Shown: piece by piece, positions 1 to 64,000 of the stretch | Layout: each line of letters begins with the position of its first letter | Numbering within the stretch: the first letter of the stretch is position 1 | Origin: Anaerolineales bacterium | Lineage (GTDB): Bacteria > Chloroflexota > Anaerolineae > Anaerolineales > UBA11579 | DNA length: 64,000 nucleotides | Direction of reading: 5' to 3' | Assembly: GCA_019637805.1 (NCBI GenBank) | Contig: JAHBVB010000001.1 | Span: forward strand, 509,875 to 573,874 | Made by a program: the position numbers and the translations under genes | Notes under the pieces: model-generated | Told to the model about the DNA's origin: nothing | The model's database searches: none | The model's input: the letters and a program-made list of their open reading frames with translations, nothing else

Positions 1-2
1 AA

Positions 3-485
3 ACAGAATTCATCCAAACCGTCAGTGAAATCGATGTAGTTTCCACCGAACGCAAGATCAGCAGCGCCGAAGAGCGCATTAAAGAGACCACCACGGTGGC
101 CATGGACTTCGGCCGCATCACCGTGGATGACAACCTGGTGCTGTATCTGTTTGGCACGCCAGGGCAAAAACGCTTCGACTTTATGTGGGAGATCTTGTCT
201 GAGGGCATGCTGGGTTTCATTGTCATGGTGGACAGCACCCGGCCCGAAACCTTCCGTGAAGCGCGCGGCATCCTCGAAGCGTTCCGGGCCTTCTCCCCCA
301 CTCCTTATGTAGTGGCCGCCAGCAAGCAAGACCTGCCAGACGCCTGGGATCTGGACGACATGCGCGTGGCCTTGCGTCTGGAAGAAGGCGTCAAAATGCT
401 GCCCTGCGTCTCCATGAACAAAGACAACGTCAAAACCGTGCTGCTGGAACTCCTCGAGAACATCCTCAACGAGCTGGACGCTTAG
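3..485 (+). CDS. Small Ras-like GTP-binding protein, 5' end outside window
   Basis: The reading frame is open from the first bases of the window, so the gene starts upstream. The first residues (TEFIQTVSEI) follow the position expected after the GK of a P-loop, so only the G1 motif is missing. DxxG appears as FGTPGQKRF, with T-P replacing the usual aspartate region, and the base-recognition motif appears as SKQD, a variant of NKxD. This matches the ATP/GTP-binding family of small GTPases that in many bacteria pair with roadblock/LC7 proteins; these act as cytosolic molecular switches. A GTG at 96 gives a shorter frame but would delete switch I, so it is not the true start. The partner gene is probably just upstream, outside the window. 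Confidence 0.85.
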   Translation, partial: TEFIQTVSEIDVVSTERKISSAEERIKETTTVAMDFGRITVDDNLVLYLFGTPGQKRFDFMWEILSEGMLGFIVMVDSTRPETFREARGILEAFRAFSPTPYVVAASKQDLPDAWDLDDMRVALRLEEGVKMLPCVSMNKDNVKTVLLELLENILNELDA

Positions 486-550
486 CCACACCGACCAAAT
501 AGTACCAATGGGCCATGAGGGCATGGGGGCGGGCTACGTTCTCTGTCTAG

Positions 551-931
551 ATGGACGCCAGTACGTTGCGTGCCTATCCACGCATTCCAATTCTTTTGCT
601 GATCGAACAGGCAGACCTGCGCCAGATGCTGGTGGCTGGCCTGAGCCTGCAAGGTTACCTGCCTGGCACCAAGCCCACCACAGAAACGCAACTGGTCATC
701 CTGCACAGCGGGCCAGACGACCCACCCGGCGCCCTGGCCAGCCAGTTGGCCGCATGGCAGGCTAAGGGAGTGCCGGTAATGGTGATATCCAGCGAAAGGG
801 AAGCTGGATATGGAGAAGCCTGCTTGGAAATGGGCGCCAGCGAATACCTAAGCATGCCGTTTGAGCTGGAAGACCTGCTGGAGCGCATCCGGCTGTGCCT
901 CTCCCTGCCCGCACAAACGCAAACGTTTTAG
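551..931 (+). CDS. Degenerate response-regulator receiver domain protein
   Basis: A 126-residue protein with the beta-alpha pattern of a CheY-like receiver: a hydrophobic first strand (PILLLIEQADLRQML), a central strand LVILHSG, VMVISS, and the closing EYLSMPFELEDLLERI helix. Key residues are altered. The acidic pair after strand 1 is IEQ, the phospho-acceptor aspartate position is occupied by His in LVILH, and the conserved Lys of the KPF motif is Met in SMPF. The Ser of VISS keeps the Thr/Ser switch position. It is therefore likely a phosphorylation-independent pseudo-receiver. It lies 65 nt after the GTPase gene and has no output domain, so it may act by protein contact. No clear Shine-Dalgarno sequence is visible. 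Confidence 0.7.
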   Translation: MDASTLRAYPRIPILLLIEQADLRQMLVAGLSLQGYLPGTKPTTETQLVILHSGPDDPPGALASQLAAWQAKGVPVMVISSEREAGYGEACLEMGASEYLSMPFELEDLLERIRLCLSLPAQTQTF

Positions 932-969
932 GCTAGAATCCAAGAAATTGGCATAGGAGTTTGAATCAT

Positions 970-2070
970 ATGAAAAAAGGGACATTCCTCGCCCTTGGTG
1001 TGGTCTTGTTGCTGGCGCTCGGCGCCTGCAATATGCCGGGCGGCAACTCTGCCGCTCAGGTGCAGACCGCCGCGGCAGAAACCGTAAGCGCTAACCTGAC
1101 CCAGAGCGCGCTGCTAACCCCTAGTGCCACCAACACTCCGGAACCCAGCCCCACGCCAGAGCCGAGCAACACACCGGACGTAACCAACACGCCACCGCCC
1201 ACCACCTCCAGCGGCGGCGGCACGGGCGGCAACAGCTGCGACAACATTCAATTCGTGTCTGATGTGACCATCCCGGATGGGCAGCAGGTGGCCGCCGGCA
1301 CGGAATTCACCAAGACCTGGCGCCTGCGCAATGCGGGCACCTGCACCTGGACCACAGGCTATGCCGTGGTATTTGTCAGCGGCAATTCGATGAGCGGCCC
1401 GGCCAGCCAGCCGTTGAGCGCCAACGTAGTGCCTGGCAGCACAGTGGACATTTCCGTAAAACTGATCGCGCCCACCAGCAGCGGTGAGCACACCGGCTAT
1501 TGGGCGCTGCGCAACACCAGCAACCAGAACTTCGGCAGTTTCTACGTGGTGATCAACTCGGGCAGTGGCGGCAGCAGTGGGGGCGGAAGCGGCAGCGGCA
1601 GCAACTTTAACGCCGTCAGCGTCGGCCAGATCGACGCCAACGGCGCCTTTGGTTCCGCCGCCCATGTCGGCGCCAACAACGACGTGGGCGTGCGCGGTTT
1701 TGTGGCCTTTGACATCTCAAAGATCCCCAGCAACGCCACCATCACGGAAGTCAAAGTGGACTTTAGCAGCTACGACACCATGGGCAACCCCTTTGACAGC
1801 CTGGGCTGTCTGCAGGGCTATGCCGGCAGTTTCTTCCCGTTGGACGCCGGCGACTACAACGCCAGCGGCGCCGGGCCGGACATGCAGTGGTGCAACAAGA
1901 CCGAGCTATCCACAGTGTTCATCAATGACGCCGTCAAGAGCCGCCTGCAGGCTGCCCTGGGCTCCTCCACGCTCGAGTACCAACTGCGCTTCACCGGTAC
2001 ACCAGCCGGCAGTACCCTGGTGCGCTTCCTGGGCGGGATCAAGCTGACCATCAGCTACACTACGCCCTAG
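970..2070 (+). CDS. Lipoprotein with NBR1-type Ig-like domain and C-terminal beta-sandwich
   Basis: A 366-residue surface lipoprotein. The signal peptide ends in the lipobox ALGA-C with Cys20, followed by a Thr/Pro/Ser linker to about residue 85. Residues 90-195 match the NBR1 Ig-like domain: the TKTWRLRNAGTCTW stretch and the GYWALRN strand are typical, and such domains occur in many Chloroflexota and Actinobacteria secreted proteins. After a Gly/Ser spacer, residues 215-366 form a second beta-rich domain (RGFVAFDISKIPSNATITE) resembling DNRLRE-like fibre-attachment modules. A TTG at 961 is only one base after AGGAG (955-959); the ATG at 970 has a 10-nt spacing and is preferred. A terminator hairpin follows directly. 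Function is probably cell-surface adhesion or substrate binding; this is inference. Confidence 0.8.
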   Translation: MKKGTFLALGVVLLLALGACNMPGGNSAAQVQTAAAETVSANLTQSALLTPSATNTPEPSPTPEPSNTPDVTNTPPPTTSSGGGTGGNSCDNIQFVSDVTIPDGQQVAAGTEFTKTWRLRNAGTCTWTTGYAVVFVSGNSMSGPASQPLSANVVPGSTVDISVKLIAPTSSGEHTGYWALRNTSNQNFGSFYVVINSGSGGSSGGGSGSGSNFNAVSVGQIDANGAFGSAAHVGANNDVGVRGFVAFDISKIPSNATITEVKVDFSSYDTMGNPFDSLGCLQGYAGSFFPLDAGDYNASGAGPDMQWCNKTELSTVFINDAVKSRLQAALGSSTLEYQLRFTGTPAGSTLVRFLGGIKLTISYTTP

Positions 2071-2093
2071 ACAAGTAAGTGCAACCCGAAGTA

Positions 2094-2126
2094 CAAAGGC
2101 CCTGCAGTTGCAGGGCCTTTGTTTTA
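2094..2126 (+). terminator. Rho-independent terminator after NBR1-Ig lipoprotein gene
   Basis: Inverted repeat AAAGGCCCTGC / GCAGGGCCTTT with a 4-nt loop followed by GTTTT. It sits between the lipoprotein stop and the queG start, which also argues against a queG start inside the hairpin at 2108. Confidence 0.8.
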
Positions 2127-2128
2127 CT

Positions 2129-3277
2129 ATGCGCATGGACACAAGCACGCTGACCGCCCGCATCAAAGCCAAAGCCCGCCAGATGGGTTTTGGCCTGGTG
2201 GGCGTGACTGAAGCGCAGCCGTCGGCGCAAATGGAAGGCTACCTGGCCTGGTTGGCCGCCGGGCGCCACGGCAGCATGGCCTACCTGGCCGAGCCGCGCG
2301 CTGTTGAGCGCCGCCGTGATCCGCGCTCCATCTTGCCGGAATGCAAATCCATCCTGGTCTTGGGTCTGCCATACGATAACCCCGGCCCGCCGCAGCCCCA
2401 GGAAAACGCCGGCCGTGTGGCCGCCTATGCCTGGGGGCAGGACTATCACGAAGTGCTCAAGCCCCAGTTGCAAGCCCTGGTGGCTTTTATTGAAGAGCAG
2501 GCCGGCCAGGCGGTGCCCAACCGTTGGCATACCGACAGCGGACCCTTGCTGGAACGCGAACTGGCCCAGCGCGCCGGGCTGGGCTGGATCGGCAAGAACA
2601 GCCTCTTGATCAACCCCCAAGCCGGTTCTTATTTTCTTTTGGCCGAGATCCTGCTGGGCATTGAACTGCTAGCCGATGCACCTTTGGAAACCGACCATTG
2701 TGGCAGCTGCACGCGCTGTCTTGACGCCTGCCCGACCGACTGCATTCTGCCGGATCGCACCCTGGACGCCACACGTTGCATCTCCTACCTGACCATTGAG
2801 CTCAAAGGGCCGATCCCCCCGGAACTGCGCCCAGCCCTGGGCAACCTGGTGTTCGGCTGCGATATTTGCCAGCAGGTCTGTCCCTGGAACCAGCGCTTTG
2901 CGCCACGAGAAGGCGCCAGCCTGCTGGGCAGCGACCCCCAGCAGGCCTGGGTGGATTTTGACGCCGGTCTTTCCCTGGACCGCAGGGGCTTCAATCAGAC
3001 ATACAAAGGCAGGCCCATCAAGCGCAGCAAGCGCCGCGGCTACCTGCGCAACCTGGCCGTAGCGGCGGGCAACAGCCGCGACCGGCAGCGGGTGCCAGCC
3101 CTCGCCAGCCTGCTGCAACAAGATGAGGAGCCGCTGGCGCGCGGCCATGCCGCCTGGGCGCTGGGCTGCATTGGCGGCCAGCAAGCCCAGGCGGCCCTGC
3201 AGGCCGCTCAGCAATCAGAAACCGACGAGTACGTTCGCCAGGAAATTGCGGCCGCGCGGGCCGCAGGGGAGTCATAA
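2129..3277 (+). CDS. queG: Epoxyqueuosine reductase QueG
   Basis: A 382-residue enzyme that reduces epoxyqueuosine to queuosine in tRNA, the last step of queuosine synthesis, using cobalamin and two 4Fe-4S clusters. The signature GQDYH carries the catalytic Asp (D105). The bacterial ferredoxin-type Cys clusters are C191-G-S-C-T-R-C-L-D-A-C-P and F-G-C244-D-I-C-Q-Q-V-C-P-W. The C-terminal 80 residues form HEAT-like repeats (PALASLLQQDEEPLARGHAAWALG), as in the family. The start is ATG 2129 or 2135; an upstream TTG at 2108 lies inside the terminator stem and is rejected. It stands alone between two terminators, so it is probably monocistronic. The family assignment is firm. Confidence 0.95.
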   Translation: MRMDTSTLTARIKAKARQMGFGLVGVTEAQPSAQMEGYLAWLAAGRHGSMAYLAEPRAVERRRDPRSILPECKSILVLGLPYDNPGPPQPQENAGRVAAYAWGQDYHEVLKPQLQALVAFIEEQAGQAVPNRWHTDSGPLLERELAQRAGLGWIGKNSLLINPQAGSYFLLAEILLGIELLADAPLETDHCGSCTRCLDACPTDCILPDRTLDATRCISYLTIELKGPIPPELRPALGNLVFGCDICQQVCPWNQRFAPREGASLLGSDPQQAWVDFDAGLSLDRRGFNQTYKGRPIKRSKRRGYLRNLAVAAGNSRDRQRVPALASLLQQDEEPLARGHAAWALGCIGGQQAQAALQAAQQSETDEYVRQEIAAARAAGES

Positions 3278-3307
3278 AACAGCCCTGGCTTCGCCAGGGC
3301 TGTTTTA
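3276..3307. terminator. Bidirectional terminator between convergent queG and lipoprotein genes
   Basis: Near-perfect 13-14 bp stem AAAACAGCCCTGGC / GCCAGGGCTGTTTT with a TTC loop. The A-run on one side and T-run on the other allow termination from both strands. Confidence 0.85.
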
Positions 3308-3310
3308 TAT

Positions 3311-3904
3311 CTATTGGCTCAGATAATTGAAAGTGCTTATGATCTGGTCGATCACCGCCAAGTCGCCCACGCCGGTGATCTCCAGGTAGTCATCGCCAAG
3401 GACAAAGAAATACAGCAAGCTTTGCCTGCCGCTGGTGTCCTCCAAAAGCATACGCACTGCCGCCGGGCCGCCAGCGAAGGAAAGCTCGCTTTCCTCAAGG
3501 ATTGCATTGCCAGAACTGGTCAGCGCGCCATGCCGCATCGCTACCCGCGCAGGCAGGTCGCCTTTGGGATCCCACAGGTAACCGGCGATCTGCAGTAGGC
3601 TCTCGCCTTCAGGAACACTTTCGATGCCCGCCGCGCCCGGGTCCCAGGAAGCGATCTGTAGGTAGCCGCCGCGCGAGCCTTGCTCACCGCCCAGCAGATG
3701 CCAGGCAGCCGGATAGTGCAGGGCGAACCGATTCAGCCCGTCCTGATACACAGCCTCCAAGGCCGGCAGGGTGCTCGCCGGCTGGCTGGATGGGGCAGCC
3801 TCTTCGGCGACGATGGCATCCAGTGGACTGTTAGATACGGGTTGTGCGGGTGCTGAACAGGCCGCCAGTGCGGCCAACAAACCAAGCCATATAAGCTTTT
3901 TCAT
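3311..3904 (-). CDS. Lipoprotein of unknown function
   Basis: A 197-residue protein with a clear lipoprotein signal (MKKLIWLGLLAALAAC, lipobox LAA-C16) and a Ser/Pro/Ala-rich linker. The mature part (FALHYPAAWHLL, then alternating strands) resembles the PsbP-like or DUF1795-type alpha/beta fold found in bacterial lipoproteins, but I cannot name the family with confidence. AGGAGA is well placed before the ATG. It starts 51 nt after the end of znuB on the same strand, so it may be the last gene of the zinc uptake operon; the 51-nt gap contains no hairpin that I can see. A role in metal uptake would be guilt by association only. Confidence 0.7.
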   Translation of the reverse strand: MKKLIWLGLLAALAACSAPAQPVSNSPLDAIVAEEAAPSSQPASTLPALEAVYQDGLNRFALHYPAAWHLLGGEQGSRGGYLQIASWDPGAAGIESVPEGESLLQIAGYLWDPKGDLPARVAMRHGALTSSGNAILEESELSFAGGPAAVRMLLEDTSGRQSLLYFFVLGDDYLEITGVGDLAVIDQIISTFNYLSQ

Positions 3905-3955
3905 AGTGGTTTCTCCTGAAGAGAGAACGTTGAGGGGAGCCGCTTAGTTCCCCAG

Positions 3956-4798
3956 CTAGGCGGCCGCGTTGTGCGCGCCGGGTCGTCTCAGCAACCAGAC
4001 CAGGACAAAGATCAGGGTGCAGGTCAGCACAATGGCGGCCCCGGAAGCCACATTGAAGTAAAAGGAGATGTATAAACCCAGGAAGCCGCTGCCCGCCGCG
4101 ATCAGGGCGGCCAGCAGCATCATCCGCGGCAGGCTTTTGGTCAGCAGCATAGCAGTGGCCGCCGGGGTAACCAGCATGGCAGCCACCAAGGCCACGCCCA
4201 CAGTTTGCAGCGAAGCCACAATCGCCACCGCCGTCAGCAGGGAGAGCAGGATTTCGAGAAAGCGAGCGGGCAGCCGCAGGGTGGTGGCCAGCTGGGCGTC
4301 AAACGCCAGCACCAGGAATTCTTTATAAAAGGCCCACACCAGCAAGAGCACAACCGCCCCTACAGTAAAGGTCAGCCCAATATCCTGATTGGTGATCCCC
4401 AGAATATTGCCGAAAAGGAAATGTGAAAGATCCACCGCATAACTGCGCGCCGTGGAGATCAGCGCCACACCCAGCGCAAACATGCCGGCAAAAACAATGC
4501 CGATGGCGGTGTCCTGCTTCAAACGGCCGTCCCGGCTGAGGGCGCCAATGCCCAGGGAGCTCACCACTGCGGCGGCCAGTGCCCACCAGAACAGGGCGCC
4601 GCGCTGCCCGCCGCTGACCAGGTAACCCAGGGCCATGCCAGGCAGAATGGTGTGGGCCAGCGCATCGCCCAGAAAGGCCATGCCGCGCAATACGATGTAG
4701 CAGCCCACCACGGCGCAGATCACGCCGACCAGGCTGGCGGCCAGCAGCCCGCGCTGCATGAAGTCAAAGGCCAGCGGTTCCAGCAGCCAATCAAACAT
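3956..4798 (-). CDS. znuB: Zinc/manganese ABC transporter permease (ZnuB-like)
   Basis: A 280-residue inner-membrane permease with about eight or nine hydrophobic segments, of the ABC-3 metal permease family. The segments MAFLGDALAHTILPGMALGYL and AVAIVASLQTVGVALVAAMLVTPAATAML are the most characteristic. The start at 4798 (MFDWLLEP) overlaps the end of the ATPase gene by 8 nt (ATGTTTGA), a translationally coupled arrangement; a longer frame from 4870 would run through the ATPase gene and is rejected. It forms the membrane channel that moves Zn2+ delivered by the binding protein encoded two genes upstream. Mn specificity cannot be excluded from sequence alone, but the partner protein carries zinc-type His-rich loops. 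Confidence 0.9.
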   Translation of the reverse strand: MFDWLLEPLAFDFMQRGLLAASLVGVICAVVGCYIVLRGMAFLGDALAHTILPGMALGYLVSGGQRGALFWWALAAAVVSSLGIGALSRDGRLKQDTAIGIVFAGMFALGVALISTARSYAVDLSHFLFGNILGITNQDIGLTFTVGAVVLLLVWAFYKEFLVLAFDAQLATTLRLPARFLEILLSLLTAVAIVASLQTVGVALVAAMLVTPAATAMLLTKSLPRMMLLAALIAAGSGFLGLYISFYFNVASGAAIVLTCTLIFVLVWLLRRPGAHNAAA

Positions 4799-5612
4799 GG
4801 GTGTGACCCCCGCTGTCGCCCAGCAACAGGCGTCCGTCTTTGGTCTCGATCGCCTGCATATGGCCGCCATAGGCCGCGGTCAAATGCTCGCCGCTGAGGA
4901 CTTGCTCCGGCGGCCCGTAAGCCACCAGCCGGCGGTTGAGCAACAGAATGCGGTCAAAGTGTTCTGCGGCCAGCCCCAGGTCATGCGTGGCAAAAAGCAC
5001 GCTGATGCTCAGAGCGCGCAGTTCGTCCAAAATATTCACAATTTGTTCCTGCGAGGGGATATCCAACCCGGCCAGTGGTTCGTCCAGCAGCAGCAGATCG
5101 GCGCCCTGGGCCAGGGCGCGGGCGATGAACATGCGCTGGCGCTGGCCGCCGGACAGCTGGCCGATCTGGCGCTGGGCCAAACCAGTCAGCCCCACGCGGG
5201 CCAGGCTCTCATCCACCAGTCGCCGGTCCTCCGCGCCCGGCCAGCGCAGCAGGCCCAGGTGCCCGCTGCGACCCATCATGACCACATCTCGCACGCTGAC
5301 CGGGAAGGTCCAGTCCACCTGGCTGCTTTGCGGCACATAAGCCAGGCAGTGGTGCTGGGCCGGGGCGTGCCCATAAATGCGCACCTGGCCGGCGCTGGGC
5401 AGCAGCAGGCCCGCCAGGACATTGAACAAAGTCGATTTGCCCGCCCCATTGGGGCCAACCACGGCCACGCGCAACCCAGGCTCCACCTGCAGCGAAACGT
5501 CCTCCAGCGCCAAGTGCCCGTCAAAACGCACGCTCAGCTTGCGCAGATCGACGGCCACCGAGCGCTGGCCATGTGTATGGGCAGGGCTTGGATTGAAAAT
5601 ACTTTTCAACAT
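4791..5612 (-). CDS. znuC: Zinc ABC transporter ATP-binding protein (ZnuC-like)
   Basis: A 273-residue ABC ATPase. Walker A is GPNGAGKST, the Q-loop is in YVPQSSQVDWTFP, the signature is LSGGQRQR, Walker B is LLLLDEP and the switch His is in ATHD. The YVPQ..QVDWTFPVSV motif is typical of metal-uptake ATPases of the ZnuC/MntB class. The N-terminus has an unusual 20-residue extension before the ATPase core (SPAHTHGQRS). The C-terminus ends GGHTHV, a small His cluster of possible metal interest. The gene overlaps znuB and follows znuA after an 79-nt gap containing a strong hairpin. Confidence 0.92.
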   Translation of the reverse strand: MLKSIFNPSPAHTHGQRSVAVDLRKLSVRFDGHLALEDVSLQVEPGLRVAVVGPNGAGKSTLFNVLAGLLLPSAGQVRIYGHAPAQHHCLAYVPQSSQVDWTFPVSVRDVVMMGRSGHLGLLRWPGAEDRRLVDESLARVGLTGLAQRQIGQLSGGQRQRMFIARALAQGADLLLLDEPLAGLDIPSQEQIVNILDELRALSISVLFATHDLGLAAEHFDRILLLNRRLVAYGPPEQVLSGEHLTAAYGGHMQAIETKDGRLLLGDSGGHTHV

Positions 5613-5647
5613 AGAGTTTGCGATTTTACCGCGAAGACGACATAACA

Positions 5648-5680
5648 GATGAGCGGGCCGGTGGCGCCGGCCCGCTCATC
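5648..5680 (-). terminator. Intercistronic hairpin after znuA
   Basis: A 14-bp perfect stem GATGAGCGGGCCGG / CCGGCCCGCTCATC with a 5-nt loop, lying between the znuA stop and the znuC start. The sequence after it on the minus strand is not a good T-run, so it is more likely a partial terminator or 3' stabiliser that raises binding-protein mRNA over transporter mRNA. Confidence 0.7.
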
Positions 5681-5691
5681 TTTGAAGGTTG

Positions 5692-7326
5692 CTACTTGAG
5701 CGCTTGGGCGATGGCACTAACGTTGTAGCGCATCATATCCAGATAGCTGGCGGCGGGGCCATCCGCCGCGCTAAGCGCTTCGGTGTACAAGGTCACCAGT
5801 TGCACGCCGGTGTCTGCCGCCACGCTCTGGGCCAAGCCCGGCGTGATGCTGAAGCCGATGAAGATCACATCGACCTCGTGGTCTGCGATGGCGGTTTGCA
5901 GCGCAGCCAGCTCACCGGCGGAAGGCTCGCTGAGCGTGCTGAGGCTGGGAATCAGTGCACCGATGACTTCAAAGTCGTAGCGAGCGGCAAAGTAGCCCAG
6001 GGTCTCGTGATCGGTCACCAGCACGCGCCGCTCATGATCGATGCCCGCCAGCTGTTCGGCGGCCCAGCTGTCCAGCGCATCCAGCTCGGCCTTGTAGGCC
6101 TCGGCATTGGCTTGGTAGCTGGCCGCGTGGGCCGGATCAGCCGCGCTGAGCGCTGCGGCCACATTGTCCGCCCAGACCTTCACATTTTGGGGATTCATCC
6201 AGGCGTGCGGGTCGGGGCCTTCGTGCTCATGGTCATGGCCGGCTTCCTCTTCGTGCTCATGCTCATGGCCTTCTTCGTCTTCGTGCTCATGGTCATGACC
6301 GCCTGTGGCCCCAGCCAGTGCGGCTTGTTCTTCTTCAGTCATTGCGGCTTCAATGCCATTGACACCAGCAATGTAGACACCAATCAATCTGGCGCTGGCA
6401 ACCCACATATTCACCAGTGCCTGGACATCGGTTCCTGCGGGGTACAAAGCAGGCACCCAGACGCCGCTTGATTCGGCAATCTCTTCAGGGCTGGTACTGC
6501 CATAAATCATATGGAAATGCAAACTTGCCTCTGCTTCGACTGCATGCGGCGGACTCAGGAGCAAGTAACGGTATTCATCACAGTCGTGATCGCCAGTTTC
6601 GAAGACTGACCAAACTTCACCCTCTACTTGAAGTACAGGCGTCGTGCCGGTGTAGGCATAGTCGCAAGCGATGCTTCCTGTTTCTGAGGTGAAGGTCACA
6701 GTCTCGGCCTCAACCAAAAAAGTATCGAAACTGGTTGTGTAGCCTTCGTCAAGAAAAGCGCGCACCACATCTTCGTTACTCAATTCCGGTGTGGAAGCGA
6801 TGATCGCGTCATAGGCAGGCTGGAAAGCATCCGGGTCGTAAGCCGAAGTACTGATCCAATCACCTCCCCATAAACTTAAGTCGCTGACATCGCCATGATC
6901 GTGGTCGTGACCGTGCTCTTCGCCTTCATGCTCATGGTCATGATCTTCGTCATGATGGTCATGCTCATCAAATTCCAGGGCGTGAATGCCTTCTGAGGCA
7001 TACACTACCTTATCGCCCTGCGCATCCAACAGCGCTTGCAGCGATTCTTCCAAACCAAAACCATTGGCCACCACCACGTCAGCAGAGGCCAAAGCGGCCG
7101 CATCCTGTGGGGTCGGTTCAAAAGAGTGCGGGTCCGCCCCCGCCGGGATCAAGACGTTGACGGCGATGTGCTCGCCACCCACCTGGGCGACTACGTCACC
7201 GACAATACCGGTGGTTGCCACCACCTGCAATTTGCCGGTCTCTGCGGCTGGGGTTCCCGCACAGGCGGACAACAACAAAGCACCGGCCACAAAAAGAACA
7301 AATCCTGCTTGCTTATGAAACTTCAC
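5692..7326 (-). CDS. znuA: Zinc-binding lipoprotein: ZnuA with a ZinT domain nested in its His-rich loop
   Basis: A 544-residue zinc-capturing lipoprotein (lipobox LLSA-C22). The ZnuA half is split: residues 31-115 hold the first lobe with zinc ligand H67 in DPHSFEPTP, and residues 371-544 hold DPHAWMNP (H374), TDHETLGYF (H440) and the last lobe. Between them are a His/Asp/Glu-rich stretch at 117-145, a ZinT/YodA-like domain at about 148-312, and a second His-rich stretch at 344-369. ZinT features include DLSLWGGDW at its start and LHFHMIYGSTSPEEI with the HFH zinc ligands. The start is GTG 7326, preceded by TGGAGG at 8 nt spacing. Known AdcA proteins carry ZinT at the C-terminus; here it is inserted inside ZnuA. 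The upstream promoter carries a Zur-like palindrome. Confidence 0.93.
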   Translation of the reverse strand: MKFHKQAGFVLFVAGALLLSACAGTPAAETGKLQVVATTGIVGDVVAQVGGEHIAVNVLIPAGADPHSFEPTPQDAAALASADVVVANGFGLEESLQALLDAQGDKVVYASEGIHALEFDEHDHHDEDHDHEHEGEEHGHDHDHGDVSDLSLWGGDWISTSAYDPDAFQPAYDAIIASTPELSNEDVVRAFLDEGYTTSFDTFLVEAETVTFTSETGSIACDYAYTGTTPVLQVEGEVWSVFETGDHDCDEYRYLLLSPPHAVEAEASLHFHMIYGSTSPEEIAESSGVWVPALYPAGTDVQALVNMWVASARLIGVYIAGVNGIEAAMTEEEQAALAGATGGHDHEHEDEEGHEHEHEEEAGHDHEHEGPDPHAWMNPQNVKVWADNVAAALSAADPAHAASYQANAEAYKAELDALDSWAAEQLAGIDHERRVLVTDHETLGYFAARYDFEVIGALIPSLSTLSEPSAGELAALQTAIADHEVDVIFIGFSITPGLAQSVAADTGVQLVTLYTEALSAADGPAASYLDMMRYNVSAIAQALK

Positions 7327-7347
7327 GATTCTGCCTCCAAATGATAT

Positions 7348-7362
7348 TGAAAATCATTTTCA
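7348..7362. promoter_or_regulatory. Fur/Zur-type 7-1-7 operator of the znu operon
   Basis: Perfect palindrome TGAAAAT-C-ATTTTCA. It overlaps the last base of the -10 box and the expected transcription start of znuA, so bound regulator would block initiation. The 7-1-7 geometry is that of Fur-family boxes; the adjacent fur-family gene is the probable regulator. Zinc as the effector is inferred from the genes. Confidence 0.75.
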
Positions 7363-7389
7363 TTATAATGAGACAAAAAAATATGTCAA
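7362..7389 (-). promoter_or_regulatory. Consensus promoter of znuA
   Basis: On the minus strand TTGACA (7384-7389), 16-nt spacer, TATAAT (7362-7367). Both hexamers match the sigma-70-type consensus perfectly. The -35 lies in a second inverted repeat, TGTCAAG-5 nt-CTTGACA (7384-7402), which runs into the end of the fur-family gene. Confidence 0.85.
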
Positions 7390-7390
7390 G

Positions 7391-7852
7391 CTAGACTTGA
7401 CATTGAGTACACACTCCAAAGAACTGCAGCCAGTGCTCGTGGATGCGGAAACCACTCTGCTTCTCCAGGTTGCGGGTGAAGTCCTTCAAGTCATCCCCCT
7501 CGAACATCTCCACCCGGCCGCAGTTCTCGCACACCAGCATGTGGTTGTGCCCATCCTGGGCGGAGATGTAGGCATGGCACCCGCCCGGCCCGTGCACGCG
7601 CTGCACCAGGCCCAACTCCTCCAGCTTCTCCAGCGTGCGATACACCGAAACCAGGCCCAGCCCTTTGTGCTTGGCGCGCCCGATCTCGTAGAGGTCCGCG
7701 GCGGTCAATGAACGTTCAGCCTGCGCCAAAGCATCCACCACTGCGCGGCGCGAGCCGGTGATCCGGTAGCCCTGCTGCTGCAAATAGCGCAGCCACAAAC
7801 GGCTTTTTTCAGCCGGGCTTTGTTCGGTGACAATCTGCGGATGGGTCATCAT
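7391..7852 (-). CDS. Fur-family metalloregulator, probable Zur
   Basis: A 153-residue winged-helix repressor. The DNA-recognition region is TGSRRAVVDAL...ADLYEIGRAKHKGLGLVSVYRTLEKLEELGLV. Two CxxC pairs (CENC and CTQC) provide the structural zinc site, and the HNHMLVCENCGRVEMFEGDDL region supplies the regulatory site residues. Its place directly before znuA, whose promoter has a Fur-family box, suggests it is Zur rather than Fur or PerR; this is inference. Start is ATG 7852 or 7849 (the track of in-frame codons begins with TTG 7855). A TATAAT (7858-7863, minus strand) sits 5 nt before ATG 7852 and no Shine-Dalgarno sequence is visible, so it could be leaderless or read through from upstream genes. 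Confidence 0.9.
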   Translation of the reverse strand: MMTHPQIVTEQSPAEKSRLWLRYLQQQGYRITGSRRAVVDALAQAERSLTAADLYEIGRAKHKGLGLVSVYRTLEKLEELGLVQRVHGPGGCHAYISAQDGHNHMLVCENCGRVEMFEGDDLKDFTRNLEKQSGFRIHEHWLQFFGVCTQCQV

Positions 7853-7867
7853 CAAAAATTATAACGC

Positions 7868-9229
7868 TTAGGGCAACCAGGCCGGGGCACTGGCGTCGCG
7901 CACCAGCAAACGCGTTGTCCCGCTTGAGCGATCCCAGACCCACACTTCGGGCACGGGGTTGCCCACGCCCAGTTGCATGCGGTGATACAGCAGATACCGC
8001 GATTGTGGATCCCAACTCAGGTCAGAGAAGAGCGAGGCCTCTGTCTCGGCAGCTGTCAGGGCAAAGCGCCCATCTGCGGGGGTGACCCAGACCTGGTCAG
8101 CCGGGCCTCCATCCGCCGGGCGCACGCGCAGCGCCACCCACTCGCCCGAAGGCGAGAGGGTTGGCATGCTGTAATCCCCATCAGCGGGCTGGGGCTCAAA
8201 GAACGGCAGGATATCCTCGGTGGAAAAATCCGCCCGGAAGATGGTGTAGAGCGCCAGACCATCCGCCAGCTTGGTGTCGTAATACAGCATCTGGTCGCCG
8301 TCCGGCATCCAGCTGCCCACCACCCCGACGCGCGACGGCAGATAGATCTCCTGCCCGCTGAGCATGTCCACCACCACAATGCGGTTCTGCACGCCATCGT
8401 AATAAGCCAAACGGCCCGCTTCCGGCGACCAGCTGGGGCCATAGCCGATCTTCTGCGTGTCGGCATGCAGGCGCACGCTTTGGCCCGTGGCCGGTTCCAG
8501 CAACCAGATGCGCGGGGCGCCGTAGCCCTCGCCGGGATTCAGCGGGCCGGGCGCCCGGCTGTAGGCCACGCGCCCGTCCGCAGACCAATCGGGTGCATAG
8601 CAGCGGTCCAGGCCGCAATTGAGCACCATGCGGTTGTCTTCGCCTTGGCGGCCCACCAGCCACAGGTCGATCCCGGCCTGCTCGTTAAAGGCCGAGTAAA
8701 GGATCTGCTGCCCGTCCACAGAAACGGCGAAATCGAAGACATCCCCTGCCATATCAGTGACTTGGCGCGGGGAGCCTTCCAGATCCGTCAAGGTCCACAG
8801 CTCCGCCCCCTGGTCTGAGCTGCGCATAAAGGCCATGCCGGGCGAACGCGTGGTGAAGGACCAACTCAGCTCTTCGGCCAGGACGTGCCCCAAATAGGTG
8901 CTGGCCCCGGATGCGAGGCGCACTGTATAGGTTTGGCCTTCTGCGAATGCCTGCTCAGGCAGGAAGTACAGCGTGTTGTCGCGCCAGATGAAGCGGCCGG
9001 CTGTCTGCGGCTGCAGGCTGAAACGGCTTTCCACGCTGGCGGCATCCATCGCCTCACCGAAGGTGATGGCGACCGGCGCGGAGGCGGCCGCCGCGGCCCC
9101 ATCCAGCGGTGAGACGGCCAGCACGCTGACACCCACCTGGTCACCACGCCACAGCACCAGGCCCAGGGCGGCCAGCAGAAACAGAGACAGCGCGCCAACC
9201 GCTATATCCAGGCGACTAAAACGGTTCAT
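7868..9229 (-). CDS. Membrane-anchored Ig-like plus TolB-type beta-propeller protein
   Basis: A 453-residue protein with an N-terminal anchor (residues 9-29). Residues about 38-132 form an SbsA-type Ig-like (Big_5) domain: SPLDGAAAAASAPVAITFGEAMD...LSWSFTTR. The rest is a six- or seven-bladed PD40/TolB-like propeller with repeated DFAVSVDGQQILYS, APDWSADGRVAYS, GPSWSPEAGRLAYY, PTLSPSGEWVALR and DLSWDPQSRYLLY blades. It probably binds a protein or polymer outside the membrane. It overlaps the TIGR03943 gene by 4 nt and ends 15 nt before the Fur-family gene, so it is within the predicted metal operon, but no metal-binding cluster is visible in it. Ligand unknown. Confidence 0.75.
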   Translation of the reverse strand: MNRFSRLDIAVGALSLFLLAALGLVLWRGDQVGVSVLAVSPLDGAAAAASAPVAITFGEAMDAASVESRFSLQPQTAGRFIWRDNTLYFLPEQAFAEGQTYTVRLASGASTYLGHVLAEELSWSFTTRSPGMAFMRSSDQGAELWTLTDLEGSPRQVTDMAGDVFDFAVSVDGQQILYSAFNEQAGIDLWLVGRQGEDNRMVLNCGLDRCYAPDWSADGRVAYSRAPGPLNPGEGYGAPRIWLLEPATGQSVRLHADTQKIGYGPSWSPEAGRLAYYDGVQNRIVVVDMLSGQEIYLPSRVGVVGSWMPDGDQMLYYDTKLADGLALYTIFRADFSTEDILPFFEPQPADGDYSMPTLSPSGEWVALRVRPADGGPADQVWVTPADGRFALTAAETEASLFSDLSWDPQSRYLLYHRMQLGVGNPVPEVWVWDRSSGTTRLLVRDASAPAWLP

Positions 9230-9945
9230 GGGAACAAATACGGTTGCGGCGGCACGGGCACTTCTTTGATGCTGGCGGCCTCGATCACCGGATAGGGCCG
9301 GCCGTCAAACTGGCCCACCGCCACCTGACCGCTGATGTGCACCCAGGCGTTGCTGGGCCAATCGGCGGCCTGGGGAGTGCGCACGATCACGCCCACCGCA
9401 AAAGCGTCGGCCACACAGCAGGTCACCGCAAAGCGCCCCACCATGAATTCATCCGCGCCCAGACGATCATCGTGATAAACGAAGCCGATCACATCAGCCG
9501 GTTCTCCCGTATAGATAGAGGGATCACTGGCGAAGTTAAAAGTGCGCACCCAGTCCAGCACACTGCGCTGGTCGGAGGGCAAACTCAATTCCACATTCGA
9601 CCAGGCGCCGCCCCCCAGGCCCGTGTTGGTGGTCAGGCCGCGCGTATCCAAAGCAGAGCTGTCCAGCGGCCGGTCTGGCACCAGAAAACCGAACAGCAGC
9701 GGCACGGCCACGATCAAGACTGTCCAATTGCTGGCATGGCTGTGCCCAGGCGCCGCCTGGCGCAACAGGTTACGCAGAGCCGCCAGCCCCAGCAAGACAA
9801 ACCCGGCCCCACCGAACAGCACCAGCCAGGTGAAGCGGTCGCTGATATAGAAATACAGCGTGCCGGAGAAAGTTTTGTAGAGCAGGTAAATACCCAGCCC
9901 CAGCAGCATGACAATTTTGAGTACGGCGTAGCGGCGTGCAGTCAT
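9226..9945 (-). CDS. TIGR03943 family membrane protein (partner of DUF318 permease)
   Basis: A 239-residue protein with four N-terminal hydrophobic segments, a short His-containing loop (GHSHAS), and a C-terminal soluble domain with the family motif FMVGRFAVTCCVADA and a final VHISGQVAVGQFDG strand region. It is the YcgQ-type family that is nearly always encoded next to a COG0701 permease, as here. The pair's substrate is not established; in several bacteria the pair appears among zinc-responsive genes, which fits the Zur/znu neighbours. It starts 2 nt after the permease stop and overlaps the propeller gene by ATGA, so all three are translationally coupled. Confidence 0.85.
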   Translation of the reverse strand: MTARRYAVLKIVMLLGLGIYLLYKTFSGTLYFYISDRFTWLVLFGGAGFVLLGLAALRNLLRQAAPGHSHASNWTVLIVAVPLLFGFLVPDRPLDSSALDTRGLTTNTGLGGGAWSNVELSLPSDQRSVLDWVRTFNFASDPSIYTGEPADVIGFVYHDDRLGADEFMVGRFAVTCCVADAFAVGVIVRTPQAADWPSNAWVHISGQVAVGQFDGRPYPVIEAASIKEVPVPPQPYLFP

Positions 9946-9947
9946 GG

Positions 9948-10964
9948 CTAGATCCCTATATTGAGATTGATGAAAACGCTGGCCAGCAAAACAAACAAGA
10001 ACACCAACCAGACAATGTACAAGACAGTCTTGCGCTGAAAGACTTGCAGATAAAGCATCACGCTCTTGATGTCCACCATGGGACCGAAGACCAGGAAAGA
10101 GAGGATCGAGCCGCTGGTGAAGCTGCCCACGAAAGCCAGCGAGACAAAAGCATCCACCGTGGAACAGATCGAGAGCAGAACGGCCAAAGCCATCATCACC
10201 AGCACAGAAAGCAGCGGGCCGGAACCTACCGCCAGCAAAGCCGTCTGCGGCACCACGGTTTGCAGCAGCGCGGCGAGCAGCGAACCGGCGATCAGGTAAC
10301 GACCCATCTCGAAGAATTCATCGCCGGCGATGACCAGGGCGCGCTGGATACGCGGCCCCAAGCCCGGCGCAGCCGGGGCGATGTGGGGATGGTCCACACT
10401 GGCGCCGCTGATCTGGATCAGCGGCATGGGCTTCAACAACTGGGCCGGGCGCGGCTGCAAGGCGAACACCAGGCCCACCGCCACGGCAATAAACAGGCTG
10501 AGGCCAATGCGCCAAAACAAGACCGGCCCCCAGCCATAGGCCGCGTAGGTACTGGCCACCACGATCGGGTTGATCACCGGGGAAGCCAGCAAAAAGGCAA
10601 TGCCGGTGGCCGGCGCCAGACCTTTGCTGAAAAAGCGCCTGGTCAGCGGGATGACACCGCACTCACATACCGGGAAAATGAAGCCCAGCAAACCGCCCGC
10701 CACTGCCCCCAGCAGGGCATTCTTGGGCATCAGCCTTTGGATCGCATCCCGGTCAAGAAAGACCTCCACAAAACCGGAGGCCAGGGTGCCCATCAGCAAA
10801 AAGGGCGCTGCTTCAATGAAAATCCCCAGAAAAATGGTGGAGAGCGTATAAAACTGATCCGGGAGGGTAAAACCCGCCACCGCCCAATTTTGGACACCAA
10901 GAAAGGCCGCCAGCAGCAAGAGCGCCAACCCCAGCAAACCCAGAATATTGAAAACCTTGTTCAT
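9948..10964 (-). CDS. Predicted permease of the DUF318/COG0701 family
   Basis: A 338-residue integral membrane protein with about eight to ten hydrophobic segments. The diagnostic motifs are FPVCECGVIPLTRRFF (Cys-Glu-Cys) and LLASPVINPIVV. It begins the predicted operon permease-TIGR03943-propeller-Fur. The CEC motif in a membrane helix border is compatible with metal handling, but the transported species is unknown. The ATG at 10964 has no Shine-Dalgarno sequence; a TACAAT box (10972-10977) lies 7 nt upstream, so the transcript is probably leaderless. Confidence 0.85.
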   Translation of the reverse strand: MNKVFNILGLLGLALLLLAAFLGVQNWAVAGFTLPDQFYTLSTIFLGIFIEAAPFLLMGTLASGFVEVFLDRDAIQRLMPKNALLGAVAGGLLGFIFPVCECGVIPLTRRFFSKGLAPATGIAFLLASPVINPIVVASTYAAYGWGPVLFWRIGLSLFIAVAVGLVFALQPRPAQLLKPMPLIQISGASVDHPHIAPAAPGLGPRIQRALVIAGDEFFEMGRYLIAGSLLAALLQTVVPQTALLAVGSGPLLSVLVMMALAVLLSICSTVDAFVSLAFVGSFTSGSILSFLVFGPMVDIKSVMLYLQVFQRKTVLYIVWLVFLFVLLASVFINLNIGI

Positions 10965-10971
10965 TAGGATG

Positions 10972-10977
10972 ATTGTA
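10972..10977 (-). promoter_or_regulatory. Leaderless-type -10 box, permease operon
   Basis: TACAAT on the minus strand, 7 nt before the ATG at 10964. No Shine-Dalgarno sequence between them. Confidence 0.6.
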
Positions 10978-11000
10978 CCCAGACAGGGCTAAAAGCAAGA

Positions 11001-11312
11001 TTAGCTGGGGCCGGCCCGGCGGCGCGCCACATCCAGCAAACGCTCGAAGCTGTCATCTGCCGCAGCCCGGTTCCATTTTTGGTAGCCGCAGCGCTGGCAG
11101 CGATGCAGAATGCGATACTGGCCGTCTTTCTGCTCCACAGCTACCGGAGCCATCAGACCTTTGCAGCCCGCCAGCCGGTCGCCGGGGCTCAGATCCACAT
11201 GCAGGCTGTGCAGGCAGGCGGGACAGTGATTGGTGTAACCATCCCCCTGCGCCTGCGTCCCACAGTGGGCGCAGGTGAAGTCCTCTGGGCGGCGCTGGAA
11301 ATGCTTAGCCAT
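11001..11312 (-). CDS. RNHCP-type zinc-ribbon protein
   Basis: A 103-residue protein with three Cys pairs: FTCAHC near residue 14, NHCPACL near 29 and RCQRCGY near 77, plus the conserved stretch LHVDLSPGDRLAGCKGLM. This is the RNHCP domain, a small zinc-ribbon family of unknown function; the usual RNHCP string is TNHCP here. It is likely cytosolic and binds zinc structurally. TAGAAT (11319-11324) is 6 nt before the ATG with no Shine-Dalgarno, a leaderless arrangement. It lies between the mutY stop region and the permease operon and is transcribed in the same direction as both. Confidence 0.85.
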   Translation of the reverse strand: MAKHFQRRPEDFTCAHCGTQAQGDGYTNHCPACLHSLHVDLSPGDRLAGCKGLMAPVAVEQKDGQYRILHRCQRCGYQKWNRAAADDSFERLLDVARRRAGPS

Positions 11313-11316
11313 ACGC

Positions 11317-12363
11317 CTATTCTAGGCCATGGCGCAGCACATTGGCGATGCTGCGGTCCAGTTTGCCCATCGGCAGGTCCTGCAGGTCCGCCAGGCGAAC
11401 CCAGACACCGCTCGGAGCCAAGCTGGTGGGAACTTGCTCGACCACATAGGCCAACGCCTGCAATTCCACCTTGAAGTGGCTGTAGGCATGCGTGAACTCG
11501 CCCAGCACCCGGCCCTTTGACTTCAGGCCGAAGGCGGCGCGCAGCTGAGCCTGCGCAGGCTGGTCCTCTTGCAGTTCCAGATTGGGGAACTCCCACAGGC
11601 CGCCCAGCAGGCCGCCCTCGGGGCGGCGCGCCACCAGCACTTGCTCGCCCTTGCACAGCACAGCCGCTGCCATCCGTCGCAGCGGCGTGGCCGCCCTCAC
11701 GGCGCGCACCGGGCGCTGCGCCTGCAGGCCAAGTTGGCACGCCTGGCAGATCGCTTCCAGCGGGCACAGGTCGCACTGCGGGCGGCGCGGGCTGCACAGG
11801 CTGGCGCCCAGATCCATCAGCGCCTGGTTGTACTCTGCGGCCTTGCCCGGCGGCAGATGCTCCGCGGCCAGCTGCCAAAAGCGTTGCTGCGCGGCTCCGC
11901 TGCCCAGAGGCAGATCCACATCGAAAACGCGCGCCAGTACGCGGATGGCATTGCCATCCACCGCCGGCACGTCCAGGCCGAAAGCCAGCGAGGCGATCGC
12001 CCCAGCCGTGTAGGCGCCAATCCCAGGCAGGCGCCGTAAGTCTTCAAGGCGGCCCGGCAGTTGGCCGCCATAGTCTGCCAGCACCATTTGGGCAGCCCGG
12101 TGCAGGTTGCGCGCCCGGCTGTAGTAGCCCAGCCCCTCCCACAAACCGAGCACCTCTTGCTGCTCGGCCTCGGCCAGGCTGCGCAGCGTGGGGAAGCGCG
12201 CCATCCAGCGCTGATAATAAGGCAGCATGCTCTCCAGCCGGGTTTGCTGCGCCATGATCTCCGCCACCCACACGGCATACGGCTCTGGCTGGGTACGCCA
12301 AGGCAGGCTGCGCTGGCGAGAGGCATACCAGCGCAGCAGAGGTTCAGCGATCAGGGATTTCAA
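11317..12363 (-). CDS. mutY: A/G-specific adenine glycosylase MutY
   Basis: A 348-residue DNA repair glycosylase that removes adenine mispaired with 8-oxoguanine. Domains in order: helix-hairpin-helix core (LPGIGAYTAGAIASLAFG, with catalytic Asp in PAVDGNAIRV and the AQQTRLESMLPYY helix), the 4Fe-4S loop C-x6-C-x2-C-x5-C (CSPRRPQCDLCPLEAIC), and a C-terminal NUDIX-like domain (GLLGGLWEFPNLEL) that recognises 8-oxoG. Length is normal for the family. The start codon appears to be TTG 12363. It follows the 102-residue gene by 15 nt on the same strand and probably shares its transcript. Confidence 0.95.
   Translation of the reverse strand: MKSLIAEPLLRWYASRQRSLPWRTQPEPYAVWVAEIMAQQTRLESMLPYYQRWMARFPTLRSLAEAEQQEVLGLWEGLGYYSRARNLHRAAQMVLADYGGQLPGRLEDLRRLPGIGAYTAGAIASLAFGLDVPAVDGNAIRVLARVFDVDLPLGSGAAQQRFWQLAAEHLPPGKAAEYNQALMDLGASLCSPRRPQCDLCPLEAICQACQLGLQAQRPVRAVRAATPLRRMAAAVLCKGEQVLVARRPEGGLLGGLWEFPNLELQEDQPAQAQLRAAFGLKSKGRVLGEFTHAYSHFKVELQALAYVVEQVPTSLAPSGVWVRLADLQDLPMGKLDRSIANVLRHGLE
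11319..11324 (-). promoter_or_regulatory. Leaderless-type -10 box, RNHCP gene
   Basis: TAGAAT on the minus strand, exactly 6 nt before the ATG at 11312. Confidence 0.55.
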
Positions 12364-12378
12364 TGCAGAGGCTAAGGT

Positions 12379-12687
12379 CTAGATCTGAAAGCCACCGCGG
12401 GCGGCGACCAATTTGTAATCGAAGTTCTCGACCAGTTCTTCCATTTGGCTGCCCAGGTCTTCCCAGTCGTTGGAATCCAACAACTGGCGGGCGCTGGCCA
12501 GGTCTGGCATCACCGCTTCGGCCATCAGGCGCGGCTGCTCGCCATATACGGTCAGCCAGGCTTCACTGAGCGCGACGCCCAAACCTTCCAACGCCGGGAC
12601 AAACTTGCGAATATGAAACTCGAAATAGTCTTCCTCACGCCCGGGTTGAATGTCCCAAGACATCAGCAGCTTGACCGAGCCGGTCAT
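12379..12687 (-). CDS. Small protein, possible dimeric alpha/beta barrel
   Basis: A 102-residue acidic protein of unrecognised family. The pattern of strand-helix-strand (LLMSWDIQPGREEDYFEFHIRKFVPALEGLGV ... EAWLTVYGE ... MAEAVMPDLASARQLLDSNDWEDLGSQMEELVENFDYKLV) is that of ferredoxin-like dimeric alpha/beta barrels such as ABM-type domains. No catalytic residue is evident. It overlaps the metallo-hydrolase gene by 4 nt (ATGA), so the two are translationally coupled. A ligand-binding or monooxygenase-like function is possible but not supported. Confidence 0.65.
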   Translation of the reverse strand: MTGSVKLLMSWDIQPGREEDYFEFHIRKFVPALEGLGVALSEAWLTVYGEQPRLMAEAVMPDLASARQLLDSNDWEDLGSQMEELVENFDYKLVAARGGFQI

Positions 12688-13313
12688 TGGCTGGCCTCAA
12701 GCACCACCACTTTGGTTTCCTGAGGGCTTGCGCCTTTGCTGATCTTCAAAGAAGGTTCGGCTTTTTCTTCCGAGACGCCCATGTCCTGCAGAAAAGGCTT
12801 AAGCGCATTAAGCGCGAGAGTGCTGCCTTCCACCTTGTAATGCATGGGGATCACAATGCCCGGCTCGATCATGGAGACCACTTCAGCTGCTTTGCTGGCG
12901 TTCAAGGCGTTGCCGCCGCCGACAGGCACCAGCAGCACATCCACATTGCCAATCGCTTCCAACTGGGTCTGGCTGGGCGGCTTGGTCATATCACCCAAGT
13001 GGGCCACGCTGACCCCGTCATAGTCCAGGACAAAGACGATATTGCGGGATTGGTTCTCGCCGCGCATAGGCACGGCGGTGATGAAGACGCCGCCAATTTC
13101 GTATTCGCCCGGGCCGCGCAATTCCCATTCAGCGCCTTTAACGCCGCTGACAAAGTTGTGACCCGGAGCGTCGTGGCTGATGGCCACGATGTCGCCTTTA
13201 AGCTTGAGCGGCTTGAAACCGACGCTATGGTGATCGTAAGGGTCCACCACCACAGTCGGCATGCTGCGCTCCGTGACGCGAAAACAGGAGTGTCCGTACC
13301 AGGTAATTTCCAT
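12684..13313 (-). CDS. MBL-fold metallo-hydrolase (UlaG/UPF0173-like)
   Basis: A 209-residue beta-lactamase-fold protein of the UlaG-like group: it opens with MEITWYGHSCFRV and VVVDPYDHH. The metal motif that is usually THxHxDH is ISHDAPGHN here, so one Asp/His of the dinuclear site is missing, as often in this subgroup. AHLGD and PMHYK supply the later ligands. It may hydrolyse a small cyclic or ester substrate; none can be named. GAGG lies 6 nt before the ATG. It leads a small operon with the 102-residue gene and mutY. Confidence 0.8.
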   Translation of the reverse strand: MEITWYGHSCFRVTERSMPTVVVDPYDHHSVGFKPLKLKGDIVAISHDAPGHNFVSGVKGAEWELRGPGEYEIGGVFITAVPMRGENQSRNIVFVLDYDGVSVAHLGDMTKPPSQTQLEAIGNVDVLLVPVGGGNALNASKAAEVVSMIEPGIVIPMHYKVEGSTLALNALKPFLQDMGVSEEKAEPSLKISKGASPQETKVVVLEASQ

Positions 13314-13442
13314 ACAAACCTCGGAAAGATCGTGCTATTCAGGGGTACCGGCGCCAGCGCCGGATAAGTTCTGGCAAGGCCTCTCAAACTGCGGGGAGAG
13401 GCAACGCAGACGGATTATATCATCGCGGATTTTTGCCGTCCG

Positions 13443-13448
13443 TATAAT
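13443..13448 (+). promoter_or_regulatory. Leaderless-type -10 box, glycosyltransferase cluster
   Basis: TATAAT exactly 6 nt before ATG 13455; no Shine-Dalgarno sequence and no good -35. Confidence 0.65.
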
Positions 13449-13454
13449 AGCGAC

Positions 13455-14195
13455 ATGCAAATCCGCAGCACGCCCGGGGCGGCCGTGGAGCCGGCGGCTA
13501 ACGGCTGGCGGCTCAGCCTGCCCGCCGGTGACGCAGGGCAGTACCGCCTGGCCCAGCTGGACGACTACAGCCGCCTGCCGCGCCGCGCTTTCCCGCACCG
13601 CCCGCCCTGCAGCCTGCAGATGCGCGCCCGCGCCGCCAAAGCCCTGCCCGGCACCTGGGGCTTCGGGCTGTGGAACGACCCTTTTGGATTGTCTCTGGGG
13701 CTGCGCGGCACACAGGGCCGGCTGCCCAGCCTGCCCAACGCGGCTTGGTTCTTCTTCGCTTCCGCCGAAAACCATCTCTCTCTGCACGATGAGCAGCCCG
13801 GCTACGGCGCGCTGGTGGGCGGGTATGCCTCCCAGCTGCCGATCGCCCTGTTGGCCCCAGGCGTGATCGCCGCCCCCCTGCTGGCCTGGCGGCCCGCCGC
13901 CCGCCAACTGCGCCGCATTGCCGCCCGCGCCGTGCAGCAGGACCTGCACGCACTGGTGCTGGACACAACAGCCTGGCACACCTACCACATCCTTTGGGAC
14001 GAAACCGGCCTGGAATTCCGAGTAGACGGCCAAGCGGTATTGCGCAGCTCGCTGCAGCCGCGGCCGCCGCTGGGTCTGGTACTATGGCTGGACAATCAAT
14101 ACGCCGCCTGGCGGCCGGACGGCTCACTGGCGGCAGGCAGCCTGGCCACGCCCCCCGGCTGTTGGATAGAGATCAGCGACCTCCACATTGAATAA
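13455..14195 (+). CDS. Unknown protein with lectin-like beta-sandwich pattern
   Basis: A 246-residue protein with no signal peptide. Stretches such as WGFGLWNDPFGLSLG, ALVLDTTAWHTYHILWDETGLEFRVDGQAVL and PPLGLVLWLDNQYAAW suggest a concanavalin-like (laminin-G / GH16-like) beta-sandwich, but the catalytic ExDxE motif of GH16 is absent. It overlaps the following glycosyltransferase gene by 8 nt, so it heads a cluster of four or five genes probably concerned with a glycan. A glycan-binding role is a guess from fold and context. Expression probably starts at the ATG itself, from a leaderless promoter. Confidence 0.6.
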   Translation: MQIRSTPGAAVEPAANGWRLSLPAGDAGQYRLAQLDDYSRLPRRAFPHRPPCSLQMRARAAKALPGTWGFGLWNDPFGLSLGLRGTQGRLPSLPNAAWFFFASAENHLSLHDEQPGYGALVGGYASQLPIALLAPGVIAAPLLAWRPAARQLRRIAARAVQQDLHALVLDTTAWHTYHILWDETGLEFRVDGQAVLRSSLQPRPPLGLVLWLDNQYAAWRPDGSLAAGSLATPPGCWIEISDLHIE

Positions 14196-15222
14196 CCCCG
14201 CCCCTCCCCTCACCCGTGTGTGCATTGTGCCCAAAGTCTCTGGTGTAGGCGGCATGGTTTCCTTCGAGGCCAAGTTCCGCGCCGGCCTGGCGGCCCGCGG
14301 CATCACTGTCACCCAAAACCTGGAAGATGAAGACTACCAGGCGATACTGGTGATCGGCGGCAGCCGCCAGCTGCCGGCTTTGCGCCGCGCCGCCCGGCGC
14401 GGCATCCGCGTGGTGCAGCGGCTGGACGGCATGAATTGGCTGCAACGCAAGACCCGCACAGGGCTGCGCCACTGGCTGCGAGCTGAAACCGCCAACCTGC
14501 TGCTGGCCTATATTCGCGACAGCCTGGCCAACCACATCGTCTACCAAAGCCAGTTTGTCAAAGGCTGGTGGGCGCGCCAATACCGGCAAAACCAGACCCC
14601 TTCCAGGGTGATCTACAACGGCGTGGACCTGGGCAGCTTTTCTCCCAAAGGGCCTGAAAGACCGCCCAATGATCACATCCGCATCTTGATACTTGAAGGC
14701 AGCCTGCAGGGCGGCTACGAGCTGGGACTGGAGAGCGGCACAGCCCTGGCGGCCGGCCTGCAAAGCGCGCTGGGGCAGCCGGTGCGCCTGGCCGTCGCCG
14801 GCCAGGTGGGCGCGGCTGTGCGCCAGAAGTGGAACGCCAACAACACAGCGATTGAATGGCTGGGCGTGCTGCCCAATGCCCAAGTGCCGGCCCTGTGCCG
14901 CGGTGCGCACCTGTTGTATTCCTCGGACATTAACGCCGCCTGCCCCAATTCCGTGATCGAAGCCCTGGCCTGTGGGCTGCCGGTGCTGGCCTACGACACC
15001 GGTGCCCTGCCAGAAATGGTGCCGGACAGCGCCGGCCGCGTGGTGCCCTACGGCGGCGACCCCTGGCAGCTGGATCCTCCGGATATCGCGGCCCTGGTTC
15101 AGGGAGCGCAGGCGATCCTGGCGGACCTGGACAACTTGCGCGCTGGGGCCCGTCAGCAGGCCGAAGCCGCTTTCGGGCTGGAGGCCATGCTGGACGCGTA
15201 CATCGGGGCACTGCATGGCTAA
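14188..15222 (+). CDS. Glycosyltransferase, GT4-like
   Basis: A 344-residue GT-B fold glycosyltransferase. The N-terminal lobe has KVSGVGGMVSFEAKFRAGL, and the C-terminal lobe has the GT4 signature region CPNSVIEALACGLPVLAYDTGALPEMV with the EALACG donor-binding Glu. The start appears to be TTG 14188, overlapping the end of the previous gene (TTGAATAA); GTG codons slightly downstream are possible. It adds a sugar from a nucleotide donor to an unknown acceptor at the cytosolic face. It is followed by two further glycosyltransferase genes with overlapping or abutting ends, which suggests one pathway making a surface polysaccharide or glycolipid. Confidence 0.85.
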   Translation: MNNPAPPLTRVCIVPKVSGVGGMVSFEAKFRAGLAARGITVTQNLEDEDYQAILVIGGSRQLPALRRAARRGIRVVQRLDGMNWLQRKTRTGLRHWLRAETANLLLAYIRDSLANHIVYQSQFVKGWWARQYRQNQTPSRVIYNGVDLGSFSPKGPERPPNDHIRILILEGSLQGGYELGLESGTALAAGLQSALGQPVRLAVAGQVGAAVRQKWNANNTAIEWLGVLPNAQVPALCRGAHLLYSSDINAACPNSVIEALACGLPVLAYDTGALPEMVPDSAGRVVPYGGDPWQLDPPDIAALVQGAQAILADLDNLRAGARQQAEAAFGLEAMLDAYIGALHG

Positions 15223-16306
15223 GTTCGCCGCAAAGCTGGGCGTAGTGCAGCGCGTGCTGCCAGGCTACCGAGCCGGCTTCTTTGACCTGCTCGCCGAAAG
15301 CTGTCGCGGCGGACTGGGCGTATTTGCCGGGCAAGCGCGCCCCACAGAGGGCATTGCCCAGGCAAAGCAGCTGGAAAAGGCCCAATGGACGCAGGCCCGC
15401 AACCTGCACTTATTCCACGGTGGGCTGTATCTGTGCTGGCAAGGCGGCCTGCTGGATTGGCTGGAAGCTTGGAACCCGGATGCGCTGGTGGTGGAAGCCA
15501 ACCCGCGCTACCTGAGTACTCCGGCCGCCCTGCGCTGGATGCAGGCCCGCAAGCGTCCCGTGTTGGCCTGGGGGCTGGGCGCACCGCCGCTGGCCGGCCC
15601 TTTGGCCGGGTGGCGTACCGCCCGGCGCAAGCGCTTCCTGGCGCAATTCGATGGCGTGATCGCCTATAGCCAGCAAGGCGCCGCGCAATACCGCGCCCTG
15701 GGGCTGCCCGCAGACAAAATATTCGTAGCACCCAACGCGGCCAGCCGCCGGCCGGCGGGCAAGCTGCCCCAACGACAAAGCCAACAGCCCTTGACCCTGT
15801 TGTACGTGGGCCGGCTGCAGGCCCGCAAGCGCCTGGACGCGCTGCTACGCGCCTGCGCCGGGTTGCCCCAGCAGCCGCGCTTGCTGATCGTGGGCGACGG
15901 GCCAGAACGCGACGCCCTGGAAGCCTTGGCTCGCCAGGTCTACCCGGCCACCGAATTCCGCGGTGCGTTGTACGGCGCTCAACTGGCCGCCGCCTTTGCC
16001 CAAGCCGACCTGTTCGTACTGCCCGGCACCGGCGGCCTGGCCCTGCAGCAAGCCATGAGCCACGGCCTGCCCGTCATCGCCGCTGAAGGCGACGGCAGCC
16101 AGGCAGACATGGTCACCCCGGCCAACGGCTGGCGTCTGCGCCCGGGCGACCAAGCCCACCTGCAAGCCACTCTGGCCGAGGCGCTCAGCCAGCCAGAACG
16201 CCTGCCACGGATGGGCGCCGAGTCCTACCGATTGGTGCAGGAAACCTTCAACCTGGAGAATATGGTGGCCGGTTTTGTAGCGGCGCTGAACGAGGTGGGC
16301 GGCTAA
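15215..16306 (+). CDS. Glycosyltransferase, GT4-like
   Basis: A 363-residue GT-B glycosyltransferase. It starts with MAKFAAKLGVVQRVLPGYRAGFFDLLAE, has LTLLYVGRLQARKRLDALLRACAGL at the beginning of the donor-binding lobe and QADLFVLPGTGGLALQQAMSHGLPVIAAEGDG where the GT4 E-x7-E motif normally lies; the first Glu is replaced by a Gly-Gly/Gln context, so donor binding may differ. ATG 15215 overlaps the previous gene by 8 nt; a much longer upstream frame is a shadow of that gene. The following gene starts immediately after its stop. Confidence 0.85.
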   Translation: MAKFAAKLGVVQRVLPGYRAGFFDLLAESCRGGLGVFAGQARPTEGIAQAKQLEKAQWTQARNLHLFHGGLYLCWQGGLLDWLEAWNPDALVVEANPRYLSTPAALRWMQARKRPVLAWGLGAPPLAGPLAGWRTARRKRFLAQFDGVIAYSQQGAAQYRALGLPADKIFVAPNAASRRPAGKLPQRQSQQPLTLLYVGRLQARKRLDALLRACAGLPQQPRLLIVGDGPERDALEALARQVYPATEFRGALYGAQLAAAFAQADLFVLPGTGGLALQQAMSHGLPVIAAEGDGSQADMVTPANGWRLRPGDQAHLQATLAEALSQPERLPRMGAESYRLVQETFNLENMVAGFVAALNEVGG

Positions 16307-17461
16307 ATGCGCATTTTGTTTGTAGCAGACGGCCGCTCCCCCACGGCGCTGCGCTGGATGGACTACTTCATCCCCCGGCATGAAGTGCACCTGGTGAGTA
16401 CTTTCCCCTGCGAGGCGCTGGCTGGGCTGGCCTCTTTTGAGGTCATCCCCGTGGCATTCAGTGGAGCGATGGCCAAGGACAGCCCCGGCGGGCGCGGCCT
16501 GCGCGCCGCACTGCCCGCTGCCTGGCGGGCGCGGCTGCGCAACTGGCTGGCGCCCGCCACGCTGGGTCAAGCCGCCCAGCGGCTGGACGCCCACATCCGG
16601 CGCATTCAGCCTGACCTGGTGCACGCCATGCGCATCCCCTACGAAGGCATTTTGGCCGCCAAGGCCGCCAGCTCGCCGCTGCTCATCTCGGTATGGGGCA
16701 ACGATTTCACGCTGCATGCCGACAGCAGCCCGCTGCTGGCGACAGCCACACGCCAAGCGCTGGCGGCGGCAGAAGCCCTGCACAGCGACACTCACCTGGA
16801 CCAAGAGCGCGCCCGCGGCTGGGGCTTCAACCCCGAAAAGCCCTGGCTGGTGCTGCCCGGCAACGGCGGCGTGCGCAGTGACATTTTCTATCCAGCTGCC
16901 AAGCCGCCCCGGGAACTGCGCGTGGTGAACCCGCGCGGCATCCGCGCCTATGTACGCAATGACAGCTTCTTCCAGGCCATACCCCCGGTATTGGCCGCCC
17001 TGCCCGACGTGCACTTTGACTGCCCGGGTATGCAGGGTGAAGCTGAGGCCGAGCGCTGGGTACAGCGTCTGGGGCTGGCGGGGCGCGTGCATCTTTTGCC
17101 GCAGCTCTCCGCCGCCCAGTTGGCAGACACTTATCGCGCCGCGCAGGTGATGGCCTCGCCCAGCACGCACGACGGCACGCCCAACAGCCTGCTGGAAGCC
17201 ATGGCCAGCGGCCTGCTGCCGGTGTGCGGCGACCTGCCTTCGATCCGCGAATGGATCGAGCCCGGGCGCAATGGCCTGCTGGTGGACCCGGCGGATGCAC
17301 AGGCCCTGGCCGCCGCGCTGCTGCACGGGTTGAAGGACGCCCAACTGCGCCAGCAGGCGGCCGAGATCAACCAGGAGCTGGTGGCGGAACGCGCCGACTA
17401 CCAAGCCAATATGCTGAGAGCAACCGCGTTTTATGAGGAGATCAGTGGTATTCGCGCTTGA
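16307..17461 (+). CDS. Glycosyltransferase, GT4-like
   Basis: A 384-residue GT-B glycosyltransferase. The N-lobe begins MRILFVADGRSPTALRWMDYF and contains HAMRIPYEGILAAKA and SVWGNDFTLHA; the C-lobe has SPSTHDGTPNSLLEAMASGLLPVCGDLPSIREWI, a full GT4 donor motif (E-x7-E spacing). The ATG abuts the previous stop codon with no gap. Together with the two genes before it, it forms a run of three GT4 enzymes that would add successive sugars to one acceptor. Acceptor and sugars are unknown. Confidence 0.88.
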   Translation: MRILFVADGRSPTALRWMDYFIPRHEVHLVSTFPCEALAGLASFEVIPVAFSGAMAKDSPGGRGLRAALPAAWRARLRNWLAPATLGQAAQRLDAHIRRIQPDLVHAMRIPYEGILAAKAASSPLLISVWGNDFTLHADSSPLLATATRQALAAAEALHSDTHLDQERARGWGFNPEKPWLVLPGNGGVRSDIFYPAAKPPRELRVVNPRGIRAYVRNDSFFQAIPPVLAALPDVHFDCPGMQGEAEAERWVQRLGLAGRVHLLPQLSAAQLADTYRAAQVMASPSTHDGTPNSLLEAMASGLLPVCGDLPSIREWIEPGRNGLLVDPADAQALAAALLHGLKDAQLRQQAAEINQELVAERADYQANMLRATAFYEEISGIRA

Positions 17462-17972
17462 GCATCTCGACAGGCATACCCGCCTCCTGATGCTGGCGGA
17501 ACTGGATGACGACCTGGCCGCTCAGCGAGAGTACCTTGACCCCCGTTTGGCGGACGGGGCCGCGCCAAGCTATCTCGGCCTGCTGCGAGCCGCGCTGCAA
17601 GATGGCACGCCGGAAAGCTTCAGTGAGGCGCTGGCGGGCAGCGCTCTGCTGCGCAGCCACGAAGAACGCAGGCTGCCGGGCGGCGAGCTGATCACCGCCA
17701 AAGTGCCGCATACGGCCGCCCAAACCATCGCCGAAGGCGAGTTCAACCGCTATTACATGCGCGCGGTTTGCCGGCTGGCCCTGCAAGGCGAGGGCGTGGT
17801 TGAGGTGTATCGAGCCAAACCGGTCAGCAAGCCCCGGCCGGAAGAGGGAGCTGCGCGGCGGGATGCCGCACAGCTGCTGGAAGACTTGCGCACCAGCAAT
17901 ATCAGCGTCAGCGGCTCATTCCCCGGCCCCAATTCCGGGCGCAGCCTGCGCTTGCCGCCAGCCGGACGTTAG
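17433..17972 (+). CDS. Unknown protein at the end of the glycosyltransferase cluster
   Basis: A 179-residue protein of no recognised family, mostly helical in its first 120 residues (RHTRLLMLAELDDDLAAQREYLDPRLAD, FNRYYMRAVCRLALQG), ending in a basic Pro/Arg/Gly-rich tail. It overlaps the preceding glycosyltransferase gene by 29 nt from ATG 17433; GTG 17445 would shorten the overlap. It converges with chaB, and the stop codons overlap by a few bases. There are no membrane segments or signal peptide. The role is unknown. Confidence 0.6.
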   Translation: MRRSVVFALEHLDRHTRLLMLAELDDDLAAQREYLDPRLADGAAPSYLGLLRAALQDGTPESFSEALAGSALLRSHEERRLPGGELITAKVPHTAAQTIAEGEFNRYYMRAVCRLALQGEGVVEVYRAKPVSKPRPEEGAARRDAAQLLEDLRTSNISVSGSFPGPNSGRSLRLPPAGR

Positions 17973-18175
17973 TCCAGCTTCTTCCAATCACCATCCGCGT
18001 CCTTCTGATAGCCGGCCTTCTTGACCGCCGACCAGGCCACGCGGTGGGCGCGCTCTTCATCCTGGTCGTACTGCTCCCAGGCGGAGTTGTAAGCTTCTTT
18101 GTAGATGCGCTTGGCGTGCTTGGGCAGGTTGTTTTTCACCCCCTTGGGCAATTGCGCGATCGTCTTATAAGGCAT
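17969..18175 (-). CDS. chaB: ChaB family protein
   Basis: A 68-residue protein matching ChaB throughout: PYKTIAQLPKGVKNNLPKHAKRIYKEAYNSAWEQY and EERAHRVAWSAVKKAGYQKDADGDWKK. In E. coli ChaB is a putative regulator of the ChaA cation antiporter and small ChaB proteins are often stress related; the mechanism is unclear. ATG 18175 is chosen because GGAGG lies 5 nt upstream; an upstream ATG at 18187 would place the Shine-Dalgarno sequence inside the gene. No chaA is nearby. Confidence 0.92.
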   Translation of the reverse strand: MPYKTIAQLPKGVKNNLPKHAKRIYKEAYNSAWEQYDQDEERAHRVAWSAVKKAGYQKDADGDWKKLD

Positions 18176-18240
18176 ACATACCTCCATTCAAGACAACGCA
18201 TCAGACGAGCGGGCATTATCCGCTTGGGTGAGTGCAGGTT

Positions 18241-18272
18241 AAAAACAAAAAGGCGGGCCGATGGCCCGCCTA
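18241..18272 (-). terminator. Terminator of the DUF4126 gene
   Basis: Stem GGCGGGCC-GAT-GGCCCGCC (18252-18270), followed on the minus strand by a long T-run (18241-18251). Confidence 0.85.
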
Positions 18273-18294
18273 TTGTTGTCTGCCTATGCAAAGG

Positions 18295-18864
18295 TTAAGC
18301 TGTGGCTTGCGGCTTGAATGGGCGGTTCTTCCACCACAGGAAAGCCAGGAACATGAAGATCACCAGCAACACGATGACCAGCGGCACCAGGATGGCCAGG
18401 ATGGCTGAAACCAGCACGACGACATCTTCCACCAGGCTGACAAGCCAGTTGCCCGTGCCCAGGGTGCTGGCGGTGACGGCTGGGCGTGCCGCAGTCTTGA
18501 CCGCATGTACACCGCCCGCCAGGAACAAGCCGGCGATCAGGGCCAGGATGGGGTGCAGTTCACCGACCGCGCCGGAACTGGAGGCGAACAGAATGGCGCC
18601 AGCCGCCGGGCGACCGACCGACTGCAACACATCGTTGACCGTGTCCACGGCCGGGATCTTGTCCACCGTGATCTCGATCACCACCAAAACCGCCAACACA
18701 CCGATCACCCACCAGTTGGTCATCAGATCCCAGGGCTGGTTGAGCTTGATCAGAGTGGTGTATTTGGCAGTCAGCGCCACAATCAACAGCGGCAAATACG
18801 CATTCAGGCCTGCCGAAGACGACAGGCCAAAAGCGGTGCCAATGTTGGTCAAGATTTCGATCAT
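18295..18864 (-). CDS. DUF4126 family membrane protein
   Basis: A 189-residue protein with about five hydrophobic segments. The opening GLSSSAGLNAYLPLLIVALTAKY and the GGVHAVKTAARPAVTASTLGTGNWLVSLVEDVVVL segment are characteristic of DUF4126, a widespread but uncharacterised membrane family. Residues 62-75 (VIEITVDKIPAVDT) carry the charged motif conserved in the family. It has its own terminator and a GGAGA-type ribosome site before the ATG, so it is probably a single-gene unit. No function can be assigned. Confidence 0.85.
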   Translation of the reverse strand: MIEILTNIGTAFGLSSSAGLNAYLPLLIVALTAKYTTLIKLNQPWDLMTNWWVIGVLAVLVVIEITVDKIPAVDTVNDVLQSVGRPAAGAILFASSSGAVGELHPILALIAGLFLAGGVHAVKTAARPAVTASTLGTGNWLVSLVEDVVVLVSAILAILVPLVIVLLVIFMFLAFLWWKNRPFKPQATA

Positions 18865-18975
18865 TTAATTTAACTCTCCTCTGTCACCAATAAGTACAGC
18901 AACAATGTTAACCCTTATACGAGGGGAATCGTTATTGGGTTACAGGAATCATACGCATCGTTAAGACGCCTTTAA

Positions 18976-19004
18976 AAGCAAAGCGGGCCTTGCGGCCCGT
19001 TTTG
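18976..19004 (-). terminator. Terminator of the lpd operon
   Basis: Stem CGGGCC-TTGC-GGCCCG (18984-18999) with A/T flanks that extend pairing; on the minus strand it follows the lpd stop codon by a few bases and is followed by TTTGCTTTT. Confidence 0.8.
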
Positions 19005-19006
19005 AA

Positions 19007-20404
19007 TTACATGTGGATGGCTTCGCCTTCCGCGGCGTGGGCCACTTCCATCAGCACTTCCGAGAGGCTGGGGTGGGCATGCACGTTGCGGGCGATCTCA
19101 GCGGCGGTCAGCTCGGCCATCTGGGCGATGGTCAGCTCCGGCAGCAGTTCGGTGACCTCGGGGCCGATCATGTGGGCGCCCAGGATCTCACCATAGCGGG
19201 CATCGGTGACCAGCTTGACCCAGCCGCCGTAGTCCGCCAAACCCAGCGCCTTGCCGTTCGCCTGGAAGTTGAACTTGGAGACCTTGACCTCGTAGCCGGC
19301 TTCTTTGGCCTGCGCCTCGGTGAAGCCGAAGGAGGCCACCTGTGGATGGCAATAAGTCGCCCGCGGCATCATGCGATAGTCCAGGGTGACGGTTTCCACG
19401 CCGGCGATGTTCTCGGCGCAGATGATGCCCATGGCGGAACCGACATGGGCCAGCATCAGCTTGGCGGTCACATCGCCCACGGCCCAGATGCCGGCCACGT
19501 TGGTGGCCATGCGCTCGTCGATGAGGATCTCGCCGCGCTGGCCCAGCTTGACGCCGGCCGCCTCCAGCCCCAGGTCAGCAGTGTTGGGGCGGAAGCCAAT
19601 CGCCAGCAGGATCTGCTCAGCTTCGATGGTTTCCTGGCCGTCCTTGCCTGAAACAGTAACCTTGACCTTGGATTTGGTCTTCTCGACCTTCTCCAGCTTG
19701 GTGCTGGTTTTGACGTTGATGCCGTTCTTGGTCATGGCCTTGGCCAGCTCTTTGCTGACCTCTTCGTCCTCCAGCGGGGCGATGCGGTCCAGCATCTCCA
19801 CCAGGGTCACCTGGCTGCCGTAAGCGCTCCAGACCGTGGCGAACTCCAGGCCGATGGCGCCGCCGCCAACGATCACAACCGATTTGGGCAGGGTTTCCTG
19901 CAGGATGGCGGGCCAATAGGTCAGGATCTGCTTGCCGTCCGCCTCCACCCCGGGCACGCTCATGGCGGTGGCTCCGGTGGCGATCACAATATCTTTGGCT
20001 TTGTGGCTTTCGGCGGCGCCCTTCTTGGGGGTCACTTCCACCGTGTCCTTGGCGGTCAGTTTGGCCGTCCCCCAAATCACATCGATCTTGTTCTTCTTCA
20101 TCAAAAAGTCGATGCCTTTGACCAGTCGTTCAGAGACCTGGCGGCTGCGCTTGACCGCCGCGCCGTAATCCACTTTGAGATTGGTGAAGCTGAAGCCAAA
20201 TTCCTCGCCCTTGGTGCGCAGGGTATGGGCCACTTCGGCGTTCTTAAGCAGCGCTTTGGAGGGGATACAGCCTACGTTCAAGCAAATGCCGCCGAGGAAT
20301 TCCTTGTCCACGATGGCGACTTTCTTACCCAACTGGGCGGCACGGATGGCGGCCACATAACCGCCGGGGCCGGCCCCGATCACAATCACGTCGTAATTTG
20401 CCAT
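19007..20404 (-). CDS. lpdA: Dihydrolipoyl dehydrogenase (E3)
   Basis: A 465-residue FAD disulfide oxidoreductase that reoxidises dihydrolipoamide on the E2 subunit, making NADH. FAD-binding GAGPGGYVAAIRAAQLG at the N-terminus, redox pair CLNVGC (residues 41-46), NAD-binding GGGAIGLEFATVW, second FAD motif GIWAVGDV, and the C-terminal catalytic HAHPSLSEVLMEVA (His-x-His-Pro..Glu). Length is normal. It lies 31 nt after the E2 gene, forming the end of a three-gene operon that terminates at the following hairpin. The E1 subunits are not in the window. Confidence 0.96.
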   Translation of the reverse strand: MANYDVIVIGAGPGGYVAAIRAAQLGKKVAIVDKEFLGGICLNVGCIPSKALLKNAEVAHTLRTKGEEFGFSFTNLKVDYGAAVKRSRQVSERLVKGIDFLMKKNKIDVIWGTAKLTAKDTVEVTPKKGAAESHKAKDIVIATGATAMSVPGVEADGKQILTYWPAILQETLPKSVVIVGGGAIGLEFATVWSAYGSQVTLVEMLDRIAPLEDEEVSKELAKAMTKNGINVKTSTKLEKVEKTKSKVKVTVSGKDGQETIEAEQILLAIGFRPNTADLGLEAAGVKLGQRGEILIDERMATNVAGIWAVGDVTAKLMLAHVGSAMGIICAENIAGVETVTLDYRMMPRATYCHPQVASFGFTEAQAKEAGYEVKVSKFNFQANGKALGLADYGGWVKLVTDARYGEILGAHMIGPEVTELLPELTIAQMAELTAAEIARNVHAHPSLSEVLMEVAHAAEGEAIHM

Positions 20405-20435
20405 GTCTTATCCTCTTTGTGTTTCCCAGGGCCGT

Positions 20436-21911
20436 CTAGGCCCAGTTCTCCAGCGTATATTTGAACGTGCCTAGGAAATAGTCCGCCACCGCGCCGTCCA
20501 GAATGCGATGGTCAAAGGTCAAGCTGATGTACATCATCGGCCGGATGGCGATGGCGTCGTGGATCACCTTAACGCGCTTCTCGATAGCGCCGGTGCCTAT
20601 GATAGCGCACTGCGGTTGGTTGATGATCGGCGTGGCGAACAGCGAACCACTGGTGCCGTGGTTGGTCAGAGTGACCGTGCCATCTTTGACCTCGTCGGTC
20701 TTGAGCTGCTTGCCGCGCGCCCGGCCGGAAAGATCGTTGACCGCACGAGCCAGTTCCACCAGGTTCAGCGCGCCGGCGTTCTTGATCACGGGCACGATCA
20801 GCCCGTCCGGTTCCAGCGCCGTGGCCACGCCAACGTTGATCTGGCCGTGCACGGCGATGCCCTCGTCCGTCCAGGAGGAATTGACGATGGGGTAAGCCTT
20901 GCACGCGGCCACGATGGCGGCCACCAGGTAGGCGGTGAAGGTCAGGTTAACGCCCTGCTGGGCGAAGGCGGCCTTGTTGGCGGCCCGGTGAGCAGTTACC
21001 GTGCTCATGTCGGCTTCCATCACCGTGGTGACGTGCGGCGAGGTGTGCTTGCTGCGCACCATGTGCTCGGCGATGGCCTTGCGCACCGGGTTGAGCTTCA
21101 TTACGCTGCCCGGCACGGCATCCGGGAAGGCCGGCGGGAACGGCGTCTTTGCGGGCGCTAAAGGCGCCGGCGGCGGAACGCGCAGCACGGCCCCGCCGCC
21201 GGCAATGGCGGCTTCCACATCCGCCTTGGTGACCCGGCCGCCCAGGCCGCTGCCGGGGATGCGGGTCAGGTCCAGGCTGTGCTCGGCGGCCAACTTCTTG
21301 ACCACCGGCGATAGGAACGTGGCCATGTTCTGGCCATCGGATTTCGGCAGGGCAGCTGTGGCGGTCGCCGCGGCGACCGCGCCGCCAGACGCGTAGGCCA
21401 GCACGTCGGCTTTGGTGATGCGCCCGCCCGGCCCGCTGCCGCGCAGCCCGGCCAGGTCCAGGCCGTGCTCGGCGGCGATGCGCGCCACCAGCGGCGAAAT
21501 GGGGCCGGGGCCGCCATTGTGCGCGACGATTGGCGCAGGGGCCGCCGGGATGGGCTGCGGAGCGGGCGCAGGAGGCAGGGGTGCGGGAGATGGGGCGGCA
21601 GCCGCCTTAGGTGTGGCAGCTGGCGGCGCTTTGGCCGCAGGGGCAGGAGCCTCGCCGCCCTCCAGCGCTTCGCCCGGCTGGCCGATCCAGGCCAGCACGG
21701 CGTTCACCGGAGCGGTAGCGCCTTCGTCCACCACCACCTTCAGAACCGTGCCGCTGACCGGGCTGGGGATCTCGGTGTCCACCTTGTCGGTGTTGACTTC
21801 CACCAGCGGATCGTACTCTTTGACCTCGTCGCCCTCGCGTTTGAGCCAGCGGGTCACGGTGGCCTCGATCACGCCTTCGCCCATTTGCGGCAGGGTCACT
21901 TTAACAGCCAT
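20436..21911 (-). CDS. Dihydrolipoamide acyltransferase (E2) with two peripheral-subunit-binding domains
   Basis: A 491-residue E2 core subunit of a 2-oxoacid dehydrogenase complex. Domains: lipoyl domain 1-77 with the lipoylated lysine K43 in NTDKVDTE; Ala/Pro linker; a first E3-binding domain at 138-174 (SPLVARIAAEHGLDLAGLRGSGPGG); a second at 199-236 (SPVVKKLAAEHSLDLTRIPGSGLGG); catalytic domain from about 265, with DHRILDG near the end. Two PSBDs in tandem are unusual since most E2s have one. Whether the substrate is pyruvate, 2-oxoglutarate or a branched-chain 2-oxoacid cannot be told from this sequence. It shares the operon with E3 and an HdrD-like protein. Confidence 0.9.
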   Translation of the reverse strand: MAVKVTLPQMGEGVIEATVTRWLKREGDEVKEYDPLVEVNTDKVDTEIPSPVSGTVLKVVVDEGATAPVNAVLAWIGQPGEALEGGEAPAPAAKAPPAATPKAAAAPSPAPLPPAPAPQPIPAAPAPIVAHNGGPGPISPLVARIAAEHGLDLAGLRGSGPGGRITKADVLAYASGGAVAAATATAALPKSDGQNMATFLSPVVKKLAAEHSLDLTRIPGSGLGGRVTKADVEAAIAGGGAVLRVPPPAPLAPAKTPFPPAFPDAVPGSVMKLNPVRKAIAEHMVRSKHTSPHVTTVMEADMSTVTAHRAANKAAFAQQGVNLTFTAYLVAAIVAACKAYPIVNSSWTDEGIAVHGQINVGVATALEPDGLIVPVIKNAGALNLVELARAVNDLSGRARGKQLKTDEVKDGTVTLTNHGTSGSLFATPIINQPQCAIIGTGAIEKRVKVIHDAIAIRPMMYISLTFDHRILDGAVADYFLGTFKYTLENWA

Positions 21912-21925
21912 GCATCACCCTCCGG

Positions 21926-23965
21926 TTAGCTCTTCTCAAACAGTCCGTCGGCAATAATTTCGACCACGTCACGCACCAGCAGGTTGGGCGCCTCAGCCTT
22001 GGCGGCATCACTGAGCATCACCATGCAGAAGGGGCAGCCCACCGCCAGGGTTTGGGCGCCGACCTCTTGGGCCTGGCGGATGCGCTCGCTGCTCACCCGG
22101 CTGGTGCCGTGCTCTTCTTCCTTCCACATCTGGGCGCCGCCGGCGCCGCAGCAGAAGGATTGCTTGCCATGCTTGACCATCTCAACCAGGTCCACATCCA
22201 CGGCATTCAGCACATTGCGCGGCTCCACCACCACGCCGTTCTGGCGACCCAGATAGCAGGGGTCGTGCAGGGCCATTTGGGTGGCGGGACCGGCTTTGAC
22301 CTCAAGCCGGCCATTTTTGATCAGCTCATCAATGAATTCGGTGTGGTGTACCACCTCGTAATTGCCGCCGAACTGCGGGTACTCGTTGGCCAGGGTGTGC
22401 AGGCAGTGCGGGCAGGTGGTCAGGATGCGCTTGGGCGCCACCGCGTTCAGCATTTCTACGTTGGCGTTGGCTAGTTCATTGAACAGGAACTCGTTGCCGG
22501 CGCGGCGGGCCGAGTCGCCGGTGCATTGTTCCTGGTTGCCCAGCACGGCGTAACTGACGCCGGCGGCTTCCAGGATCTGCACCATAGCCTGGGCCGTCTT
22601 CTGGGCGCGCGCATCGGTGGAGGGGGCACAACCCACCCACCACAGCAATTCGGGCTCGGCATTCTGTTCCACCGTGGGCACATTCAAGCCTTCGGCCCAC
22701 TTCATGCGCTCGCTGGGCGGCACGTTCCACGGGTTAACGCTGCGCTCCATGCCGCGGAAAGCCACCTGCCAGGGTTCAGGGGCCTTGTTCTCCATCAGCA
22801 CCATGCTGCGGCGGATGTCCATGATGTCGCGCATCGGGTCATTGCCCACCGGGCAAATGTCGGTGCAGGCGCCGCAGGCGGTGCAGGCCAGCACGGCTTC
22901 CTCGGTGATCGCAAATTCCAGCAGGGTCTTGGTGCTGGCCTCGCTGTTGGCCAGGCGGGCGCCTTCTTCATTGATGAAATAGCGCTTATTGACCTCCAGC
23001 GCCGCCGGGGAAAGCACCTTGCCGGTGGTGTAGGCCGGGCAGGCATCCTGACAGCGGTTGCACATGATGCAGGCATAGGCATCCATGATCTGGTGCCAGG
23101 CAAAGTCTTCCAGGCGGGCCGCGCCAAACTGCTCAATAGACGGGTCGTCGAAGTTGAGCTTCTCCAGCTGACCGGGCGAGGGACGTTCCGGGCGCAGCAG
23201 GAAATTCAGCGGAGCCATGAAGATGTGGATGTGCTTGGAATACAGGAAATACGGGAAGAAGGCCATGATCAGGCCGATGGCCAGCCAAAAGCCGACATGC
23301 TCGCCCACCACCAGCGCGGCCGGCGACCAGCCGGCCCACAGCCCCGCCGCAGCGCTGGCCAGCGGCTGCCAGGGGTCGGCGCCGTGCAGGGCCAGCTTAA
23401 AGCTGGCCGCCAGCAGGCGGCCGCCCAAGTGCAATACGATGAACAAGCCCACGATCAGCGAATCACGAGCGATGCCTTCACGCGCCTTGGGGTGCACCAG
23501 CGTGCTCTCACGGATACGCAGGGCCGGGGTGCGCAGCACAAAGCGGCGGGCCAGCAAAGCGAGCATGCCGGCGATGCCGGTGACGGTCAGCCCATCCGCC
23601 AACAGGCGGTACACGTTGCCCAGTCCACCTTCTCCCAAGAAAACGAAGTTAGGGACAAAAGCTTCCAGGACGTCGCCAATGTTGACCAGCAGGTAGAACA
23701 TGAAGGCCCAGACCACCATGGCGTGCAGCAGGCTGGCCAGCAGGCGTTTACGCCAGGTGGGAGTGAGCGCCACGGTCTTGACGCCCACTTCCAGCAGGCG
23801 CTTAGGGATCAGTTTCCAGTCCGGTTTGCCGTGGCCGCGGCCGATGATGCGCACAATGCGCTGCACAGCCCGAGCCACCAGCGCCAGGGTGGTGAGGGCC
23901 GCCAAAACAAAGACGATTTTTTCAATTAAGGTCAGCATGGCGGGGTTTAAAATCGAGTTTACCAT
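21926..23965 (-). CDS. Membrane-bound HdrD/GlpC-like Fe-S oxidoreductase
   Basis: A 679-residue protein. The N-terminal third holds about six membrane segments of the NarI/HdrE type; the middle has two 4Fe-4S motifs, CIMCNRCQDACP and CTACGACTDICPVG; the C-terminal half has two CCG domains (with LLWWVGCAPS, CPHCLHTLANEY and FCCGAGGAQMWKEE). This HdrED-like fusion moves electrons between the membrane quinone pool and a thiol/disulfide or other soluble partner. It is encoded just before E2 and E3, and could feed electrons from the dihydrolipoyl system or simply be co-expressed with it. An alternative start is ATG 23938; there is no convincing Shine-Dalgarno for either. Confidence 0.85.
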   Translation of the reverse strand: MVNSILNPAMLTLIEKIVFVLAALTTLALVARAVQRIVRIIGRGHGKPDWKLIPKRLLEVGVKTVALTPTWRKRLLASLLHAMVVWAFMFYLLVNIGDVLEAFVPNFVFLGEGGLGNVYRLLADGLTVTGIAGMLALLARRFVLRTPALRIRESTLVHPKAREGIARDSLIVGLFIVLHLGGRLLAASFKLALHGADPWQPLASAAAGLWAGWSPAALVVGEHVGFWLAIGLIMAFFPYFLYSKHIHIFMAPLNFLLRPERPSPGQLEKLNFDDPSIEQFGAARLEDFAWHQIMDAYACIMCNRCQDACPAYTTGKVLSPAALEVNKRYFINEEGARLANSEASTKTLLEFAITEEAVLACTACGACTDICPVGNDPMRDIMDIRRSMVLMENKAPEPWQVAFRGMERSVNPWNVPPSERMKWAEGLNVPTVEQNAEPELLWWVGCAPSTDARAQKTAQAMVQILEAAGVSYAVLGNQEQCTGDSARRAGNEFLFNELANANVEMLNAVAPKRILTTCPHCLHTLANEYPQFGGNYEVVHHTEFIDELIKNGRLEVKAGPATQMALHDPCYLGRQNGVVVEPRNVLNAVDVDLVEMVKHGKQSFCCGAGGAQMWKEEEHGTSRVSSERIRQAQEVGAQTLAVGCPFCMVMLSDAAKAEAPNLLVRDVVEIIADGLFEKS

Positions 23966-23970
23966 AGACG

Positions 23971-23997
23971 AAAACAGCGGCCTGAGGCCGCTGTTTT
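23971..23997 (-). terminator. Terminator of the L,D-transpeptidase gene
   Basis: Perfect 12-bp stem AAAACAGCGGCC / GGCCGCTGTTTT with a TGA loop. It separates the transpeptidase gene from the Fe-S gene on the minus strand. Confidence 0.85.
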
Positions 23998-23999
23998 AG

Positions 24000-24046
24000 G
24001 TCATTGCGAGAAAACCCGGCAAAGCCAGGGTCGCCGAAGCAATCTA
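24000..24046. repeat. Fragment like the interspersed GTCATTGCGAG...GAAGCAATCT repeat
   Basis: GTCATTGCGAG at 24000-24010 and GAAGCAATCT at 24036-24045 match the ends of an interspersed palindromic repeat seen in many bacterial genomes. It overlaps the last codon of the transpeptidase gene. Only one copy is seen in this window. Confidence 0.5.
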
Positions 24047-25237
24047 CGGCGCCCCCGCCCCGTAGGCGAATTCCTCATCGGTGGGCGTGCGCCCGGACGG
24101 GTCGTGGACATAGACCCAGTCGCCTACATCCGCCCATTGGTAGACCCAGTGGGCATCGCCCAGCGAGAGATTGACGCAGCCGTGGGAGCCCTGGTAGCCG
24201 AAGAACTGCTTTTGCCGCCAGTAGGCGCCGTGGATGGCGCGGGCCTGGTCGTAATACAAGGTCCAGGGCACTTCGGCCAAGTAATAGTAGCCGCCGGCGC
24301 CGCCGGAGAAGTCGCCGCTCATCGGCGTGCTGTCGTGCTTCTCGTACACTTGGAACACGCCGGGGCGGGTCCACAACCCGTCCAGCCCTGTGGCGATCAG
24401 AGTGGCAAAGACCAGCTCAGAGTTCTCGTAGACAGAAAGGGACTGCTGGTCAAGATTGATCTCGATCCAGCGGCCATTGTCCACCCCTTGCGGCGCTTGG
24501 GTATTGGGGAAGACCAGGCGCATTTGCAGCGAGTTCAGCCACAGGTCCGGGCCGACCAGGTACCACTTGAGATCGCCCACCTGTTGAATATCAAAGACTT
24601 CGATCACGTCGTAGGCGGCAAACGTACTGCCGGAGCGCGGGGCGCGCAGATCAGCACCGGTGTAGGCGTTGAACGGCGCAGTTTCGCCGCCGGCAAATTC
24701 CAGCACCCAGCCAAAGGGGCGTTCTGGTGTGGACTTGAACTCCAGCCCCATGGCAAAGCGGCGCACTTGCACAGGGGAAAGGTCGCTGCGGCGCATCCAG
24801 CCCAGGTCGGTGAAGTACACTCCGCCCCCGTCCTGGATCGATGTGTAGGCGACATAGTGCGGGCTGCTGCCGGCCTTAACGAAGCTGGTGGGGTTGCTGT
24901 TGGCGGCCGCGTCCGCCGCACTGGCAAACACAGGACGCTGCAGCACCTGGCCGGCTTCATTCATCGTATTGACGATGGCATAGTTCACATTGCTTTCGCT
25001 CAGAGACTGGTCAACCAGCGTGGCGGAAAGCGGTTTGAGCGGCAAAGAAATGCCCATTTCCGCCAGGCGGGCCAGGTAGGCCGCCGAACCGTAAGGGAGG
25101 CAGTCAGTTTGCGCTTGGGGGGCAAAGGTTTCCGGCAGACACAACGGCGCATCCGCTGCGGGGGCGGCGGATGCCGGAACAGCCAGCACAGAGAGCAGAA
25201 GAGCCAGAATCAAAGAGGCGAAGCGGCGGGATTTCAT
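24044..25237 (-). CDS. Secreted L,D-transpeptidase (YkuD)
   Basis: A 397-residue exported protein with a signal peptide (LALLLSVLAVPASAAPAAD). The C-terminal YkuD domain has the catalytic motif IHGAYW...GSHGCVNLSLGDAHWVYQW with the active-site Cys in SHGCVN. It forms or edits 3-3 crosslinks in peptidoglycan outside the membrane, or attaches proteins to it. The N-terminal 200 residues are a spacer/binding region typical of Chloroflexota members and contain no recognised module. TATAAT (25244-25249, minus strand) lies exactly 6 nt before the ATG with no Shine-Dalgarno sequence, so the mRNA is probably leaderless. Confidence 0.9.
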   Translation of the reverse strand: MKSRRFASLILALLLSVLAVPASAAPAADAPLCLPETFAPQAQTDCLPYGSAAYLARLAEMGISLPLKPLSATLVDQSLSESNVNYAIVNTMNEAGQVLQRPVFASAADAAANSNPTSFVKAGSSPHYVAYTSIQDGGGVYFTDLGWMRRSDLSPVQVRRFAMGLEFKSTPERPFGWVLEFAGGETAPFNAYTGADLRAPRSGSTFAAYDVIEVFDIQQVGDLKWYLVGPDLWLNSLQMRLVFPNTQAPQGVDNGRWIEINLDQQSLSVYENSELVFATLIATGLDGLWTRPGVFQVYEKHDSTPMSGDFSGGAGGYYYLAEVPWTLYYDQARAIHGAYWRQKQFFGYQGSHGCVNLSLGDAHWVYQWADVGDWVYVHDPSGRTPTDEEFAYGAGAP

Positions 25238-25243
25238 GGGGAA

Positions 25244-25249
25244 ATTATA
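25244..25249 (-). promoter_or_regulatory. Leaderless-type -10 box, L,D-transpeptidase gene
   Basis: TATAAT on the minus strand, 6 nt before ATG 25237. Confidence 0.65.
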
Positions 25250-25294
25250 GCCGCCGTCCTGGCGGCTGGGATTAAGCCGTATATTAAGGCAGGC

Positions 25295-26452
25295 TCAGCC
25301 TTCGGCTGCCAAGCGCACCCGGCTGACAAAAGCCAAGGCCAGCAGGTTGCCCGCCACCGCAGCCAACACCACGAACCAAAAGCCCCAGCCAAACAGGGCA
25401 GGCACCAACAGGCTGGCCAGCGCCCGGCTGACGGAGGCGCTGGTGAAGAAGCCCGCCATCATCGTCGTACGCGCCTGCGGCATAACCTCGGTCATCAACG
25501 GGATGGCGCTGACGATGAAGAACTCGAAGCTGATGTAAAACAAGAACAGCGCCACCTGAGCCGCCAGCAGGCTCATGCCGCCTGCCACAGGCAGGGCGAT
25601 CACCGCCAAGCAATTGGCCAGCAGGCCCAACACGATCGCCCGGCGCTTCCCCAGGCGGTCAGTGAATGCAGCCACCAGTCCCTCGCCGCTCAGTTCGGCG
25701 GCCCCCAGGATAGCCGCAGTGGTGCCCAGAGCCAGCAGGCGCAGGGCGAAACGCTCCTCGAGCCAAATGCTAAAAGTGAGATTGATGAACTCGTTGGCCA
25801 CACAGGAAAAGAAGGTCAGTCCCAAAGCTGCCAAAGCCGGTTTAGAGGCCAGCAATTCTCTGAGCAGATTGGGCCGCTGGGCAGGACGCGGCGGGTCTGC
25901 CGGGAGACTTTTGTAAAAGATGATCGTGGCCAGCAAAGCCAATCCGCCCAACAAATAGAATGGGCTTATCCAGCCCCGCTCAGCAATGATCCAACCGACC
26001 AGCGGCATGCCAAGCAGAAAGGCGCCAGACCAGCTGAATTCCGTGACAGTCAGAAACACACTGCGCCGGCTGTAGGGCACTCGGTCGGCAATGTAGGCCT
26101 GCATGGTCGGGTCAAAGGTGATCTTGCCCAGCGCAGAAAGGATCAGGGCAAGCACGAATGTGGGGAAACTGGGCCACAGCACCACTGCGCTCATACCCGC
26201 CAGGAAGGTCAACTGGCCCAGCAGCATACCGGCCTTGCGCCCGCGCAGGTCACCTTGCGCGGCCAGCAGCGGCCCCAGCAGGCCGGCCACCAGGGAGCGT
26301 AAGCCGACGGCGTAGGTCAGTGAATCCAAGGGCACCCCCAACCCATCTCGGAAGACGCCCAGGAAGGGGTAGACCATGCGATAGGCCGTGCTGACCACAG
26401 TGCGAATCAGCGTAAACAGGGCCAGTTGCCAGCCCAGGGCAGAGGGTTTCAT
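25295..26452 (-). CDS. Major facilitator superfamily transporter
   Basis: A 385-residue membrane protein with about twelve hydrophobic segments and the MFS loop motif GDLRGRKAGML between segments 2 and 3 (residues 68-78). A second related loop (TDRLGKRRAIVLG) lies in the C-half. The family exports or imports small molecules by proton coupling; the substrate is unknown. It is 21 nt downstream of the urocanase gene on the same strand, which could make it part of the histidine-degradation unit, but this is context only. Confidence 0.85.
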   Translation of the reverse strand: MKPSALGWQLALFTLIRTVVSTAYRMVYPFLGVFRDGLGVPLDSLTYAVGLRSLVAGLLGPLLAAQGDLRGRKAGMLLGQLTFLAGMSAVVLWPSFPTFVLALILSALGKITFDPTMQAYIADRVPYSRRSVFLTVTEFSWSGAFLLGMPLVGWIIAERGWISPFYLLGGLALLATIIFYKSLPADPPRPAQRPNLLRELLASKPALAALGLTFFSCVANEFINLTFSIWLEERFALRLLALGTTAAILGAAELSGEGLVAAFTDRLGKRRAIVLGLLANCLAVIALPVAGGMSLLAAQVALFLFYISFEFFIVSAIPLMTEVMPQARTTMMAGFFTSASVSRALASLLVPALFGWGFWFVVLAAVAGNLLALAFVSRVRLAAEG

Positions 26453-26473
26453 TAGTCGATGAACCTCAAAAAG

Positions 26474-28129
26474 CTAGGACTTGAGCATGGGGATCTTAAC
26501 CCCATGCTGGTGGGCGAAGTCAATCGCCTCGCGGTAGCCGGCGTCAGCATGGCGCACCACACCCATGCCAGGGTCGCTGGTCAGCACGCGCTCAATGCGC
26601 TTGGCGGCTTCAGGCGTGCCGTCGGCCACGATCACCTGGCCGGCGTGCTGGCTGTAGCCGATGCCCACGCCGCCGCCGTGGTGGAAAGACACCCAGGTGG
26701 CGCCGCCGACCGCGTTGACCAGCGCGTTGAGGATCGGCCAGTCGCTGACCGCATCGGTGCCGTCCTGCATGCCTTCGGTCTCACGGTTGGGCGAAGCCAC
26801 CGAGCCTGAGTCCAAGTGGTCCCGGCCGATCACGATCGGCGCGCTCAATTCGCCGCTGGTCACCATCTCATTGAAGCGCAAGCCGGCCTTGGCACGCTCG
26901 CCATAACCCAGCCAGCAAATGCGGGCGGGCAGACCCTGGAAGGGAATGCGCTCGCGCGCCAGCTTTAGCCAGCGCTGTAAGTGCTGATCCTCAGGGAACA
27001 GCTCGGCGATGGCGGCATCCGTCTTATAAATGTCCTCCGGGTCGCCGCTGAGCGCCACCCAGCGGAACGGTCCTTTGCCCTCGCAAAACAGCGGGCGAAT
27101 GTAGGCCGGCACAAAGCCGGGGAAATCAAAGGCATTCTGGACGCCATAGTCCAGAGCGCGCTGGCGCAGGTTGTTGCCGTAATCGAAGACCTCGCTGCCG
27201 CGCTGCTGGAAACCCAGCATGGCCTCCACATGGCGGGCCATGCTGGCCTGTGAGCGGCGCTCAAATTCGGCCGGGTCGCTGCTGCGCAGCGCATCGGCCT
27301 CGGAGAGGGTCATACCTGCCGGGATATAAGCGAGCATATCGTGAGCCGGGGTTTGGTCAGTGACCACGTCTGGGACGATGCCGCGCGCCAGCAATTCCGG
27401 GAAGATCTCAGCCGCGTTGCCAATCAAGCCGATCGAGCGCGGCTGGCCAGCCTGCACGGATTCTTCGACCAAGGTCATGGCCTCTTCCAGCGTGTCCACC
27501 ACAGCGTCGATGTAGCCGATCTCGCGTCGGCGGTGCGCCCGGGCCGGGTCCACCTCCACCACCAGGGCCACGCCTTCGTTCATGGTGACCGCCAGCGGCT
27601 GGGCGCCGCCCATGCCGCCCAGACCGGCGGTAAGCACGAACTTGCCGCGCAGCGAAGGCCAGCCGCGCTGCTGGGCCAGCGAGCCGAGCGTCTCGTATGT
27701 GCCCTGCAGAATGCCCTGCGTGCCAATATAGATCCACGAACCGGCGGTCATCTGGCCGTACATCATCAAGCCCTTGGCGGCCAGGTCGTCGAAATGCTGC
27801 TGGGTGGCCCAGTGCGGCACTAGGTTGGAATTGGCGATCAGCGCCCGCGGCGCATCCGCGTGCGTGCGGAAGACGGCCACCGGCTTGCCAGACTGCACCA
27901 GCAAGGTTTCGTCCGGCTGCATGGTACGCAATGTCTCGAGAATCGCGTCGAAAGCTTCCCAGGAGCGGGCGACCTGGCCACGGCCGCCATACACCACCAG
28001 ATCTTCGGGACGTTCGGCCACCTCGGGGTCCAGGTTGTTTTGCAGCATGCGATAGACGGCTTCGATCAGCCAATTTTGGCAGTGCAACTCAATGCCGCGC
28101 GGGGAGCGGATTACTCGGGGTGTATTCAT
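26474..28129 (-). CDS. hutU: Urocanate hydratase
   Basis: A 551-residue NAD-dependent enzyme that converts urocanate to imidazolonepropionate, step two of histidine degradation. The family is clear over its whole length: [22 protein letters not shown] binding region, [30 protein letters not shown] and the [32 protein letters not shown] block. ATG 28129 is chosen since AAAGGAC lies just upstream; an earlier in-frame start at 28168 lacks one. No hutH, hutI or hutG gene is present in the window, so the pathway partners must lie elsewhere. Confidence 0.96.
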
Positions 28130-28186
28130 CAATTGTCCTTTGCTGGTGCCAGCGCCAGTGTACTGCATAACCTTGGCGGTCTTGGG

Positions 28187-28966
28187 TTAGCCGCCGTGCT
28201 GCGCTCCATGCTCGAAGAACGGTAACGGGTCGTGCAGCACAAAATCGGGACTATTGCGCCAGCGGCGGTACTCATCCTGCTCGGCCTGGCTGGCATGGCC
28301 GTCGTAATAGGTCATCGGCCCCAACTGGATGCTGCTCTGGCCCACGCGCACCTCAAAATGCAGGTGCGGCTCTACGACGAAGTAGGCATCGCCGCTGGCG
28401 CCGACCTGGCCCAGCCCTTGGCCACAATCCAGCGGCTCACGCATCACAAAAGGCGCCTCGTTCTGCAGGTGCGCATACAGCAGGTAAAGCGACTGGCCCT
28501 GTGCCACTTCAAACAGCGCCGCCAGGTCCGGCGACAACTGCGCCCAAGGTGTCTCCACGATCAGGTAATAGCCATAAATAGACGCATAACCCAGCCCGGC
28601 CACATAGCCGTCCAAGGCGGACTGCAGCGCGGCGCCGTCAATATGCCCGCCCTGCCCGCCCGGGTCGTTGCGCTGGTAGTAGGCAAAGTCCAGGCCATGG
28701 TGGCCGCCATCCCAGTCGCTGCTGCTGGGCGGGGCACGGAACTCCTGGCTGATATAGCCCAACAAAACCTGGAAAGTATGCCCCGCCAGTGGAGAGCACA
28801 GTGCGCTGACCGGAATGGGCGTGGGCGTAGGCAGCGGGGTGGCGCTGACGGTAGATTGTGGCGCCTCAGTCGGCGCTGGGGAAGGGCTGGGGTTGGGCGT
28901 CGGCTCGGCTATAGGCGCCGCACAGGCAGCCAGCAACCAGCACAGCGTAAAAATCAGGCGCTTCAC
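28187..28966 (-). CDS. M23 (LytM) peptidase-like lipoprotein
   Basis: A 259-residue lipoprotein (WLLAAC lipobox) with a Pro/Thr/Ser linker and a LytM-type M23 domain. The first zinc motif is HHGLDFAY (His-x3-Asp form), the last is PHLHFEVR (HxH). In between is a glycyl-glycine-rich turn and QVGASGDAYFVV, as in the family. It probably cleaves or binds peptidoglycan peptide bridges. The start is GTG 28966; TAGAAT (28973-28978) is 6 nt upstream, a leaderless arrangement. Confidence 0.85.
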   Translation of the reverse strand: MKRLIFTLCWLLAACAAPIAEPTPNPSPSPAPTEAPQSTVSATPLPTPTPIPVSALCSPLAGHTFQVLLGYISQEFRAPPSSSDWDGGHHGLDFAYYQRNDPGGQGGHIDGAALQSALDGYVAGLGYASIYGYYLIVETPWAQLSPDLAALFEVAQGQSLYLLYAHLQNEAPFVMREPLDCGQGLGQVGASGDAYFVVEPHLHFEVRVGQSSIQLGPMTYYDGHASQAEQDEYRRWRNSPDFVLHDPLPFFEHGAQHGG

Positions 28967-28972
28967 AGCGTC

Positions 28973-28978
28973 ATTCTA
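28973..28978 (-). promoter_or_regulatory. Leaderless-type -10 box, M23 lipoprotein gene
   Basis: TAGAAT on the minus strand, 6 nt before GTG 28966. Confidence 0.55.
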
Positions 28979-29041
28979 ACGCCCAACAATCGAGATTTGC
29001 CGGTGTTATCATTGCCGAAACCGGATTTTTGCGGAGTTTGA

Positions 29042-30391
29042 ATGAAGAAAATCAGTGTAATTGGGGTGGGCTATGTGGGCCTGGTCACCGCCGCCTGCTT
29101 TAGTGACCTGGGCAACCAGGTCATCGCTCTGGATGTAAATGAAGAACGCGTCGCCGGACTGAAGCGCGGCGAAATGCCGATCTACGAACCCGGCTTGGAA
29201 GAACTGGTGCAGCGCAACGTGCAGGCGGGCCGCCTGCAGTTCACCACCTCGTACCCCGAAGCCCTGCAGGACAGTGAGTTCGTCTTTATTTGCGTAGGCA
29301 CGCCCTCCGGCGTAGACGGCGAAGCCGACCTGAAGTACGTAGAATCGGCGGCACGCTCGATTGCCGAGCACATGCAGGCTCCGCTGGTGGTGATCAACAA
29401 GTCTACCGTGCCGGTAGGCACGGGTGACTTTGTAGCCGAGATCATTAAGCACGCCCAGCCCAAGCCGATGGACTTCTGGGTGGTGTCTTGCCCCGAATTT
29501 CTGCGCGAAGGCGCCGCGATCAGCGACTTCATGAACCCACACCGCACCGTGCTGGGCTCGCTGCACCGCGAAGCCGCCGACAAAGTGGCCCAGCTGCACC
29601 TGCCGCTGCGCGCTCCGATCGTGATCACGGACCTGCGCACCGCTGAAATGATCAAGTACGCCTCCAATGCCTTCCTGGCCACCAAGATCTCCTTCATTAA
29701 TGAGATCGCCGACGTCTGCGAGTCGCTGGGGGCTGATGTGAAAGAAGTGGCGGCCGGCATGGGTTTTGATACCCGCATCGGCAAGCAATTCCTGGAAGCC
29801 GGCCTGGGCTATGGCGGTTCCTGCTTCCCCAAAGACGTGAAGGCCCTGGCCTATATGGCCGAGGAAATGGGCCACGAGCCGCGCATTTTGAATGCGGTGA
29901 TGGACGTGAATGTGCGCCGCCGCGACCACGCCGTGCGCCGCCTAGAACAGGCGCTGGGCGGGCTGCAAGGCCGCCGCATCGGCCTGCTGGGTCTGGCCTT
30001 CAAGGCCAACACCGACGATATGCGCGAGGCGCCCTCGATTGACATTGCCGAGGCCCTGCTGACCGCCGGCGCCGAAGTGACCGCTTATGACCCGGTGGCC
30101 ATGCCAGCCGCCAGTGAGCTGCTGCCCAAGGTGGAGATGGCCGAGAATGCTTATGAACTGGCCCAGGACTGCGACGCCCTGCTGGTGGCCACGGAGTGGA
30201 ACGAGTTCAAAAACCTGGACATGCTGCGCATCCGCAACAGTATGAAGCAGCCTGTGCTGGTGGACGGGCGCAACCTGTACCAGCCGCAGATCCTGCGCAG
30301 CATGGGCTTTCAGTATTACGGCATTGGGCGCGGCTACAACGAGAATGGCGCCGCGCAAACCAAGATCGAGGTCCGGCCCCATGCCGCCTGA
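29042..30391 (+). CDS. ugd: UDP-glucose 6-dehydrogenase
   Basis: A 449-residue NAD-dependent enzyme that oxidises UDP-glucose (or a related UDP-sugar) to the uronic acid, providing a precursor for surface polymers. The N-terminal dinucleotide motif is GVGYVGLV, the catalytic Cys lies in [10 protein letters not shown], and the C-terminal UDP-binding domain has [17 protein letters not shown] and VDGRNLY. Length is normal. GGAG lies 7-8 nt before the ATG. It overlaps the following methyltransferase gene by 11 nt, and fits with the glycosyltransferase genes earlier in the window. Confidence 0.95.
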
Positions 30392-31286
30392 GGTGCAGAA
30401 CGATCATCCGCCAATTTGTGATTATGAGGGGTCCGATTATCAACAGCGTTTTTGGGAGCAGGGCGAACGCCAATACGAAGATCAGGTAGAAGCGGTCGCT
30501 ATCCGGCGTTTGCTGCCGACCAGCGGCAAGTTGCTACTGGAAGTGGGCGCTGGGGCCGGGCGCAACACGCCGCGCTATCATGGCTACGAGCGCATCGTGG
30601 TGATGGATTACTCCACTACGCAACTGGAGCAGGCCCAGCAGCGCTTGGGAACAGACCCGCGCTATATCTATGTGGCGGCCGACGTCTACAAATTGCCTTT
30701 TGTGGATGGGCTGTTCGACGGCGTGACCATGATCCGCGTGATCCACCACCTGGCTGAGGCGCCGCGGGCGCTGGGCCAACTGCGCCAGGTGATGCAACCC
30801 AAGGGGGTCTTCCTGCTGGAATTTGCCAACAAGCGCAACCTGAAAGCCATTTTGCGTTACTGGGCCGGCCGGCAAACGTGGAACCCGTTTACCCCTGAGC
30901 AGGTTGAGTACATTCCGTTGAATTTTGATTTTCACCCACACACCATGCGCGGTTGGCTGAAACAAGCCGGCTTTCGCATCGAGCGCCAACTGAGCGTCTC
31001 GCACTTCCGCATGGGTTGGCTGAAGCGCAATATCCCTTTGGGCCTGTTGGTCGGGGCGGACGCAGCCCTGCAGCCGACCGGGGCGCTGTGGCAGTATACG
31101 CCGAGCCTGTTCTACCGCATGCGCGCCAGCGACGAAGGGGCAGCCGCCAGCCAGGGCTTCTTCAAATGCCCGGAATGCGGCACTTCACTGCCAGAGCAGG
31201 CAGGTGATGTGCTCGCCTGCCCAGGCTGCCAACGGCGCTGGGGCCGCAAAAACGGCATCTACAATTTCAAGCAAGCCCTGAAGTAA
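30381..31286 (+). CDS. SAM-dependent methyltransferase with C-terminal zinc ribbon
   Basis: A 301-residue class I methyltransferase. SAM motif I is [16 protein letters not shown], with [16 protein letters not shown] and [24 protein letters not shown] as later motifs. The C-terminal 45 residues form a Trm112-like zinc ribbon ([25 protein letters not shown]). The substrate is unknown; the coupling to ugd suggests a sugar or lipid-linked precursor, but ubiquinone/menaquinone-type targets are also possible. ATG 30381 gives an 11-nt overlap with ugd; a longer frame from 30324 is inside ugd and is rejected. Confidence 0.85.
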
Positions 31287-31287
31287 C

Positions 31288-31890
31288 TCAGCTCAGCGAC
31301 AGCCGCATCAGCCAGCGCGGCAGCTTGGCGCTGGTCGCATCCGTGAGCAGCACTCGCTGGAAACCGGCGCGCTCGAACATGGACGTGGTGCCCACATAAG
31401 CAAAGGCGCCGCTGATGCGTTTGCCCTGCGGGTCCACCGGGTAGGCTTCCAACCCAGGCGCGCCATAATGGCGTGCACACTCGATGACGCCCTGCAACAG
31501 GGCCGAGGCGATCCCGCGCCGCCGAAAACCCGTGCGCACGATGAAGCAGACCACCGACCATACCGGCTGCTCGTCAATCTTGGGGATCGTGCGGGAACGG
31601 ACTAAACGCTCCATTTGTGGGCGCGGGCCAAAGCCGCACCAGCCCACCAACTGACCCTCCAGATAGGCCAGCACACCGGGCGGCGTGGGGTCGTTCAGCT
31701 GGGCGCGCAGGGCAGCCCGCCGGGCGGCCACCCAGGCGTCCAGACTCTCCTTCCTGGCTCCACTGTATTCTGAAGAAGACACCCGCCAATACTGGCAGGT
31801 GCAGGGGATGCGCTCAAAGAACTCCAGCAGGTCACCCCAATGCTGTGGGCCGGCAGGCACGATCTGCAGAGCGGTTTCTTCTGTTTTCAC
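31288..31890 (-). CDS. GNAT family N-acetyltransferase
   Basis: A 200-residue GCN5-related acetyltransferase. The acetyl-CoA motif A is VCFIVRTGFRRRGIASALLQGVIECARHYG, with the Q/RxxGxG/A pattern. The middle has LVGWCGFGPRPQMERL. The protein acetylates an unknown amine. It overlaps the Imm5-like gene by 4 nt (ATGA) and probably belongs to a three-gene operon with it and the DsbA-like gene. A toxin-type GNAT partner is improbable because the residue pattern is that of ordinary small-molecule acetyltransferases. Confidence 0.85.
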   Translation of the reverse strand: MKTEETALQIVPAGPQHWGDLLEFFERIPCTCQYWRVSSSEYSGARKESLDAWVAARRAALRAQLNDPTPPGVLAYLEGQLVGWCGFGPRPQMERLVRSRTIPKIDEQPVWSVVCFIVRTGFRRRGIASALLQGVIECARHYGAPGLEAYPVDPQGKRISGAFAYVGTTSMFERAGFQRVLLTDATSAKLPRWLMRLSLS

Positions 31891-32351
31891 GAGACCAGCT
31901 CCAGCAAGCGCTGATATTGCCAGTCACGCTCTTTGGCGATGGCTGCGGCGGCATCCTGCGGGCTGCTGTCTCTGTGGATGGCTTGCAAGGCGTACAAGGC
32001 CGGACCAACCGCATGGGTACGCACATGCGCCGTGGCCACAGCCTGTCCGGCGGCGCGGGCCGCCGAGCGCGCCGGCGTGTCGGCGCCCACCTCACGGGCG
32101 GCGGCATGCGCATCCAGAGAGGCGCGGCGTATCACCGCCATGCGGAAGACGCCAGTATCCATCCAGGTTTGCAAAGTGTTTAGTGCATCACGCGGGCGTG
32201 TGTCATGTGGATAAGCCTGCTCAAAATAAGGCAGCGCACGCTGTGCGCATTGCTTTGCCCAAAGGCCCAAAGAGTGCTGACTGGCTTGCTCCATCAAGGG
32301 AAGCAGCCGCGGGTCTTGCTGAGTCAGCGAGAATTTGGGCTTTACGCTCAC
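31887..32351 (-). CDS. Putative immunity protein, Imm5-like domain
   Basis: A 154-residue helical protein. The core RPRDALNTLQTWMDTGVFRMAVIRRASLDAHAAARE and ARAAGQAVATAHVRTHAVGPALYALQAI match the Imm-5-like family of presumed immunity proteins for polymorphic toxins. No toxin gene is adjacent, so either the family has a non-immunity role here or the gene is an orphan. The start is GTG 32351, 15 nt after the DsbA-like stop, and the gene overlaps the GNAT gene by ATGA. Cotranscription with DsbA-like is likely. Confidence 0.75.
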   Translation of the reverse strand: MSVKPKFSLTQQDPRLLPLMEQASQHSLGLWAKQCAQRALPYFEQAYPHDTRPRDALNTLQTWMDTGVFRMAVIRRASLDAHAAAREVGADTPARSAARAAGQAVATAHVRTHAVGPALYALQAIHRDSSPQDAAAAIAKERDWQYQRLLELVS

Positions 32352-32366
32352 GTGCGTCCGGCAAAG

Positions 32367-33143
32367 CTAGTCTTCCAAGTTGGCCAGCTCATAGTCGATG
32401 ATCTGCGCGAAGACCGAGAAAGGCTGGGCGCCAATCACGGCGATGCCATTGATGAAGAAGGTCGGCGTGGAGCTGACGCCCAAGGTGGTGGCAAAGTCAA
32501 AGTCGGCCTGGACGGCCGCCAGGTAACGCTGCTCTTCGTAGCAGGCGCTGAATTCGGCTGCATCCAAACCAGCCTGCTCGGCGTAGGCCAGATAGGTCTC
32601 ATCGCCCAGAGGCAACTGCTGGCTGAAGAGCATATCGTGGTAAGCCCAGAACGCTCCCTGTTCATTGGCGCACTGGGCGGCCAACGCCGCCGGGAAGGCC
32701 TGAGGGTGAATGCTGGTCAGCGGAAAATCTTTGTAGACGAAGCGGATCTGGCCGCCATAGGTGTCTATCAACTGTGCGTGGGTCTGCGTGGCGTAGCGCT
32801 GGCAGAACGGGCACTCGAAGTCGGAAAATTCAATGATGGTGATGGGCGCATCAGCGGCGCCGAAACTGGGGTCATGGTCCTCTATCGGCACTTGGTAGCG
32901 GCGTTCCACGATGTCGCCGGAGGTCTGCTCTTGCGGCAGGCTTTGCTGCGGCAGTTCGGCGCTGCGCGGGGCGAGCGCGGAGAGCAAGCTGCTGCCCCAA
33001 ACCAGGTAACCAAGCAGCACGCCGGCCAGAAAACCCAAAAGGCCGTACAAATGCGCCTTTTTAACTCTCAGACTGACAAGCTCATCTTCTGTACGAGGTG
33101 AAGCAACTTCTGCGGGGGAGGTGTTCTTCTTGCGAGTGGCCAT
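32367..33143 (-). CDS. Membrane-anchored DsbA-like thioredoxin-fold oxidoreductase
   Basis: A 258-residue protein with one N-terminal membrane segment (about residues 29-50, LYGLLGFLAGVLLGYLVWG) and a C-terminal DsbA/BdbD-type thioredoxin domain. The active site is CPFC in FSDFECPFCQRY; GTPTFFING carries the cis-Pro. It forms or exchanges disulfides in exported proteins outside the membrane. ATG 33143 has a TATAAT (33150-33155, minus strand) 6 nt upstream and no Shine-Dalgarno sequence; an upstream in-frame start at 33185 would run across the divergent promoter and is rejected. It leads an operon with the Imm5-like and GNAT genes. Confidence 0.9.
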   Translation of the reverse strand: MATRKKNTSPAEVASPRTEDELVSLRVKKAHLYGLLGFLAGVLLGYLVWGSSLLSALAPRSAELPQQSLPQEQTSGDIVERRYQVPIEDHDPSFGAADAPITIIEFSDFECPFCQRYATQTHAQLIDTYGGQIRFVYKDFPLTSIHPQAFPAALAAQCANEQGAFWAYHDMLFSQQLPLGDETYLAYAEQAGLDAAEFSACYEEQRYLAAVQADFDFATTLGVSSTPTFFINGIAVIGAQPFSVFAQIIDYELANLED

Positions 33144-33149
33144 GCAGGA

Positions 33150-33155
33150 ATTATA
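33150..33155 (-). promoter_or_regulatory. Leaderless-type -10 box, DsbA-like gene
   Basis: TATAAT on the minus strand, 6 nt before ATG 33143. It faces the plus-strand box at 33166 with 10 bp between them. Confidence 0.7.
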
Positions 33156-33165
33156 GCTGGCCCCG

Positions 33166-33171
33166 TATAAT
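33166..33171 (+). promoter_or_regulatory. Leaderless-type -10 box, DHODH-like gene
   Basis: TATAAT, 7 nt before ATG 33179, divergent with the box at 33150-33155. The start codons are 35 bp apart, so the -35 regions must overlap the opposite gene. Confidence 0.7.
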
Positions 33172-33178
33172 CGCGCAG

Positions 33179-33931
33179 ATGACACCTGTGGAAATACCCG
33201 GCCTAGATTTGCCCAGCCAGTGGATGAACGCGGCCGGCAGCCTGGGTTTTGCGCCCGCGGCGGGCCAGCCTCTGCCCGCGCCGCTGGGCCTGTTCGTCAC
33301 CAACGCGATCAGCCTGGCGCCGCGGCGAGCGGCCGAAGCCGCGCAGCTGTTGGAGTTCCCCGGGGGTGTGCTGCTGCACAGCGGGCTGCCCAACCCCGGC
33401 CTGAGCGCGGCGCTGAAGAAGCACGCCAGCGCCTGGAAGCGCGGCGAGGTGCCGATTATCGTGCACTTGTTGGCGCAATCGCCCGAGGAGCTGCGCAAGA
33501 TGACGCTGCGGGTGGAGGGCCTGGAGAATGTGCTGGCGCTGGAGATCGGCATTCCGGCAGACGCCTCCGCCAGCCTGGTGAGCGAGCTGTGCCAGGCGGG
33601 CCGCGGCGAACTGCCCTGTATAGCCCAGCTGCCTCTGACGCGCGCCCTGGAACTGTGCGACGCGGCCCTGCAAGCCGGGGCGGCGGCGATCAGCCTGGGG
33701 CCGGCGCGCGGCAGCCTGCCCGCAGCTGGTGGCCGGCTGGTGAGCGGACGACTGTACGGCCCGGCGCAGCTGCCCCAAGCGCTGGAGGCAACCCGCCAAC
33801 TGGCCCGACAAAGCCTGCCGGTGATCGCGGCGGGCGGCGTCTATTCCCCGGCTGATGGCGAGGCGCTGCTGGCGGCTGGCGCGATGGGGGTGCAGGTGGA
33901 TGCGGGGTTGTGGAAGGCCAGCGCGTTCTAG
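33179..33931 (+). CDS. Dihydroorotate dehydrogenase-like TIM-barrel protein
   Basis: A 250-residue protein with the shape of class 1 PyrD: MNAAGSLGF near the start, LGLFVTNAISLAP, FPGGVLLHSGLPNPGL, LALEIGIP and the ending PVIAAGGVYSPADGEALLAAGAMGVQVD (phosphate-binding Gly-Gly loop). The conserved Lys in the VTKxxT motif is Asn (VTNAIS), and the usual catalytic Cys/Ser loop is not visible. So it is probably not a functional DHODH and may have a different flavin or non-flavin role. ATG 33179 is fixed by the TATAAT box 7 nt upstream; a longer frame from 33098 runs over the divergent gene. No pyr genes are nearby. Confidence 0.7.
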   Translation: MTPVEIPGLDLPSQWMNAAGSLGFAPAAGQPLPAPLGLFVTNAISLAPRRAAEAAQLLEFPGGVLLHSGLPNPGLSAALKKHASAWKRGEVPIIVHLLAQSPEELRKMTLRVEGLENVLALEIGIPADASASLVSELCQAGRGELPCIAQLPLTRALELCDAALQAGAAAISLGPARGSLPAAGGRLVSGRLYGPAQLPQALEATRQLARQSLPVIAAGGVYSPADGEALLAAGAMGVQVDAGLWKASAF

Positions 33932-34105
33932 GAGCGTGTTGCGTATGTTGCTCCGGTCGATTTCGTTGATCGTGCAACCTGTGTAGATCGTGTAGGAGCT
34001 TGACAAGCGGCCCCGCCCCCCAACATGTAAAACGCCCAAACAATGCCAGAGCCTGGCACGATTATCCGCGATTCTGCTTAACTTAAGGGAAACCCAACCG
34101 GGTTG

Positions 34106-34567
34106 TCACGGAGTTGATGATTCACTTGGATTCTTCTCCAGCCAAAGTGTGACCGGCCCGTCGTTGTGGATTTCCACCAGCATCTCAGCCCCGAAGCGGC
34201 CGGTGGCGGTGGGCACGCCCTGCTGCCCCAAAAGCTCGACAAAGCGCGAGACCAGCGGTTCGGCCTGCTCCGGCGGGGCGGCCTGGGTGAACGAAGGGCG
34301 ACGGCCTTTGGAGGCGTCGGCGTAGAGGGTGAACTGTGAGACGACCAGCGCCTGTCCCCCAATATCCAGCAGCGAGAGATTAATTTTCCCTTGGGGGTCT
34401 TCGAAAATGCGCAAGTGAGCGATCTTTTCAGCCAAATAGTGCGCTTCGGCTTCACCATCCGCCTGGCCTACGCCCAGCAAGATCACAACGCCCTGAGCAA
34501 TCCGTCCCAACTCTTCGTCGCCGCTGGTGACCGCCGCCGAGCGTACCCGCTGCACCAATGCACGCAT
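34106..34567 (-). CDS. dtd: D-aminoacyl-tRNA deacylase
   Basis: A 153-residue homodimeric enzyme that hydrolyses D-amino acids from mischarged tRNA. The N-terminus [13 protein letters not shown], the cross-subunit motif SQFTLYAD and a later PATG-type Gly-containing element ([13 protein letters not shown]) are the family landmarks. TATACT (34575-34580, minus strand) is 7 nt before the ATG with no Shine-Dalgarno, a leaderless start. It faces the glycosyltransferase gene at 34612 with the two start codons 44 bp apart. A longer frame in another register at this place is a shadow. Confidence 0.95.
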
Positions 34568-34574
34568 GGCGCGC

Positions 34575-34580
34575 AGTATA
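34575..34580 (-). promoter_or_regulatory. Leaderless-type -10 box, dtd
   Basis: TATACT on the minus strand, 7 nt before ATG 34567. Confidence 0.55.
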
Positions 34581-34599
34581 CCATCGCGCCCTGGGCGTA

Positions 34600-34605
34600 T
34601 ATAAT
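34600..34605 (+). promoter_or_regulatory. Leaderless-type -10 box, GT2 gene
   Basis: TATAAT exactly 6 nt before GTG 34612. It fixes a GTG start for the glycosyltransferase, in contrast to the longer frame that starts at 34558 inside the dtd gene region. Confidence 0.65.
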
Positions 34606-34611
34606 TCTCCC

Positions 34612-35334
34612 GTGACCGGCCCCCTGCTCTCCCTGATCGTCCCCGCCTATAACGAAGAACGGCGCCTGCCGGAGAGTTTGGCCAGGATCCGCGACTTTGT
34701 CCAGGCCCAGTCCTATCCCAGCGAAGTGCTGATCATTGAAAACGGCAGCAGTGACCGCAGCTTTGAGGTGGCTGAGGCGTTTTGCCGTGCCCATAAAGGC
34801 TTCCGGGTGCTGCGCGCCACGGGGCGCGGCAAAGGTCTGGCGGTGAAGCTGGGCATGCTGGAGGCGTGCGGCGAATTGCGCTTGATGCTGGATGCGGATC
34901 TCTCGATGCCTGTGGAAGAGGTCAGCCGCTTTTTGGCGCCGCTGCAAAGCGGCGTTCCGGTGGTGATCGGCTCACGCGAGGCGCCTGGCGCAGTACGCTA
35001 CAACGAACCGGAGCACCGCCATATTGGCGGGCGGGCGATCAATACCATGATCCGCCTGTTGGCGCTGCCCGGCCTGCACGACACACAATGCGGCTTCAAA
35101 GGCTTCCGGGCCGAAGCGGCCGAAGCGCTTTTCCGGCGCCAGACGATCACGGGCTGGGCCTTTGATGTGGAAATTCTGTACATTGCCCGCCTGCTGGGCT
35201 ACCAGATCCTGGAATTGCCAATCCCCTGGTACTACAGCCCGCAAAGCCATGTGCGGCCGCTGCACGACGCGCTGCAGATGCTGCGTGATGTGCTGACCGT
35301 GCGGCGCAACGCCCGTCAGGGGCGCTATGCCTAA
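34612..35334 (+). CDS. Glycosyltransferase family 2, dolichyl-phosphate-sugar synthase-like
   Basis: A 240-residue GT2 enzyme. The N-terminal GT-A motif is [21 protein letters not shown], the metal-binding DxD is LDADLSMP, and [20 protein letters not shown] is typical of dolichyl-phosphate beta-glucosyltransferases. It transfers a sugar onto a polyprenyl phosphate carrier at the membrane. The gene starts with GTG, set by the adjacent TATAAT, and overlaps rnhB by 8 nt. A role with ugd and the GT4 genes in surface glycan formation is possible but not shown. Confidence 0.88.
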
Positions 35335-35968
35335 AGAGATTGCGGTGCAGAGGCCGCGCCCCAGCCTGCAGTTTGAACTGCCGCTGTGGCGGCAAGGGTT
35401 AGGCCTGATAGCCGGCATTGATGAAGTCGGCCGCGGGGCACTGGCCGGGCCTGTTTACGCCGCGGCGGTGATCTTGCCGGCCCGCAAAAGCATTTTGCGC
35501 GAGTTGGACGGCGTGCGTGACTCCAAGCAGATGCGCCGGGCCGAACGCGAAGCCTGGGCGCCGATCATTCAAGAAAAGGCCTTGGGCTTTGCGATCGGCA
35601 AAGCCAGCTGCAGAGAAATTGATCGCATCGGGATTGCGCCAGCCACCCGGTTGGCGGCCAAGCGCGCCGTGCTGGGCTTGGGCATACCACCGCAGCATTT
35701 GTTGGTGGACTATCTGCGGCTGCAGGAACTGGACCTGCCGCAAAGCCCGATCGTGGGCGGCGATGCCCTGTGTCTGAGCATTGCGGCGGCCTCGGTGGTG
35801 GCCAAAGTGGCGCGTGATGCGGAGCTGTGCAAACTGGACCGGCGCTTCCCCCTGTATGGTTTTGCCGCGCACAAAGGCTATGCCACTGAAGCCCACCGCA
35901 GCGCCATCGAGCAATACGGGCCTTGCGCCCAGCACCGGCGCAGCTTTGCCCCGGTGCGGCTGCAATGA
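35327..35968 (+). CDS. rnhB: Ribonuclease HII
   Basis: A 213-residue endonuclease that removes ribonucleotides and RNA primers from DNA-RNA hybrids. Metal-binding acidic residues are visible in IAGIDEVGRGALAGP (Asp-Glu), VRDSKQM (Asp) and GGDALCLSIAAASVVAKVARD (Asp). It overlaps the preceding glycosyltransferase gene by 8 nt and the peptidase gene by 4 nt (ATGA). The first 20 residues are a little long for the family. Assignment is firm. Confidence 0.95.
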   Translation: MPKEIAVQRPRPSLQFELPLWRQGLGLIAGIDEVGRGALAGPVYAAAVILPARKSILRELDGVRDSKQMRRAEREAWAPIIQEKALGFAIGKASCREIDRIGIAPATRLAAKRAVLGLGIPPQHLLVDYLRLQELDLPQSPIVGGDALCLSIAAASVVAKVARDAELCKLDRRFPLYGFAAHKGYATEAHRSAIEQYGPCAQHRRSFAPVRLQ

Positions 35969-37425
35969 GACTGCGCGGCCTGCTGCTGACCTGGCTGCTG
36001 GCGGCCTGTGCCGCGGCGCCCAGCCCGCCGGCCGCAACCGCCCTCCCAACCCCGACGCCTTTTCCGCCGGCAGCCGCCAGCCCAACACCCACGCCTACAG
36101 TAGTAGAAAGCGCAACTCCGCCAACCGCGCCGCCGGCCCCAGCCGTGCGCACGCGCTACCAACTGCAGGCCGTGCTGGATTACGCCGCCCACCGCCTGGA
36201 TGTCAACCAACAGATCGAGTACACCAACAACACGGCTCAGACACTGGAGGAGATTTGGCTGGTGGTGGAAGCGCCGCGCCAAAATGCCGGCGTCGAACTG
36301 CTGCGCCTGGAAAGCACTGCCGGCCCCGCCCTGAGCACAAGCGAACACCGCATTGAGGGCGGCCTGCTGCGCCTGCCGCTGGCCGCAGCGCTGCCCCCGG
36401 GGGAAGCGTTGAGCCTGGCGCTGGAGTACCGCCTGTACCTGCCGCAGGGCGCCGGCATGCTGAGCTGGGCCGAGCGGCAGACCAATTTCATCGACTGGTA
36501 TCCCTATGTGCCGCCCTATATTGAGGGCCAGGGCTGGGTTGCCCACCCGCCGGCGGCCACCGGCGAACACGGCGTATACGAAAGCGCCGACTTCGACGTG
36601 CATCTGCGCGTGGTGAACGGCCCTTCCACGCTGAGCGTGGCCGCCCCGGCGCCGGCTGTGGCTGAAGATGGCGGCTGGCGCTACCGGCTGCAGAATGCGC
36701 GGCGCTTCGCCTGGTCGGCCAGCGGGCACTACCTGCGTCTGCAAACCCGCCAGGGCGACATTCCAATTTCGATCTATTACTACGCGGAGTTCCGTGATGC
36801 GGCCCAGGCAGCACTGCTGGCCGCGGCGGACGCCCTGCGCCTGTATGAGGAGTTATTTGGCGCATACCCCTACGAGAGCGCCACCATCGTGATCGCCGGG
36901 TTCCCGGACGGGATGGAATCGGACGGGCTGTTCTTTCTGGATATTGACTACTTCCGGCGCTACAGCTACGACCGGCGCAATTATCTAACCATGCTGACCG
37001 CCCACGAAATCGCCCACAACTGGTGGTTTGGCCAGGTGGGCAGCGACCAGGCGCTGGAGCCCTGGCTGGATGAAAGCCTGAGTATTTACGCCGAGTTGCT
37101 CTATTACGAAGCAGTGCAGCCGAACCTGGTGGATTGGTGGTGGGAGTTCCGCATCGGCCGTTTCGCCCCCAGCGGCAACGTGGACAGCCGCATTTACGAT
37201 CACGATGGCTTCTCGTCCTATGTCGGCGCAGTATACATGCGCGGGGCGCAGTTCCTGCATGCGCTGCGCGGGCAGGCAGGTGACGAGGTCTTCTTCGCCT
37301 TCTTGCGGGAGTATGCCGAGCAGGGTCGCGGGCGTCTCATGACCCAGCATGATTTTTTCGCCATCCTGGCCCAGCACAGCGACGCGGATATCCGCGATTT
37401 GCTGACAGAGTACTTCGAGAACTAG
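35965..37425 (+). CDS. M1 family metallopeptidase lipoprotein
   Basis: A 486-residue lipoprotein (lipobox LLAAC after LRGLLLTWL) with a Pro/Thr/Ser linker and an M1 peptidase domain. The zinc motif is HEIAHNWW followed by the Glu of LDESLSIYAELLYYE (H-E-x2-H...E), and substrate binding is by the exopeptidase-like AGFPDGMESDG (GxMEx form). It lacks the C-terminal helical repeat domain of full aminopeptidase N, so it is the short membrane-anchored type. ATG 35965 overlaps the rnhB stop; a longer frame from 35923 includes rnhB sequence and is not preferred. It acts outside the membrane. Confidence 0.88.
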   Translation: MRLRGLLLTWLLAACAAAPSPPAATALPTPTPFPPAAASPTPTPTVVESATPPTAPPAPAVRTRYQLQAVLDYAAHRLDVNQQIEYTNNTAQTLEEIWLVVEAPRQNAGVELLRLESTAGPALSTSEHRIEGGLLRLPLAAALPPGEALSLALEYRLYLPQGAGMLSWAERQTNFIDWYPYVPPYIEGQGWVAHPPAATGEHGVYESADFDVHLRVVNGPSTLSVAAPAPAVAEDGGWRYRLQNARRFAWSASGHYLRLQTRQGDIPISIYYYAEFRDAAQAALLAAADALRLYEELFGAYPYESATIVIAGFPDGMESDGLFFLDIDYFRRYSYDRRNYLTMLTAHEIAHNWWFGQVGSDQALEPWLDESLSIYAELLYYEAVQPNLVDWWWEFRIGRFAPSGNVDSRIYDHDGFSSYVGAVYMRGAQFLHALRGQAGDEVFFAFLREYAEQGRGRLMTQHDFFAILAQHSDADIRDLLTEYFEN

Positions 37426-38036
37426 ACGCGGTAGAGGCCGCGCTGCAAGATCAGCTCGTAGACTGCGCCAGGCAGGTAAAAGCGAAAATGGCCGCCTTCA
37501 CGCACCCGGCGGCGGATCTGGCTGGAGGAGATCTCCAGCAGGGGCGCGTCCACCAATTCCAGCTTGGCGCTGATGCCGGGCAGGGCCGCCTCCAGGGCGG
37601 CCAGGTCCGGCTGGGCGCCAGGGCGCAGCATGACGCCCAGGGCGGCGCAGGCCGCCAGAAAATCGGCGGGGCGGTGCCAGCTGGGCAAATGCTCGAGGGA
37701 ATCGCCGCCGATCAGGTAGACGAATTCGTGCTGGGGATATAGGCCGGCCAGTTGGGCCAGGGTATCTACGGTGTAGTGCGGGCCGGGGCGTTCGACCTCC
37801 ACGGTGGAGAGCTCAAAGATGCTCTGGCCGCGAATGGCGGCATGCAGCAAGTCCAGCCGGTCTTGCAGCGCGCTGATCTGCTTATCCAGTTTGTGCGGCG
37901 GCTGGGGGGTGAGGACGAAGAGCACCTTCTCCAGGCCCAGCTGGGCCTGCGCCTCAGCGGCCAGGATCAGGTGCCCCAGATGCGGCGGGTCAAAAGTGCC
38001 GCCAAAGATCCCCAGGCGTGGGCTCAATCCTGCCAC
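37422..38036 (-). CDS. nadD: Nicotinate-nucleotide adenylyltransferase
   Basis: A 204-residue enzyme that adenylates nicotinate mononucleotide in NAD synthesis. The nucleotidyltransferase motif is GGTFDPPHLGHLILA (HxGH) and the C-terminal motif is EISSSQIRRRV (ISSTxIR). Length is normal. It converges with the M1 peptidase gene (4-nt overlap of ends) and overlaps obgE by 13 nt, so nadD is translated together with obgE. The pair obgE-nadD is a common bacterial arrangement. Confidence 0.96.
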   Translation of the reverse strand: MAGLSPRLGIFGGTFDPPHLGHLILAAEAQAQLGLEKVLFVLTPQPPHKLDKQISALQDRLDLLHAAIRGQSIFELSTVEVERPGPHYTVDTLAQLAGLYPQHEFVYLIGGDSLEHLPSWHRPADFLAACAALGVMLRPGAQPDLAALEAALPGISAKLELVDAPLLEISSSQIRRRVREGGHFRFYLPGAVYELILQRGLYRV

Positions 38037-39295
38037 TCCAGCTCATACTCGCCAATGCGCACCATGTCGCCGTGCTGCACGCCGGCCTTGCGCAAGACCT
38101 CATCGGCGCCCAAGTGCTGCAGGATGCGCTGGAAGCGGCGCACGGACTGGTCGTGCTCCCAGTAGGTCATGGCGGCGGCCCGTTCCAGAGGCGCGTTGTG
38201 GAGGCGCCAGGCCTCATCTTCACGTTCCACGTGGAACTCATTGCGGTCCGTCTGCGGGCGATAGACCGGCAATTCAGGGGCCGGTTCAGGAGGCGGCAGC
38301 TCCGCCAGGGTGGCCGCGGCGGCGCCCAGCAGCTGGCGCACGCCCTGCCCGCTGGCGGCCGAAATGGCCAGCGCCCGGTGCCCCAGTTTTTTGAGCTGCT
38401 TCTCCAGGTCCGGCCAACGGGCCTGCACGTCGGGCAAATCCATTTTGTTGAGCGCCACGATCTGCGACTTTTCAGCCAGCTGGGGGTCGAAGAGGGCCAG
38501 CTCGCTGTTGATCTGGCCAAAGTCGGCCAGGGGGTCCTCCGCCAGGCCATCCAGCAGGTGCACCAGCACCCGCGTGCGCTGGATATGGCGCAGGAAGTCA
38601 TGACCCAGGCCCTTGCCTTCGTGGGCGCCTTCGATCAGGCCGGGGATGTCGGCCAACACCAAGCTAGTGTCTTCGTCCAAGGCAGCGACACCCAGGTTGG
38701 GCTGCAGAGTGGTGAAGGGATAGTTGGCGATCTTGGGCTTGGCGCGGGTCAGTGAGGCCAGCAAGGTGGATTTGCCCGCATTGGGCACACCCACCAGGCC
38801 CACGTCAGCGATCAGGCTGAGCTCCAGGCGCAGGTTCAGCTCCGTGCCGGGGGCGCCTTTCTCGGCGATGCGCGGCGCCTGGTTGCGCGAGGTGGCGAAG
38901 TGCTGGTTGCCGCGGCCGCCGCGGCCGCCGGGCAGCACCACCATGCGCTGATCGCTGGCGGTCAGGTCGCCGATCAGCTCGCCGCTGGCCGCGTCCCACA
39001 CGCGTGTGCCGGGCGGCACGCGCAGCTCCAAGTCCGGCGCGGCGCGGCCGCTGCGCCGGTTGGTGCCGCCAGCACTGCCGTCCTCGGCCACAAATTGCTT
39101 TTTGAAACGGAAAGTGTGCAGGGTGCGCAGCATCTCATCCACCACCAGCACGACTGCACCGCCGCGGCCGCCATCGCCCCCATCCGGCCCGCCGCGCGGG
39201 TTATGTGAGCTGCGATGAAAATGGACCATGCCATCGCCGCCTTTTCCTGAGCACACGGAAATTTCTACTTCGTCTAAAAACTGGGGTTCACTCAT
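38024..39295 (-). CDS. obgE: GTPase Obg
   Basis: A 423-residue ribosome-associated GTPase with three domains: the Gly-rich Obg fold at 1-160 (SGKGGDGMVHFHRSSHNPRGGPDGGDGGRGG), the G domain (GVPNAGKST, DIPGLIEG, LNKMD), and the C-terminal OCT domain (about 340-423). ATG 39295 (MSEPQFLDEV) is the correct start; the open frame to 39442 would lie over the rex promoter. TATAAT (39308-39313, minus strand) is 12 nt before the ATG, giving a very short leader. obgE is divergent with rex. Confidence 0.95.
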   Translation of the reverse strand: MSEPQFLDEVEISVCSGKGGDGMVHFHRSSHNPRGGPDGGDGGRGGAVVLVVDEMLRTLHTFRFKKQFVAEDGSAGGTNRRSGRAAPDLELRVPPGTRVWDAASGELIGDLTASDQRMVVLPGGRGGRGNQHFATSRNQAPRIAEKGAPGTELNLRLELSLIADVGLVGVPNAGKSTLLASLTRAKPKIANYPFTTLQPNLGVAALDEDTSLVLADIPGLIEGAHEGKGLGHDFLRHIQRTRVLVHLLDGLAEDPLADFGQINSELALFDPQLAEKSQIVALNKMDLPDVQARWPDLEKQLKKLGHRALAISAASGQGVRQLLGAAAATLAELPPPEPAPELPVYRPQTDRNEFHVEREDEAWRLHNAPLERAAAMTYWEHDQSVRRFQRILQHLGADEVLRKAGVQHGDMVRIGEYELEWQD

Positions 39296-39307
39296 AAGAC
39301 AGGGTGG

Positions 39308-39313
39308 ATTATA
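39308..39313 (-). promoter_or_regulatory. Promoter -10 of obgE-nadD
   Basis: TATAAT on the minus strand, 12 nt before the obgE ATG; no clear -35 and no good Shine-Dalgarno sequence. Confidence 0.5.
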
Positions 39314-39358
39314 TCCAACAGGGGGATTGCACCCCATTTGTGAAGTCATTGTACTGAT

Positions 39359-39387
39359 TTGCACAATAGAAAAAGCGGTGATAAAGT
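39359..39387 (+). promoter_or_regulatory. Candidate promoter of rex
   Basis: TTGCAC (39359-39364), 17-nt spacer, TAAAGT (39382-39387). A TTGTGAA half-site (39338-39344) and TTGCACAA (39359-39366) resemble Rex half-sites but are 14 nt apart, not the usual 6, so autoregulation is only a possibility. Confidence 0.4.
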
Positions 39388-39419
39388 TATGTGGCTGTTG
39401 CCAGGAGGATCTTCGCCAG

Positions 39420-40037
39420 ATGAGCAAACCGATTCCAGACATCGTTATTGGGCGCCTGCCGATTTACCTGCGCGCCCTGGTGCAAATGGCCCAGGAAGGC
39501 CGACAAGTGACCAGTTCGCAGGAATTGGGCGAACGCCTGGGCATTTCCGCCGCCCAGATCCGCAAGGATCTCTCGCAGTTTGGCGAATTTGGCAAGCAAG
39601 GCACGGGTTACCGCATCGAGTTCCTCTCCAAGCAGCTCGGAGAGATCCTCAAAGTGGACCGCGTGTGGGATGTGGCAATTGTGGGCGCCGGCGACATTGG
39701 CCGGGCGCTGGCGAGCTACAGCGGGTTCAGTGAGCGCGGCTTTCGTATTGCCATGATCTTTGACAGCAAGCCGGAACTGGTGGACAAAGAAGCCGCCGGA
39801 ATTGTGATCAGGGACAGCCGCAAGTTGAAAGAGGATATCGCTGCGGCCGGCATTAAGATTGCCATGATCGCCGTGCCGGCCACACAGGCCCAGGAAGTGG
39901 TCAACCAGCTGGTCGAGGCCGGGGTGCGCGCCATTCTGAGCTACGCCCCGGTGCACCTGAGCGTGCCGGCCGGGGTACGCGTGCAGAACATCGACCCATC
40001 GATCCACCTGCAGCGCATGACATACTATCTGGATTAG
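39420..40037 (+). CDS. rex: Redox-sensing transcriptional repressor Rex
   Basis: A 205-residue repressor that senses NADH/NAD. N-terminal winged helix (LPIYLRALVQMAQEGRQVTSSQELGERLGISAAQIRKDLSQFGEFGKQGTGY), Rossmann domain with VAIVGAGDIGRALASY and a domain-swapped C-terminal helix. AGGAGG at 39403-39408 is 11 nt before ATG 39420, which sets the start; an upstream frame from 39228 includes the divergent promoter region and is rejected. A terminator follows. Rex often controls fermentation and respiration genes; no Rex target in this window is certain. Confidence 0.96.
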   Translation: MSKPIPDIVIGRLPIYLRALVQMAQEGRQVTSSQELGERLGISAAQIRKDLSQFGEFGKQGTGYRIEFLSKQLGEILKVDRVWDVAIVGAGDIGRALASYSGFSERGFRIAMIFDSKPELVDKEAAGIVIRDSRKLKEDIAAAGIKIAMIAVPATQAQEVVNQLVEAGVRAILSYAPVHLSVPAGVRVQNIDPSIHLQRMTYYLD

Positions 40038-40046
40038 CCAGTCAAA

Positions 40047-40079
40047 AACAAAAAGCGGCGCTTAGCGCCGCTTTTTTTG
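40047..40079. terminator. Bidirectional terminator between rex and mreB
   Basis: Stem AAAAGCGGCGC-TTA-GCGCCGCTTTT with a long T-run on the plus strand and A-run on the other side. Confidence 0.9.
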
Positions 40080-40098
40080 TACCAAGTGAAGTTTTTTC

Positions 40099-41100
40099 CT
40101 ATAACCGGTTGATGCGCTGCAGCATCTGGGCCATGTCCACGGCGCGCAGGGCGCCGATGGCGGTGCAGTTGACCGGGTCGTCCACCAAGTAGGCCGGCAC
40201 GCCCAGTTTCTGGGTCATCAGGCGGTCCATGCCGCGCAGCAGCGCACCGCCGCCGCAGATGGCCACGCCGCGGTCAATGATGTCCGAAGCCAGTTCGGGC
40301 GGGGTCTTCTCCAGCACCTGGCGCACCATTTCGAACATTTCGTCCAGCGTGGGCTGCACCGCTTCGACCACTTCCGAGGTGGTAATGGTCATGGGGCGCG
40401 GCAGGCCGGTGATCTGGTCCTGGCCCTGCAGTTCGATACTGTGCTCTTCATCCTGGGGGATGGCGGCGCCCACGCGCAGCTTGACCATTTCGGCGGTGCG
40501 CTGGCCGATGTGCAGGCCGTATTTGCGGCGCACATAGGCAGCGATGGCGTCGTCCAGGTCCAGGCCGCCCACGCGCAGCGTGTCGCCGGAAACCACGTCG
40601 TTCATGGCGATCACGGCCGCCTGGGTGCAGCCGCCGCCCATGCTGACCACCATGTTGCCGGTGGGCGTGCCTACGGGCAAGTCAATGCCCAGGGCAGCGG
40701 CCAAGGGCTGCGGCACCAGATGGGCGTCGCCCACCTGCAGGGCGGCTTCGTGCACGGCGCGGCGCTCTACGCTGGTGATGGCGTAGGGATGGGTGACCAT
40801 GACGCGCGGCTTGAAGAAGCGCACCGAGCCGCCGATCTTGCGCACCAAATGGTCAATAAGCAGTTCAGTCAGTTCGTAATAGGCCACGACCCCTTTTTGC
40901 AGGGGACGAATGACCTCGATGGATTCTTCCAAGACGCGGCCGACCATGCCCAGGGCTTCGTCGCCCACGGCCACGATCTTTTGCTCATCCAGGTCAACCG
41001 CCACAATGGTGGGTTCTTGCAGCACGACTTCTCCGCCTTCCACAATGCGGATGAACATCGTGCCCAGGTCGATGCCAAGTTCACGCGACAGAATTGCCAT
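40099..41100 (-). CDS. mreB: MreB/Mbl-like actin homologue with altered nucleotide motifs
   Basis: A 333-residue actin-like protein that normally polymerises under the membrane to guide cell-wall growth. The fold is clear: IDLGT (phosphate 1), KPRVMVTHPYAITSVERRAV, IGALRAVD at the end and the adenosine motif GVAICGGGALLRGMDRL. Two motifs deviate. Phosphate 1 is LGTMFIRIV, without the usual Asn-Thr; phosphate 2 is VVSMGGGCTQAAVI, where canonical MreB has VVDIGGGTTEVAVI: Asp to Ser (153), Thr to Cys (158) and the catalytic Glu to Gln (160). So ATP hydrolysis may be reduced or absent. It is the last gene of the F1-ATPase cluster, 71 nt after atpC. No mreC or mreD is in the window. Confidence 0.85.
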   Translation of the reverse strand: MAILSRELGIDLGTMFIRIVEGGEVVLQEPTIVAVDLDEQKIVAVGDEALGMVGRVLEESIEVIRPLQKGVVAYYELTELLIDHLVRKIGGSVRFFKPRVMVTHPYAITSVERRAVHEAALQVGDAHLVPQPLAAALGIDLPVGTPTGNMVVSMGGGCTQAAVIAMNDVVSGDTLRVGGLDLDDAIAAYVRRKYGLHIGQRTAEMVKLRVGAAIPQDEEHSIELQGQDQITGLPRPMTITTSEVVEAVQPTLDEMFEMVRQVLEKTPPELASDIIDRGVAICGGGALLRGMDRLMTQKLGVPAYLVDDPVNCTAIGALRAVDMAQMLQRINRL

Positions 41101-41171
41101 AGTTAAAGCTTACCCAACGCGGCTCTTGCGAGGCGCGGTTGATCAGACGAATTAGACATAAGGGGCGTATT

Positions 41172-41627
41172 TTACTCGCCCGAAGGGGAAGTTGGGAACT
41201 GGCTACTGCGCCGGGTGGTGCGGCCGTACTTGCGGGCGACATCCAAACGCAGGGAGGAGCGGCGCAGGGCCGCCTCGGCAGCCAACAGAGCTTCGGCATC
41301 CTTACCGGGGCCTTCGGCCAGGCGCTGCTCGGCGCGGCGCCTGGCTTCTTCGGCGCGGGCAATGTCGATCTCGCCCACATCTTCGGCGGCGTCCGCCAGG
41401 ATGGTGACGATGTCAGGCTGCACTTCCACCAGGCCGCCGGTGACGGTGAAGAGATGCTCCTCAGTGCCCTGGCGCACTTTGATCACGCCGAGACCCAGGG
41501 TGGAAAGCAGGGGAACGTGTCTGGGCAAAATGCCCATCTCGCCATCCGTGCCAGGAACGACAACAATATCGGCATCGCCCTGGAAAACGGCACGGTCTTG
41601 GGAAACAATTTCGCAACGGATGGTCAT
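41172..41627 (-). CDS. atpC: ATP synthase epsilon subunit
   Basis: A 151-residue subunit of the F1 central stalk. The N-terminal beta-barrel (IRCEIVSQDRAVFQGDADIVVVPGTDGEMGILPRHVPLLSTLG) and the C-terminal helix pair (DIARAEEARRRAEQRLA...AEAALRRSSLRLDVARKY) match the family. It couples rotation and inhibits hydrolysis. It lies 62 nt after atpD. The long C-terminal helix with the conserved Ala/Glu/Arg pattern is complete. Confidence 0.95.
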   Translation of the reverse strand: MTIRCEIVSQDRAVFQGDADIVVVPGTDGEMGILPRHVPLLSTLGLGVIKVRQGTEEHLFTVTGGLVEVQPDIVTILADAAEDVGEIDIARAEEARRRAEQRLAEGPGKDAEALLAAEAALRRSSLRLDVARKYGRTTRRSSQFPTSPSGE

Positions 41628-41689
41628 GGCAAGCTCACATTCGCTCGGCTGGGTGCGGGGTCAAACCCCACACCCAGCCAGGCGCAATC

Positions 41690-44025
<2,336 letters not shown>

Positions 44026-44039
44026 GAGTTCCTAGCGAA

Positions 44040-45692
<1,653 letters not shown>

Positions 45693-45730
45693 GAAATCCA
45701 CTCCATCGCGGCGGGCGAATTGATTTTCAG

Positions 45731-45759
45731 ATGATAACTGAAAGCCCTTTGCTTGTCCA
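45731..45759 (-). promoter_or_regulatory. Candidate promoter of the atpAGDC-mreB cluster
   Basis: On the minus strand TGGACA (45754-45759), 17-nt spacer, TATCAT (45731-45736), about 35 nt before the atpA start. Confidence 0.5.
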
Positions 45760-45774
45760 GTAATTCACAAACGC

Positions 45775-45820
45775 AACAAAAGAGACTTTGGGCCAAGGCG
45801 CTCGCCCAAAGCCTTTTGTT
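45775..45820. repeat. Two-tier inverted repeat between divergent atpA and J-domain gene
   Basis: Outer arms AACAAAAG / CTTTTGTT and inner arms CTTTGGGC / GCCCAAAG around a 10-nt loop. It lies between the two divergent promoters and can form a hairpin in either transcript or act as an operator. Confidence 0.55.
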
Positions 45821-45848
45821 TGGTTCAAAAGACTCGTGTGGGTATAAT
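45820..45848 (+). promoter_or_regulatory. Promoter of the J-domain protein gene
   Basis: TTGGTT (45820-45825), 17-nt spacer, TATAAT (45843-45848); the ATG is 12 nt downstream, so the leader would be only about 5 nt. Confidence 0.6.
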
Positions 45849-45860
45849 TCTACCTTTGTA

Positions 45861-46673
45861 ATGAAGAAATCCTCCCCAAAAACCAGCCTTTCCACCAGTG
45901 TGCGTCCCGATCTGGACGGCGTGCGCGCCAAAGTCCAGCGCCGGCGCGAATATTTGGACCTGCTGGAGACCGAACTGGGCAACACCCGCCGGGCTCTGCA
46001 GGAGTTCACCGACGTGTACAACCGGCGCGTGGCCCCGCTGGAGAAGCAGCGGGCGCGCCTGCGCCAGATGCTGGACGAGATCCTGGCTGACCAGGGGCCG
46101 CCCGCCAGCGGCTGGCTGGCCGGCCGCCGCGGCAAACCGTATGCGGCGCACAACCAGCCGCCCGAAGAGCCGGCCAGCGAGCAGGAACGCCTGCCCGCCA
46201 AGAAGCCCCTGGCGGCCAAGGACCCGGACTACGAGCGCAAACTGCGCGAGCTGTTCCGCCAGCTGGCCAAGCGTTATCACCCTGATGTGACCCATAACGC
46301 GGCCGAGAAGAAGCAACAGGAAGAGATCATGGCGCTGATCAACCAGGCCTATATGAACAAAGACCTGGAGACCTTGGAAACCGTGGCCAAGAGCCACCCG
46401 GCCAAAGCCGGCGGCAGCCTGGGGCCGGAAGCTGAATTCGCCCGGCTGACGCTGGAACTGCGCCAGCTGGACACGATGATCTTCGAAGTGGAGAACACGA
46501 TCCGCGAGCTGGATCTTTCGCCCGCCATGCAAATGCACACCGAGAGCAAAACCGAGCGCAACCGGCGAGACATCTTTGCCGACATGGAAAGCGAGTACCG
46601 CGCCCGCATCAGCGAGCTGGAGGAGCAGTTGTTGGGCCTGGGGGTCGAACCGAAAGACGTCAGCCGCAACTAG
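45861..46673 (+). CDS. Coiled-coil protein with a J domain
   Basis: A 270-residue cytosolic protein. Residues 10-70 form a coiled coil (RAKVQRRREYLDLLETELGNTRRALQEF); residues about 125-165 carry a truncated J domain (KLRELFRQLAKRYHPDVTHNAAEKKQQEEIMALINQAYMNKDLETL) with the HPD tripeptide that activates DnaK; and a final coiled coil ends in ISELEEQLLGLGVEPKD. It would recruit Hsp70 to an unknown client. Similar stand-alone J-coil proteins are common in Anaerolineae. It converges with ruvA (4-nt overlap) and is divergent from atpA. Confidence 0.8.
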   Translation: MKKSSPKTSLSTSVRPDLDGVRAKVQRRREYLDLLETELGNTRRALQEFTDVYNRRVAPLEKQRARLRQMLDEILADQGPPASGWLAGRRGKPYAAHNQPPEEPASEQERLPAKKPLAAKDPDYERKLRELFRQLAKRYHPDVTHNAAEKKQQEEIMALINQAYMNKDLETLETVAKSHPAKAGGSLGPEAEFARLTLELRQLDTMIFEVENTIRELDLSPAMQMHTESKTERNRRDIFADMESEYRARISELEEQLLGLGVEPKDVSRN

Positions 46674-47248
46674 CGACCGAAGTACTGCAAGGCCAGTTTT
46701 AGTTTTTCTTCCAGATCATCCGGGGCATCCTCTGGCAGGGACTGCAGGGCGGTTTGCGCTTCAACCACGCTGTAGCCCAGGCCGGTGAGCGCGGCCAGCA
46801 AGTCGCTGTCGCTGGTCTGGCGTTCCCAGGCGATCGCGTCGCCCTCGCCGGGCTGCACCTTATCGGCCAACTGCAGCAAGATCTTCTGGGCGGTCTTGGC
46901 GCCCACGCCCGGAACCTTGGCAATCAGCGAGCTGTCGCCGGCCAGCACGGCGCTGCGCAGCGCGCCGGGGGAGAGCTTGGAGAGGATCGCCAGCGCCAAA
47001 CGCGGGCCCACCCGATCGACACTCAACAGCAGTGTGAACAGCTGGCGCGCCTCCAGGCTGGGGAAGCCGTACAAGCTCAGCTCATTTTCACGCACCACCA
47101 GATAGGTATGCACGAAGAGACTCTGCCCCACCTGGGTCTCTTGCAGCAGCGGCAGGGGCACACTGACGCGCAGGCCGACCCCGGAGATCTCCAGGGTCAG
47201 GCCGCTCTCGTCGATGTGGGCCACCCGCCCGCTCAACGAAGCGATCAT
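46670..47248 (-). CDS. ruvA: Holliday junction branch migration protein RuvA
   Basis: A 192-residue subunit that binds four-way junctions and loads RuvB. OB-fold domain I (MIASLSGRVAHIDESGLTLEISGVGLRVSVP), HhH domain II (KLSPGALRSAVLAGDSSLIAKVPGVGAKTAQKILLQL) and C-terminal domain III (LLAALTGLGYSVVEAQTALQSL) are complete. It overlaps the upstream DUF4010 gene by 4 nt (ATGA). It is separated from ruvC by two membrane-protein genes, and ruvB is not in the window. Confidence 0.96.
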   Translation of the reverse strand: MIASLSGRVAHIDESGLTLEISGVGLRVSVPLPLLQETQVGQSLFVHTYLVVRENELSLYGFPSLEARQLFTLLLSVDRVGPRLALAILSKLSPGALRSAVLAGDSSLIAKVPGVGAKTAQKILLQLADKVQPGEGDAIAWERQTSDSDLLAALTGLGYSVVEAQTALQSLPEDAPDDLEEKLKLALQYFGR

Positions 47249-48504
47249 AGCAGGTAGGCTGCTCCCAAGCCCACAGTGAGGATCAATATCAGCCCCGGCA
47301 ATACCGTCCGGCGCAAACTGGGCGAGCCGACCAAGAGCACCATGCCGCCCTTGACCAGAGTGTTGGCCATAATGGCGTTCACCAGCGCCTTTGCGGCCAG
47401 GTCCAGGCTGAGGCCGCCGCTGCGCGCCAACTCCGCCAGCGAGAGTGTGATCGCGTCCACGTCGGCCAGGCCTGAGATGAAGCCAGCCAGCAGCACACCT
47501 GTATCGCCCAAGTATATTTGCGCACTGCGCGCCGCCAGCAGCACCAGGGCGTAGAGCAGGCCAAAGCGCAGCGCGGAAAGCAGATCGAAGGGGTTGGAGA
47601 AATGCACGGTGTCCTCGTCAGCGCGTCGTTTTGCCAGGGTGAGGAATACCGCGTAGCCCAGCCCAGCCAGGCCGGAGGCAAGCACAGGCGGCCATACCGC
47701 GCGCAGCAGGTCACCGTTCACCACCGCCACTTCAACCATCACTCGCGCGAACATCATTGTCCAGGCAACCAAAATGGCCAGGGCGAAGGGCTTGGCCATT
47801 TTGGGGAATTTGACGCTGCGTTGGGCAAAAGACAGGGTCACCGCGGTGCTGGAGACCAGGCCTCCCAGGAAGCCGGTGATGCGTATGCCATGGTCGGCCC
47901 CCAGCAGCTTGATCAGCACATAGCCTAAAAAGCTGATGCCGGAGATGAAGACCACCATCAGCCAGACTTGGAAGGGGTTGAGTACGTCAAACGGGGGCGG
48001 CCCCAAGGGCGCATTGGGCAGGATTGGCAGCACGATGGCCGTCACCGCGGCGAATTGCAGTGCCGCCAGAATGTCCTCGCGCGTGAGGGCTGCCACCAGC
48101 CTATCCGTCTCTATCTTCAAAGAGAGCAGCAAGGTCGCCCCGATGGCCACCGCCACGGCCAGCGCCAGGTAATTCCAGTAGCACAGCCCGCCCAGCAGCA
48201 TGGCCAGCAGCACGGAAACTTCCGTGGTGATGCCGACACGGCCCTTTTGCGTAGCTTCGCTGAAATAACCGATTGCGGTCAGCACCCCCACGAAGGCGAT
48301 GGCCGCGAAGTAAATCAGCGGCTGCTGGAACTGCTCAGACATGAAGGCAGCCAGGAAGCCGCTGGCCCCAATCAGCGCAAAAGTACGCTCACCAGCCAGG
48401 ATCTCTCGGCCCTGTCCGCCGTGAGAGTGCTCGCGCTGGAGACCGATAAGAAACCCCATGGCCATTGCCGCAAACAAATGAAAAAAGAGTTGGGGTTCCT
48501 CCAT
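47245..48504 (-). CDS. MgtC/SapB family DUF4010 membrane protein, copy 2
   Basis: A 419-residue membrane protein with about twelve hydrophobic segments. The N-terminal half is MgtC/SapB-like (MAMGFLIGLQREHSHGG, GERTFALIGASGFLAA, GITTEVSVLLAMLLGGLCYW); the C-terminal half is DUF4010 (SLAELARSGGLSLDLAAKALVNAIMANTLVKGGMVLL). The family is uncharacterised in transport terms; MgtC links it to Mg2+ stress. It is a close paralogue of the next gene upstream. ATG 48504 is preferred over a TTG at 48522. It overlaps ruvA. Confidence 0.85.
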   Translation of the reverse strand: MEEPQLFFHLFAAMAMGFLIGLQREHSHGGQGREILAGERTFALIGASGFLAAFMSEQFQQPLIYFAAIAFVGVLTAIGYFSEATQKGRVGITTEVSVLLAMLLGGLCYWNYLALAVAVAIGATLLLSLKIETDRLVAALTREDILAALQFAAVTAIVLPILPNAPLGPPPFDVLNPFQVWLMVVFISGISFLGYVLIKLLGADHGIRITGFLGGLVSSTAVTLSFAQRSVKFPKMAKPFALAILVAWTMMFARVMVEVAVVNGDLLRAVWPPVLASGLAGLGYAVFLTLAKRRADEDTVHFSNPFDLLSALRFGLLYALVLLAARSAQIYLGDTGVLLAGFISGLADVDAITLSLAELARSGGLSLDLAAKALVNAIMANTLVKGGMVLLVGSPSLRRTVLPGLILILTVGLGAAYLL

Positions 48505-48564
48505 CAGCGTGACCTGGGGCAATGGGGCTGGCTTTGCAGAAGCAAACGAGTTCCCGCGCTCATA

Positions 48565-49836
48565 CTAGAAGAGCCACACGGCAAGAATCGCCACGGCCAG
48601 CACGGCGATCAAGCCGGGCAGCAGCGTGCGGCGCAGGCCGGGTGAACCGAGCTGGAGCATGAGGAAGCCTTTAAAGGCCGTGTTGGTCACCGCTGCCAGC
48701 ACCAGGCCCTGGGTGGCCACGCGCACATCCAGGCCGCCGGCATTGGCCAGTTCCACCAGCGTCAGGGTGATGGCGTTGACATCAGCAAAGCCGGCGATGA
48801 AGCTGGAGAGCAAGATACCCTGGTCGCCCAAATAGAGCTGGGCGGCCCGTGAGACCAGCAGCACGAGCGCGTAGATCAGCCCGAAGCTGAGCGCTGTGCC
48901 CAGGCTGAACGGGTTGCTGAACTGCACCAGGCCGTTGGCCGGGCTGCGCGGGCGGGAGAACCACAAATAGGCCGCAATGCCGAAGCCGGTCAGACCGCTG
49001 GCCAGCAGCGGCAGCCAGGAGGCGCGCAGCAGATCCAAGTTGAGCACGGCCACCTGGAACAGGATGCGGGCGAACATGATCGCCCAGGCGACCATGATGG
49101 CCACGGCCAGGGCGCGCACGATGCCCTTCTCTTTGCTGCGCCGGGAGAGCGCCAGGGTGACCGCCGTGCTGGAGACCAGGCCGCCGAGCACGCCGGTGAT
49201 GCCGATGCCGGTGTCATTGTCGAGCAGCTTGATCAGCACATAGCCCAAAAAGCTGATGCCGGAGATGAAAACCACCATCAGCCATATCTTGAAAGGATCG
49301 AGTACATCGAAGGGCGGCGGGAACAGGACCCCGCTGGGCAGCAGGGGCAGCACAATGGCGCTGATCACGGCGAACTGCAGGGCTGCGAAAATGTCCTCGC
49401 GGGTCAGGGCGGTGACCAGGCGGTCAGTTTCCAGCTTGATGGAGAGGATCAGGGCAGTGATCACGCCGAGTGAAACCGCCAAACCCACATAGTTCCAATA
49501 ACACAACCCGCCCAGCAGCACCGTCACCAGGATGGCCGCTTCAGTGGTCATGCCGAAGTGTTCGTTGCGGGCCTTGAAGACATAGCCGATGACCAGCAGC
49601 AGGCCGACCGCCATGAGGAGGCCGAAGAAGATCAGCGGCTGGCGAAACTGGTCTGAGGCCATGGCGGCCAGGGCGCCGCTTAGACCGATCAGGGCGAAAG
49701 TGCGCTCGCCGGCCGGCAGGGTTTGCACCCCGTTGGCTTTGCCGCCCTCGCGGTGCGAAAACTCACGCTGCAAACCGATGGAAAAACCAATCGCCATTGC
49801 GGCGCCGAATCGAATAAATAGTTCAATATCGCTCAT
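48565..49836 (-). CDS. MgtC/SapB family DUF4010 membrane protein, copy 1
   Basis: A 423-residue paralogue of the downstream gene with the same order: MAIGFSIGLQREFSHREGG, AGERTFALIGLSGALAAM, FGMTTEAAILVTVLLGGLCYW, and a DUF4010 half ending LANAGGLDVRVATQGLVLAAVTNTAFKGFLML. The two share many identical stretches such as ALTREDI-AALQFA and VFISGISFLGYVLIKLL, so they arose by tandem duplication and then diverged. ATG 49836 lies 6 nt after the ruvC stop, so it is in the yebC-ruvC transcript. Function unknown. Confidence 0.85.
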   Translation of the reverse strand: MSDIELFIRFGAAMAIGFSIGLQREFSHREGGKANGVQTLPAGERTFALIGLSGALAAMASDQFRQPLIFFGLLMAVGLLLVIGYVFKARNEHFGMTTEAAILVTVLLGGLCYWNYVGLAVSLGVITALILSIKLETDRLVTALTREDIFAALQFAVISAIVLPLLPSGVLFPPPFDVLDPFKIWLMVVFISGISFLGYVLIKLLDNDTGIGITGVLGGLVSSTAVTLALSRRSKEKGIVRALAVAIMVAWAIMFARILFQVAVLNLDLLRASWLPLLASGLTGFGIAAYLWFSRPRSPANGLVQFSNPFSLGTALSFGLIYALVLLVSRAAQLYLGDQGILLSSFIAGFADVNAITLTLVELANAGGLDVRVATQGLVLAAVTNTAFKGFLMLQLGSPGLRRTLLPGLIAVLAVAILAVWLF

Positions 49837-49842
49837 AAGACC

Positions 49843-50343
49843 CTATCCATTCTGGGCAATCAACTGCTGGGTGCGCTGCGTATTCAGATGGCAGATGGCC
49901 ACCGCCAGGGCATCGGCGGCATCATCCGGCTTAGGCAGCTCCGGCAGGTCCAGCAGGGCACGCACCATGCTTTGAATCTGGCCTTTGTCTGCCCCGCCGT
50001 AGCCGCTGACAGCCTGCTTGACCTGGTTGGGGTTGTAGTCGCTGGTGGGCACGCCCGCCAGCTGCAGGGCCAGCAGCACCACACCGCGCGCCTGGCCTAC
50101 GCTCATGGCGGTGCGCACATTGCGCTGAAAGAACAAGGATTCGACGGCCGCAGTGTGCGGCTGGTGGCGGGTGAGCAGGTCGTTGAGCGAGTGGAAGATG
50201 ACCTGCAGGCGCTCGGCCCCGGGCATTTCCGCCGGGGTCAGGATCACGCCCCAGTCCAGGGCGCGCAGGTCGCCGTTGGCGGCGCGCTGCACCACACCGT
50301 AGCCGGTGATGGCGGTGCCAGGGTCGATCCCGATCGCCAGCAT
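49843..50343 (-). CDS. ruvC: Crossover junction endodeoxyribonuclease RuvC
   Basis: A 166-residue resolvase that cleaves Holliday junctions. RNase H-like fold with first acidic residue in MLAIGIDPGTAITGYG, then AAVESLFFQRNVRTAMSVGQARGVVL with the Glu, YNPNQVKQAVSGYGGADKGQIQSMV and DDAADALAVAICH with the last Asp pair. ATG 50343 is preceded by AAGG; longer frames to 50760 run through yebC and are rejected. It lies 7 nt after yebC. Confidence 0.96.
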   Translation of the reverse strand: MLAIGIDPGTAITGYGVVQRAANGDLRALDWGVILTPAEMPGAERLQVIFHSLNDLLTRHQPHTAAVESLFFQRNVRTAMSVGQARGVVLLALQLAGVPTSDYNPNQVKQAVSGYGGADKGQIQSMVRALLDLPELPKPDDAADALAVAICHLNTQRTQQLIAQNG

Positions 50344-50350
50344 AAGGCCC

Positions 50351-51106
50351 TTAGGCGGAGGCGAGTTGCTCCAGGGCAGCGTCGCTGATGTTGAGGTTGG
50401 AGGCGACGCTTTGCACGTCGTCCAGGTCTTCCAGCGCTTCGATGGTGCGCATGACCTGGATGGTCTCGGACGGGCCCAGATCCATCTCCTGGTTGGGCTG
50501 CATGCGCAGGCCGGCGTCGCTGATGGCAATGCCGGCGTTGCGCAAGGCGTCGCCGATCTGCTTGAAGGCTGCCACCGGGCCGGTGATCTCGGCCTGGCCG
50601 TCTTCGACCCATACATCGTCGGCGCCGGCTTCGGCGGCCAGTTCAAAGAGCTGCTCTTCCGTATGCTCGCCGGCGGGGAAAGCGAAGAAGGCGATCTGGG
50701 TGAACTGCCAGGCCACCGAGCCGCCCTCGCCCAAGCTACCGCCGCTGCGCGAGAGCACATGGCGCAGTTCGGAGACAGTGCGGTTGCGGTTGTCGGAGAC
50801 GCAGTCGATGATCAGCGCCACGCCGTGCGGGGCATAGCCTTCGTAGGTGATCTGCTCAAGAGCGGCGGCGTCTTTGCCCTCGCCGGTGCCGCGCTGGATG
50901 GCGCGCTCGATGTTGGCGACGGGCATGCTTTCAGCGCGGGCCTTTTCAACGGCGACGCGCAGGGTGAAGTTGGTGTCGGGGTTGCCGCCGCCTTCACGGG
51001 CGGCGATGGCGATCTCCCGCGCCAGACGGGTGAAGACCTGGCCGCGCTTGGCGTCGGTGACCGCTTTTTTGCGTTTGATAGTGGACCATTTACTGTGACC
51101 GGACAT
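50351..51106 (-). CDS. yebC: YebC/TACO1-type regulator
   Basis: A 251-residue YebC protein: MSGHSKWSTIKRKKAVTDAKRGQVFTRLAREI at the N-terminus, RAIQRGTGEGKDAAALEQITYEGYAPHGVALIIDC in the middle. YebC proteins were first described as transcription regulators and more recently as ribosome-associated factors that relieve stalling at proline-rich sequences, which fits the adjacent tRNA-Pro gene though that link is speculative. Its promoter TATAAT (about 51140-51145, minus strand) leaves a leader of some 30 nt with AAAGG. It leads the yebC-ruvC-DUF4010-DUF4010-ruvA operon. Confidence 0.95.
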   Translation of the reverse strand: MSGHSKWSTIKRKKAVTDAKRGQVFTRLAREIAIAAREGGGNPDTNFTLRVAVEKARAESMPVANIERAIQRGTGEGKDAAALEQITYEGYAPHGVALIIDCVSDNRNRTVSELRHVLSRSGGSLGEGGSVAWQFTQIAFFAFPAGEHTEEQLFELAAEAGADDVWVEDGQAEITGPVAAFKQIGDALRNAGIAISDAGLRMQPNQEMDLGPSETIQVMRTIEALEDLDDVQSVASNLNISDAALEQLASA

Positions 51107-51185
51107 ATATTGGAACCTTTGTTTGGGTTAAGAGAAAAAATTATACCATCGCGCCCTTTGGCGTCATTTTAGAGCCAGGCGGGCT

Positions 51186-51213
51186 TTGAAAGCCACAAAA
51201 TACGCGATACAAT
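51186..51213 (+). promoter_or_regulatory. Promoter of tRNA-Pro
   Basis: TTGAAA (51186-51191), 16-nt spacer, TACAAT (51208-51213), about 40 nt before the tRNA. Confidence 0.6.
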
Positions 51214-51259
51214 CTGCGCTCACCGTTTGGCTGCCGCCAGAAAGGCAACCTTACATATT

Positions 51260-51336
<77 letters not shown>

Positions 51337-51385
51337 GAAAAGCCGGCAAAGTTCATAAAAATGAACTTTGCCGGCTTTTCGTTTT
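51337..51385 (+). terminator. Terminator of tRNA-Pro
   Basis: Perfect 20-bp stem (51337-51356 with 51361-51380) around an AAAA loop, followed by GTTTT. It can act on both strands. Confidence 0.9.
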
Positions 51386-51456
51386 CCAGAAACAAACTTA
51401 CCAAAACCTACAAGCTACTTCTCATCCTGATTGAACAAAGGTTTCAAGCTTCAGGC

Positions 51457-51485
51457 TTGTTCGCGCCTGACGGGCGCACTATAAC
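51457..51485 (+). promoter_or_regulatory. Promoter of the iron transporter operon
   Basis: TTGTTC (51457-51462), 17-nt spacer, TATAAC (51480-51485). The expected start at about 51492 is at the edge of a perfect palindrome. Confidence 0.65.
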
Positions 51486-51491
51486 CACGCC

Positions 51492-51509
51492 TGTCAGCAA
51501 AGGCTGACA
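51492..51509. promoter_or_regulatory. 7-4-7 palindrome at the start of the iron operon transcript
   Basis: TGTCAGC-AAAG-GCTGACA, a perfect inverted repeat beginning at the predicted transcription start. It may be the operator of an iron regulator or a small 5' hairpin. It does not match the Fur box or the DtxR box. Confidence 0.55.
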
Positions 51510-51540
51510 AATTCTCAGACCCTTTAGGAGTTTGTTGCAC

Positions 51541-52617
51541 ATGCGCAAAACCCAATTCGCCTGGTTGGCTGTGGTGCTGCTGGTGACCGCCGCTTGCGGC
51601 GCGCCCAGCCCAGCCAACCAGGAAGTTGCAGCCCCAGAGGCTGCTGTAGAAGCCCCGGCCGAAGACGTTGTGGCCGAGGAGACTGGCCCCGCAGCCCTTG
51701 TGGAAGACGGCGCCTACCCGGTGACCATCGCCCACAAGTATGGCGAGACCACCATCACAGAGCTCCCCGACCGCATCGTGCTGGTGGGCCTGACCGAGCA
51801 GGATGCCCTGCTGGCCCTGGGCGTGGTGCCCGTGGCCACCCGCGAGTGGTACGGCGAGAAGCCGGGGGCCATCTTCCCCTGGGCCGAAAGTTACCTGGGC
51901 GACGCCCAAACCCCGCTGGTGCTCTCCAGCGCCGAGCTCAACTTCGAGCAGATCGCCGGCTTGAACCCCGACCTGATCGTGGGCTTGTATTCGGGCATCA
52001 CGCAGGACGAATACGACACCCTCAGCCAGATCGCTCCGGTGGTGGCCCAACCCGCCGCATACGCCGATTGGGGCATCCCCTGGCAGGAGATCACTCTGGT
52101 GATCGGCCAGATCGTCGGCCAGCCGCAGCGGGCTGCCAACCTGGTGGCTGAGGTGGAAGGCAAGTTCGCTGCCGCCCAGCAGCAGTATCCGCAGTTCGTG
52201 GGCGCCAGCGGTGTTGTCAATTCGCCCTGGGGTTACCCGGACAATTACTACATCTACGGCCCGCAGGATGTGCGCGGCCGCATCATGACCAACCTGGGCT
52301 TCGTCATTCCAGCGGAGATCGGTGAGCTGGTGGGGGATGCCTTTGGCGCCAGCGTCAGTCGCGAGCGCCTGGACCTGGTGGACCTGGATGTGATCATCTG
52401 GCTATTCAATACTGCCGAAGAAGGGGCTGCCTACCGCGCAGAGCCTGTGTATCAGCAGTTGAACGTCTACGCCGAAGGACGCGACATCCTGCTGACTGCA
52501 GACCAGCCGCTGTACGACGCCATGAACTTCGGCACCGTGCTGAGCCTGGACTATGTGGTCAGCGAGCTGCCGCCATTATTGGTGGCCGCTCTGGACGGCA
52601 ACCCAGCCACCCAGTAA
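51541..52617 (+). CDS. Iron-siderophore/haem-type ABC transporter substrate-binding lipoprotein
   Basis: A 358-residue binding protein of the FepB/FecB class. Lipobox LVTAAC, an Ala/Pro/Glu linker, and the periplasmic-binding fold with PDRIVLVGLTEQDALLALGVVPVATREW, FEQIAGLNPDLIVGLYSGIT and LDLVDLDVIIWLFN. It captures a ferric complex or haem at the outer face of the membrane and passes it to the FecCD permeases encoded downstream. ATG 51541 is used because AGGAG (51526-51530) is 10 nt upstream; TTG 51532 is only 1 nt away. The same AGGAG-10-nt-ATG layout occurs at 970. A 15-bp hairpin follows. Confidence 0.9.
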   Translation: MRKTQFAWLAVVLLVTAACGAPSPANQEVAAPEAAVEAPAEDVVAEETGPAALVEDGAYPVTIAHKYGETTITELPDRIVLVGLTEQDALLALGVVPVATREWYGEKPGAIFPWAESYLGDAQTPLVLSSAELNFEQIAGLNPDLIVGLYSGITQDEYDTLSQIAPVVAQPAAYADWGIPWQEITLVIGQIVGQPQRAANLVAEVEGKFAAAQQQYPQFVGASGVVNSPWGYPDNYYIYGPQDVRGRIMTNLGFVIPAEIGELVGDAFGASVSRERLDLVDLDVIIWLFNTAEEGAAYRAEPVYQQLNVYAEGRDILLTADQPLYDAMNFGTVLSLDYVVSELPPLLVAALDGNPATQ

Positions 52618-52646
52618 TCCCGCTGCCCTTTTGGCGCAGTCGGCGT

Positions 52647-52683
52647 GGCCGGTCGTTCATTCTGATGGAATGAACGACCGGCC
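52647..52683 (+). terminator. Intercistronic hairpin after the iron binding-protein gene
   Basis: Perfect 15-bp stem GGCCGGTCGTTCATT / AATGAACGACCGGCC with a 7-nt loop and no T-run. It is placed like the hairpin after znuA, and probably reduces readthrough or protects the upstream mRNA. Confidence 0.7.
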
Positions 52684-52712
52684 CGTGCCGTATAGAAGAA
52701 AGGCTGTAGAGG

Positions 52713-53534
52713 ATGCACCCCATTGAAGAATCGCTGGCCAGGCTGGGCCAGCTGTATCAGGAGGGCCGCGACCGCTTGCTGGCGCAGCCCGATGACCAGC
52801 CGGGTTGGATGAGCGTGCGGCAACTGGCCGACGCCCAAGGCCCGGCGCTGGCCGAGGTGATCGAACGCACGCGCAAAAATTGTCCCGCTGACCAGCTGCG
52901 CCCACCGGCGATGCTGTGGTTCGGGCACTACATCTATCCCATCCAGCTGGTGGCCATGGCCATGTTCCTGGTGGAACAGCGTGTTCCCGACCTGAGGGCC
53001 GACAGCCTGCAAGTGCGCTTTGATGAGCAGGCCGGCATCGCCGGGCTGGCCTGGATTGGGCGCGGCTTTATGGCCCTGCCCGGCGACCCGGCCGCAGACC
53101 ACCCGGACTGCGAAGTCGTCGCCGACCGGGACGCGCTGCGCGAGGTGCTGCGCGCCAGACTGATCGAGAGCTTCACACCCGTGGTGGATGCGACCTTCGC
53201 ATACAGCCGCTTGGGAAGATCCGCCATGTGGTCCACCGCGGCAGACTATTGCGCCTACGCTTTGATGTGGCTGGGCGAGCTGATGGGCAATGAGCTGATC
53301 GGGGCGCAGGAAAGCCGGGCTTTTGCGGCGGTGCCTTCTTTGCTCAGCCTGCGCAACGATTTGATCGCCGTGGAACACCTTGGCGAGACGCACTACATGG
53401 TCAATCGCAATTCCTGCTGCCTGTACTATCGCACCGACAATGGCGGCATGTGTTCCTCCTGCCCGCACCGCCCGCTGGAAGAACGCGTAGAGATGGTCCG
53501 CAAGCATATTGAGGAAGAGCACGCCCACGCGTAG
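52713..53534 (+). CDS. FhuF-like 2Fe-2S ferric reductase
   Basis: A 273-residue cytosolic protein with the C-terminal FhuF Cys pattern: [16 protein letters not shown], i.e. CC-x10-C-x2-C, which binds a 2Fe-2S cluster. FhuF proteins reduce ferric siderophores in the cytosol to release iron. The N-terminal part ([21 protein letters not shown]..) is the variable helical domain of the family. It lies between the binding-protein and permease genes, so the transporter most likely imports a ferric-siderophore. An AAAGG-like site lies 9 nt before the ATG. Confidence 0.88.
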
Positions 53535-53538
53535 CAGC

Positions 53539-54558
53539 ATGTCTGGCCAACCCGCTTCTCAAACCCGCCCTTGGCTGCTCTTCAGCCTGCTGCCCGTGGC
53601 CGGCGCCATTTTGGTCTTGGCGGCGCTGGGCAGCATTGCCTTTGGCGCAGCAGACATCAATCTTCAGGATGTGCTGGCTTCCTTCTCGCAATTCGACGCA
53701 AAGGACACTGGGCACCTGATCATTCAGACTTTGCGGCTGCCGCGCGCCCTGACGGCAATCCTAGTCGGCGCGGCGCTGGGCGTAGCCGGCGCCATCATGC
53801 AGGGGCTGACGCGCAACCCGCTGGCTGACCCGGGCCTGTTGGGGATCGAAGCCGGCGCCACTTTGGCTGTGGTCAGCGGCATCTTCCTGTTCAAGATCAG
53901 CGCCCTGCCGGTGTATGCCCTGTTCGCCTTTGTGGGCGGCACGCTGACCGTGCTGGCTGTGTATGCGCTGAGCGCCATGGGCCGGGGCGGCGTCACGCCA
54001 TACAAACTGACCATCGTCGGCGCGGCGCTGACCGCCCTGCTGGCCTCGCTGACCACCACTATATTGCTTTTTGATCAGCGCTCACTGGAAGAAGTGCGTT
54101 TTTGGCTGGCGGGCAGTGTAGCCGGACGCAGCATGGAGCTGGTCACGCAGAGCCTGCCCTTTATTTTGGGCGGCCTGATCCTGGCGCTGATCTTTGGCCG
54201 GCAGATCACCACACTCTCGCTGGGCGAAGACGTGGCGCGCGGCCTGGGGCAAAACGTGGCCTGGATCAAAGCGATCAGCGCCGTGATCGTGGTGGTGCTG
54301 GCCGGCGGCGCAGTGGCGCTGGCCGGGCCGATAGGCTTTATTGGCCTGGTAGTGCCGCACATGGTGCGCATGTTCACCGGAGTGGACTACCGCTGGATCC
54401 TGCCGTACGCGGCGCTGGTAGGCGCCAGCCTGCTGGTGCTCTCTGACTTGGTGGGGCGCGTGCTGGTGCGCCCGCTGGAGATGCCCGTGGGCATCATGAC
54501 CGCCGCCATTGGCGGGCCGGTCTTCATCTACTTGGTTCGCTCCAAGATCAAACGATGA
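53539..54558 (+). CDS. FecCD-type iron-siderophore permease
   Basis: A 339-residue permease with nine or ten membrane segments. Family motifs are [43 protein letters not shown] and [31 protein letters not shown] 53539 is chosen, 4 nt after the reductase stop. It pairs with the next permease, whose gene starts within its stop codon (ATGA), to form a heterodimeric channel. Confidence 0.92.
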
Positions 54559-55619
54559 GTGCCCAGTCCTCTTCCTGGAAGGTCTACCGGCTGCCTGGCG
54601 GGGTCTCGCTGCGCTTCGACCAGCGGGTCCCTTGGGTGATCGGCGCCCTGCTGCTGGCCACCCTGGCCGTGCTGGCTATCTGCGTCTCGGTCGGAGAGTA
54701 TCCGATTCCCCTGGCAGACGTGGTTGGCACGCTTTTGGGCCGCGCCGAGGGTGCCCGCTATGAATTCGTCATCCTGCAATTACGCCTGCCGCGCGCGGTG
54801 TTGGCCTGGTTGGTGGGCGCGGCTCTGGCCACCTCAGGCGGCATCATCCAGGGCCTCACCCGCAACCCGCTGGCCTCGCCAGACCTGACCGGTGTGACCG
54901 CCGGGGCCAGCGCCGCAGCCGTCACGCTGATCATTCTGTTGCCCTTCGTTTCCAGCAGCGTACTGCCGCTGGCCGCCTTTGGCGGCGGCTTGCTGGTCGC
55001 TGCGCTCTTGTATCTGCTGGCCTGGCGCAACACGGGCGATGCCGGCGGCGATTCGCCCATTCGCCTGATCTTGATCGGCATTGGCCTCTCCGCCGTAATG
55101 GGCGCCTACACATCCTACGCGCTGACCTTTGGCGACCTGTGGCATGTGCAAAAGGCGATGATGTGGCTGGCTGGCAGCGTGTACGCAGCCAGCTGGACAG
55201 ATGTGAGCGTGGTTCTGCCCTGGATCGTGGTGTGCCTGCCGCTGGCCGCTTTTTCGGCAAGAGATTTGAACGCGCTGAACCTGGGCCAGGAAGTGGCCCA
55301 GGGACTGGGGTTGCCTCTCTCGCTCAAACGCGGCTTTTTGCTGCTGCTGGCGGTGGCCCTGGCGGCCATCACCGTGACCGTGGCAGGCATCATCGGCTTT
55401 GTCGGGCTAATCGCCCCGCACGTCGCCCGCCGCATGGTCGGCCCTTTATATGAAGGCGTCATTCCCACCTCGGCCCTGTCGGGGGGTTTTCTGGTGCTGC
55501 TGGCAGACCTGATGGGCCGCAGTCTATTCTCGCCCATCGAGATCCCGGCCGGCATCATCATCGCCCTGGTGGGCGTGCCGTTCTTTTTGTACCTGTTGTG
55601 GAAGAGAGAGAAGATTTAG
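54555..55619 (+). CDS. FecCD-type iron-siderophore permease
   Basis: A 354-residue partner permease. Motifs are [48 protein letters not shown] and [21 protein letters not shown]. It overlaps the previous gene by 4 nt, and the ATPase gene follows in 2 nt. The N-terminus is longer than usual by some 20 residues before the first membrane segment. Confidence 0.92.
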
Positions 55620-55621
55620 CT

Positions 55622-56410
55622 ATGAGCCTGCTGCAAACTCAAGACCTGTCCCTGGGCTACGGCCCGCTGGCGATCATCGAGGCGCTCAACCTGGCGGCGC
55701 CCTCCGAGCAGATCACGGCGCTGATCGGCCCCAACGGCTGCGGCAAAAGCACCGTGCTGCGCGGTATGGCGCGTTTGCTGCGGCCGCGCCACGGCAGCGT
55801 GCTGCTGGACGGCCGCGCTATCCACAGCCTGCCCACCAAGCAGATGGCCCGCGAACTGGGCATCTTGCCGCAAGCACCCACCGCCCCCGAAGGGATCAGC
55901 GTGCGTGAGCTGGTGGCCCAGGGCCGCTACCCACACCAGGACTGGTTCCAGCAATGGAGCCAGGCAGATGAGCAAGCCCTGCAAAACGCCCTGGACCTGA
56001 CCCACCTGCAGCCCCTGGCCGAGCGCGCCGTGGACACGCTCTCCGGCGGGCAGCGCCAACGCGCCTGGATCGCCATGGCGCTGGCCCAGGAGACCAACAT
56101 CCTGCTGCTGGACGAACCAACCACCTATCTGGACCTGGCGCACCAGCTGGATATCCTCAATCTACTGGCCGACCTCAACCAGCAGGGCAAGACCATCATC
56201 ATGGTATTGCACGACTTGAACCTGGCGGCAGCCTACGCCGACCGCCTGGTGGCGCTGCGTGAGGGCCAGATCTTCGCCCAGGGCAGCCCGGCGGAAGTGC
56301 TGACCGAAGAGACCGTGGAGCAGGTCTTCGGGATCAAAAGCCGCATTGTGCCCCACCCGGTCACCGGTTTGCCGCTGTGCCTGCCGCTCAGCCAGCGCGT
56401 CGCCGCCTAA
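55622..56410 (+). CDS. Iron-siderophore ABC transporter ATP-binding protein
   Basis: A 262-residue ABC ATPase of the FecE/FhuC class: Walker [11 protein letters not shown]-loop [11 protein letters not shown], signature [10 protein letters not shown], Walker [17 protein letters not shown], switch MVLHDLN. The TTYLD.AHQ motif is typical of siderophore ATPases. It completes the five-gene operon binding protein-reductase-permease-permease-ATPase. ATG 55622 is used; an earlier in-frame start would lie in the permease gene. Confidence 0.94.
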
Positions 56411-56443
56411 ACTGAAATTTCCACAAACGAGAGGGAGTTGCAA

Positions 56444-56485
56444 ATGAGCCGCGGCCACCTACGCCGAGGTGGCCGCACTGGCTGA
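56444..56485 (+). CDS. Possible 13-codon leader peptide overlapping a hairpin
   Basis: ATG AGC .. TGA encodes MSRGHLRRGGRTG, preceded by GAGGGAG (56431-56437) at a 6-nt spacing, an excellent Shine-Dalgarno. Its codons cover the 10-bp stem GCGGCCACCT / AGGTGGCCGC (56451-56476). No codon bias of a real attenuator peptide is evident beyond the Arg/Gly-rich content, so translation may be accidental. It lies between the iron operon and the next lipoprotein. Confidence 0.3.
   Translation: MSRGHLRRGGRTG
56451..56476 (+). terminator. Hairpin after the iron operon
   Basis: Perfect 10-bp stem with a 6-nt loop, GC-rich, without a T-run. It may be a weak terminator or part of a leader RNA. Confidence 0.5.
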
Positions 56486-56552
56486 TTGCCCCGCGGATTA
56501 ATACAAAATAAACGTAGGGTAACGGCAGCTGGCGCGCTTCGTTGCCCTCTAC

Positions 56553-57275
56553 ATGAGCGCCAAAACCAACTTCCCCTTGTTTTTGCTAGCCGGGCTGCTG
56601 TTGGCAGCCTGCTCCGCCGCGCCTGCTGCAGAGACGCCCGCGCTGACCGAAGACCCCGCAGCCACTGCCGTGCAAATCCCCGCAACCGAGATCAGCCTGG
56701 AGCTCCCCACCGAAGCAGCGGCTGAAACCCAACCGGCCAACAGCGCCTACCCCTGGCCGCAGGGCAGCAGCGCCTGTGTGCTGCAAGCTGAGCAGATCGG
56801 CGAGGTGTATGCCCGCCCCAGCCGGGATGCGCAGGTCTTCGGCGAGCTGAGCCCCGGGTTTAGCTCGCCCGTGGTGGCGCGCACGGAAAGCGGCTGGGTA
56901 GGCTTTGACCCGGGGATCGCTCAGGCAGCCAATGTCGGCGTTTTTAGGATGCGCTGGGCGCACTTCGACGACGTGACCTTGAGCGGCGACTGCCTATCCG
57001 TAACCCAGCTGAACTGGATCCCGCGACCACAGCAATGCTATGTGATGCCGATGGAGACCGTGACGCTGCACACCAACCCCGGCACAAACGCCTCGGTGCG
57101 CGGCACGCTGGAGATGGGCCAGTTTGCCGGGGTGCTGGGCCTGACCAGCACCGGCTGGGCCCAACTGGACCTGAACGACGGCAACACCCCGCTGACCGGT
57201 ATCGCATGGATGGAACAGAGCGCCCTGAACATGAATGGAACTACCTGTGACGAACTGCCCTCCGTACGGCCCTAG
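56553..57275 (+). CDS. Lipoprotein with SH3-like domains
   Basis: A 240-residue lipoprotein: lipobox LLLAAC after FPLFLLAG, an Ala/Pro/Thr/Glu linker, then two SH3-like (SH3b) modules (QIGEVYARPSRDAQVFGELSPGFSSPVVARTESGWVGFD and ETVTLHTNPGTNASVRGTLEMGQFAGVLGLTSTGWAQLDL). Bacterial SH3b modules often bind cell-wall peptides; whether these do is unknown. Its stop is followed by a strong bidirectional terminator. It may be a cell-wall or surface protein not linked to iron uptake. Confidence 0.75.
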   Translation: MSAKTNFPLFLLAGLLLAACSAAPAAETPALTEDPAATAVQIPATEISLELPTEAAAETQPANSAYPWPQGSSACVLQAEQIGEVYARPSRDAQVFGELSPGFSSPVVARTESGWVGFDPGIAQAANVGVFRMRWAHFDDVTLSGDCLSVTQLNWIPRPQQCYVMPMETVTLHTNPGTNASVRGTLEMGQFAGVLGLTSTGWAQLDLNDGNTPLTGIAWMEQSALNMNGTTCDELPSVRP

Positions 57276-57285
57276 GCAACCAACC

Positions 57286-57321
57286 ACAAAAAAAAGAGCG
57301 GCTTTCGCCGCTCTTTTTTTG
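57286..57321. terminator. Bidirectional terminator between SH3-lipoprotein and HutX-like gene
   Basis: Stem AGAGCGGC / GCCGCTCT with A-run and T-run of eight on the two sides. Confidence 0.9.
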
Positions 57322-57326
57322 TCGCG

Positions 57327-57872
57327 CTAGTCCAGCGTGAAGCGCTGGATGATATCTTCGTATTGGGCTAGGCGCTCCGGCGAGGGATCCTTGCCGCCGA
57401 AGGTCAGGAAAACTTTGAAGGCCGCGCTGCCGCGCGGGTCAAAGAACTGAAAGCTGAGGGCCTCTTTGCCGTCTGTGTGGCTGGGCTTGCGCACCGCGTA
57501 CACGCTGGCCAGGCCGGCAATACGAATATGCATGTCCAGCGAGGGTGTCTGTACATTGAAAAAACCATGTGCCGTGCTGAATTTGCCAAACTCGCCCACA
57601 CACTCCAGTGTGGAGGCGGCGTTGGAAACGATGACGTGCACTTCGCCCAGAGCCTCAAAAGAGCGAATGATCTCTTCCCAACGCTCGAAGTCCAGCTCGC
57701 GCGCCAGGTCCAGCGGCATGGCTTCCACCACTTCACGTTCAGGTACGCCAAGCTGCATGGCCAAAAGCAGCACCATCTGCTTGCGGTCCTGGTCGTAGGC
57801 CTCACGAATGGCGCTGCGGCGTTCTTCTGCAGACAAACCGGTTAGCACCGGGAGTGTTCGTTCCATCACCAT
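57327..57872 (-). CDS. HutX/ChuX-like haem utilisation protein
   Basis: A 181-residue cytosolic protein. The C-terminal two-thirds match the HutX/ChuX family: GEVHVIVSNAASTLECVGEFGKFSTAHGFFNV, LDMHIRIAGLASVYAVRKPSHTDGKEALSFQFFDPRGSAAFKVFL. These proteins carry haem in the cytosol or pass it to degradation enzymes. The N-terminal helical part (RSAIREAYDQDRKQMVLLLAMQLGVPEREVVEAM) also resembles HutX. GAGGTGA precedes the ATG at 5 nt. It is oriented away from the siderophore operon and lies near the FTR1 and ECF genes. The family match is clear by pattern; conserved haem ligands were not verified. Confidence 0.7.
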   Translation of the reverse strand: MVMERTLPVLTGLSAEERRSAIREAYDQDRKQMVLLLAMQLGVPEREVVEAMPLDLARELDFERWEEIIRSFEALGEVHVIVSNAASTLECVGEFGKFSTAHGFFNVQTPSLDMHIRIAGLASVYAVRKPSHTDGKEALSFQFFDPRGSAAFKVFLTFGGKDPSPERLAQYEDIIQRFTLD

Positions 57873-57952
57873 AGAATCACCTCAATGGAAGTATTCTATG
57901 GGAAATATGTAACTTTACACAAGTTTAGTAGTTGAACGTAGTTTTCAACCTA

Positions 57953-58771
57953 TTAGAGGATTTTCAGCAGGCTCAGATCCCCCAGCAAGCCAAAATATTG
58001 CAGGACCAGCACCAGCAGGATCGAGGCGGCCAATGAGCCAATGATAAAGAGCCAGTCCGTCGGCAGAAAGCGCATGCGTCGAAAATACGTGCGCTCCGCC
58101 AGGGCGCCAAAGGCGCGCCCGTCCATGGTCAGGGCCGTGCGCTCCGCTTGGCGAATGGCGCCGGTCAACAGCGGCACGGCGTAGCGGCGCAAGCGTTCGT
58201 AGGCGCCGCGCCAGCCGGCCGCGGCGTGCACGCCGCGCACACGGTGGGCGGCACTGATCACGGAAACCTCGCTTTGCAGCAACGGGATGAAGCCAAAGGC
58301 GGCCAGCACGCTGTACCCGACCCGGTAAGGCAAACGCCACTGCTGCACCAGGGCGCGTATAAAGTCTGCCGAGTCGGTCGTCAGCGAAAAGGGCAAAGAC
58401 AGAGTGAGCAGGGCCAAAATGCGCAGGGCAGTGGAGATGGCGTAGCTAATGCCGCCTTGATACACCCGCAACGGCCCCCATTGCCACAGCAGCGGGGTGT
58501 GATCCACCAGGCTTTGGCGCACAGCCAGCGGGTACATCAGCAAAAACAGCACCGCGATCAAGGCCAGTGGGGCCAGAATTTTGGCCAGGCGCACGAAGGA
58601 GATTTTGCCCAATATCAGCAAGACAAACACGGTCAGCACGATGAAGACCAGCGGCGTCCACGGATCACTGGTGAAGAGCATAAAAGTGAACAACGCCATA
58701 TTCACCAAGAACTTGCTGAGCGGGTTGAGCTTGTGCAGGAATGATTCGCCCTGCAGGTAGACCATGCGCAT
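57953..58771 (-). CDS. ECF transporter T component (EcfT/YkoC-like)
   Basis: A 272-residue membrane protein with about five hydrophobic segments. The coupling ARG-type motifs are SAAHRVRGVHAAAGW and TALTMDGRAFGA, which contact the ATPases. The N-terminal YLQGESFLHKLNPLSKFLVNMALF is typical of EcfT. It abuts the fused ATPase gene (2-nt gap) and is the last gene of the ECF operon. It couples ATP hydrolysis to substrate uptake by the S component. Confidence 0.9.
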   Translation of the reverse strand: MRMVYLQGESFLHKLNPLSKFLVNMALFTFMLFTSDPWTPLVFIVLTVFVLLILGKISFVRLAKILAPLALIAVLFLLMYPLAVRQSLVDHTPLLWQWGPLRVYQGGISYAISTALRILALLTLSLPFSLTTDSADFIRALVQQWRLPYRVGYSVLAAFGFIPLLQSEVSVISAAHRVRGVHAAAGWRGAYERLRRYAVPLLTGAIRQAERTALTMDGRAFGALAERTYFRRMRFLPTDWLFIIGSLAASILLVLVLQYFGLLGDLSLLKIL

Positions 58772-58773
58772 GG

Positions 58774-60489
58774 CTAAACCCTGACCATCTGCGTGAGGGT
58801 CTGGTAGTCCTGCAAGGTGGACCAGCCTTGCATATGGGGATACTGGGTGGCCATCAGCGCCGCTAGGCGCGCCAGTGGCGGCAAATTGAGGTGCGCCCGG
58901 GCCAGCAGGTCTTCCTGGGCAAACAGCGCAGCAGGCTGCCCAAAGAATTCCAGCCGGCCCTCCAAAATTACGGCAACCTTGTCCGCGGCTTCCGCCACCA
59001 GGCGCATGTCGTGCGTGATCATAATGATGGTCTTGCCCTGAGCGTTCAGGGCGCGCAGCAAGGCCATCAGGGCCGCGGCGTTGCGCTCGTCCTGCCCGAA
59101 GGTGGGCTCATCCAGGATCAGCGTTTGCTGGCCCACAGCCAGCATGGCGGCCACGCTCAGCCGGCGTTTTTCGCCGTGACTGAGCGTGAAGGGGTTGGCG
59201 CGCGCATAGCGCGCCAGGCCAAAGGTATCCAGCAGTTGGCGGCTCTGTTCGGCAACCAGCGTCTCATCCAGCCCGGCGACGCGCAGGCCGTAGGCCACTT
59301 CGTCTTCCACGCGCTCGGTGACGAATTGGTGCTCCGGGTTTTGAAAAACATAGGCAACCTGCTCAGCCAGGCGGCGGGCATCCAGAGCATGAATGTCCCG
59401 CCCATTGAGGAAGACCTTGCCCACCGGCGGGTCCAGCAGGCCGATCAGGTGGCGGGCCAAGGTGCTTTTGCCCGCCCCGTTAGGGCCGACGATGGCCAGA
59501 AAGTCGCCCTGGCTGATCTCCATCGAAACATTGTGCAGGGCGGGAATATCGCCGTAGTGAAAAGACAGGTCGCGAATGGAATAGACGCTGCTGCGCGGGC
59601 TGGCGCCAGCGGGCGGTGCAGATGACGCGGACAGGGCCGGGTGGGCAGCCAGCAGCGGAGCCAGCACTTTGACCGCTTCGCCGATCGTGACCGGGAAGGA
59701 CGGCAGCACATGGCCGGCCAGGCGCAGCTCATGAGCCAGCATGCACACCTGCGGCGTCCAGACGCCCATCTCTTGCAGCTCTGCAGCGTAGCGGTCGAAA
59801 ATTTCGCGCGGCGCGCCGTCGGCAAAGATCTGGCCCTCGGAGTCCAGCACCAGCACCCGGTCCACCAGGTGCATCAGCTCGTCCAGCTTGTGCTCGATCA
59901 GGATCAAGGTGTGCTGGCCGCGCGCCTTGAGCTGGGCCAGGAGAGCGAAGACCTGCTGCGTGCCCACCGAGTCCAAGTTGGCGGTGGGTTCGTCGAAGAC
60001 CAGCACTTCCGGCTGCATGGCCAGCAGCGCCGCCAGGGCGATGCGCTGCTTCTCGCCGCCGGACAGGGCGTAGACCGGCCGGTGGCGAGTGTGCAGCATG
60101 CCCACCTGGCTCAGGGCAGTTTCCAGACGCGCCTCCATTTGGGCCGGGTCCAGGCACAGGTTTTCCAGCCCGAAGACGATCTCGTCCTCAACGGTCAGGG
60201 TGGCGAATTGCGCATCCGGATCTTGAAAGAGGATGCCAACCCGTTGGGCCAGCTGGGCCACGGAGGTTTGCTGCGTGTCGGCGCCGGCCACATGCACCTG
60301 CCCGGCCAACACCTCGCCGATGGAGTGTGGGATCAGCCCATTGAAGGTCAGGGCCAGGCTGCTCTTCCCGGAGCCGGAGGCTCCCAGGATCAGCAGGGTT
60401 TGGCCCTGGGGTACCTGCAGAGACAGGTCGCGCAAAATCGGTCGTTTGCGCCCTGTGTATTTGATTGTCAGGGCCGAAACATCAATCAT
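58774..60489 (-). CDS. ECF transporter fused double ATPase (YkoD-like)
   Basis: A 571-residue protein with two ABC ATPase domains. Domain 1: Walker A GASGSGKSS, signature ALSGGEKQR, Walker B VLVFDEPTANLDS. Domain 2 from about 295: Walker A GPNGAGKST, signature LSHGEKRRLSV, Walker B LILDEPTFGQDERN. The two domains correspond to EcfA1 and EcfA2 of other systems fused in one chain, as in YkoD. It works with the T protein and S component encoded next to it. Confidence 0.93.
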   Translation of the reverse strand: MIDVSALTIKYTGRKRPILRDLSLQVPQGQTLLILGASGSGKSSLALTFNGLIPHSIGEVLAGQVHVAGADTQQTSVAQLAQRVGILFQDPDAQFATLTVEDEIVFGLENLCLDPAQMEARLETALSQVGMLHTRHRPVYALSGGEKQRIALAALLAMQPEVLVFDEPTANLDSVGTQQVFALLAQLKARGQHTLILIEHKLDELMHLVDRVLVLDSEGQIFADGAPREIFDRYAAELQEMGVWTPQVCMLAHELRLAGHVLPSFPVTIGEAVKVLAPLLAAHPALSASSAPPAGASPRSSVYSIRDLSFHYGDIPALHNVSMEISQGDFLAIVGPNGAGKSTLARHLIGLLDPPVGKVFLNGRDIHALDARRLAEQVAYVFQNPEHQFVTERVEDEVAYGLRVAGLDETLVAEQSRQLLDTFGLARYARANPFTLSHGEKRRLSVAAMLAVGQQTLILDEPTFGQDERNAAALMALLRALNAQGKTIIMITHDMRLVAEAADKVAVILEGRLEFFGQPAALFAQEDLLARAHLNLPPLARLAALMATQYPHMQGWSTLQDYQTLTQMVRV

Positions 60490-60498
60490 TCCAGCCCG

Positions 60499-60831
60499 CT
60501 AACCAGGAAAGAAGTATTTGAAATCCTGGTAAAGGAAAACCACCAAAATTGAGATCATGATCACGCTCAGCGCCAGATAGCGCCAGCGCCACGACGTGTT
60601 CCATAAATTGAAGATGTTGTAGATGATCATCCCCAGCGCCAGGATATCAATGGCGGCGGCGATCCCCGTAGAAAAGGCGCCGCCGAAGCCGAGGAAGGGC
60701 AACAAAAAAGGCAGGACCACATATTGCAAAGTGCAGCGAACGGCCACAAAGACCAGGTAACCGCCCGTGAGACGATCACTGCGTTTCTGCACAACCGGGC
60801 TGGGCGCCGCCAACTCAGATCTCTTCAACAT
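60499..60831 (-). CDS. Small membrane protein inserted in the ECF operon
   Basis: A 110-residue protein with three or four hydrophobic segments (about 25-47, 52-76, 83-103), a basic N-terminus (LKRSELAAPSPVVQKRSDRLTGG) and no motif I recognise. It overlaps the S component gene (60815) by 17 nt and ends 10 nt before the ATPase gene, so it is clearly in the operon. The canonical YkoEDC operon has no such gene. It may be an auxiliary or specificity subunit. Name and function are unknown. Confidence 0.65.
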   Translation of the reverse strand: MLKRSELAAPSPVVQKRSDRLTGGYLVFVAVRCTLQYVVLPFLLPFLGFGGAFSTGIAAAIDILALGMIIYNIFNLWNTSWRWRYLALSVIMISILVVFLYQDFKYFFPG

Positions 60832-61393
60832 TGGCCTTTCCTAAAGCTGTGTTGCCCAGCACACCAGTGCGGGCGACTGCGTCCGCCAGAGCCTTGGCCA
60901 GCAGGCCGCACACCGCGAACGTGACGCCCGAGAGCACCAGGGCCACCAACACCAGCGCGTTCCATTCGAACTCCGCAGAGCGCAACACCGAACCCAGGAT
61001 CAGCAAGAAAACCGCCAGGCCGGTGGCCGCCCCGGCAGTGAGCAGACGCGGCAGGGCGAAGTCCTTGTAGCGCGTGTTGAGCCAGATGAACAGTTCGCCC
61101 ACCAGGCCGATCAAGATGCTGACCGCCAGCACAATAAAGCCATAGGGCGTGAAAGGCATGCTGGTCAGACCGCCGATGGCGCTGGCCAGGAAGCTGGCGC
61201 CTGGCTTGCGCACCACGTAAGCGGCGAACACCGCCGGCAGAAAATAAATGCCGCCAATCAGAGAGCGGGTGAACAAGCCACCCACGCCCAAAAAGGCCAC
61301 ATACGCATAGGTCACCGGGATGAGCAGCACGCCCAAAGCCAGACCGATCACCAAAGTGACCATCAAATCACGGGTATTCCATTTTATCCGCAT
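60815..61393 (-). CDS. ECF transporter S component, YkoE-like
   Basis: A 192-residue membrane protein with six hydrophobic segments. Motifs GGIYFLPAVFAAYVVRKPGASFLASAIGGLTSMPF and LIGLVGELFIWLN are those of YkoE, the S component for thiamine or its hydroxymethylpyrimidine precursor. ATG 61393 has GAGGAG at a good distance; an earlier in-frame start at 61426 would lack it. No TPP riboswitch was seen upstream. The substrate is therefore inferred from the family only. Confidence 0.85.
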   Translation of the reverse strand: MRIKWNTRDLMVTLVIGLALGVLLIPVTYAYVAFLGVGGLFTRSLIGGIYFLPAVFAAYVVRKPGASFLASAIGGLTSMPFTPYGFIVLAVSILIGLVGELFIWLNTRYKDFALPRLLTAGAATGLAVFLLILGSVLRSAEFEWNALVLVALVLSGVTFAVCGLLAKALADAVARTGVLGNTALGKANVEEI

Positions 61394-61490
61394 AAGAACT
61401 CCTCGTCGCTCAAGCAGTTTTACCATCTAACCCGGCAAGTGAATATGTAACTTGACTCGTTTTACCGCCAGATGGCGAATTCAGCCAATC

Positions 61491-61519
61491 ACTATACGAA
61501 GCGCCGACGACGCCGTCCA
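61491..61519 (-). promoter_or_regulatory. Candidate promoter of the ECF operon
   Basis: On the minus strand TGGACG (61514-61519), 17-nt spacer, TATAGT (61491-61496). It leaves a leader of nearly 100 nt with no recognised riboswitch. Confidence 0.45.
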
Positions 61520-61581
61520 GCCCCCACGTTGTGCGCAGTTCTCACCTGATTTGAAGTTTTTAGAGCTTTTAGAAGTAACTA

Positions 61582-61614
61582 CAACTCCTGACGGCGGGCC
61601 GCCGTCAGGAGTTG
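61582..61614 (-). terminator. Terminator hairpin of the FTR1 gene
   Basis: Perfect 14-bp stem CAACTCCTGACGGC / GCCGTCAGGAGTTG with a 5-nt loop. On the minus strand it follows the FTR1 stop by about 14 nt; the T-run is weak. Confidence 0.7.
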
Positions 61615-61628
61615 AGTTTGCGGCAAAT

Positions 61629-63938
61629 TTAAGCGCGCTGGCGTTTTCTCAGACCTTCCGCCAGGTAATAACTGCCGATCACGAAAGCCGCCGCAGAAAA
61701 CTGCAGCAGCAGCCCCTCCCAGGAGGGATAGACCCCAAACCACATGCTGAACCAGGTGGGGAAGCTCAACCCAGAGACCAGCGTGGCCGGCATCCAGCCT
61801 ACCAGCTGGAAGACATACACGGTCTTGCCCACCATGACCAGCAAAACCGCTCCGATCATGATGCCGGTCACGATCAGCATCTTTTTGTGCGGCAGGCGGG
61901 CCTGAAAGCGAAAGGTCAGCAGGCCGACCAGCAAGGTGAAAGCCAAGCCGATCGCCACGCCGCCCAGCACGACGGAGGTGCCGCCGTCCAGCACCAGGGC
62001 TTGCAAGAACAGGACGGTCTCAAAACCTTCGCGATAGACGCTGGTGAAGCCGAGCGAAACCAAGCCCAGCAGCAAACCCGTCTCGCCGGAGAGCAAGCTG
62101 CGCTTGCGGGCATGGAAGCGCGCCAACCAGCCGTCCCAGTAGCTTTTATGGAAGAACCAATTGGTGATCAACAGCAAGACGATGATGGCGATCAGCGAAA
62201 TCACCGCCTCCAGCTTTTCGCCATAGCGCGCCAGGGCTTGCAACACCTCGCGCGCCAGGGTCCAGGTCAGCACAGTGGCCAGCAAGGCCAGCCCGCTGCC
62301 CAGCCATAGCGGCTGGCGATATTTGCGGCCTTCAGCGGCTTTGAAGCTGCCCATCAGCGAGGCCAGGATCAGCACCGCCTCCAAGCCCTCACGGAAGACG
62401 ATCACGGCCGCATTGCTCAGAATAGAAGCCGGCGTGCTGGAGCCTGAGAGCAGGGTTTCCACCTCGGCCAACTGGGCATCCAGGGCGACGCGCACGGAGC
62501 GCACCTCTTGCAGGGGGGCCTGCTCAGACAGCAGACGGCTGAGGCCCACGGTTTGGCTGTTGCCGTTCCAGAACAGCTCCTCCACGCGCAGCTTGAGGTC
62601 CGGCGCCATGGCGATCAGGCGCGCCTCCGGCCCGCTTTCCATAATGGCATAGGCCTCGATGCGGGCCGATTCGGCCGCGGCATAATCGCCGCCCCGTACA
62701 GCATTCTCCATTTGGTCCAGCATCGAATCGATCACATCAAAATCGCCGGAGGTGCTGCCTTGTTTCCACTCGGCAGGGATGACTTCGTTCAATAGGGCCA
62801 ACAGTTGCTCGGCGCTGGTGCGCATGTCGGCGGCGCTGGCCACCGCGCCGCCGCTGTTGGCGCTGCGCAGCATGGCGTTCAGTTCACTGAGGTGCGTCTG
62901 GGCCTGCTGGGTAGCTGGCGCATCCAGCTCGGCCAGCAGGTCGCGCAAATCATCGAAGGCGGCCTGGGCCGCTTCCTGAAAAGTGACCGCTTCCTGGATC
63001 TCGAACTGCAAAGTCACGCGCCCATCCGAGACGCCGCGGCCGTATTCGACCGAAACCAGATTGACATAGCGCAGCAGCTGACCCGCCCGGCGGGATTGCT
63101 CTGCCGGGCTCAGCGGTGCGGCGCGGAAGCCTTCCAGGACCGCGGTCACCGCCTCCAAGCGCGCATCCAGCGGCTGGCCGGCTAGGGCTGCCACAGTCAG
63201 CTGCTGGAAGGCCTGCTGGGCGGTCTGCAACGCGGCCGCGCCGCGCTGCTCCTGGTACGCCGCGCTCAGCAGGCCAAAGTAGCCCTGTGCCAGGCCGGCC
63301 AGTTCAGCGCGGCGCACGGTGAAGCCGCTGGCCTCAGCCAGCTGCAACTCACGCAGCGCCTCGCCCAGGCGGGCCTGATAAGCATCAAACAGATCCGCCC
63401 GCAAGAACTGCAGGGCGGTCTCGGCATCCATTTCAGATGCGGCCAGGCGCTGCACGGCCAGGGTCGCATCCGCATTGGGGCGCGCAAAGCGGTTAACCGT
63501 ACGGTACTCGCGCAGAGCCAGCCAGGCTTGAGCCTGGCCATGCTCGCCCGCCCGCATGGCCTGTTCGACCATGCGGTAGCTGCCCGCCAGCACAGCCGTC
63601 CAAGCCAGGGAACGCTGGGTGGCAAAAGCGGGCGCATCGGCGCCGGCCAGCGCGTCTTCCATGGCGCTAAAGGCCTGGTCAGCGGATACCGCCGCGTCGG
63701 CCGCAGGGCCAGCCAGCAGAGGCCGCAAACTGCCATAGGCCGCTTGGGCCTGCGCAAAAGCGGCCAAGCCATCGCCGCCCGCCAGCAGATCGCGTTGGGC
63801 GGCAAACAGCGCGGCGCGCATCTGCTCCGCCAAGTCCTGCGGAGCGGTTGAGGCCGCGGCCTGGACCGGGCTGGCGCACACCGCCAGCAAACTTACACAA
63901 ACAAGCAGAATAAAGGTGTTAAACGCAATGCGTCTCAC
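61629..63938 (-). CDS. FTR1-family iron permease with long extracytoplasmic N-terminal domain
   Basis: A 769-residue protein. The signal peptide (FNTFILLVCVSLLAVCASPVQA) precedes about 480 residues of mostly helical Ala-rich sequence (repeated QA..A, e.g. LLAGGDGLAAFAQAQAAYGSL). The C-terminal 260 residues are FTR1: seven membrane segments with the iron motifs FREGLEAVLIL (about 513) and YREGFETVLFL (about 635). It transports ferrous or ferric iron across the membrane, usually with an oxidase or cupredoxin; none is encoded here. The helical domain may collect iron before transport. The start is GTG 63938 with AAGGA at 6 nt. Confidence 0.9.
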   Translation of the reverse strand: MRRIAFNTFILLVCVSLLAVCASPVQAAASTAPQDLAEQMRAALFAAQRDLLAGGDGLAAFAQAQAAYGSLRPLLAGPAADAAVSADQAFSAMEDALAGADAPAFATQRSLAWTAVLAGSYRMVEQAMRAGEHGQAQAWLALREYRTVNRFARPNADATLAVQRLAASEMDAETALQFLRADLFDAYQARLGEALRELQLAEASGFTVRRAELAGLAQGYFGLLSAAYQEQRGAAALQTAQQAFQQLTVAALAGQPLDARLEAVTAVLEGFRAAPLSPAEQSRRAGQLLRYVNLVSVEYGRGVSDGRVTLQFEIQEAVTFQEAAQAAFDDLRDLLAELDAPATQQAQTHLSELNAMLRSANSGGAVASAADMRTSAEQLLALLNEVIPAEWKQGSTSGDFDVIDSMLDQMENAVRGGDYAAAESARIEAYAIMESGPEARLIAMAPDLKLRVEELFWNGNSQTVGLSRLLSEQAPLQEVRSVRVALDAQLAEVETLLSGSSTPASILSNAAVIVFREGLEAVLILASLMGSFKAAEGRKYRQPLWLGSGLALLATVLTWTLAREVLQALARYGEKLEAVISLIAIIVLLLITNWFFHKSYWDGWLARFHARKRSLLSGETGLLLGLVSLGFTSVYREGFETVLFLQALVLDGGTSVVLGGVAIGLAFTLLVGLLTFRFQARLPHKKMLIVTGIMIGAVLLVMVGKTVYVFQLVGWMPATLVSGLSFPTWFSMWFGVYPSWEGLLLQFSAAAFVIGSYYLAEGLRKRQRA

Positions 63939-63956
63939 GCAGATCCTTAATCAAAA

Positions 63957-63991
63957 GCCTGGCAAGGCCGTTCGGAACGGCCTTGCCAGGC
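63957..63991 (-). terminator. Terminator at the right edge
   Basis: Perfect 16-bp stem GCCTGGCAAGGCCGTT / AACGGCCTTGCCAGGC with a CGG loop, followed on the minus strand by TTTT. It probably ends a minus-strand gene lying beyond the window. Confidence 0.75.
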
Positions 63992-64000
63992 GCATGCTAC

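Follow-up and report, generated by a model that had tools for sequence, protein, structure and literature searches.

A ZinT domain nested in the His-rich loop of a ZnuA-type zinc receptor from an Anaerolineales bacterium

A zinc receptor in which a ZinT domain lies inside the His-rich loop of ZnuA was identified in Anaerolineales bacterium GCA_019637805.1. The nested protein is real and unites the elements ZinT, His loop and ZnuA in a single chain. It was found in a window of 64 kb (the whole stretch of DNA analysed, positions 509,875-573,874 of the forward strand of contig JAHBVB010000001.1), and all coordinates of the source genome given below without a contig are counted within this window. 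We consider it likely that the protein is the substrate-binding lipoprotein (ZnuA) of a zinc ABC importer, with a His-rich loop enlarged to a first arm, the ZinT domain and a second arm.

Domain architecture and metal ligands

The nested gene (5692..7326, minus strand) begins with a GTG start codon and encodes a lipoprotein of 544 aa with the lipobox LLLSAC. Its parts, all on the minus strand, are ZnuA lobe 1 (aa 31-116, with the ligand H67; 6979..7236), the His/Asp/Glu arm 1 (aa 117-146; 6889..6978), an insert consisting of the ZinT domain and a tail (aa 147-343, tail 306-343; 6298..6888), the His/Asp/Glu arm 2 (aa 344-370; 6217..6297) and ZnuA lobe 2 (aa 371-544, with the ligands H374, H440 and E516; 5695..6216). 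Arm 1 contains 10 His and 15 Asp/Glu among its 30 residues, and arm 2 contains 9 His and 14 Asp/Glu among its 27 residues.

Two stretches of the protein matched the Pfam profile PF01297 (ZnuA; E 1.6e-85, 287 bits, cut-off 29), and the second of them (aa 339-542) extends to the end of the profile. Between them, PF09223 (ZinT) matched aa 149-305 (E 2.1e-14, 54 bits, cut-off 27), and this match covers positions 19-175 of the 181 in the profile. When the insert alone was compared with solved structures by phmmer, it matched Salmonella ZinT (4arh, 7e-11) and AdcA in its ZinT domain (7jja, 3e-9). The profile and structure matches bear out the initial annotation, in which the region 148-312 had been taken for ZinT, nested in the metal-binding loop of ZnuA and flanked by two His/Asp/Glu linkers (here aa 117-146 and 344-370, respectively); its domain boundaries differ by no more than a few residues from the profile mapping. 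For the insert, aa 147-343 are the best limits, since a long extra tail (306-343), which is probably helical, comes after the ZinT fold.

ZnuA of the congener G409 aligns with the nested protein end to end, the ZinT segment excepted, and the insertion is therefore no alignment artefact. In this alignment, arm 1 corresponds to the beginning of the His-repeat loop of G409 ZnuA. The reading frame is intact, and the insertion is located exactly between the His repeats. Judged from its sequence, the nested protein is probably functional.

Two complete sets of metal ligands are present in the chain. All the four ZnuA ligands (H67, H374, H440 and E516) are retained, and H440, at the third position, is a zinc-type ligand that is likewise found in the AztC and AdcA sequences. 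All the three ZinT ligands (H261, H270 and H272) are also present, with spacings of 9 and 2, which are equal to those of H468/H477/H479 in the ZinT domain of S. aureus AdcA (PMC8878332). The ZinT domain has diverged strongly, with 26-30% identity to each of the ZinTs compared, and stands on a very long branch of the ZinT tree, and the insert is strongly acidic (net charge -29) with no Lys. Because of this divergence and composition, ZinT function was judged only from the ligands and from the ZinT core motifs, which are conserved within an open frame of 197 codons. The full-length AlphaFold model (pLDDT 56, below 50 in the ZinT part) is too weak for geometry; a model of the ZinT domain gave the order of strands and helices expected for a lipocalin-like fold, but with a mean pLDDT of 41 it is too weak as well.

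Related proteins and the proposed working of the receptor

The nested protein belongs to the AdcA/ZnuA-ZinT kind but is not an AdcA by architecture. Like AdcA of streptococci and staphylococci (PDB 7jj9), it is one lipoprotein with a ZnuA-type lobe pair, a His-rich loop, ZinT and the same ligands. In AdcA, however, ZinT is placed C-terminally to ZnuA through an 11-residue linker (PMC7858048), whereas in the nested protein it is placed inside the His loop, with lobe 2 after it. The NCBIfam model of AdcA scored 163 bits against a cut-off of 700, and the best NCBIfam match to the lobes was AztC, below its cut-off. In E. coli and Salmonella, ZinT (YodA) and ZnuA of ZnuABC also cooperate, with the His-rich loop implicated, but they are separate proteins encoded by separate genes and not one chain. 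The contrast drawn initially with the C-terminal ZinT of AdcA and the separate ZinT of E. coli accordingly holds. A further likeness is offered by AztC/AztD, in which the accessory protein AztD passes zinc to the receptor AztC and needs the flexible loop of the receptor; AztD is, however, a separate beta-propeller protein unrelated to ZinT, whereas the accessory part here is a ZinT in the same chain.

The same nesting was found in a plasmid record of Subdoligranulum variabile (OY725857.1; L038, 2048-3565), which belongs to Bacillota (gut Clostridia) and not to Chloroflexota. The encoded protein of 505 aa carries ZinT (138-324) inside ZnuA, in the same order of lobe 1, His stretch, ZinT, short His stretch and lobe 2, and its gene likewise has a Fur-family gene upstream and ATPase and permease genes downstream. 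Its ZinT scored 117 bits against the Pfam profile, compared with 54 bits for the source insert, and has a His/Glu insert of its own, unlike the source ZinT. The two proteins are 25% identical over nearly their full length, and the two nested ZinT domains are 29% identical, no more than the source insert is to stand-alone ZinTs. Because of this low identity and a ZinT tree that, owing to the very long branch of the insert, does not resolve the two domains, an independent origin of the two nested forms is possible. No paper describing ZinT nested in ZnuA was found in open-access text. It may be put forward tentatively, at somewhat less than even weight, that the placing of ZinT within the loop of ZnuA, as an architecture not yet described, has arisen more than once (in Chloroflexota and in Clostridia), with nesting as an intramolecular relay that replaces a transient hand-over; on this reading, nesting would have originated repeatedly because the ZnuA loop is the docking place of ZinT.

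In the proposed mechanism, zinc shortage would cause the Fur-family regulator to release the promoter, zinc would be captured at the cell surface by the ZinT site (H261/H270/H272) together with the arms, the arms would pass it to the ZnuA site (H67/H374/H440/E516), and ZnuA would deliver it to the permease for import. The hand-over from arm to ZnuA is proposed because arm 2 ends four residues before H374. The nested protein would thus, with good probability, work like AdcA but be differently wired, ZinT loading the ZnuA site through the arms. Zinc could plausibly pass straight along the His arms, in keeping with the published models of ZinT/ZnuA and AdcA. The ZinT-ZnuA interface of AdcA includes the base of the His loop, zinc uptake under restriction suffers when the loop and the ZinT domain are lost together, and zinc transfer through the loop was put forward as a stated speculation (PMC7858048). 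In Salmonella, the ZnuA loop was put into the ZinT cleft by SAXS modelling (PMC6689063), and either ZinT or the ZnuA loop is needed (PMC3842936).

The ZinT insert might instead be a passive, local zinc buffer which raises zinc near ZnuA, with no directed transfer via the arms. This alternative, which we regard as unlikely, draws on the finding that the ZnuA domain of AdcA alone suffices for import while the accessory parts aid recruitment only (PMC7858048), for which reason ZinT may add little in the nested protein, and on the fact that the interaction of ZinT with ZnuA is established but metal transfer from the one to the other has not been demonstrated (PMC6689063). Nevertheless, to serve as a buffer ZinT would not have to lie between two His arms in the very loop for which entry into the ZinT cleft has been proposed, and the ZinT of Subdoligranulum is placed likewise. 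A natural protein with ZinT in the loop fixes the connection and so offers a single molecule for measuring transfer, in which the proposed hand-over would be easy to test, and the G409 protein, with similar lobes and no ZinT, is a natural control.

Origin and distribution of the ZinT insert

In G409, znuA is found in the same locus (L043/L005) with the same gene order and promoter as in the source genome, but its loop consists of EFDEHDHHDEDHDHEHEGEE, a tandem His repeat and HDHEHEGPDPHAW, with no ZinT, whereas the loop of the source genome holds ZinT. The orthologous locus is also present in G402, without ZinT. The GC content of the insert is 52.5% and its GC3 is 51%, compared with 64.4 ± 2.9% and 77.5 ± 7.5%, respectively, in a background of 276 coding windows of the same length, all taken from the 64-kb window; the GC3 of the insert is below that of every one of them (276/276). 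The insert is foreign in composition, and the ZinT module probably originated outside the genus, as far as can be judged from its sequence.

This foreign composition, the very long branch with low identity and the presence of the insert in only one genome of the Chloroflexota samples could also be read as signs of a decaying or neutral foreign passenger, lodged in a tolerant loop and no longer binding zinc. An open frame of 197 codons with 3/3 zinc-binding His retained and conserved ZinT core motifs makes such a passenger quite improbable.

Compared with G409, the flanking genes and the promoter are 93-97% identical in nucleotide sequence, as against 79-83% for the two lobes; at the protein level, identity is 99% for the Fur-family regulator, 96% for the ATPase, 97% for the permease, 86% for lobe 1 and 79% for lobe 2. 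In a sliding comparison to G409, identity fell to about 80% from about 7358 to about 5767, a stretch confined to znuA, in which the surroundings of the DPHAW motif are better conserved. Since the lobes differ from G409 and the flanks little, the znuA allele was most likely replaced in one of the two species, either the source species or G409; alternatively, only znuA has diverged fast. The nested receptor was probably gained recently, and the ZinT module probably arrived, or became fixed, via znuA allele exchange at the native locus. The nested znuA allele may have travelled as a unit, and the His-codon repeats flanking the insert could have served as natural recombination sites. Insertion of ZinT into a znuA that otherwise stayed the same was rejected, as divergence from G409 is far greater in the lobes than in the flanks.

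Acquisition by transfer, in this lineage, of an entire nested gene of Clostridia type would be compatible with the proposed function, and Subdoligranulum has the same nested order and loop. Such a transfer is very improbable, however: the lobes are closest to those of G409 (79-86% protein identity) while overall identity to the Subdoligranulum protein is 25%, and the 29% identity between the two ZinTs is no higher than that to stand-alone ZinTs. An assembly or binning chimera is scarcely credible, since the insertion is in frame and exactly within a protein loop, lies well inside a long contig, between flanks of conserved synteny, and recurs as the same fusion in Subdoligranulum, even though the genome is probably a metagenome assembly (5 contigs, 95% complete) and the composition changes abruptly at the insert.

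PF09223 was matched in 1/400 genomes of the phylum, 1/400 of the order and 1/24 of the family (the samples overlap), and the match was always the source genome; no other Chloroflexota genome in those samples gave a ZinT match in the profile search. ZnuA is common among the relatives (88/101 match). The arrangement had been called unusual in the initial annotation, which stands for the Chloroflexota samples searched, where only the source genome carries ZinT, but the arrangement is not unique, the Subdoligranulum plasmid record being nested as well. Contig scans for the ZinT insert and for the Subdoligranulum ZinT found none, which is weak evidence because each query consisted of six exact 8-residue patterns. 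Among viral contigs, only stand-alone ZinTs of proteobacterial type and one distant ZnuA were found, and no nested protein. In the plasmid searches, the ZinT nearest to the insert was 25-28% identical, and the annotated plasmid records matching either ZinT query were nearly all stand-alone ZinTs, together with one AdcA and one nested protein (L038). In Clostridia, proteins of this nested kind may well be common.

The zinc locus and its putative regulation

The nested gene is followed downstream by a ZnuC-type ABC ATPase (4791..5612) and a ZnuB-type permease of the ABC-3 family (3956..4870), and preceded upstream by a Fur-family regulator with CENC and CTQC pairs (7391..7855), all on the minus strand; the regulator is a probable Zur. 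A sigma-70-type promoter (TTGACA-16-TATAAT, 12/12; 7362..7389, minus strand) is located directly upstream of a Zur-like 7-1-7 palindrome, TGAAAATCATTTTCA (7348..7362), which comes directly after the perfect -10. The box is identical and in the same place in G409 and G402, and near copies of it are present upstream of znuA in most other congeners. Palindromes of the seven-one-seven form have been described for Zur boxes (PMC6103462). The nested receptor is probably Zur-controlled.

A second Zur-like palindrome with one mismatch, TGAAAATACTTTTCA, is located at 5594-5608, over the start of the ATPase gene, and boxes resembling it were found at L043 4395 and L044 4280. A DUF1980 protein and an ArsP_1-family permease (9226..10964, minus strand) adjoin the zinc locus, are conserved with it in G409 and may belong to the zinc regulon. 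In several congeners (L049, L050 and L052-L055), no genes for the ATPase and permease were found at distances up to about 4 kb from znuA, and a Zur-like box is still present near znuA. A second metal ABC transporter is encoded in the same genome (L045; G000:C2:343500-349500), with a loop-less receptor, its own transporter genes, a cation diffusion facilitator and a DtxR/MntR-like regulator; this transporter is probably for manganese or mixed metals.

Follow-up and report, generated by a model that had tools for sequence, protein, structure and literature searches.

A YkoE-type ECF transporter operon with a small membrane protein in an iron/haem gene neighbourhood of Anaerolineales

Described ECF importers and the composition of the locus

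Four kinds of described importer come close to the present locus. YkoFEDC of B. subtilis is a thiamine ECF importer (PMC5037267), CbiMNQO, NikMNQO, and NikKMLQO are cobalt and nickel ECF importers (PMC2667541), LhaSTA of Staphylococcus lugdunensis is a haem ECF importer (PMC7299338), and EfeUOB is an iron importer (PMC3577903). We analysed a 64,000-nucleotide stretch of an Anaerolineales genome (GCA_019637805.1), called the window below, which holds an ECF operon with an additional 110-residue membrane protein, here SMALL. The features of the locus are as follows.

51532..56410, plus strand: genes for a FecB-type binding protein, a FhuF-like reductase, two FecCD-like permeases, and an ATPase
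57327..57872, minus strand: cytosolic protein of haem utilisation, HutX/ChuX-like; 81 nt separate it from ecfT upstream
57953..58771, minus strand: EcfT, YkoC/CbiQ-like transmembrane component (PF02361, 111.5 bits)
58774..60489, minus strand: EcfAA, two fused ECF ATPases, YkoD-like (ECF_ATPase match in both halves)
60499..60831, minus strand: SMALL, membrane protein of 110 residues, predicted to have three TM helices
60815..61393, minus strand: YkoE-like ECF S component (PF09819, 66.8 bits, cut-off 25.2)
61582..61614: perfect inverted repeat with 16-nt arms and a 1-nt loop, between FTR1 and ykoE
61629..63938, minus strand: FTR1/EfeU-like iron permease, upstream of ykoE
G000:C1:573884-575005: EfeO-like (imelysin) gene, adjoining FTR1 just past the window end

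The original prediction had placed YkoE-, YkoD-, and YkoC-like genes around the 110-residue protein and had given a 17-nt overlap with ykoE; all four genes were found on the minus strand, and the overlap is at 60815-60831. The ykoE start was placed at 61393, where a GAGGAG Shine-Dalgarno sequence lies 5 nt upstream (the longest ORF would start at 61426), and the start codon of SMALL is preceded by AGGAAAGG. The S component belongs to the YkoE family by its match to PDB 5EDL (72 bits, E 4.8e-19), and together with EcfT and the ECF ATPases in one operon it gives a group I make-up of the YkoEDC type. As a perfect palindrome stands between them, FTR1 and ykoE may be on separate transcripts; the repeat is a possible transcript end or processing site. 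The plus-strand genes at 51532..56410 form a siderophore or haem ABC importer.

Like YkoFEDC, the operon has a homologous S component, a fused EcfAA, and an EcfT in a single unit. It differs in having the three-helix SMALL where YkoFEDC has the soluble YkoF, in lacking the thiamine-site residues and the TPP riboswitch, and in the iron/haem genes that surround it in the window's genus. The original prediction's comparison with ykoFEDC was right in that the operon has no YkoF-like gene, but it misleads on function, as this YkoE is without the thiamine site. With the cobalt and nickel importers the operon shares a group I ECF arrangement plus an extra small membrane protein. However, its S component is YkoE-like and not CbiM-like, and SMALL has three predicted TM segments compared with two in CbiN and NikN, with no match to the Pfam CbiN family at E 1. 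LhaSTA is an ECF importer among iron/haem genes, a location that the operon has in the window's genus but in none of the 11 operons of the second family; LhaSTA consists of three subunits only. The likeness to EfeUOB lies in an EfeO-like and an FTR1/EfeU-like gene, which stand immediately upstream both in the window's genome and at loci L032 and L250; unlike in EfeUOB, the EfeO-FTR1 pair is followed by SMALL, with or without an ECF module.

SMALL and the linked YkoE clade

SMALL is a real conserved gene under purifying selection. It is kept in 9 of the 11 genomes of the window's genus; dN/dS was 0.05-0.43 across 21 pairs within the genus (NG86), with dS near saturation, and the comparison of the window with L027 gave dN 0.06 and dS 1.13. 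The AlphaFold2 model (mean pLDDT 68, pTM 0.43) places helices at 13-46, 53-75, and 82-107, so that of the three or four membrane segments originally predicted, three appear likelier than four. The family carries the motif RCxxxYxxxPxxxP and a late Asp. Cys33, Tyr37, and Asp103 are its only invariant ligand-like residues, and no His is invariant. Searches of Pfam, NCBIfam, and PHROGs returned nothing significant for SMALL, its profile gave only a chance-level match in the PDB (HmuU, E 0.99), and the fold search with the weak model gave nothing usable (best E 1.4). Plasmid records contained no SMALL, and no description of the operon or of the family was found in the search listings of open-licence PMC papers. 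A 326-aa ORF at L044 that resembled a YkoE-SMALL fusion was rejected, because ykoE ends at a stop and SMALL lies in another frame.

The YkoE proteins of SMALL-bearing operons form one clade (100/96). The thiamine-coordinating residues of YkoE are Y46, W49, E77, Q95, and D131, as given in PMC5037267. None of them is kept in any of the 21 SMALL-linked rows (0/21, the window itself being included twice); among the 87 other YkoE rows, W49 is kept in 61, Q95 in 59, and D131 in 41. None of 9 SMALL-operon loci, of which 8 are distinct, had a TPP riboswitch, and there was none anywhere in the window, compared with 7 of 9 control YkoE loci that had one. The SMALL-linked clade has thus lost both the thiamine pocket and the TPP riboswitch. 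Because its YkoE is without the thiamine site, the window's ECF importer probably does not serve thiamine or HMP. No His is invariant in the clade; for LhaS, a His was suggested as the haem ligand (PMC7299338).

Distribution and gene neighbourhood of SMALL

Among 396 Anaerolineae-class genomes, SMALL stands directly downstream of 12 of the 13 clade YkoE genes, and in the phylum sample it lies between ykoE and ecfA in 7 of 7 cases. This ykoE-SMALL-ecfA order is fixed in two families, with the genes overlapping or abutting. Over YkoE operons at large the picture is different. SMALL was present in only 7 of 92 YkoE-bearing genomes of the phylum sample and in none of 18 genomes of the class in which YkoE was weaker, and in 25 of 38 SMALL-bearing class genomes it was seen apart from YkoE and from any ECF locus; six of these 25 have the operon-clade type. 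Across the phylum, SMALL is mostly a stand-alone gene, and the window's own genome also has a stand-alone paralog. The original prediction of a new ECF subunit, which absence of the small gene from most related operons was to refute, is therefore only partly supported, by one YkoE clade: SMALL is not a general ECF subunit, since it is absent from most YkoE operons and lies outside ECF loci in the 25 genomes. A contig scan with two peptide patterns, which miss distant members, gave 32 loci, 31 of them from Chloroflexota. The remaining one (L057, Anditalea) was dropped as chance, with 22 residues matched.

All 9 operons of the window's genus have HutX after ecfT, and 7 of the 9 have FTR1 ahead of ykoE. 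The Thermoflexales-type family has 11 YkoE-SMALL operons, none with a scored iron/haem gene within 3 kb. Over all loci, scored iron/haem genes were near SMALL in 22 of 70 and near control YkoE in 0 of 58, a comparison that is not blind because the gene set was chosen after the neighbours had been inspected. The window genome's paralog is among the 48 loci with none of these genes, as are most copies from other classes of Chloroflexota. A control with distal regions gave 7 of 36 and is not independent, because six of the seven were due to EfeO or FecCD genes that belong to the very loci under comparison. FTR1 is single-copy in 11 of 20 SMALL genomes and lies within about 3 kb of a SMALL copy in 10 of these 11 (one copy decayed).

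Individual loci extend this picture. L250 (genome G648) has the order EfeO-FTR1-SMALL-monooxygenase without ECF genes, and the SMALL-monooxygenase pair also occurs at L033 and L038. L032 has the order EfeO-FTR1-SMALL-EcfAA-EcfT-monooxygenase, and its clade YkoE stands alone near FecB/FecC-type genes, 26 kb away on the same contig. The SMALL-adjacent monooxygenase is of the IsdG type with structural matches to HmoB and Rv3592; its matches to haem-degrading models were below their cut-offs. Other SMALL genes adjoin DtxR regulators, cytochrome b, CcmF, and SdhC. With ferrochelatase in 8 of its 11 genomes, the window's genus produces haem itself, and haem auxotrophy was therefore rejected as a reason for haem import.

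Explanations for the operon and for SMALL

The operon might simply encode a normal YkoEDC transporter for thiamine/HMP, with SMALL as an incidental addition, a view favoured by the homology to YkoE (the 5EDL match). It is disfavoured by the missing pocket residues and riboswitches, and genus member G002 has, 255 kb from the operon, a TPP riboswitch ahead of the genes for thiamine diphosphokinase and for a ThiB-type binding protein, a thiamine ABC-type locus of its own. This explanation is highly improbable. We regard it as just as improbable that SMALL replaces YkoE as the substrate-binding component: the L032 cassette without YkoE would fit such a swap, as would the isolated position of the clade YkoE there, but this is one genome only, its YkoE may act in trans from the same contig, and SMALL has three predicted helices compared with 6-7 in S components (PMC7299338).

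SMALL might also be obligate in importers of this ECF clade, as a fourth subunit analogous to CbiN/NikN: it would contact YkoE and EcfT, and loading of the substrate, whatever that is, would depend on it. Its fixed place after clade YkoE argues for this, as does L032, where SMALL stays with EcfAA-EcfT while YkoE is far off; CbiN and NikN, too, are small, mutually dissimilar 2-TM accessories of group I importers (PMC2667541). However, genomes G648, G682, G630, G357, G596, and G665 have the same SMALL clade with no YkoE or EcfT match in the flanks read and no clade YkoE elsewhere in the genome, and the phylum's SMALL genes mostly stand alone, which makes an obligate role rather unlikely. A broader version, in which a repurposed thiamine S component is part of a four-part haem/iron importer whose fourth subunit, with three helices, is obligate, and the SMALL family works phylum-wide in Chloroflexota haem/iron handling, also serving FTR1-type importers and cytochrome assembly, is doubtful. 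An unrelated function, for example in membrane or redox homeostasis, with SMALL in the operon and iron loci by chance or co-regulation, would agree with the 48 loci without scored genes and with PAS/GGDEF-like and glutamate synthase-like neighbours (named from sequence by eye). Chance would hardly keep the gene order in two families or place SMALL repeatedly next to FTR1 or the monooxygenase gene when a genome has a single FTR1 and one to four ABM genes; we consider an unrelated function quite unlikely.

The explanation we prefer, with about even confidence for and against it, is an ECF importer linked to iron/haem, whose accessory 3-TM protein is part of iron/haem handling and not of ECF as such. 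Against it count the Thermoflexales-type operons and the other SMALL loci without a scored gene nearby, the lack of an invariant His in SMALL and in the YkoE clade, the haem synthesis of the window's genus, and the palindrome between FTR1 and ykoE. EfeO-FTR1-YkoE-SMALL-EcfAA-EcfT-HutX would then be an iron/haem acquisition cassette, in which the YkoE-derived S component, having lost its thiamine pocket, would bind another substrate, most likely haem or an iron compound. By homology with other group I importers, uptake would be powered by EcfT and EcfAA. The overlapping start may couple translation of SMALL to that of YkoE. CbiN hands over or loads cobalt in its importer, and by analogy SMALL would probably sit beside the S and T components and hand over or load the substrate. 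Its place in the pathway would be on the substrate or membrane side, and it would be no structural part of every ECF complex, because the family adjoins FTR1, IsdG-type monooxygenases, DtxR, and cytochrome genes where no ECF module is present.

To our knowledge, a tie to iron is uncommon among ECF importers, and little has been described of extra membrane subunits of group I importers beyond cobalt and nickel. If the preferred explanation is true, the operon would represent a branch of YkoE whose substrate has changed, and SMALL an unnamed membrane protein family with a testable link to iron/haem.

Gene order and the small membrane gene

The window locus carries the following genes, where SMALL is the 110-residue membrane protein gene between ykoE (S component) and ecfAA (two fused ATPases).

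63938-61629, minus strand: FTR1 (PF03239, firm domain call)
61393 (start) to 60815 (stop), minus strand: ykoE (PF09819, firm domain call)
60831-60499, minus strand: SMALL, without significant match in Pfam, NCBIfam or PHROGs
60489-58774, minus strand: ecfAA (PF00005 twice, firm domain calls; both halves ECF ATPases by NCBIfam)
58771-57953, minus strand: ecfT, transmembrane component (PF02361, firm domain call)
57872-57327, minus strand: hutX (PF06228, firm domain call)

An EfeO-like gene precedes FTR1 past the window end; its Pfam imelysin match was obtained on relatives in loci L028 and L032. A perfect inverted repeat (16-nt arms, 1-nt loop, 61582-61614) lies between FTR1 and ykoE. The coordinates bear out the 17-nt SMALL/ykoE overlap of the original prediction, and Shine-Dalgarno-like stretches were observed at both starts. 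Overlapping or abutting ykoE/SMALL pairs also occur in the other operon-carrying, Thermoflexales-type family (L044, L047).

SMALL is a real, conserved gene. Purifying selection was seen in 21 pairs (dN/dS 0.05-0.43), and R32, C33, Y37, P41, P45, and D103 were invariant in 46 diverse members. AlphaFold2, run on 30 sequences, predicted three helices at modest confidence, so that of the "three or four" membrane segments proposed originally three is the likelier number.

A different 2-TM protein of about 100-125 aa, unrelated to SMALL, lies between a diverged YkoE and EcfA at five loci of another Chloroflexota family (L204:3625-3939, L208:3648-3947, L209:3677-4051, L210:3704-4003, and L212 at about 2554-2817). 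The two tested gave no significant Pfam match. This gives a second example of a small additional membrane gene in that operon position. YkoE-like proteins of the window's order at L192, L193, and L196 have a soluble-looking C-terminal extension (ORFs of 468-498 aa in all), and two tandem YkoE-like genes precede EcfAA-EcfT at L189:3040-4258 and L191:3040-4203.

SMALL and one YkoE clade

PF09819 was found in 92 and SMALL in 30 of the 400 phylum (Chloroflexota) genomes. By coordinates, SMALL adjoins YkoE in 7 genomes against the 92 with PF09819, and it is no subunit of ECF importers in general. The A2 profile, built from SMALL-linked YkoE, matched 31 of the 396 class (Anaerolineae) genomes, 13 at ≥235 bits and the remaining 18 at ≤114 bits. 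SMALL lay directly downstream of YkoE in 12 of the 13 high-scoring genomes and was present in none of the 18 weaker ones. The thirteenth genome is G675, which carries L032, as identical matches show. It has the order EfeO-FTR1-SMALL-EcfAA-EcfT-monooxygenase; its clade YkoE lies 26 kb away, and the 13 kb read around that gene contain neither EcfA nor EcfT. The operon is present in 9 of the 11 genomes of the window's genus, the other two being 68% and 76% complete. In the tree of 109 YkoE rows, all 21 SMALL-linked rows formed one clade (support 100/96). These rows count the window twice (WINDOW, L058), and SMALL itself served to find many of them; the figures free of this bias are 7/7 (phylum sample) and 12/13 (class).

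The thiamine pocket and TPP riboswitch of this YkoE are lost. B. subtilis YkoE is described in PMC5037267 as holding thiamine by Y46, W49, E77, Q95, and D131. None of these was kept in any of the 21 rows; the 87 other Chloroflexota rows kept Y46 in 25, W49 in 61, E77 in 26, Q95 in 59, and D131 in 41, the alignment being firm near W49 and Q95 and less firm near D131. W49, Q95, and D131 were all kept in 40 of the 87, and none of the three in 17. A TPP riboswitch preceded ykoE at 7/9 control loci compared with 0/9 SMALL-operon loci (8 distinct). G002, of the window's genus, has its TPP riboswitch 255 kb away from the operon, ahead of a gene for thiamine diphosphokinase and one for a thiamine-binding protein of ThiB type. 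The SMALL-linked importer is probably not a thiamine transporter.

Iron and haem neighbours

SMALL repeatedly neighbours iron/haem genes. A scored gene lay within 3 kb of 22 of 70 SMALL loci (8/19 with YkoE, 14/51 without) and of 0/58 YkoE loci without SMALL, on a gene list drawn up after the neighbours were seen and with near-copies counted. All 8 positive YkoE-SMALL loci came from the window's genus; none of the other family's 11 operons had a scored gene within 3 kb. In three of that family (L041, L042, L055), a CobW-type GTPase and a URO-D-like gene lie further down on the opposite strand, assigned by gene clusters and, for L041 only, by Pfam.

Among 38 class genomes with SMALL, it stood beside YkoE in 12, in a YkoE-less ECF locus in one (G675), and elsewhere in 25 (flanks read in 15; the other 10 judged solely from missing clade YkoE by A2). 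The order was EfeO-FTR1-SMALL-monooxygenase in G648 (L250) and SMALL-monooxygenase in G682 and G630 (L249, L251). The L032 monooxygenase is PF03992 and matched HmoB and Rv3592 structures (E ~1e-11), with TT1380, of unknown function, closer; for that of L250, NCBIfam haem-degrading models matched below their cut-offs. Twelve genomes had one to four PF03992 genes each. Of 20 genomes with SMALL, 11 have FTR1 as a single gene; in 10 of them, all but G630, it sits no further than ~3 kb from a copy of SMALL, and in G377 that copy is decayed. DtxR-type iron regulators (L096-L098, L113, L114, L033, L034), cytochrome b with multihaem cytochrome or CcmF (L260, L261, L264), and SdhC (L259) also adjoin SMALL, with Pfam applied to a few of each.

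Two SMALL genes occur in 9 of the 11 genomes of the window's genus. The stand-alone paralog of the window's genome (L123, G000:C2:275503-275796) had no scored neighbour within 3 kb. One genome with an intact YkoE-SMALL operon also carries a decayed SMALL remnant (L118:6001-6144), ~3 kb away from FTR1. Recurrent neighbours of YkoE, SMALL, or FTR1 also include a membrane protein of 256-259 aa with no significant match to a Pfam family (L033:4569-5309, L034:2701-3477, L037:4525-5247, L118:3299-4075, L252:7003-7725).

In the SMALL tree, the operon type fell within a 28-row clade (support 98/94) that also encloses a few copies standing alone and those of the FTR1/monooxygenase type. Around a constant SMALL, ECF was thus lost or gained on more than one occasion; 122 columns are too few to fix the order.

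Proposed role of SMALL

The known haem ECF importer LhaSTA is described, and a streptococcal one mentioned, in text of PMC7299338; small accessory membrane subunits of cobalt and nickel importers are noted in text of PMC2667541. Searches of open-licence PMC listed no paper on an iron-linked ECF importer of YkoE type or on the SMALL protein. We infer that the substrate of the S component would now be haem or some other iron compound, with EcfT/EcfAA energising its uptake, and that SMALL would touch YkoE/EcfT. CbiN is a precedent for an accessory hand-over role. SMALL is not a CbiN, because helix number and sequence differ, but by analogy its working mode may be similar, and an accessory role in substrate hand-over is favoured for SMALL.
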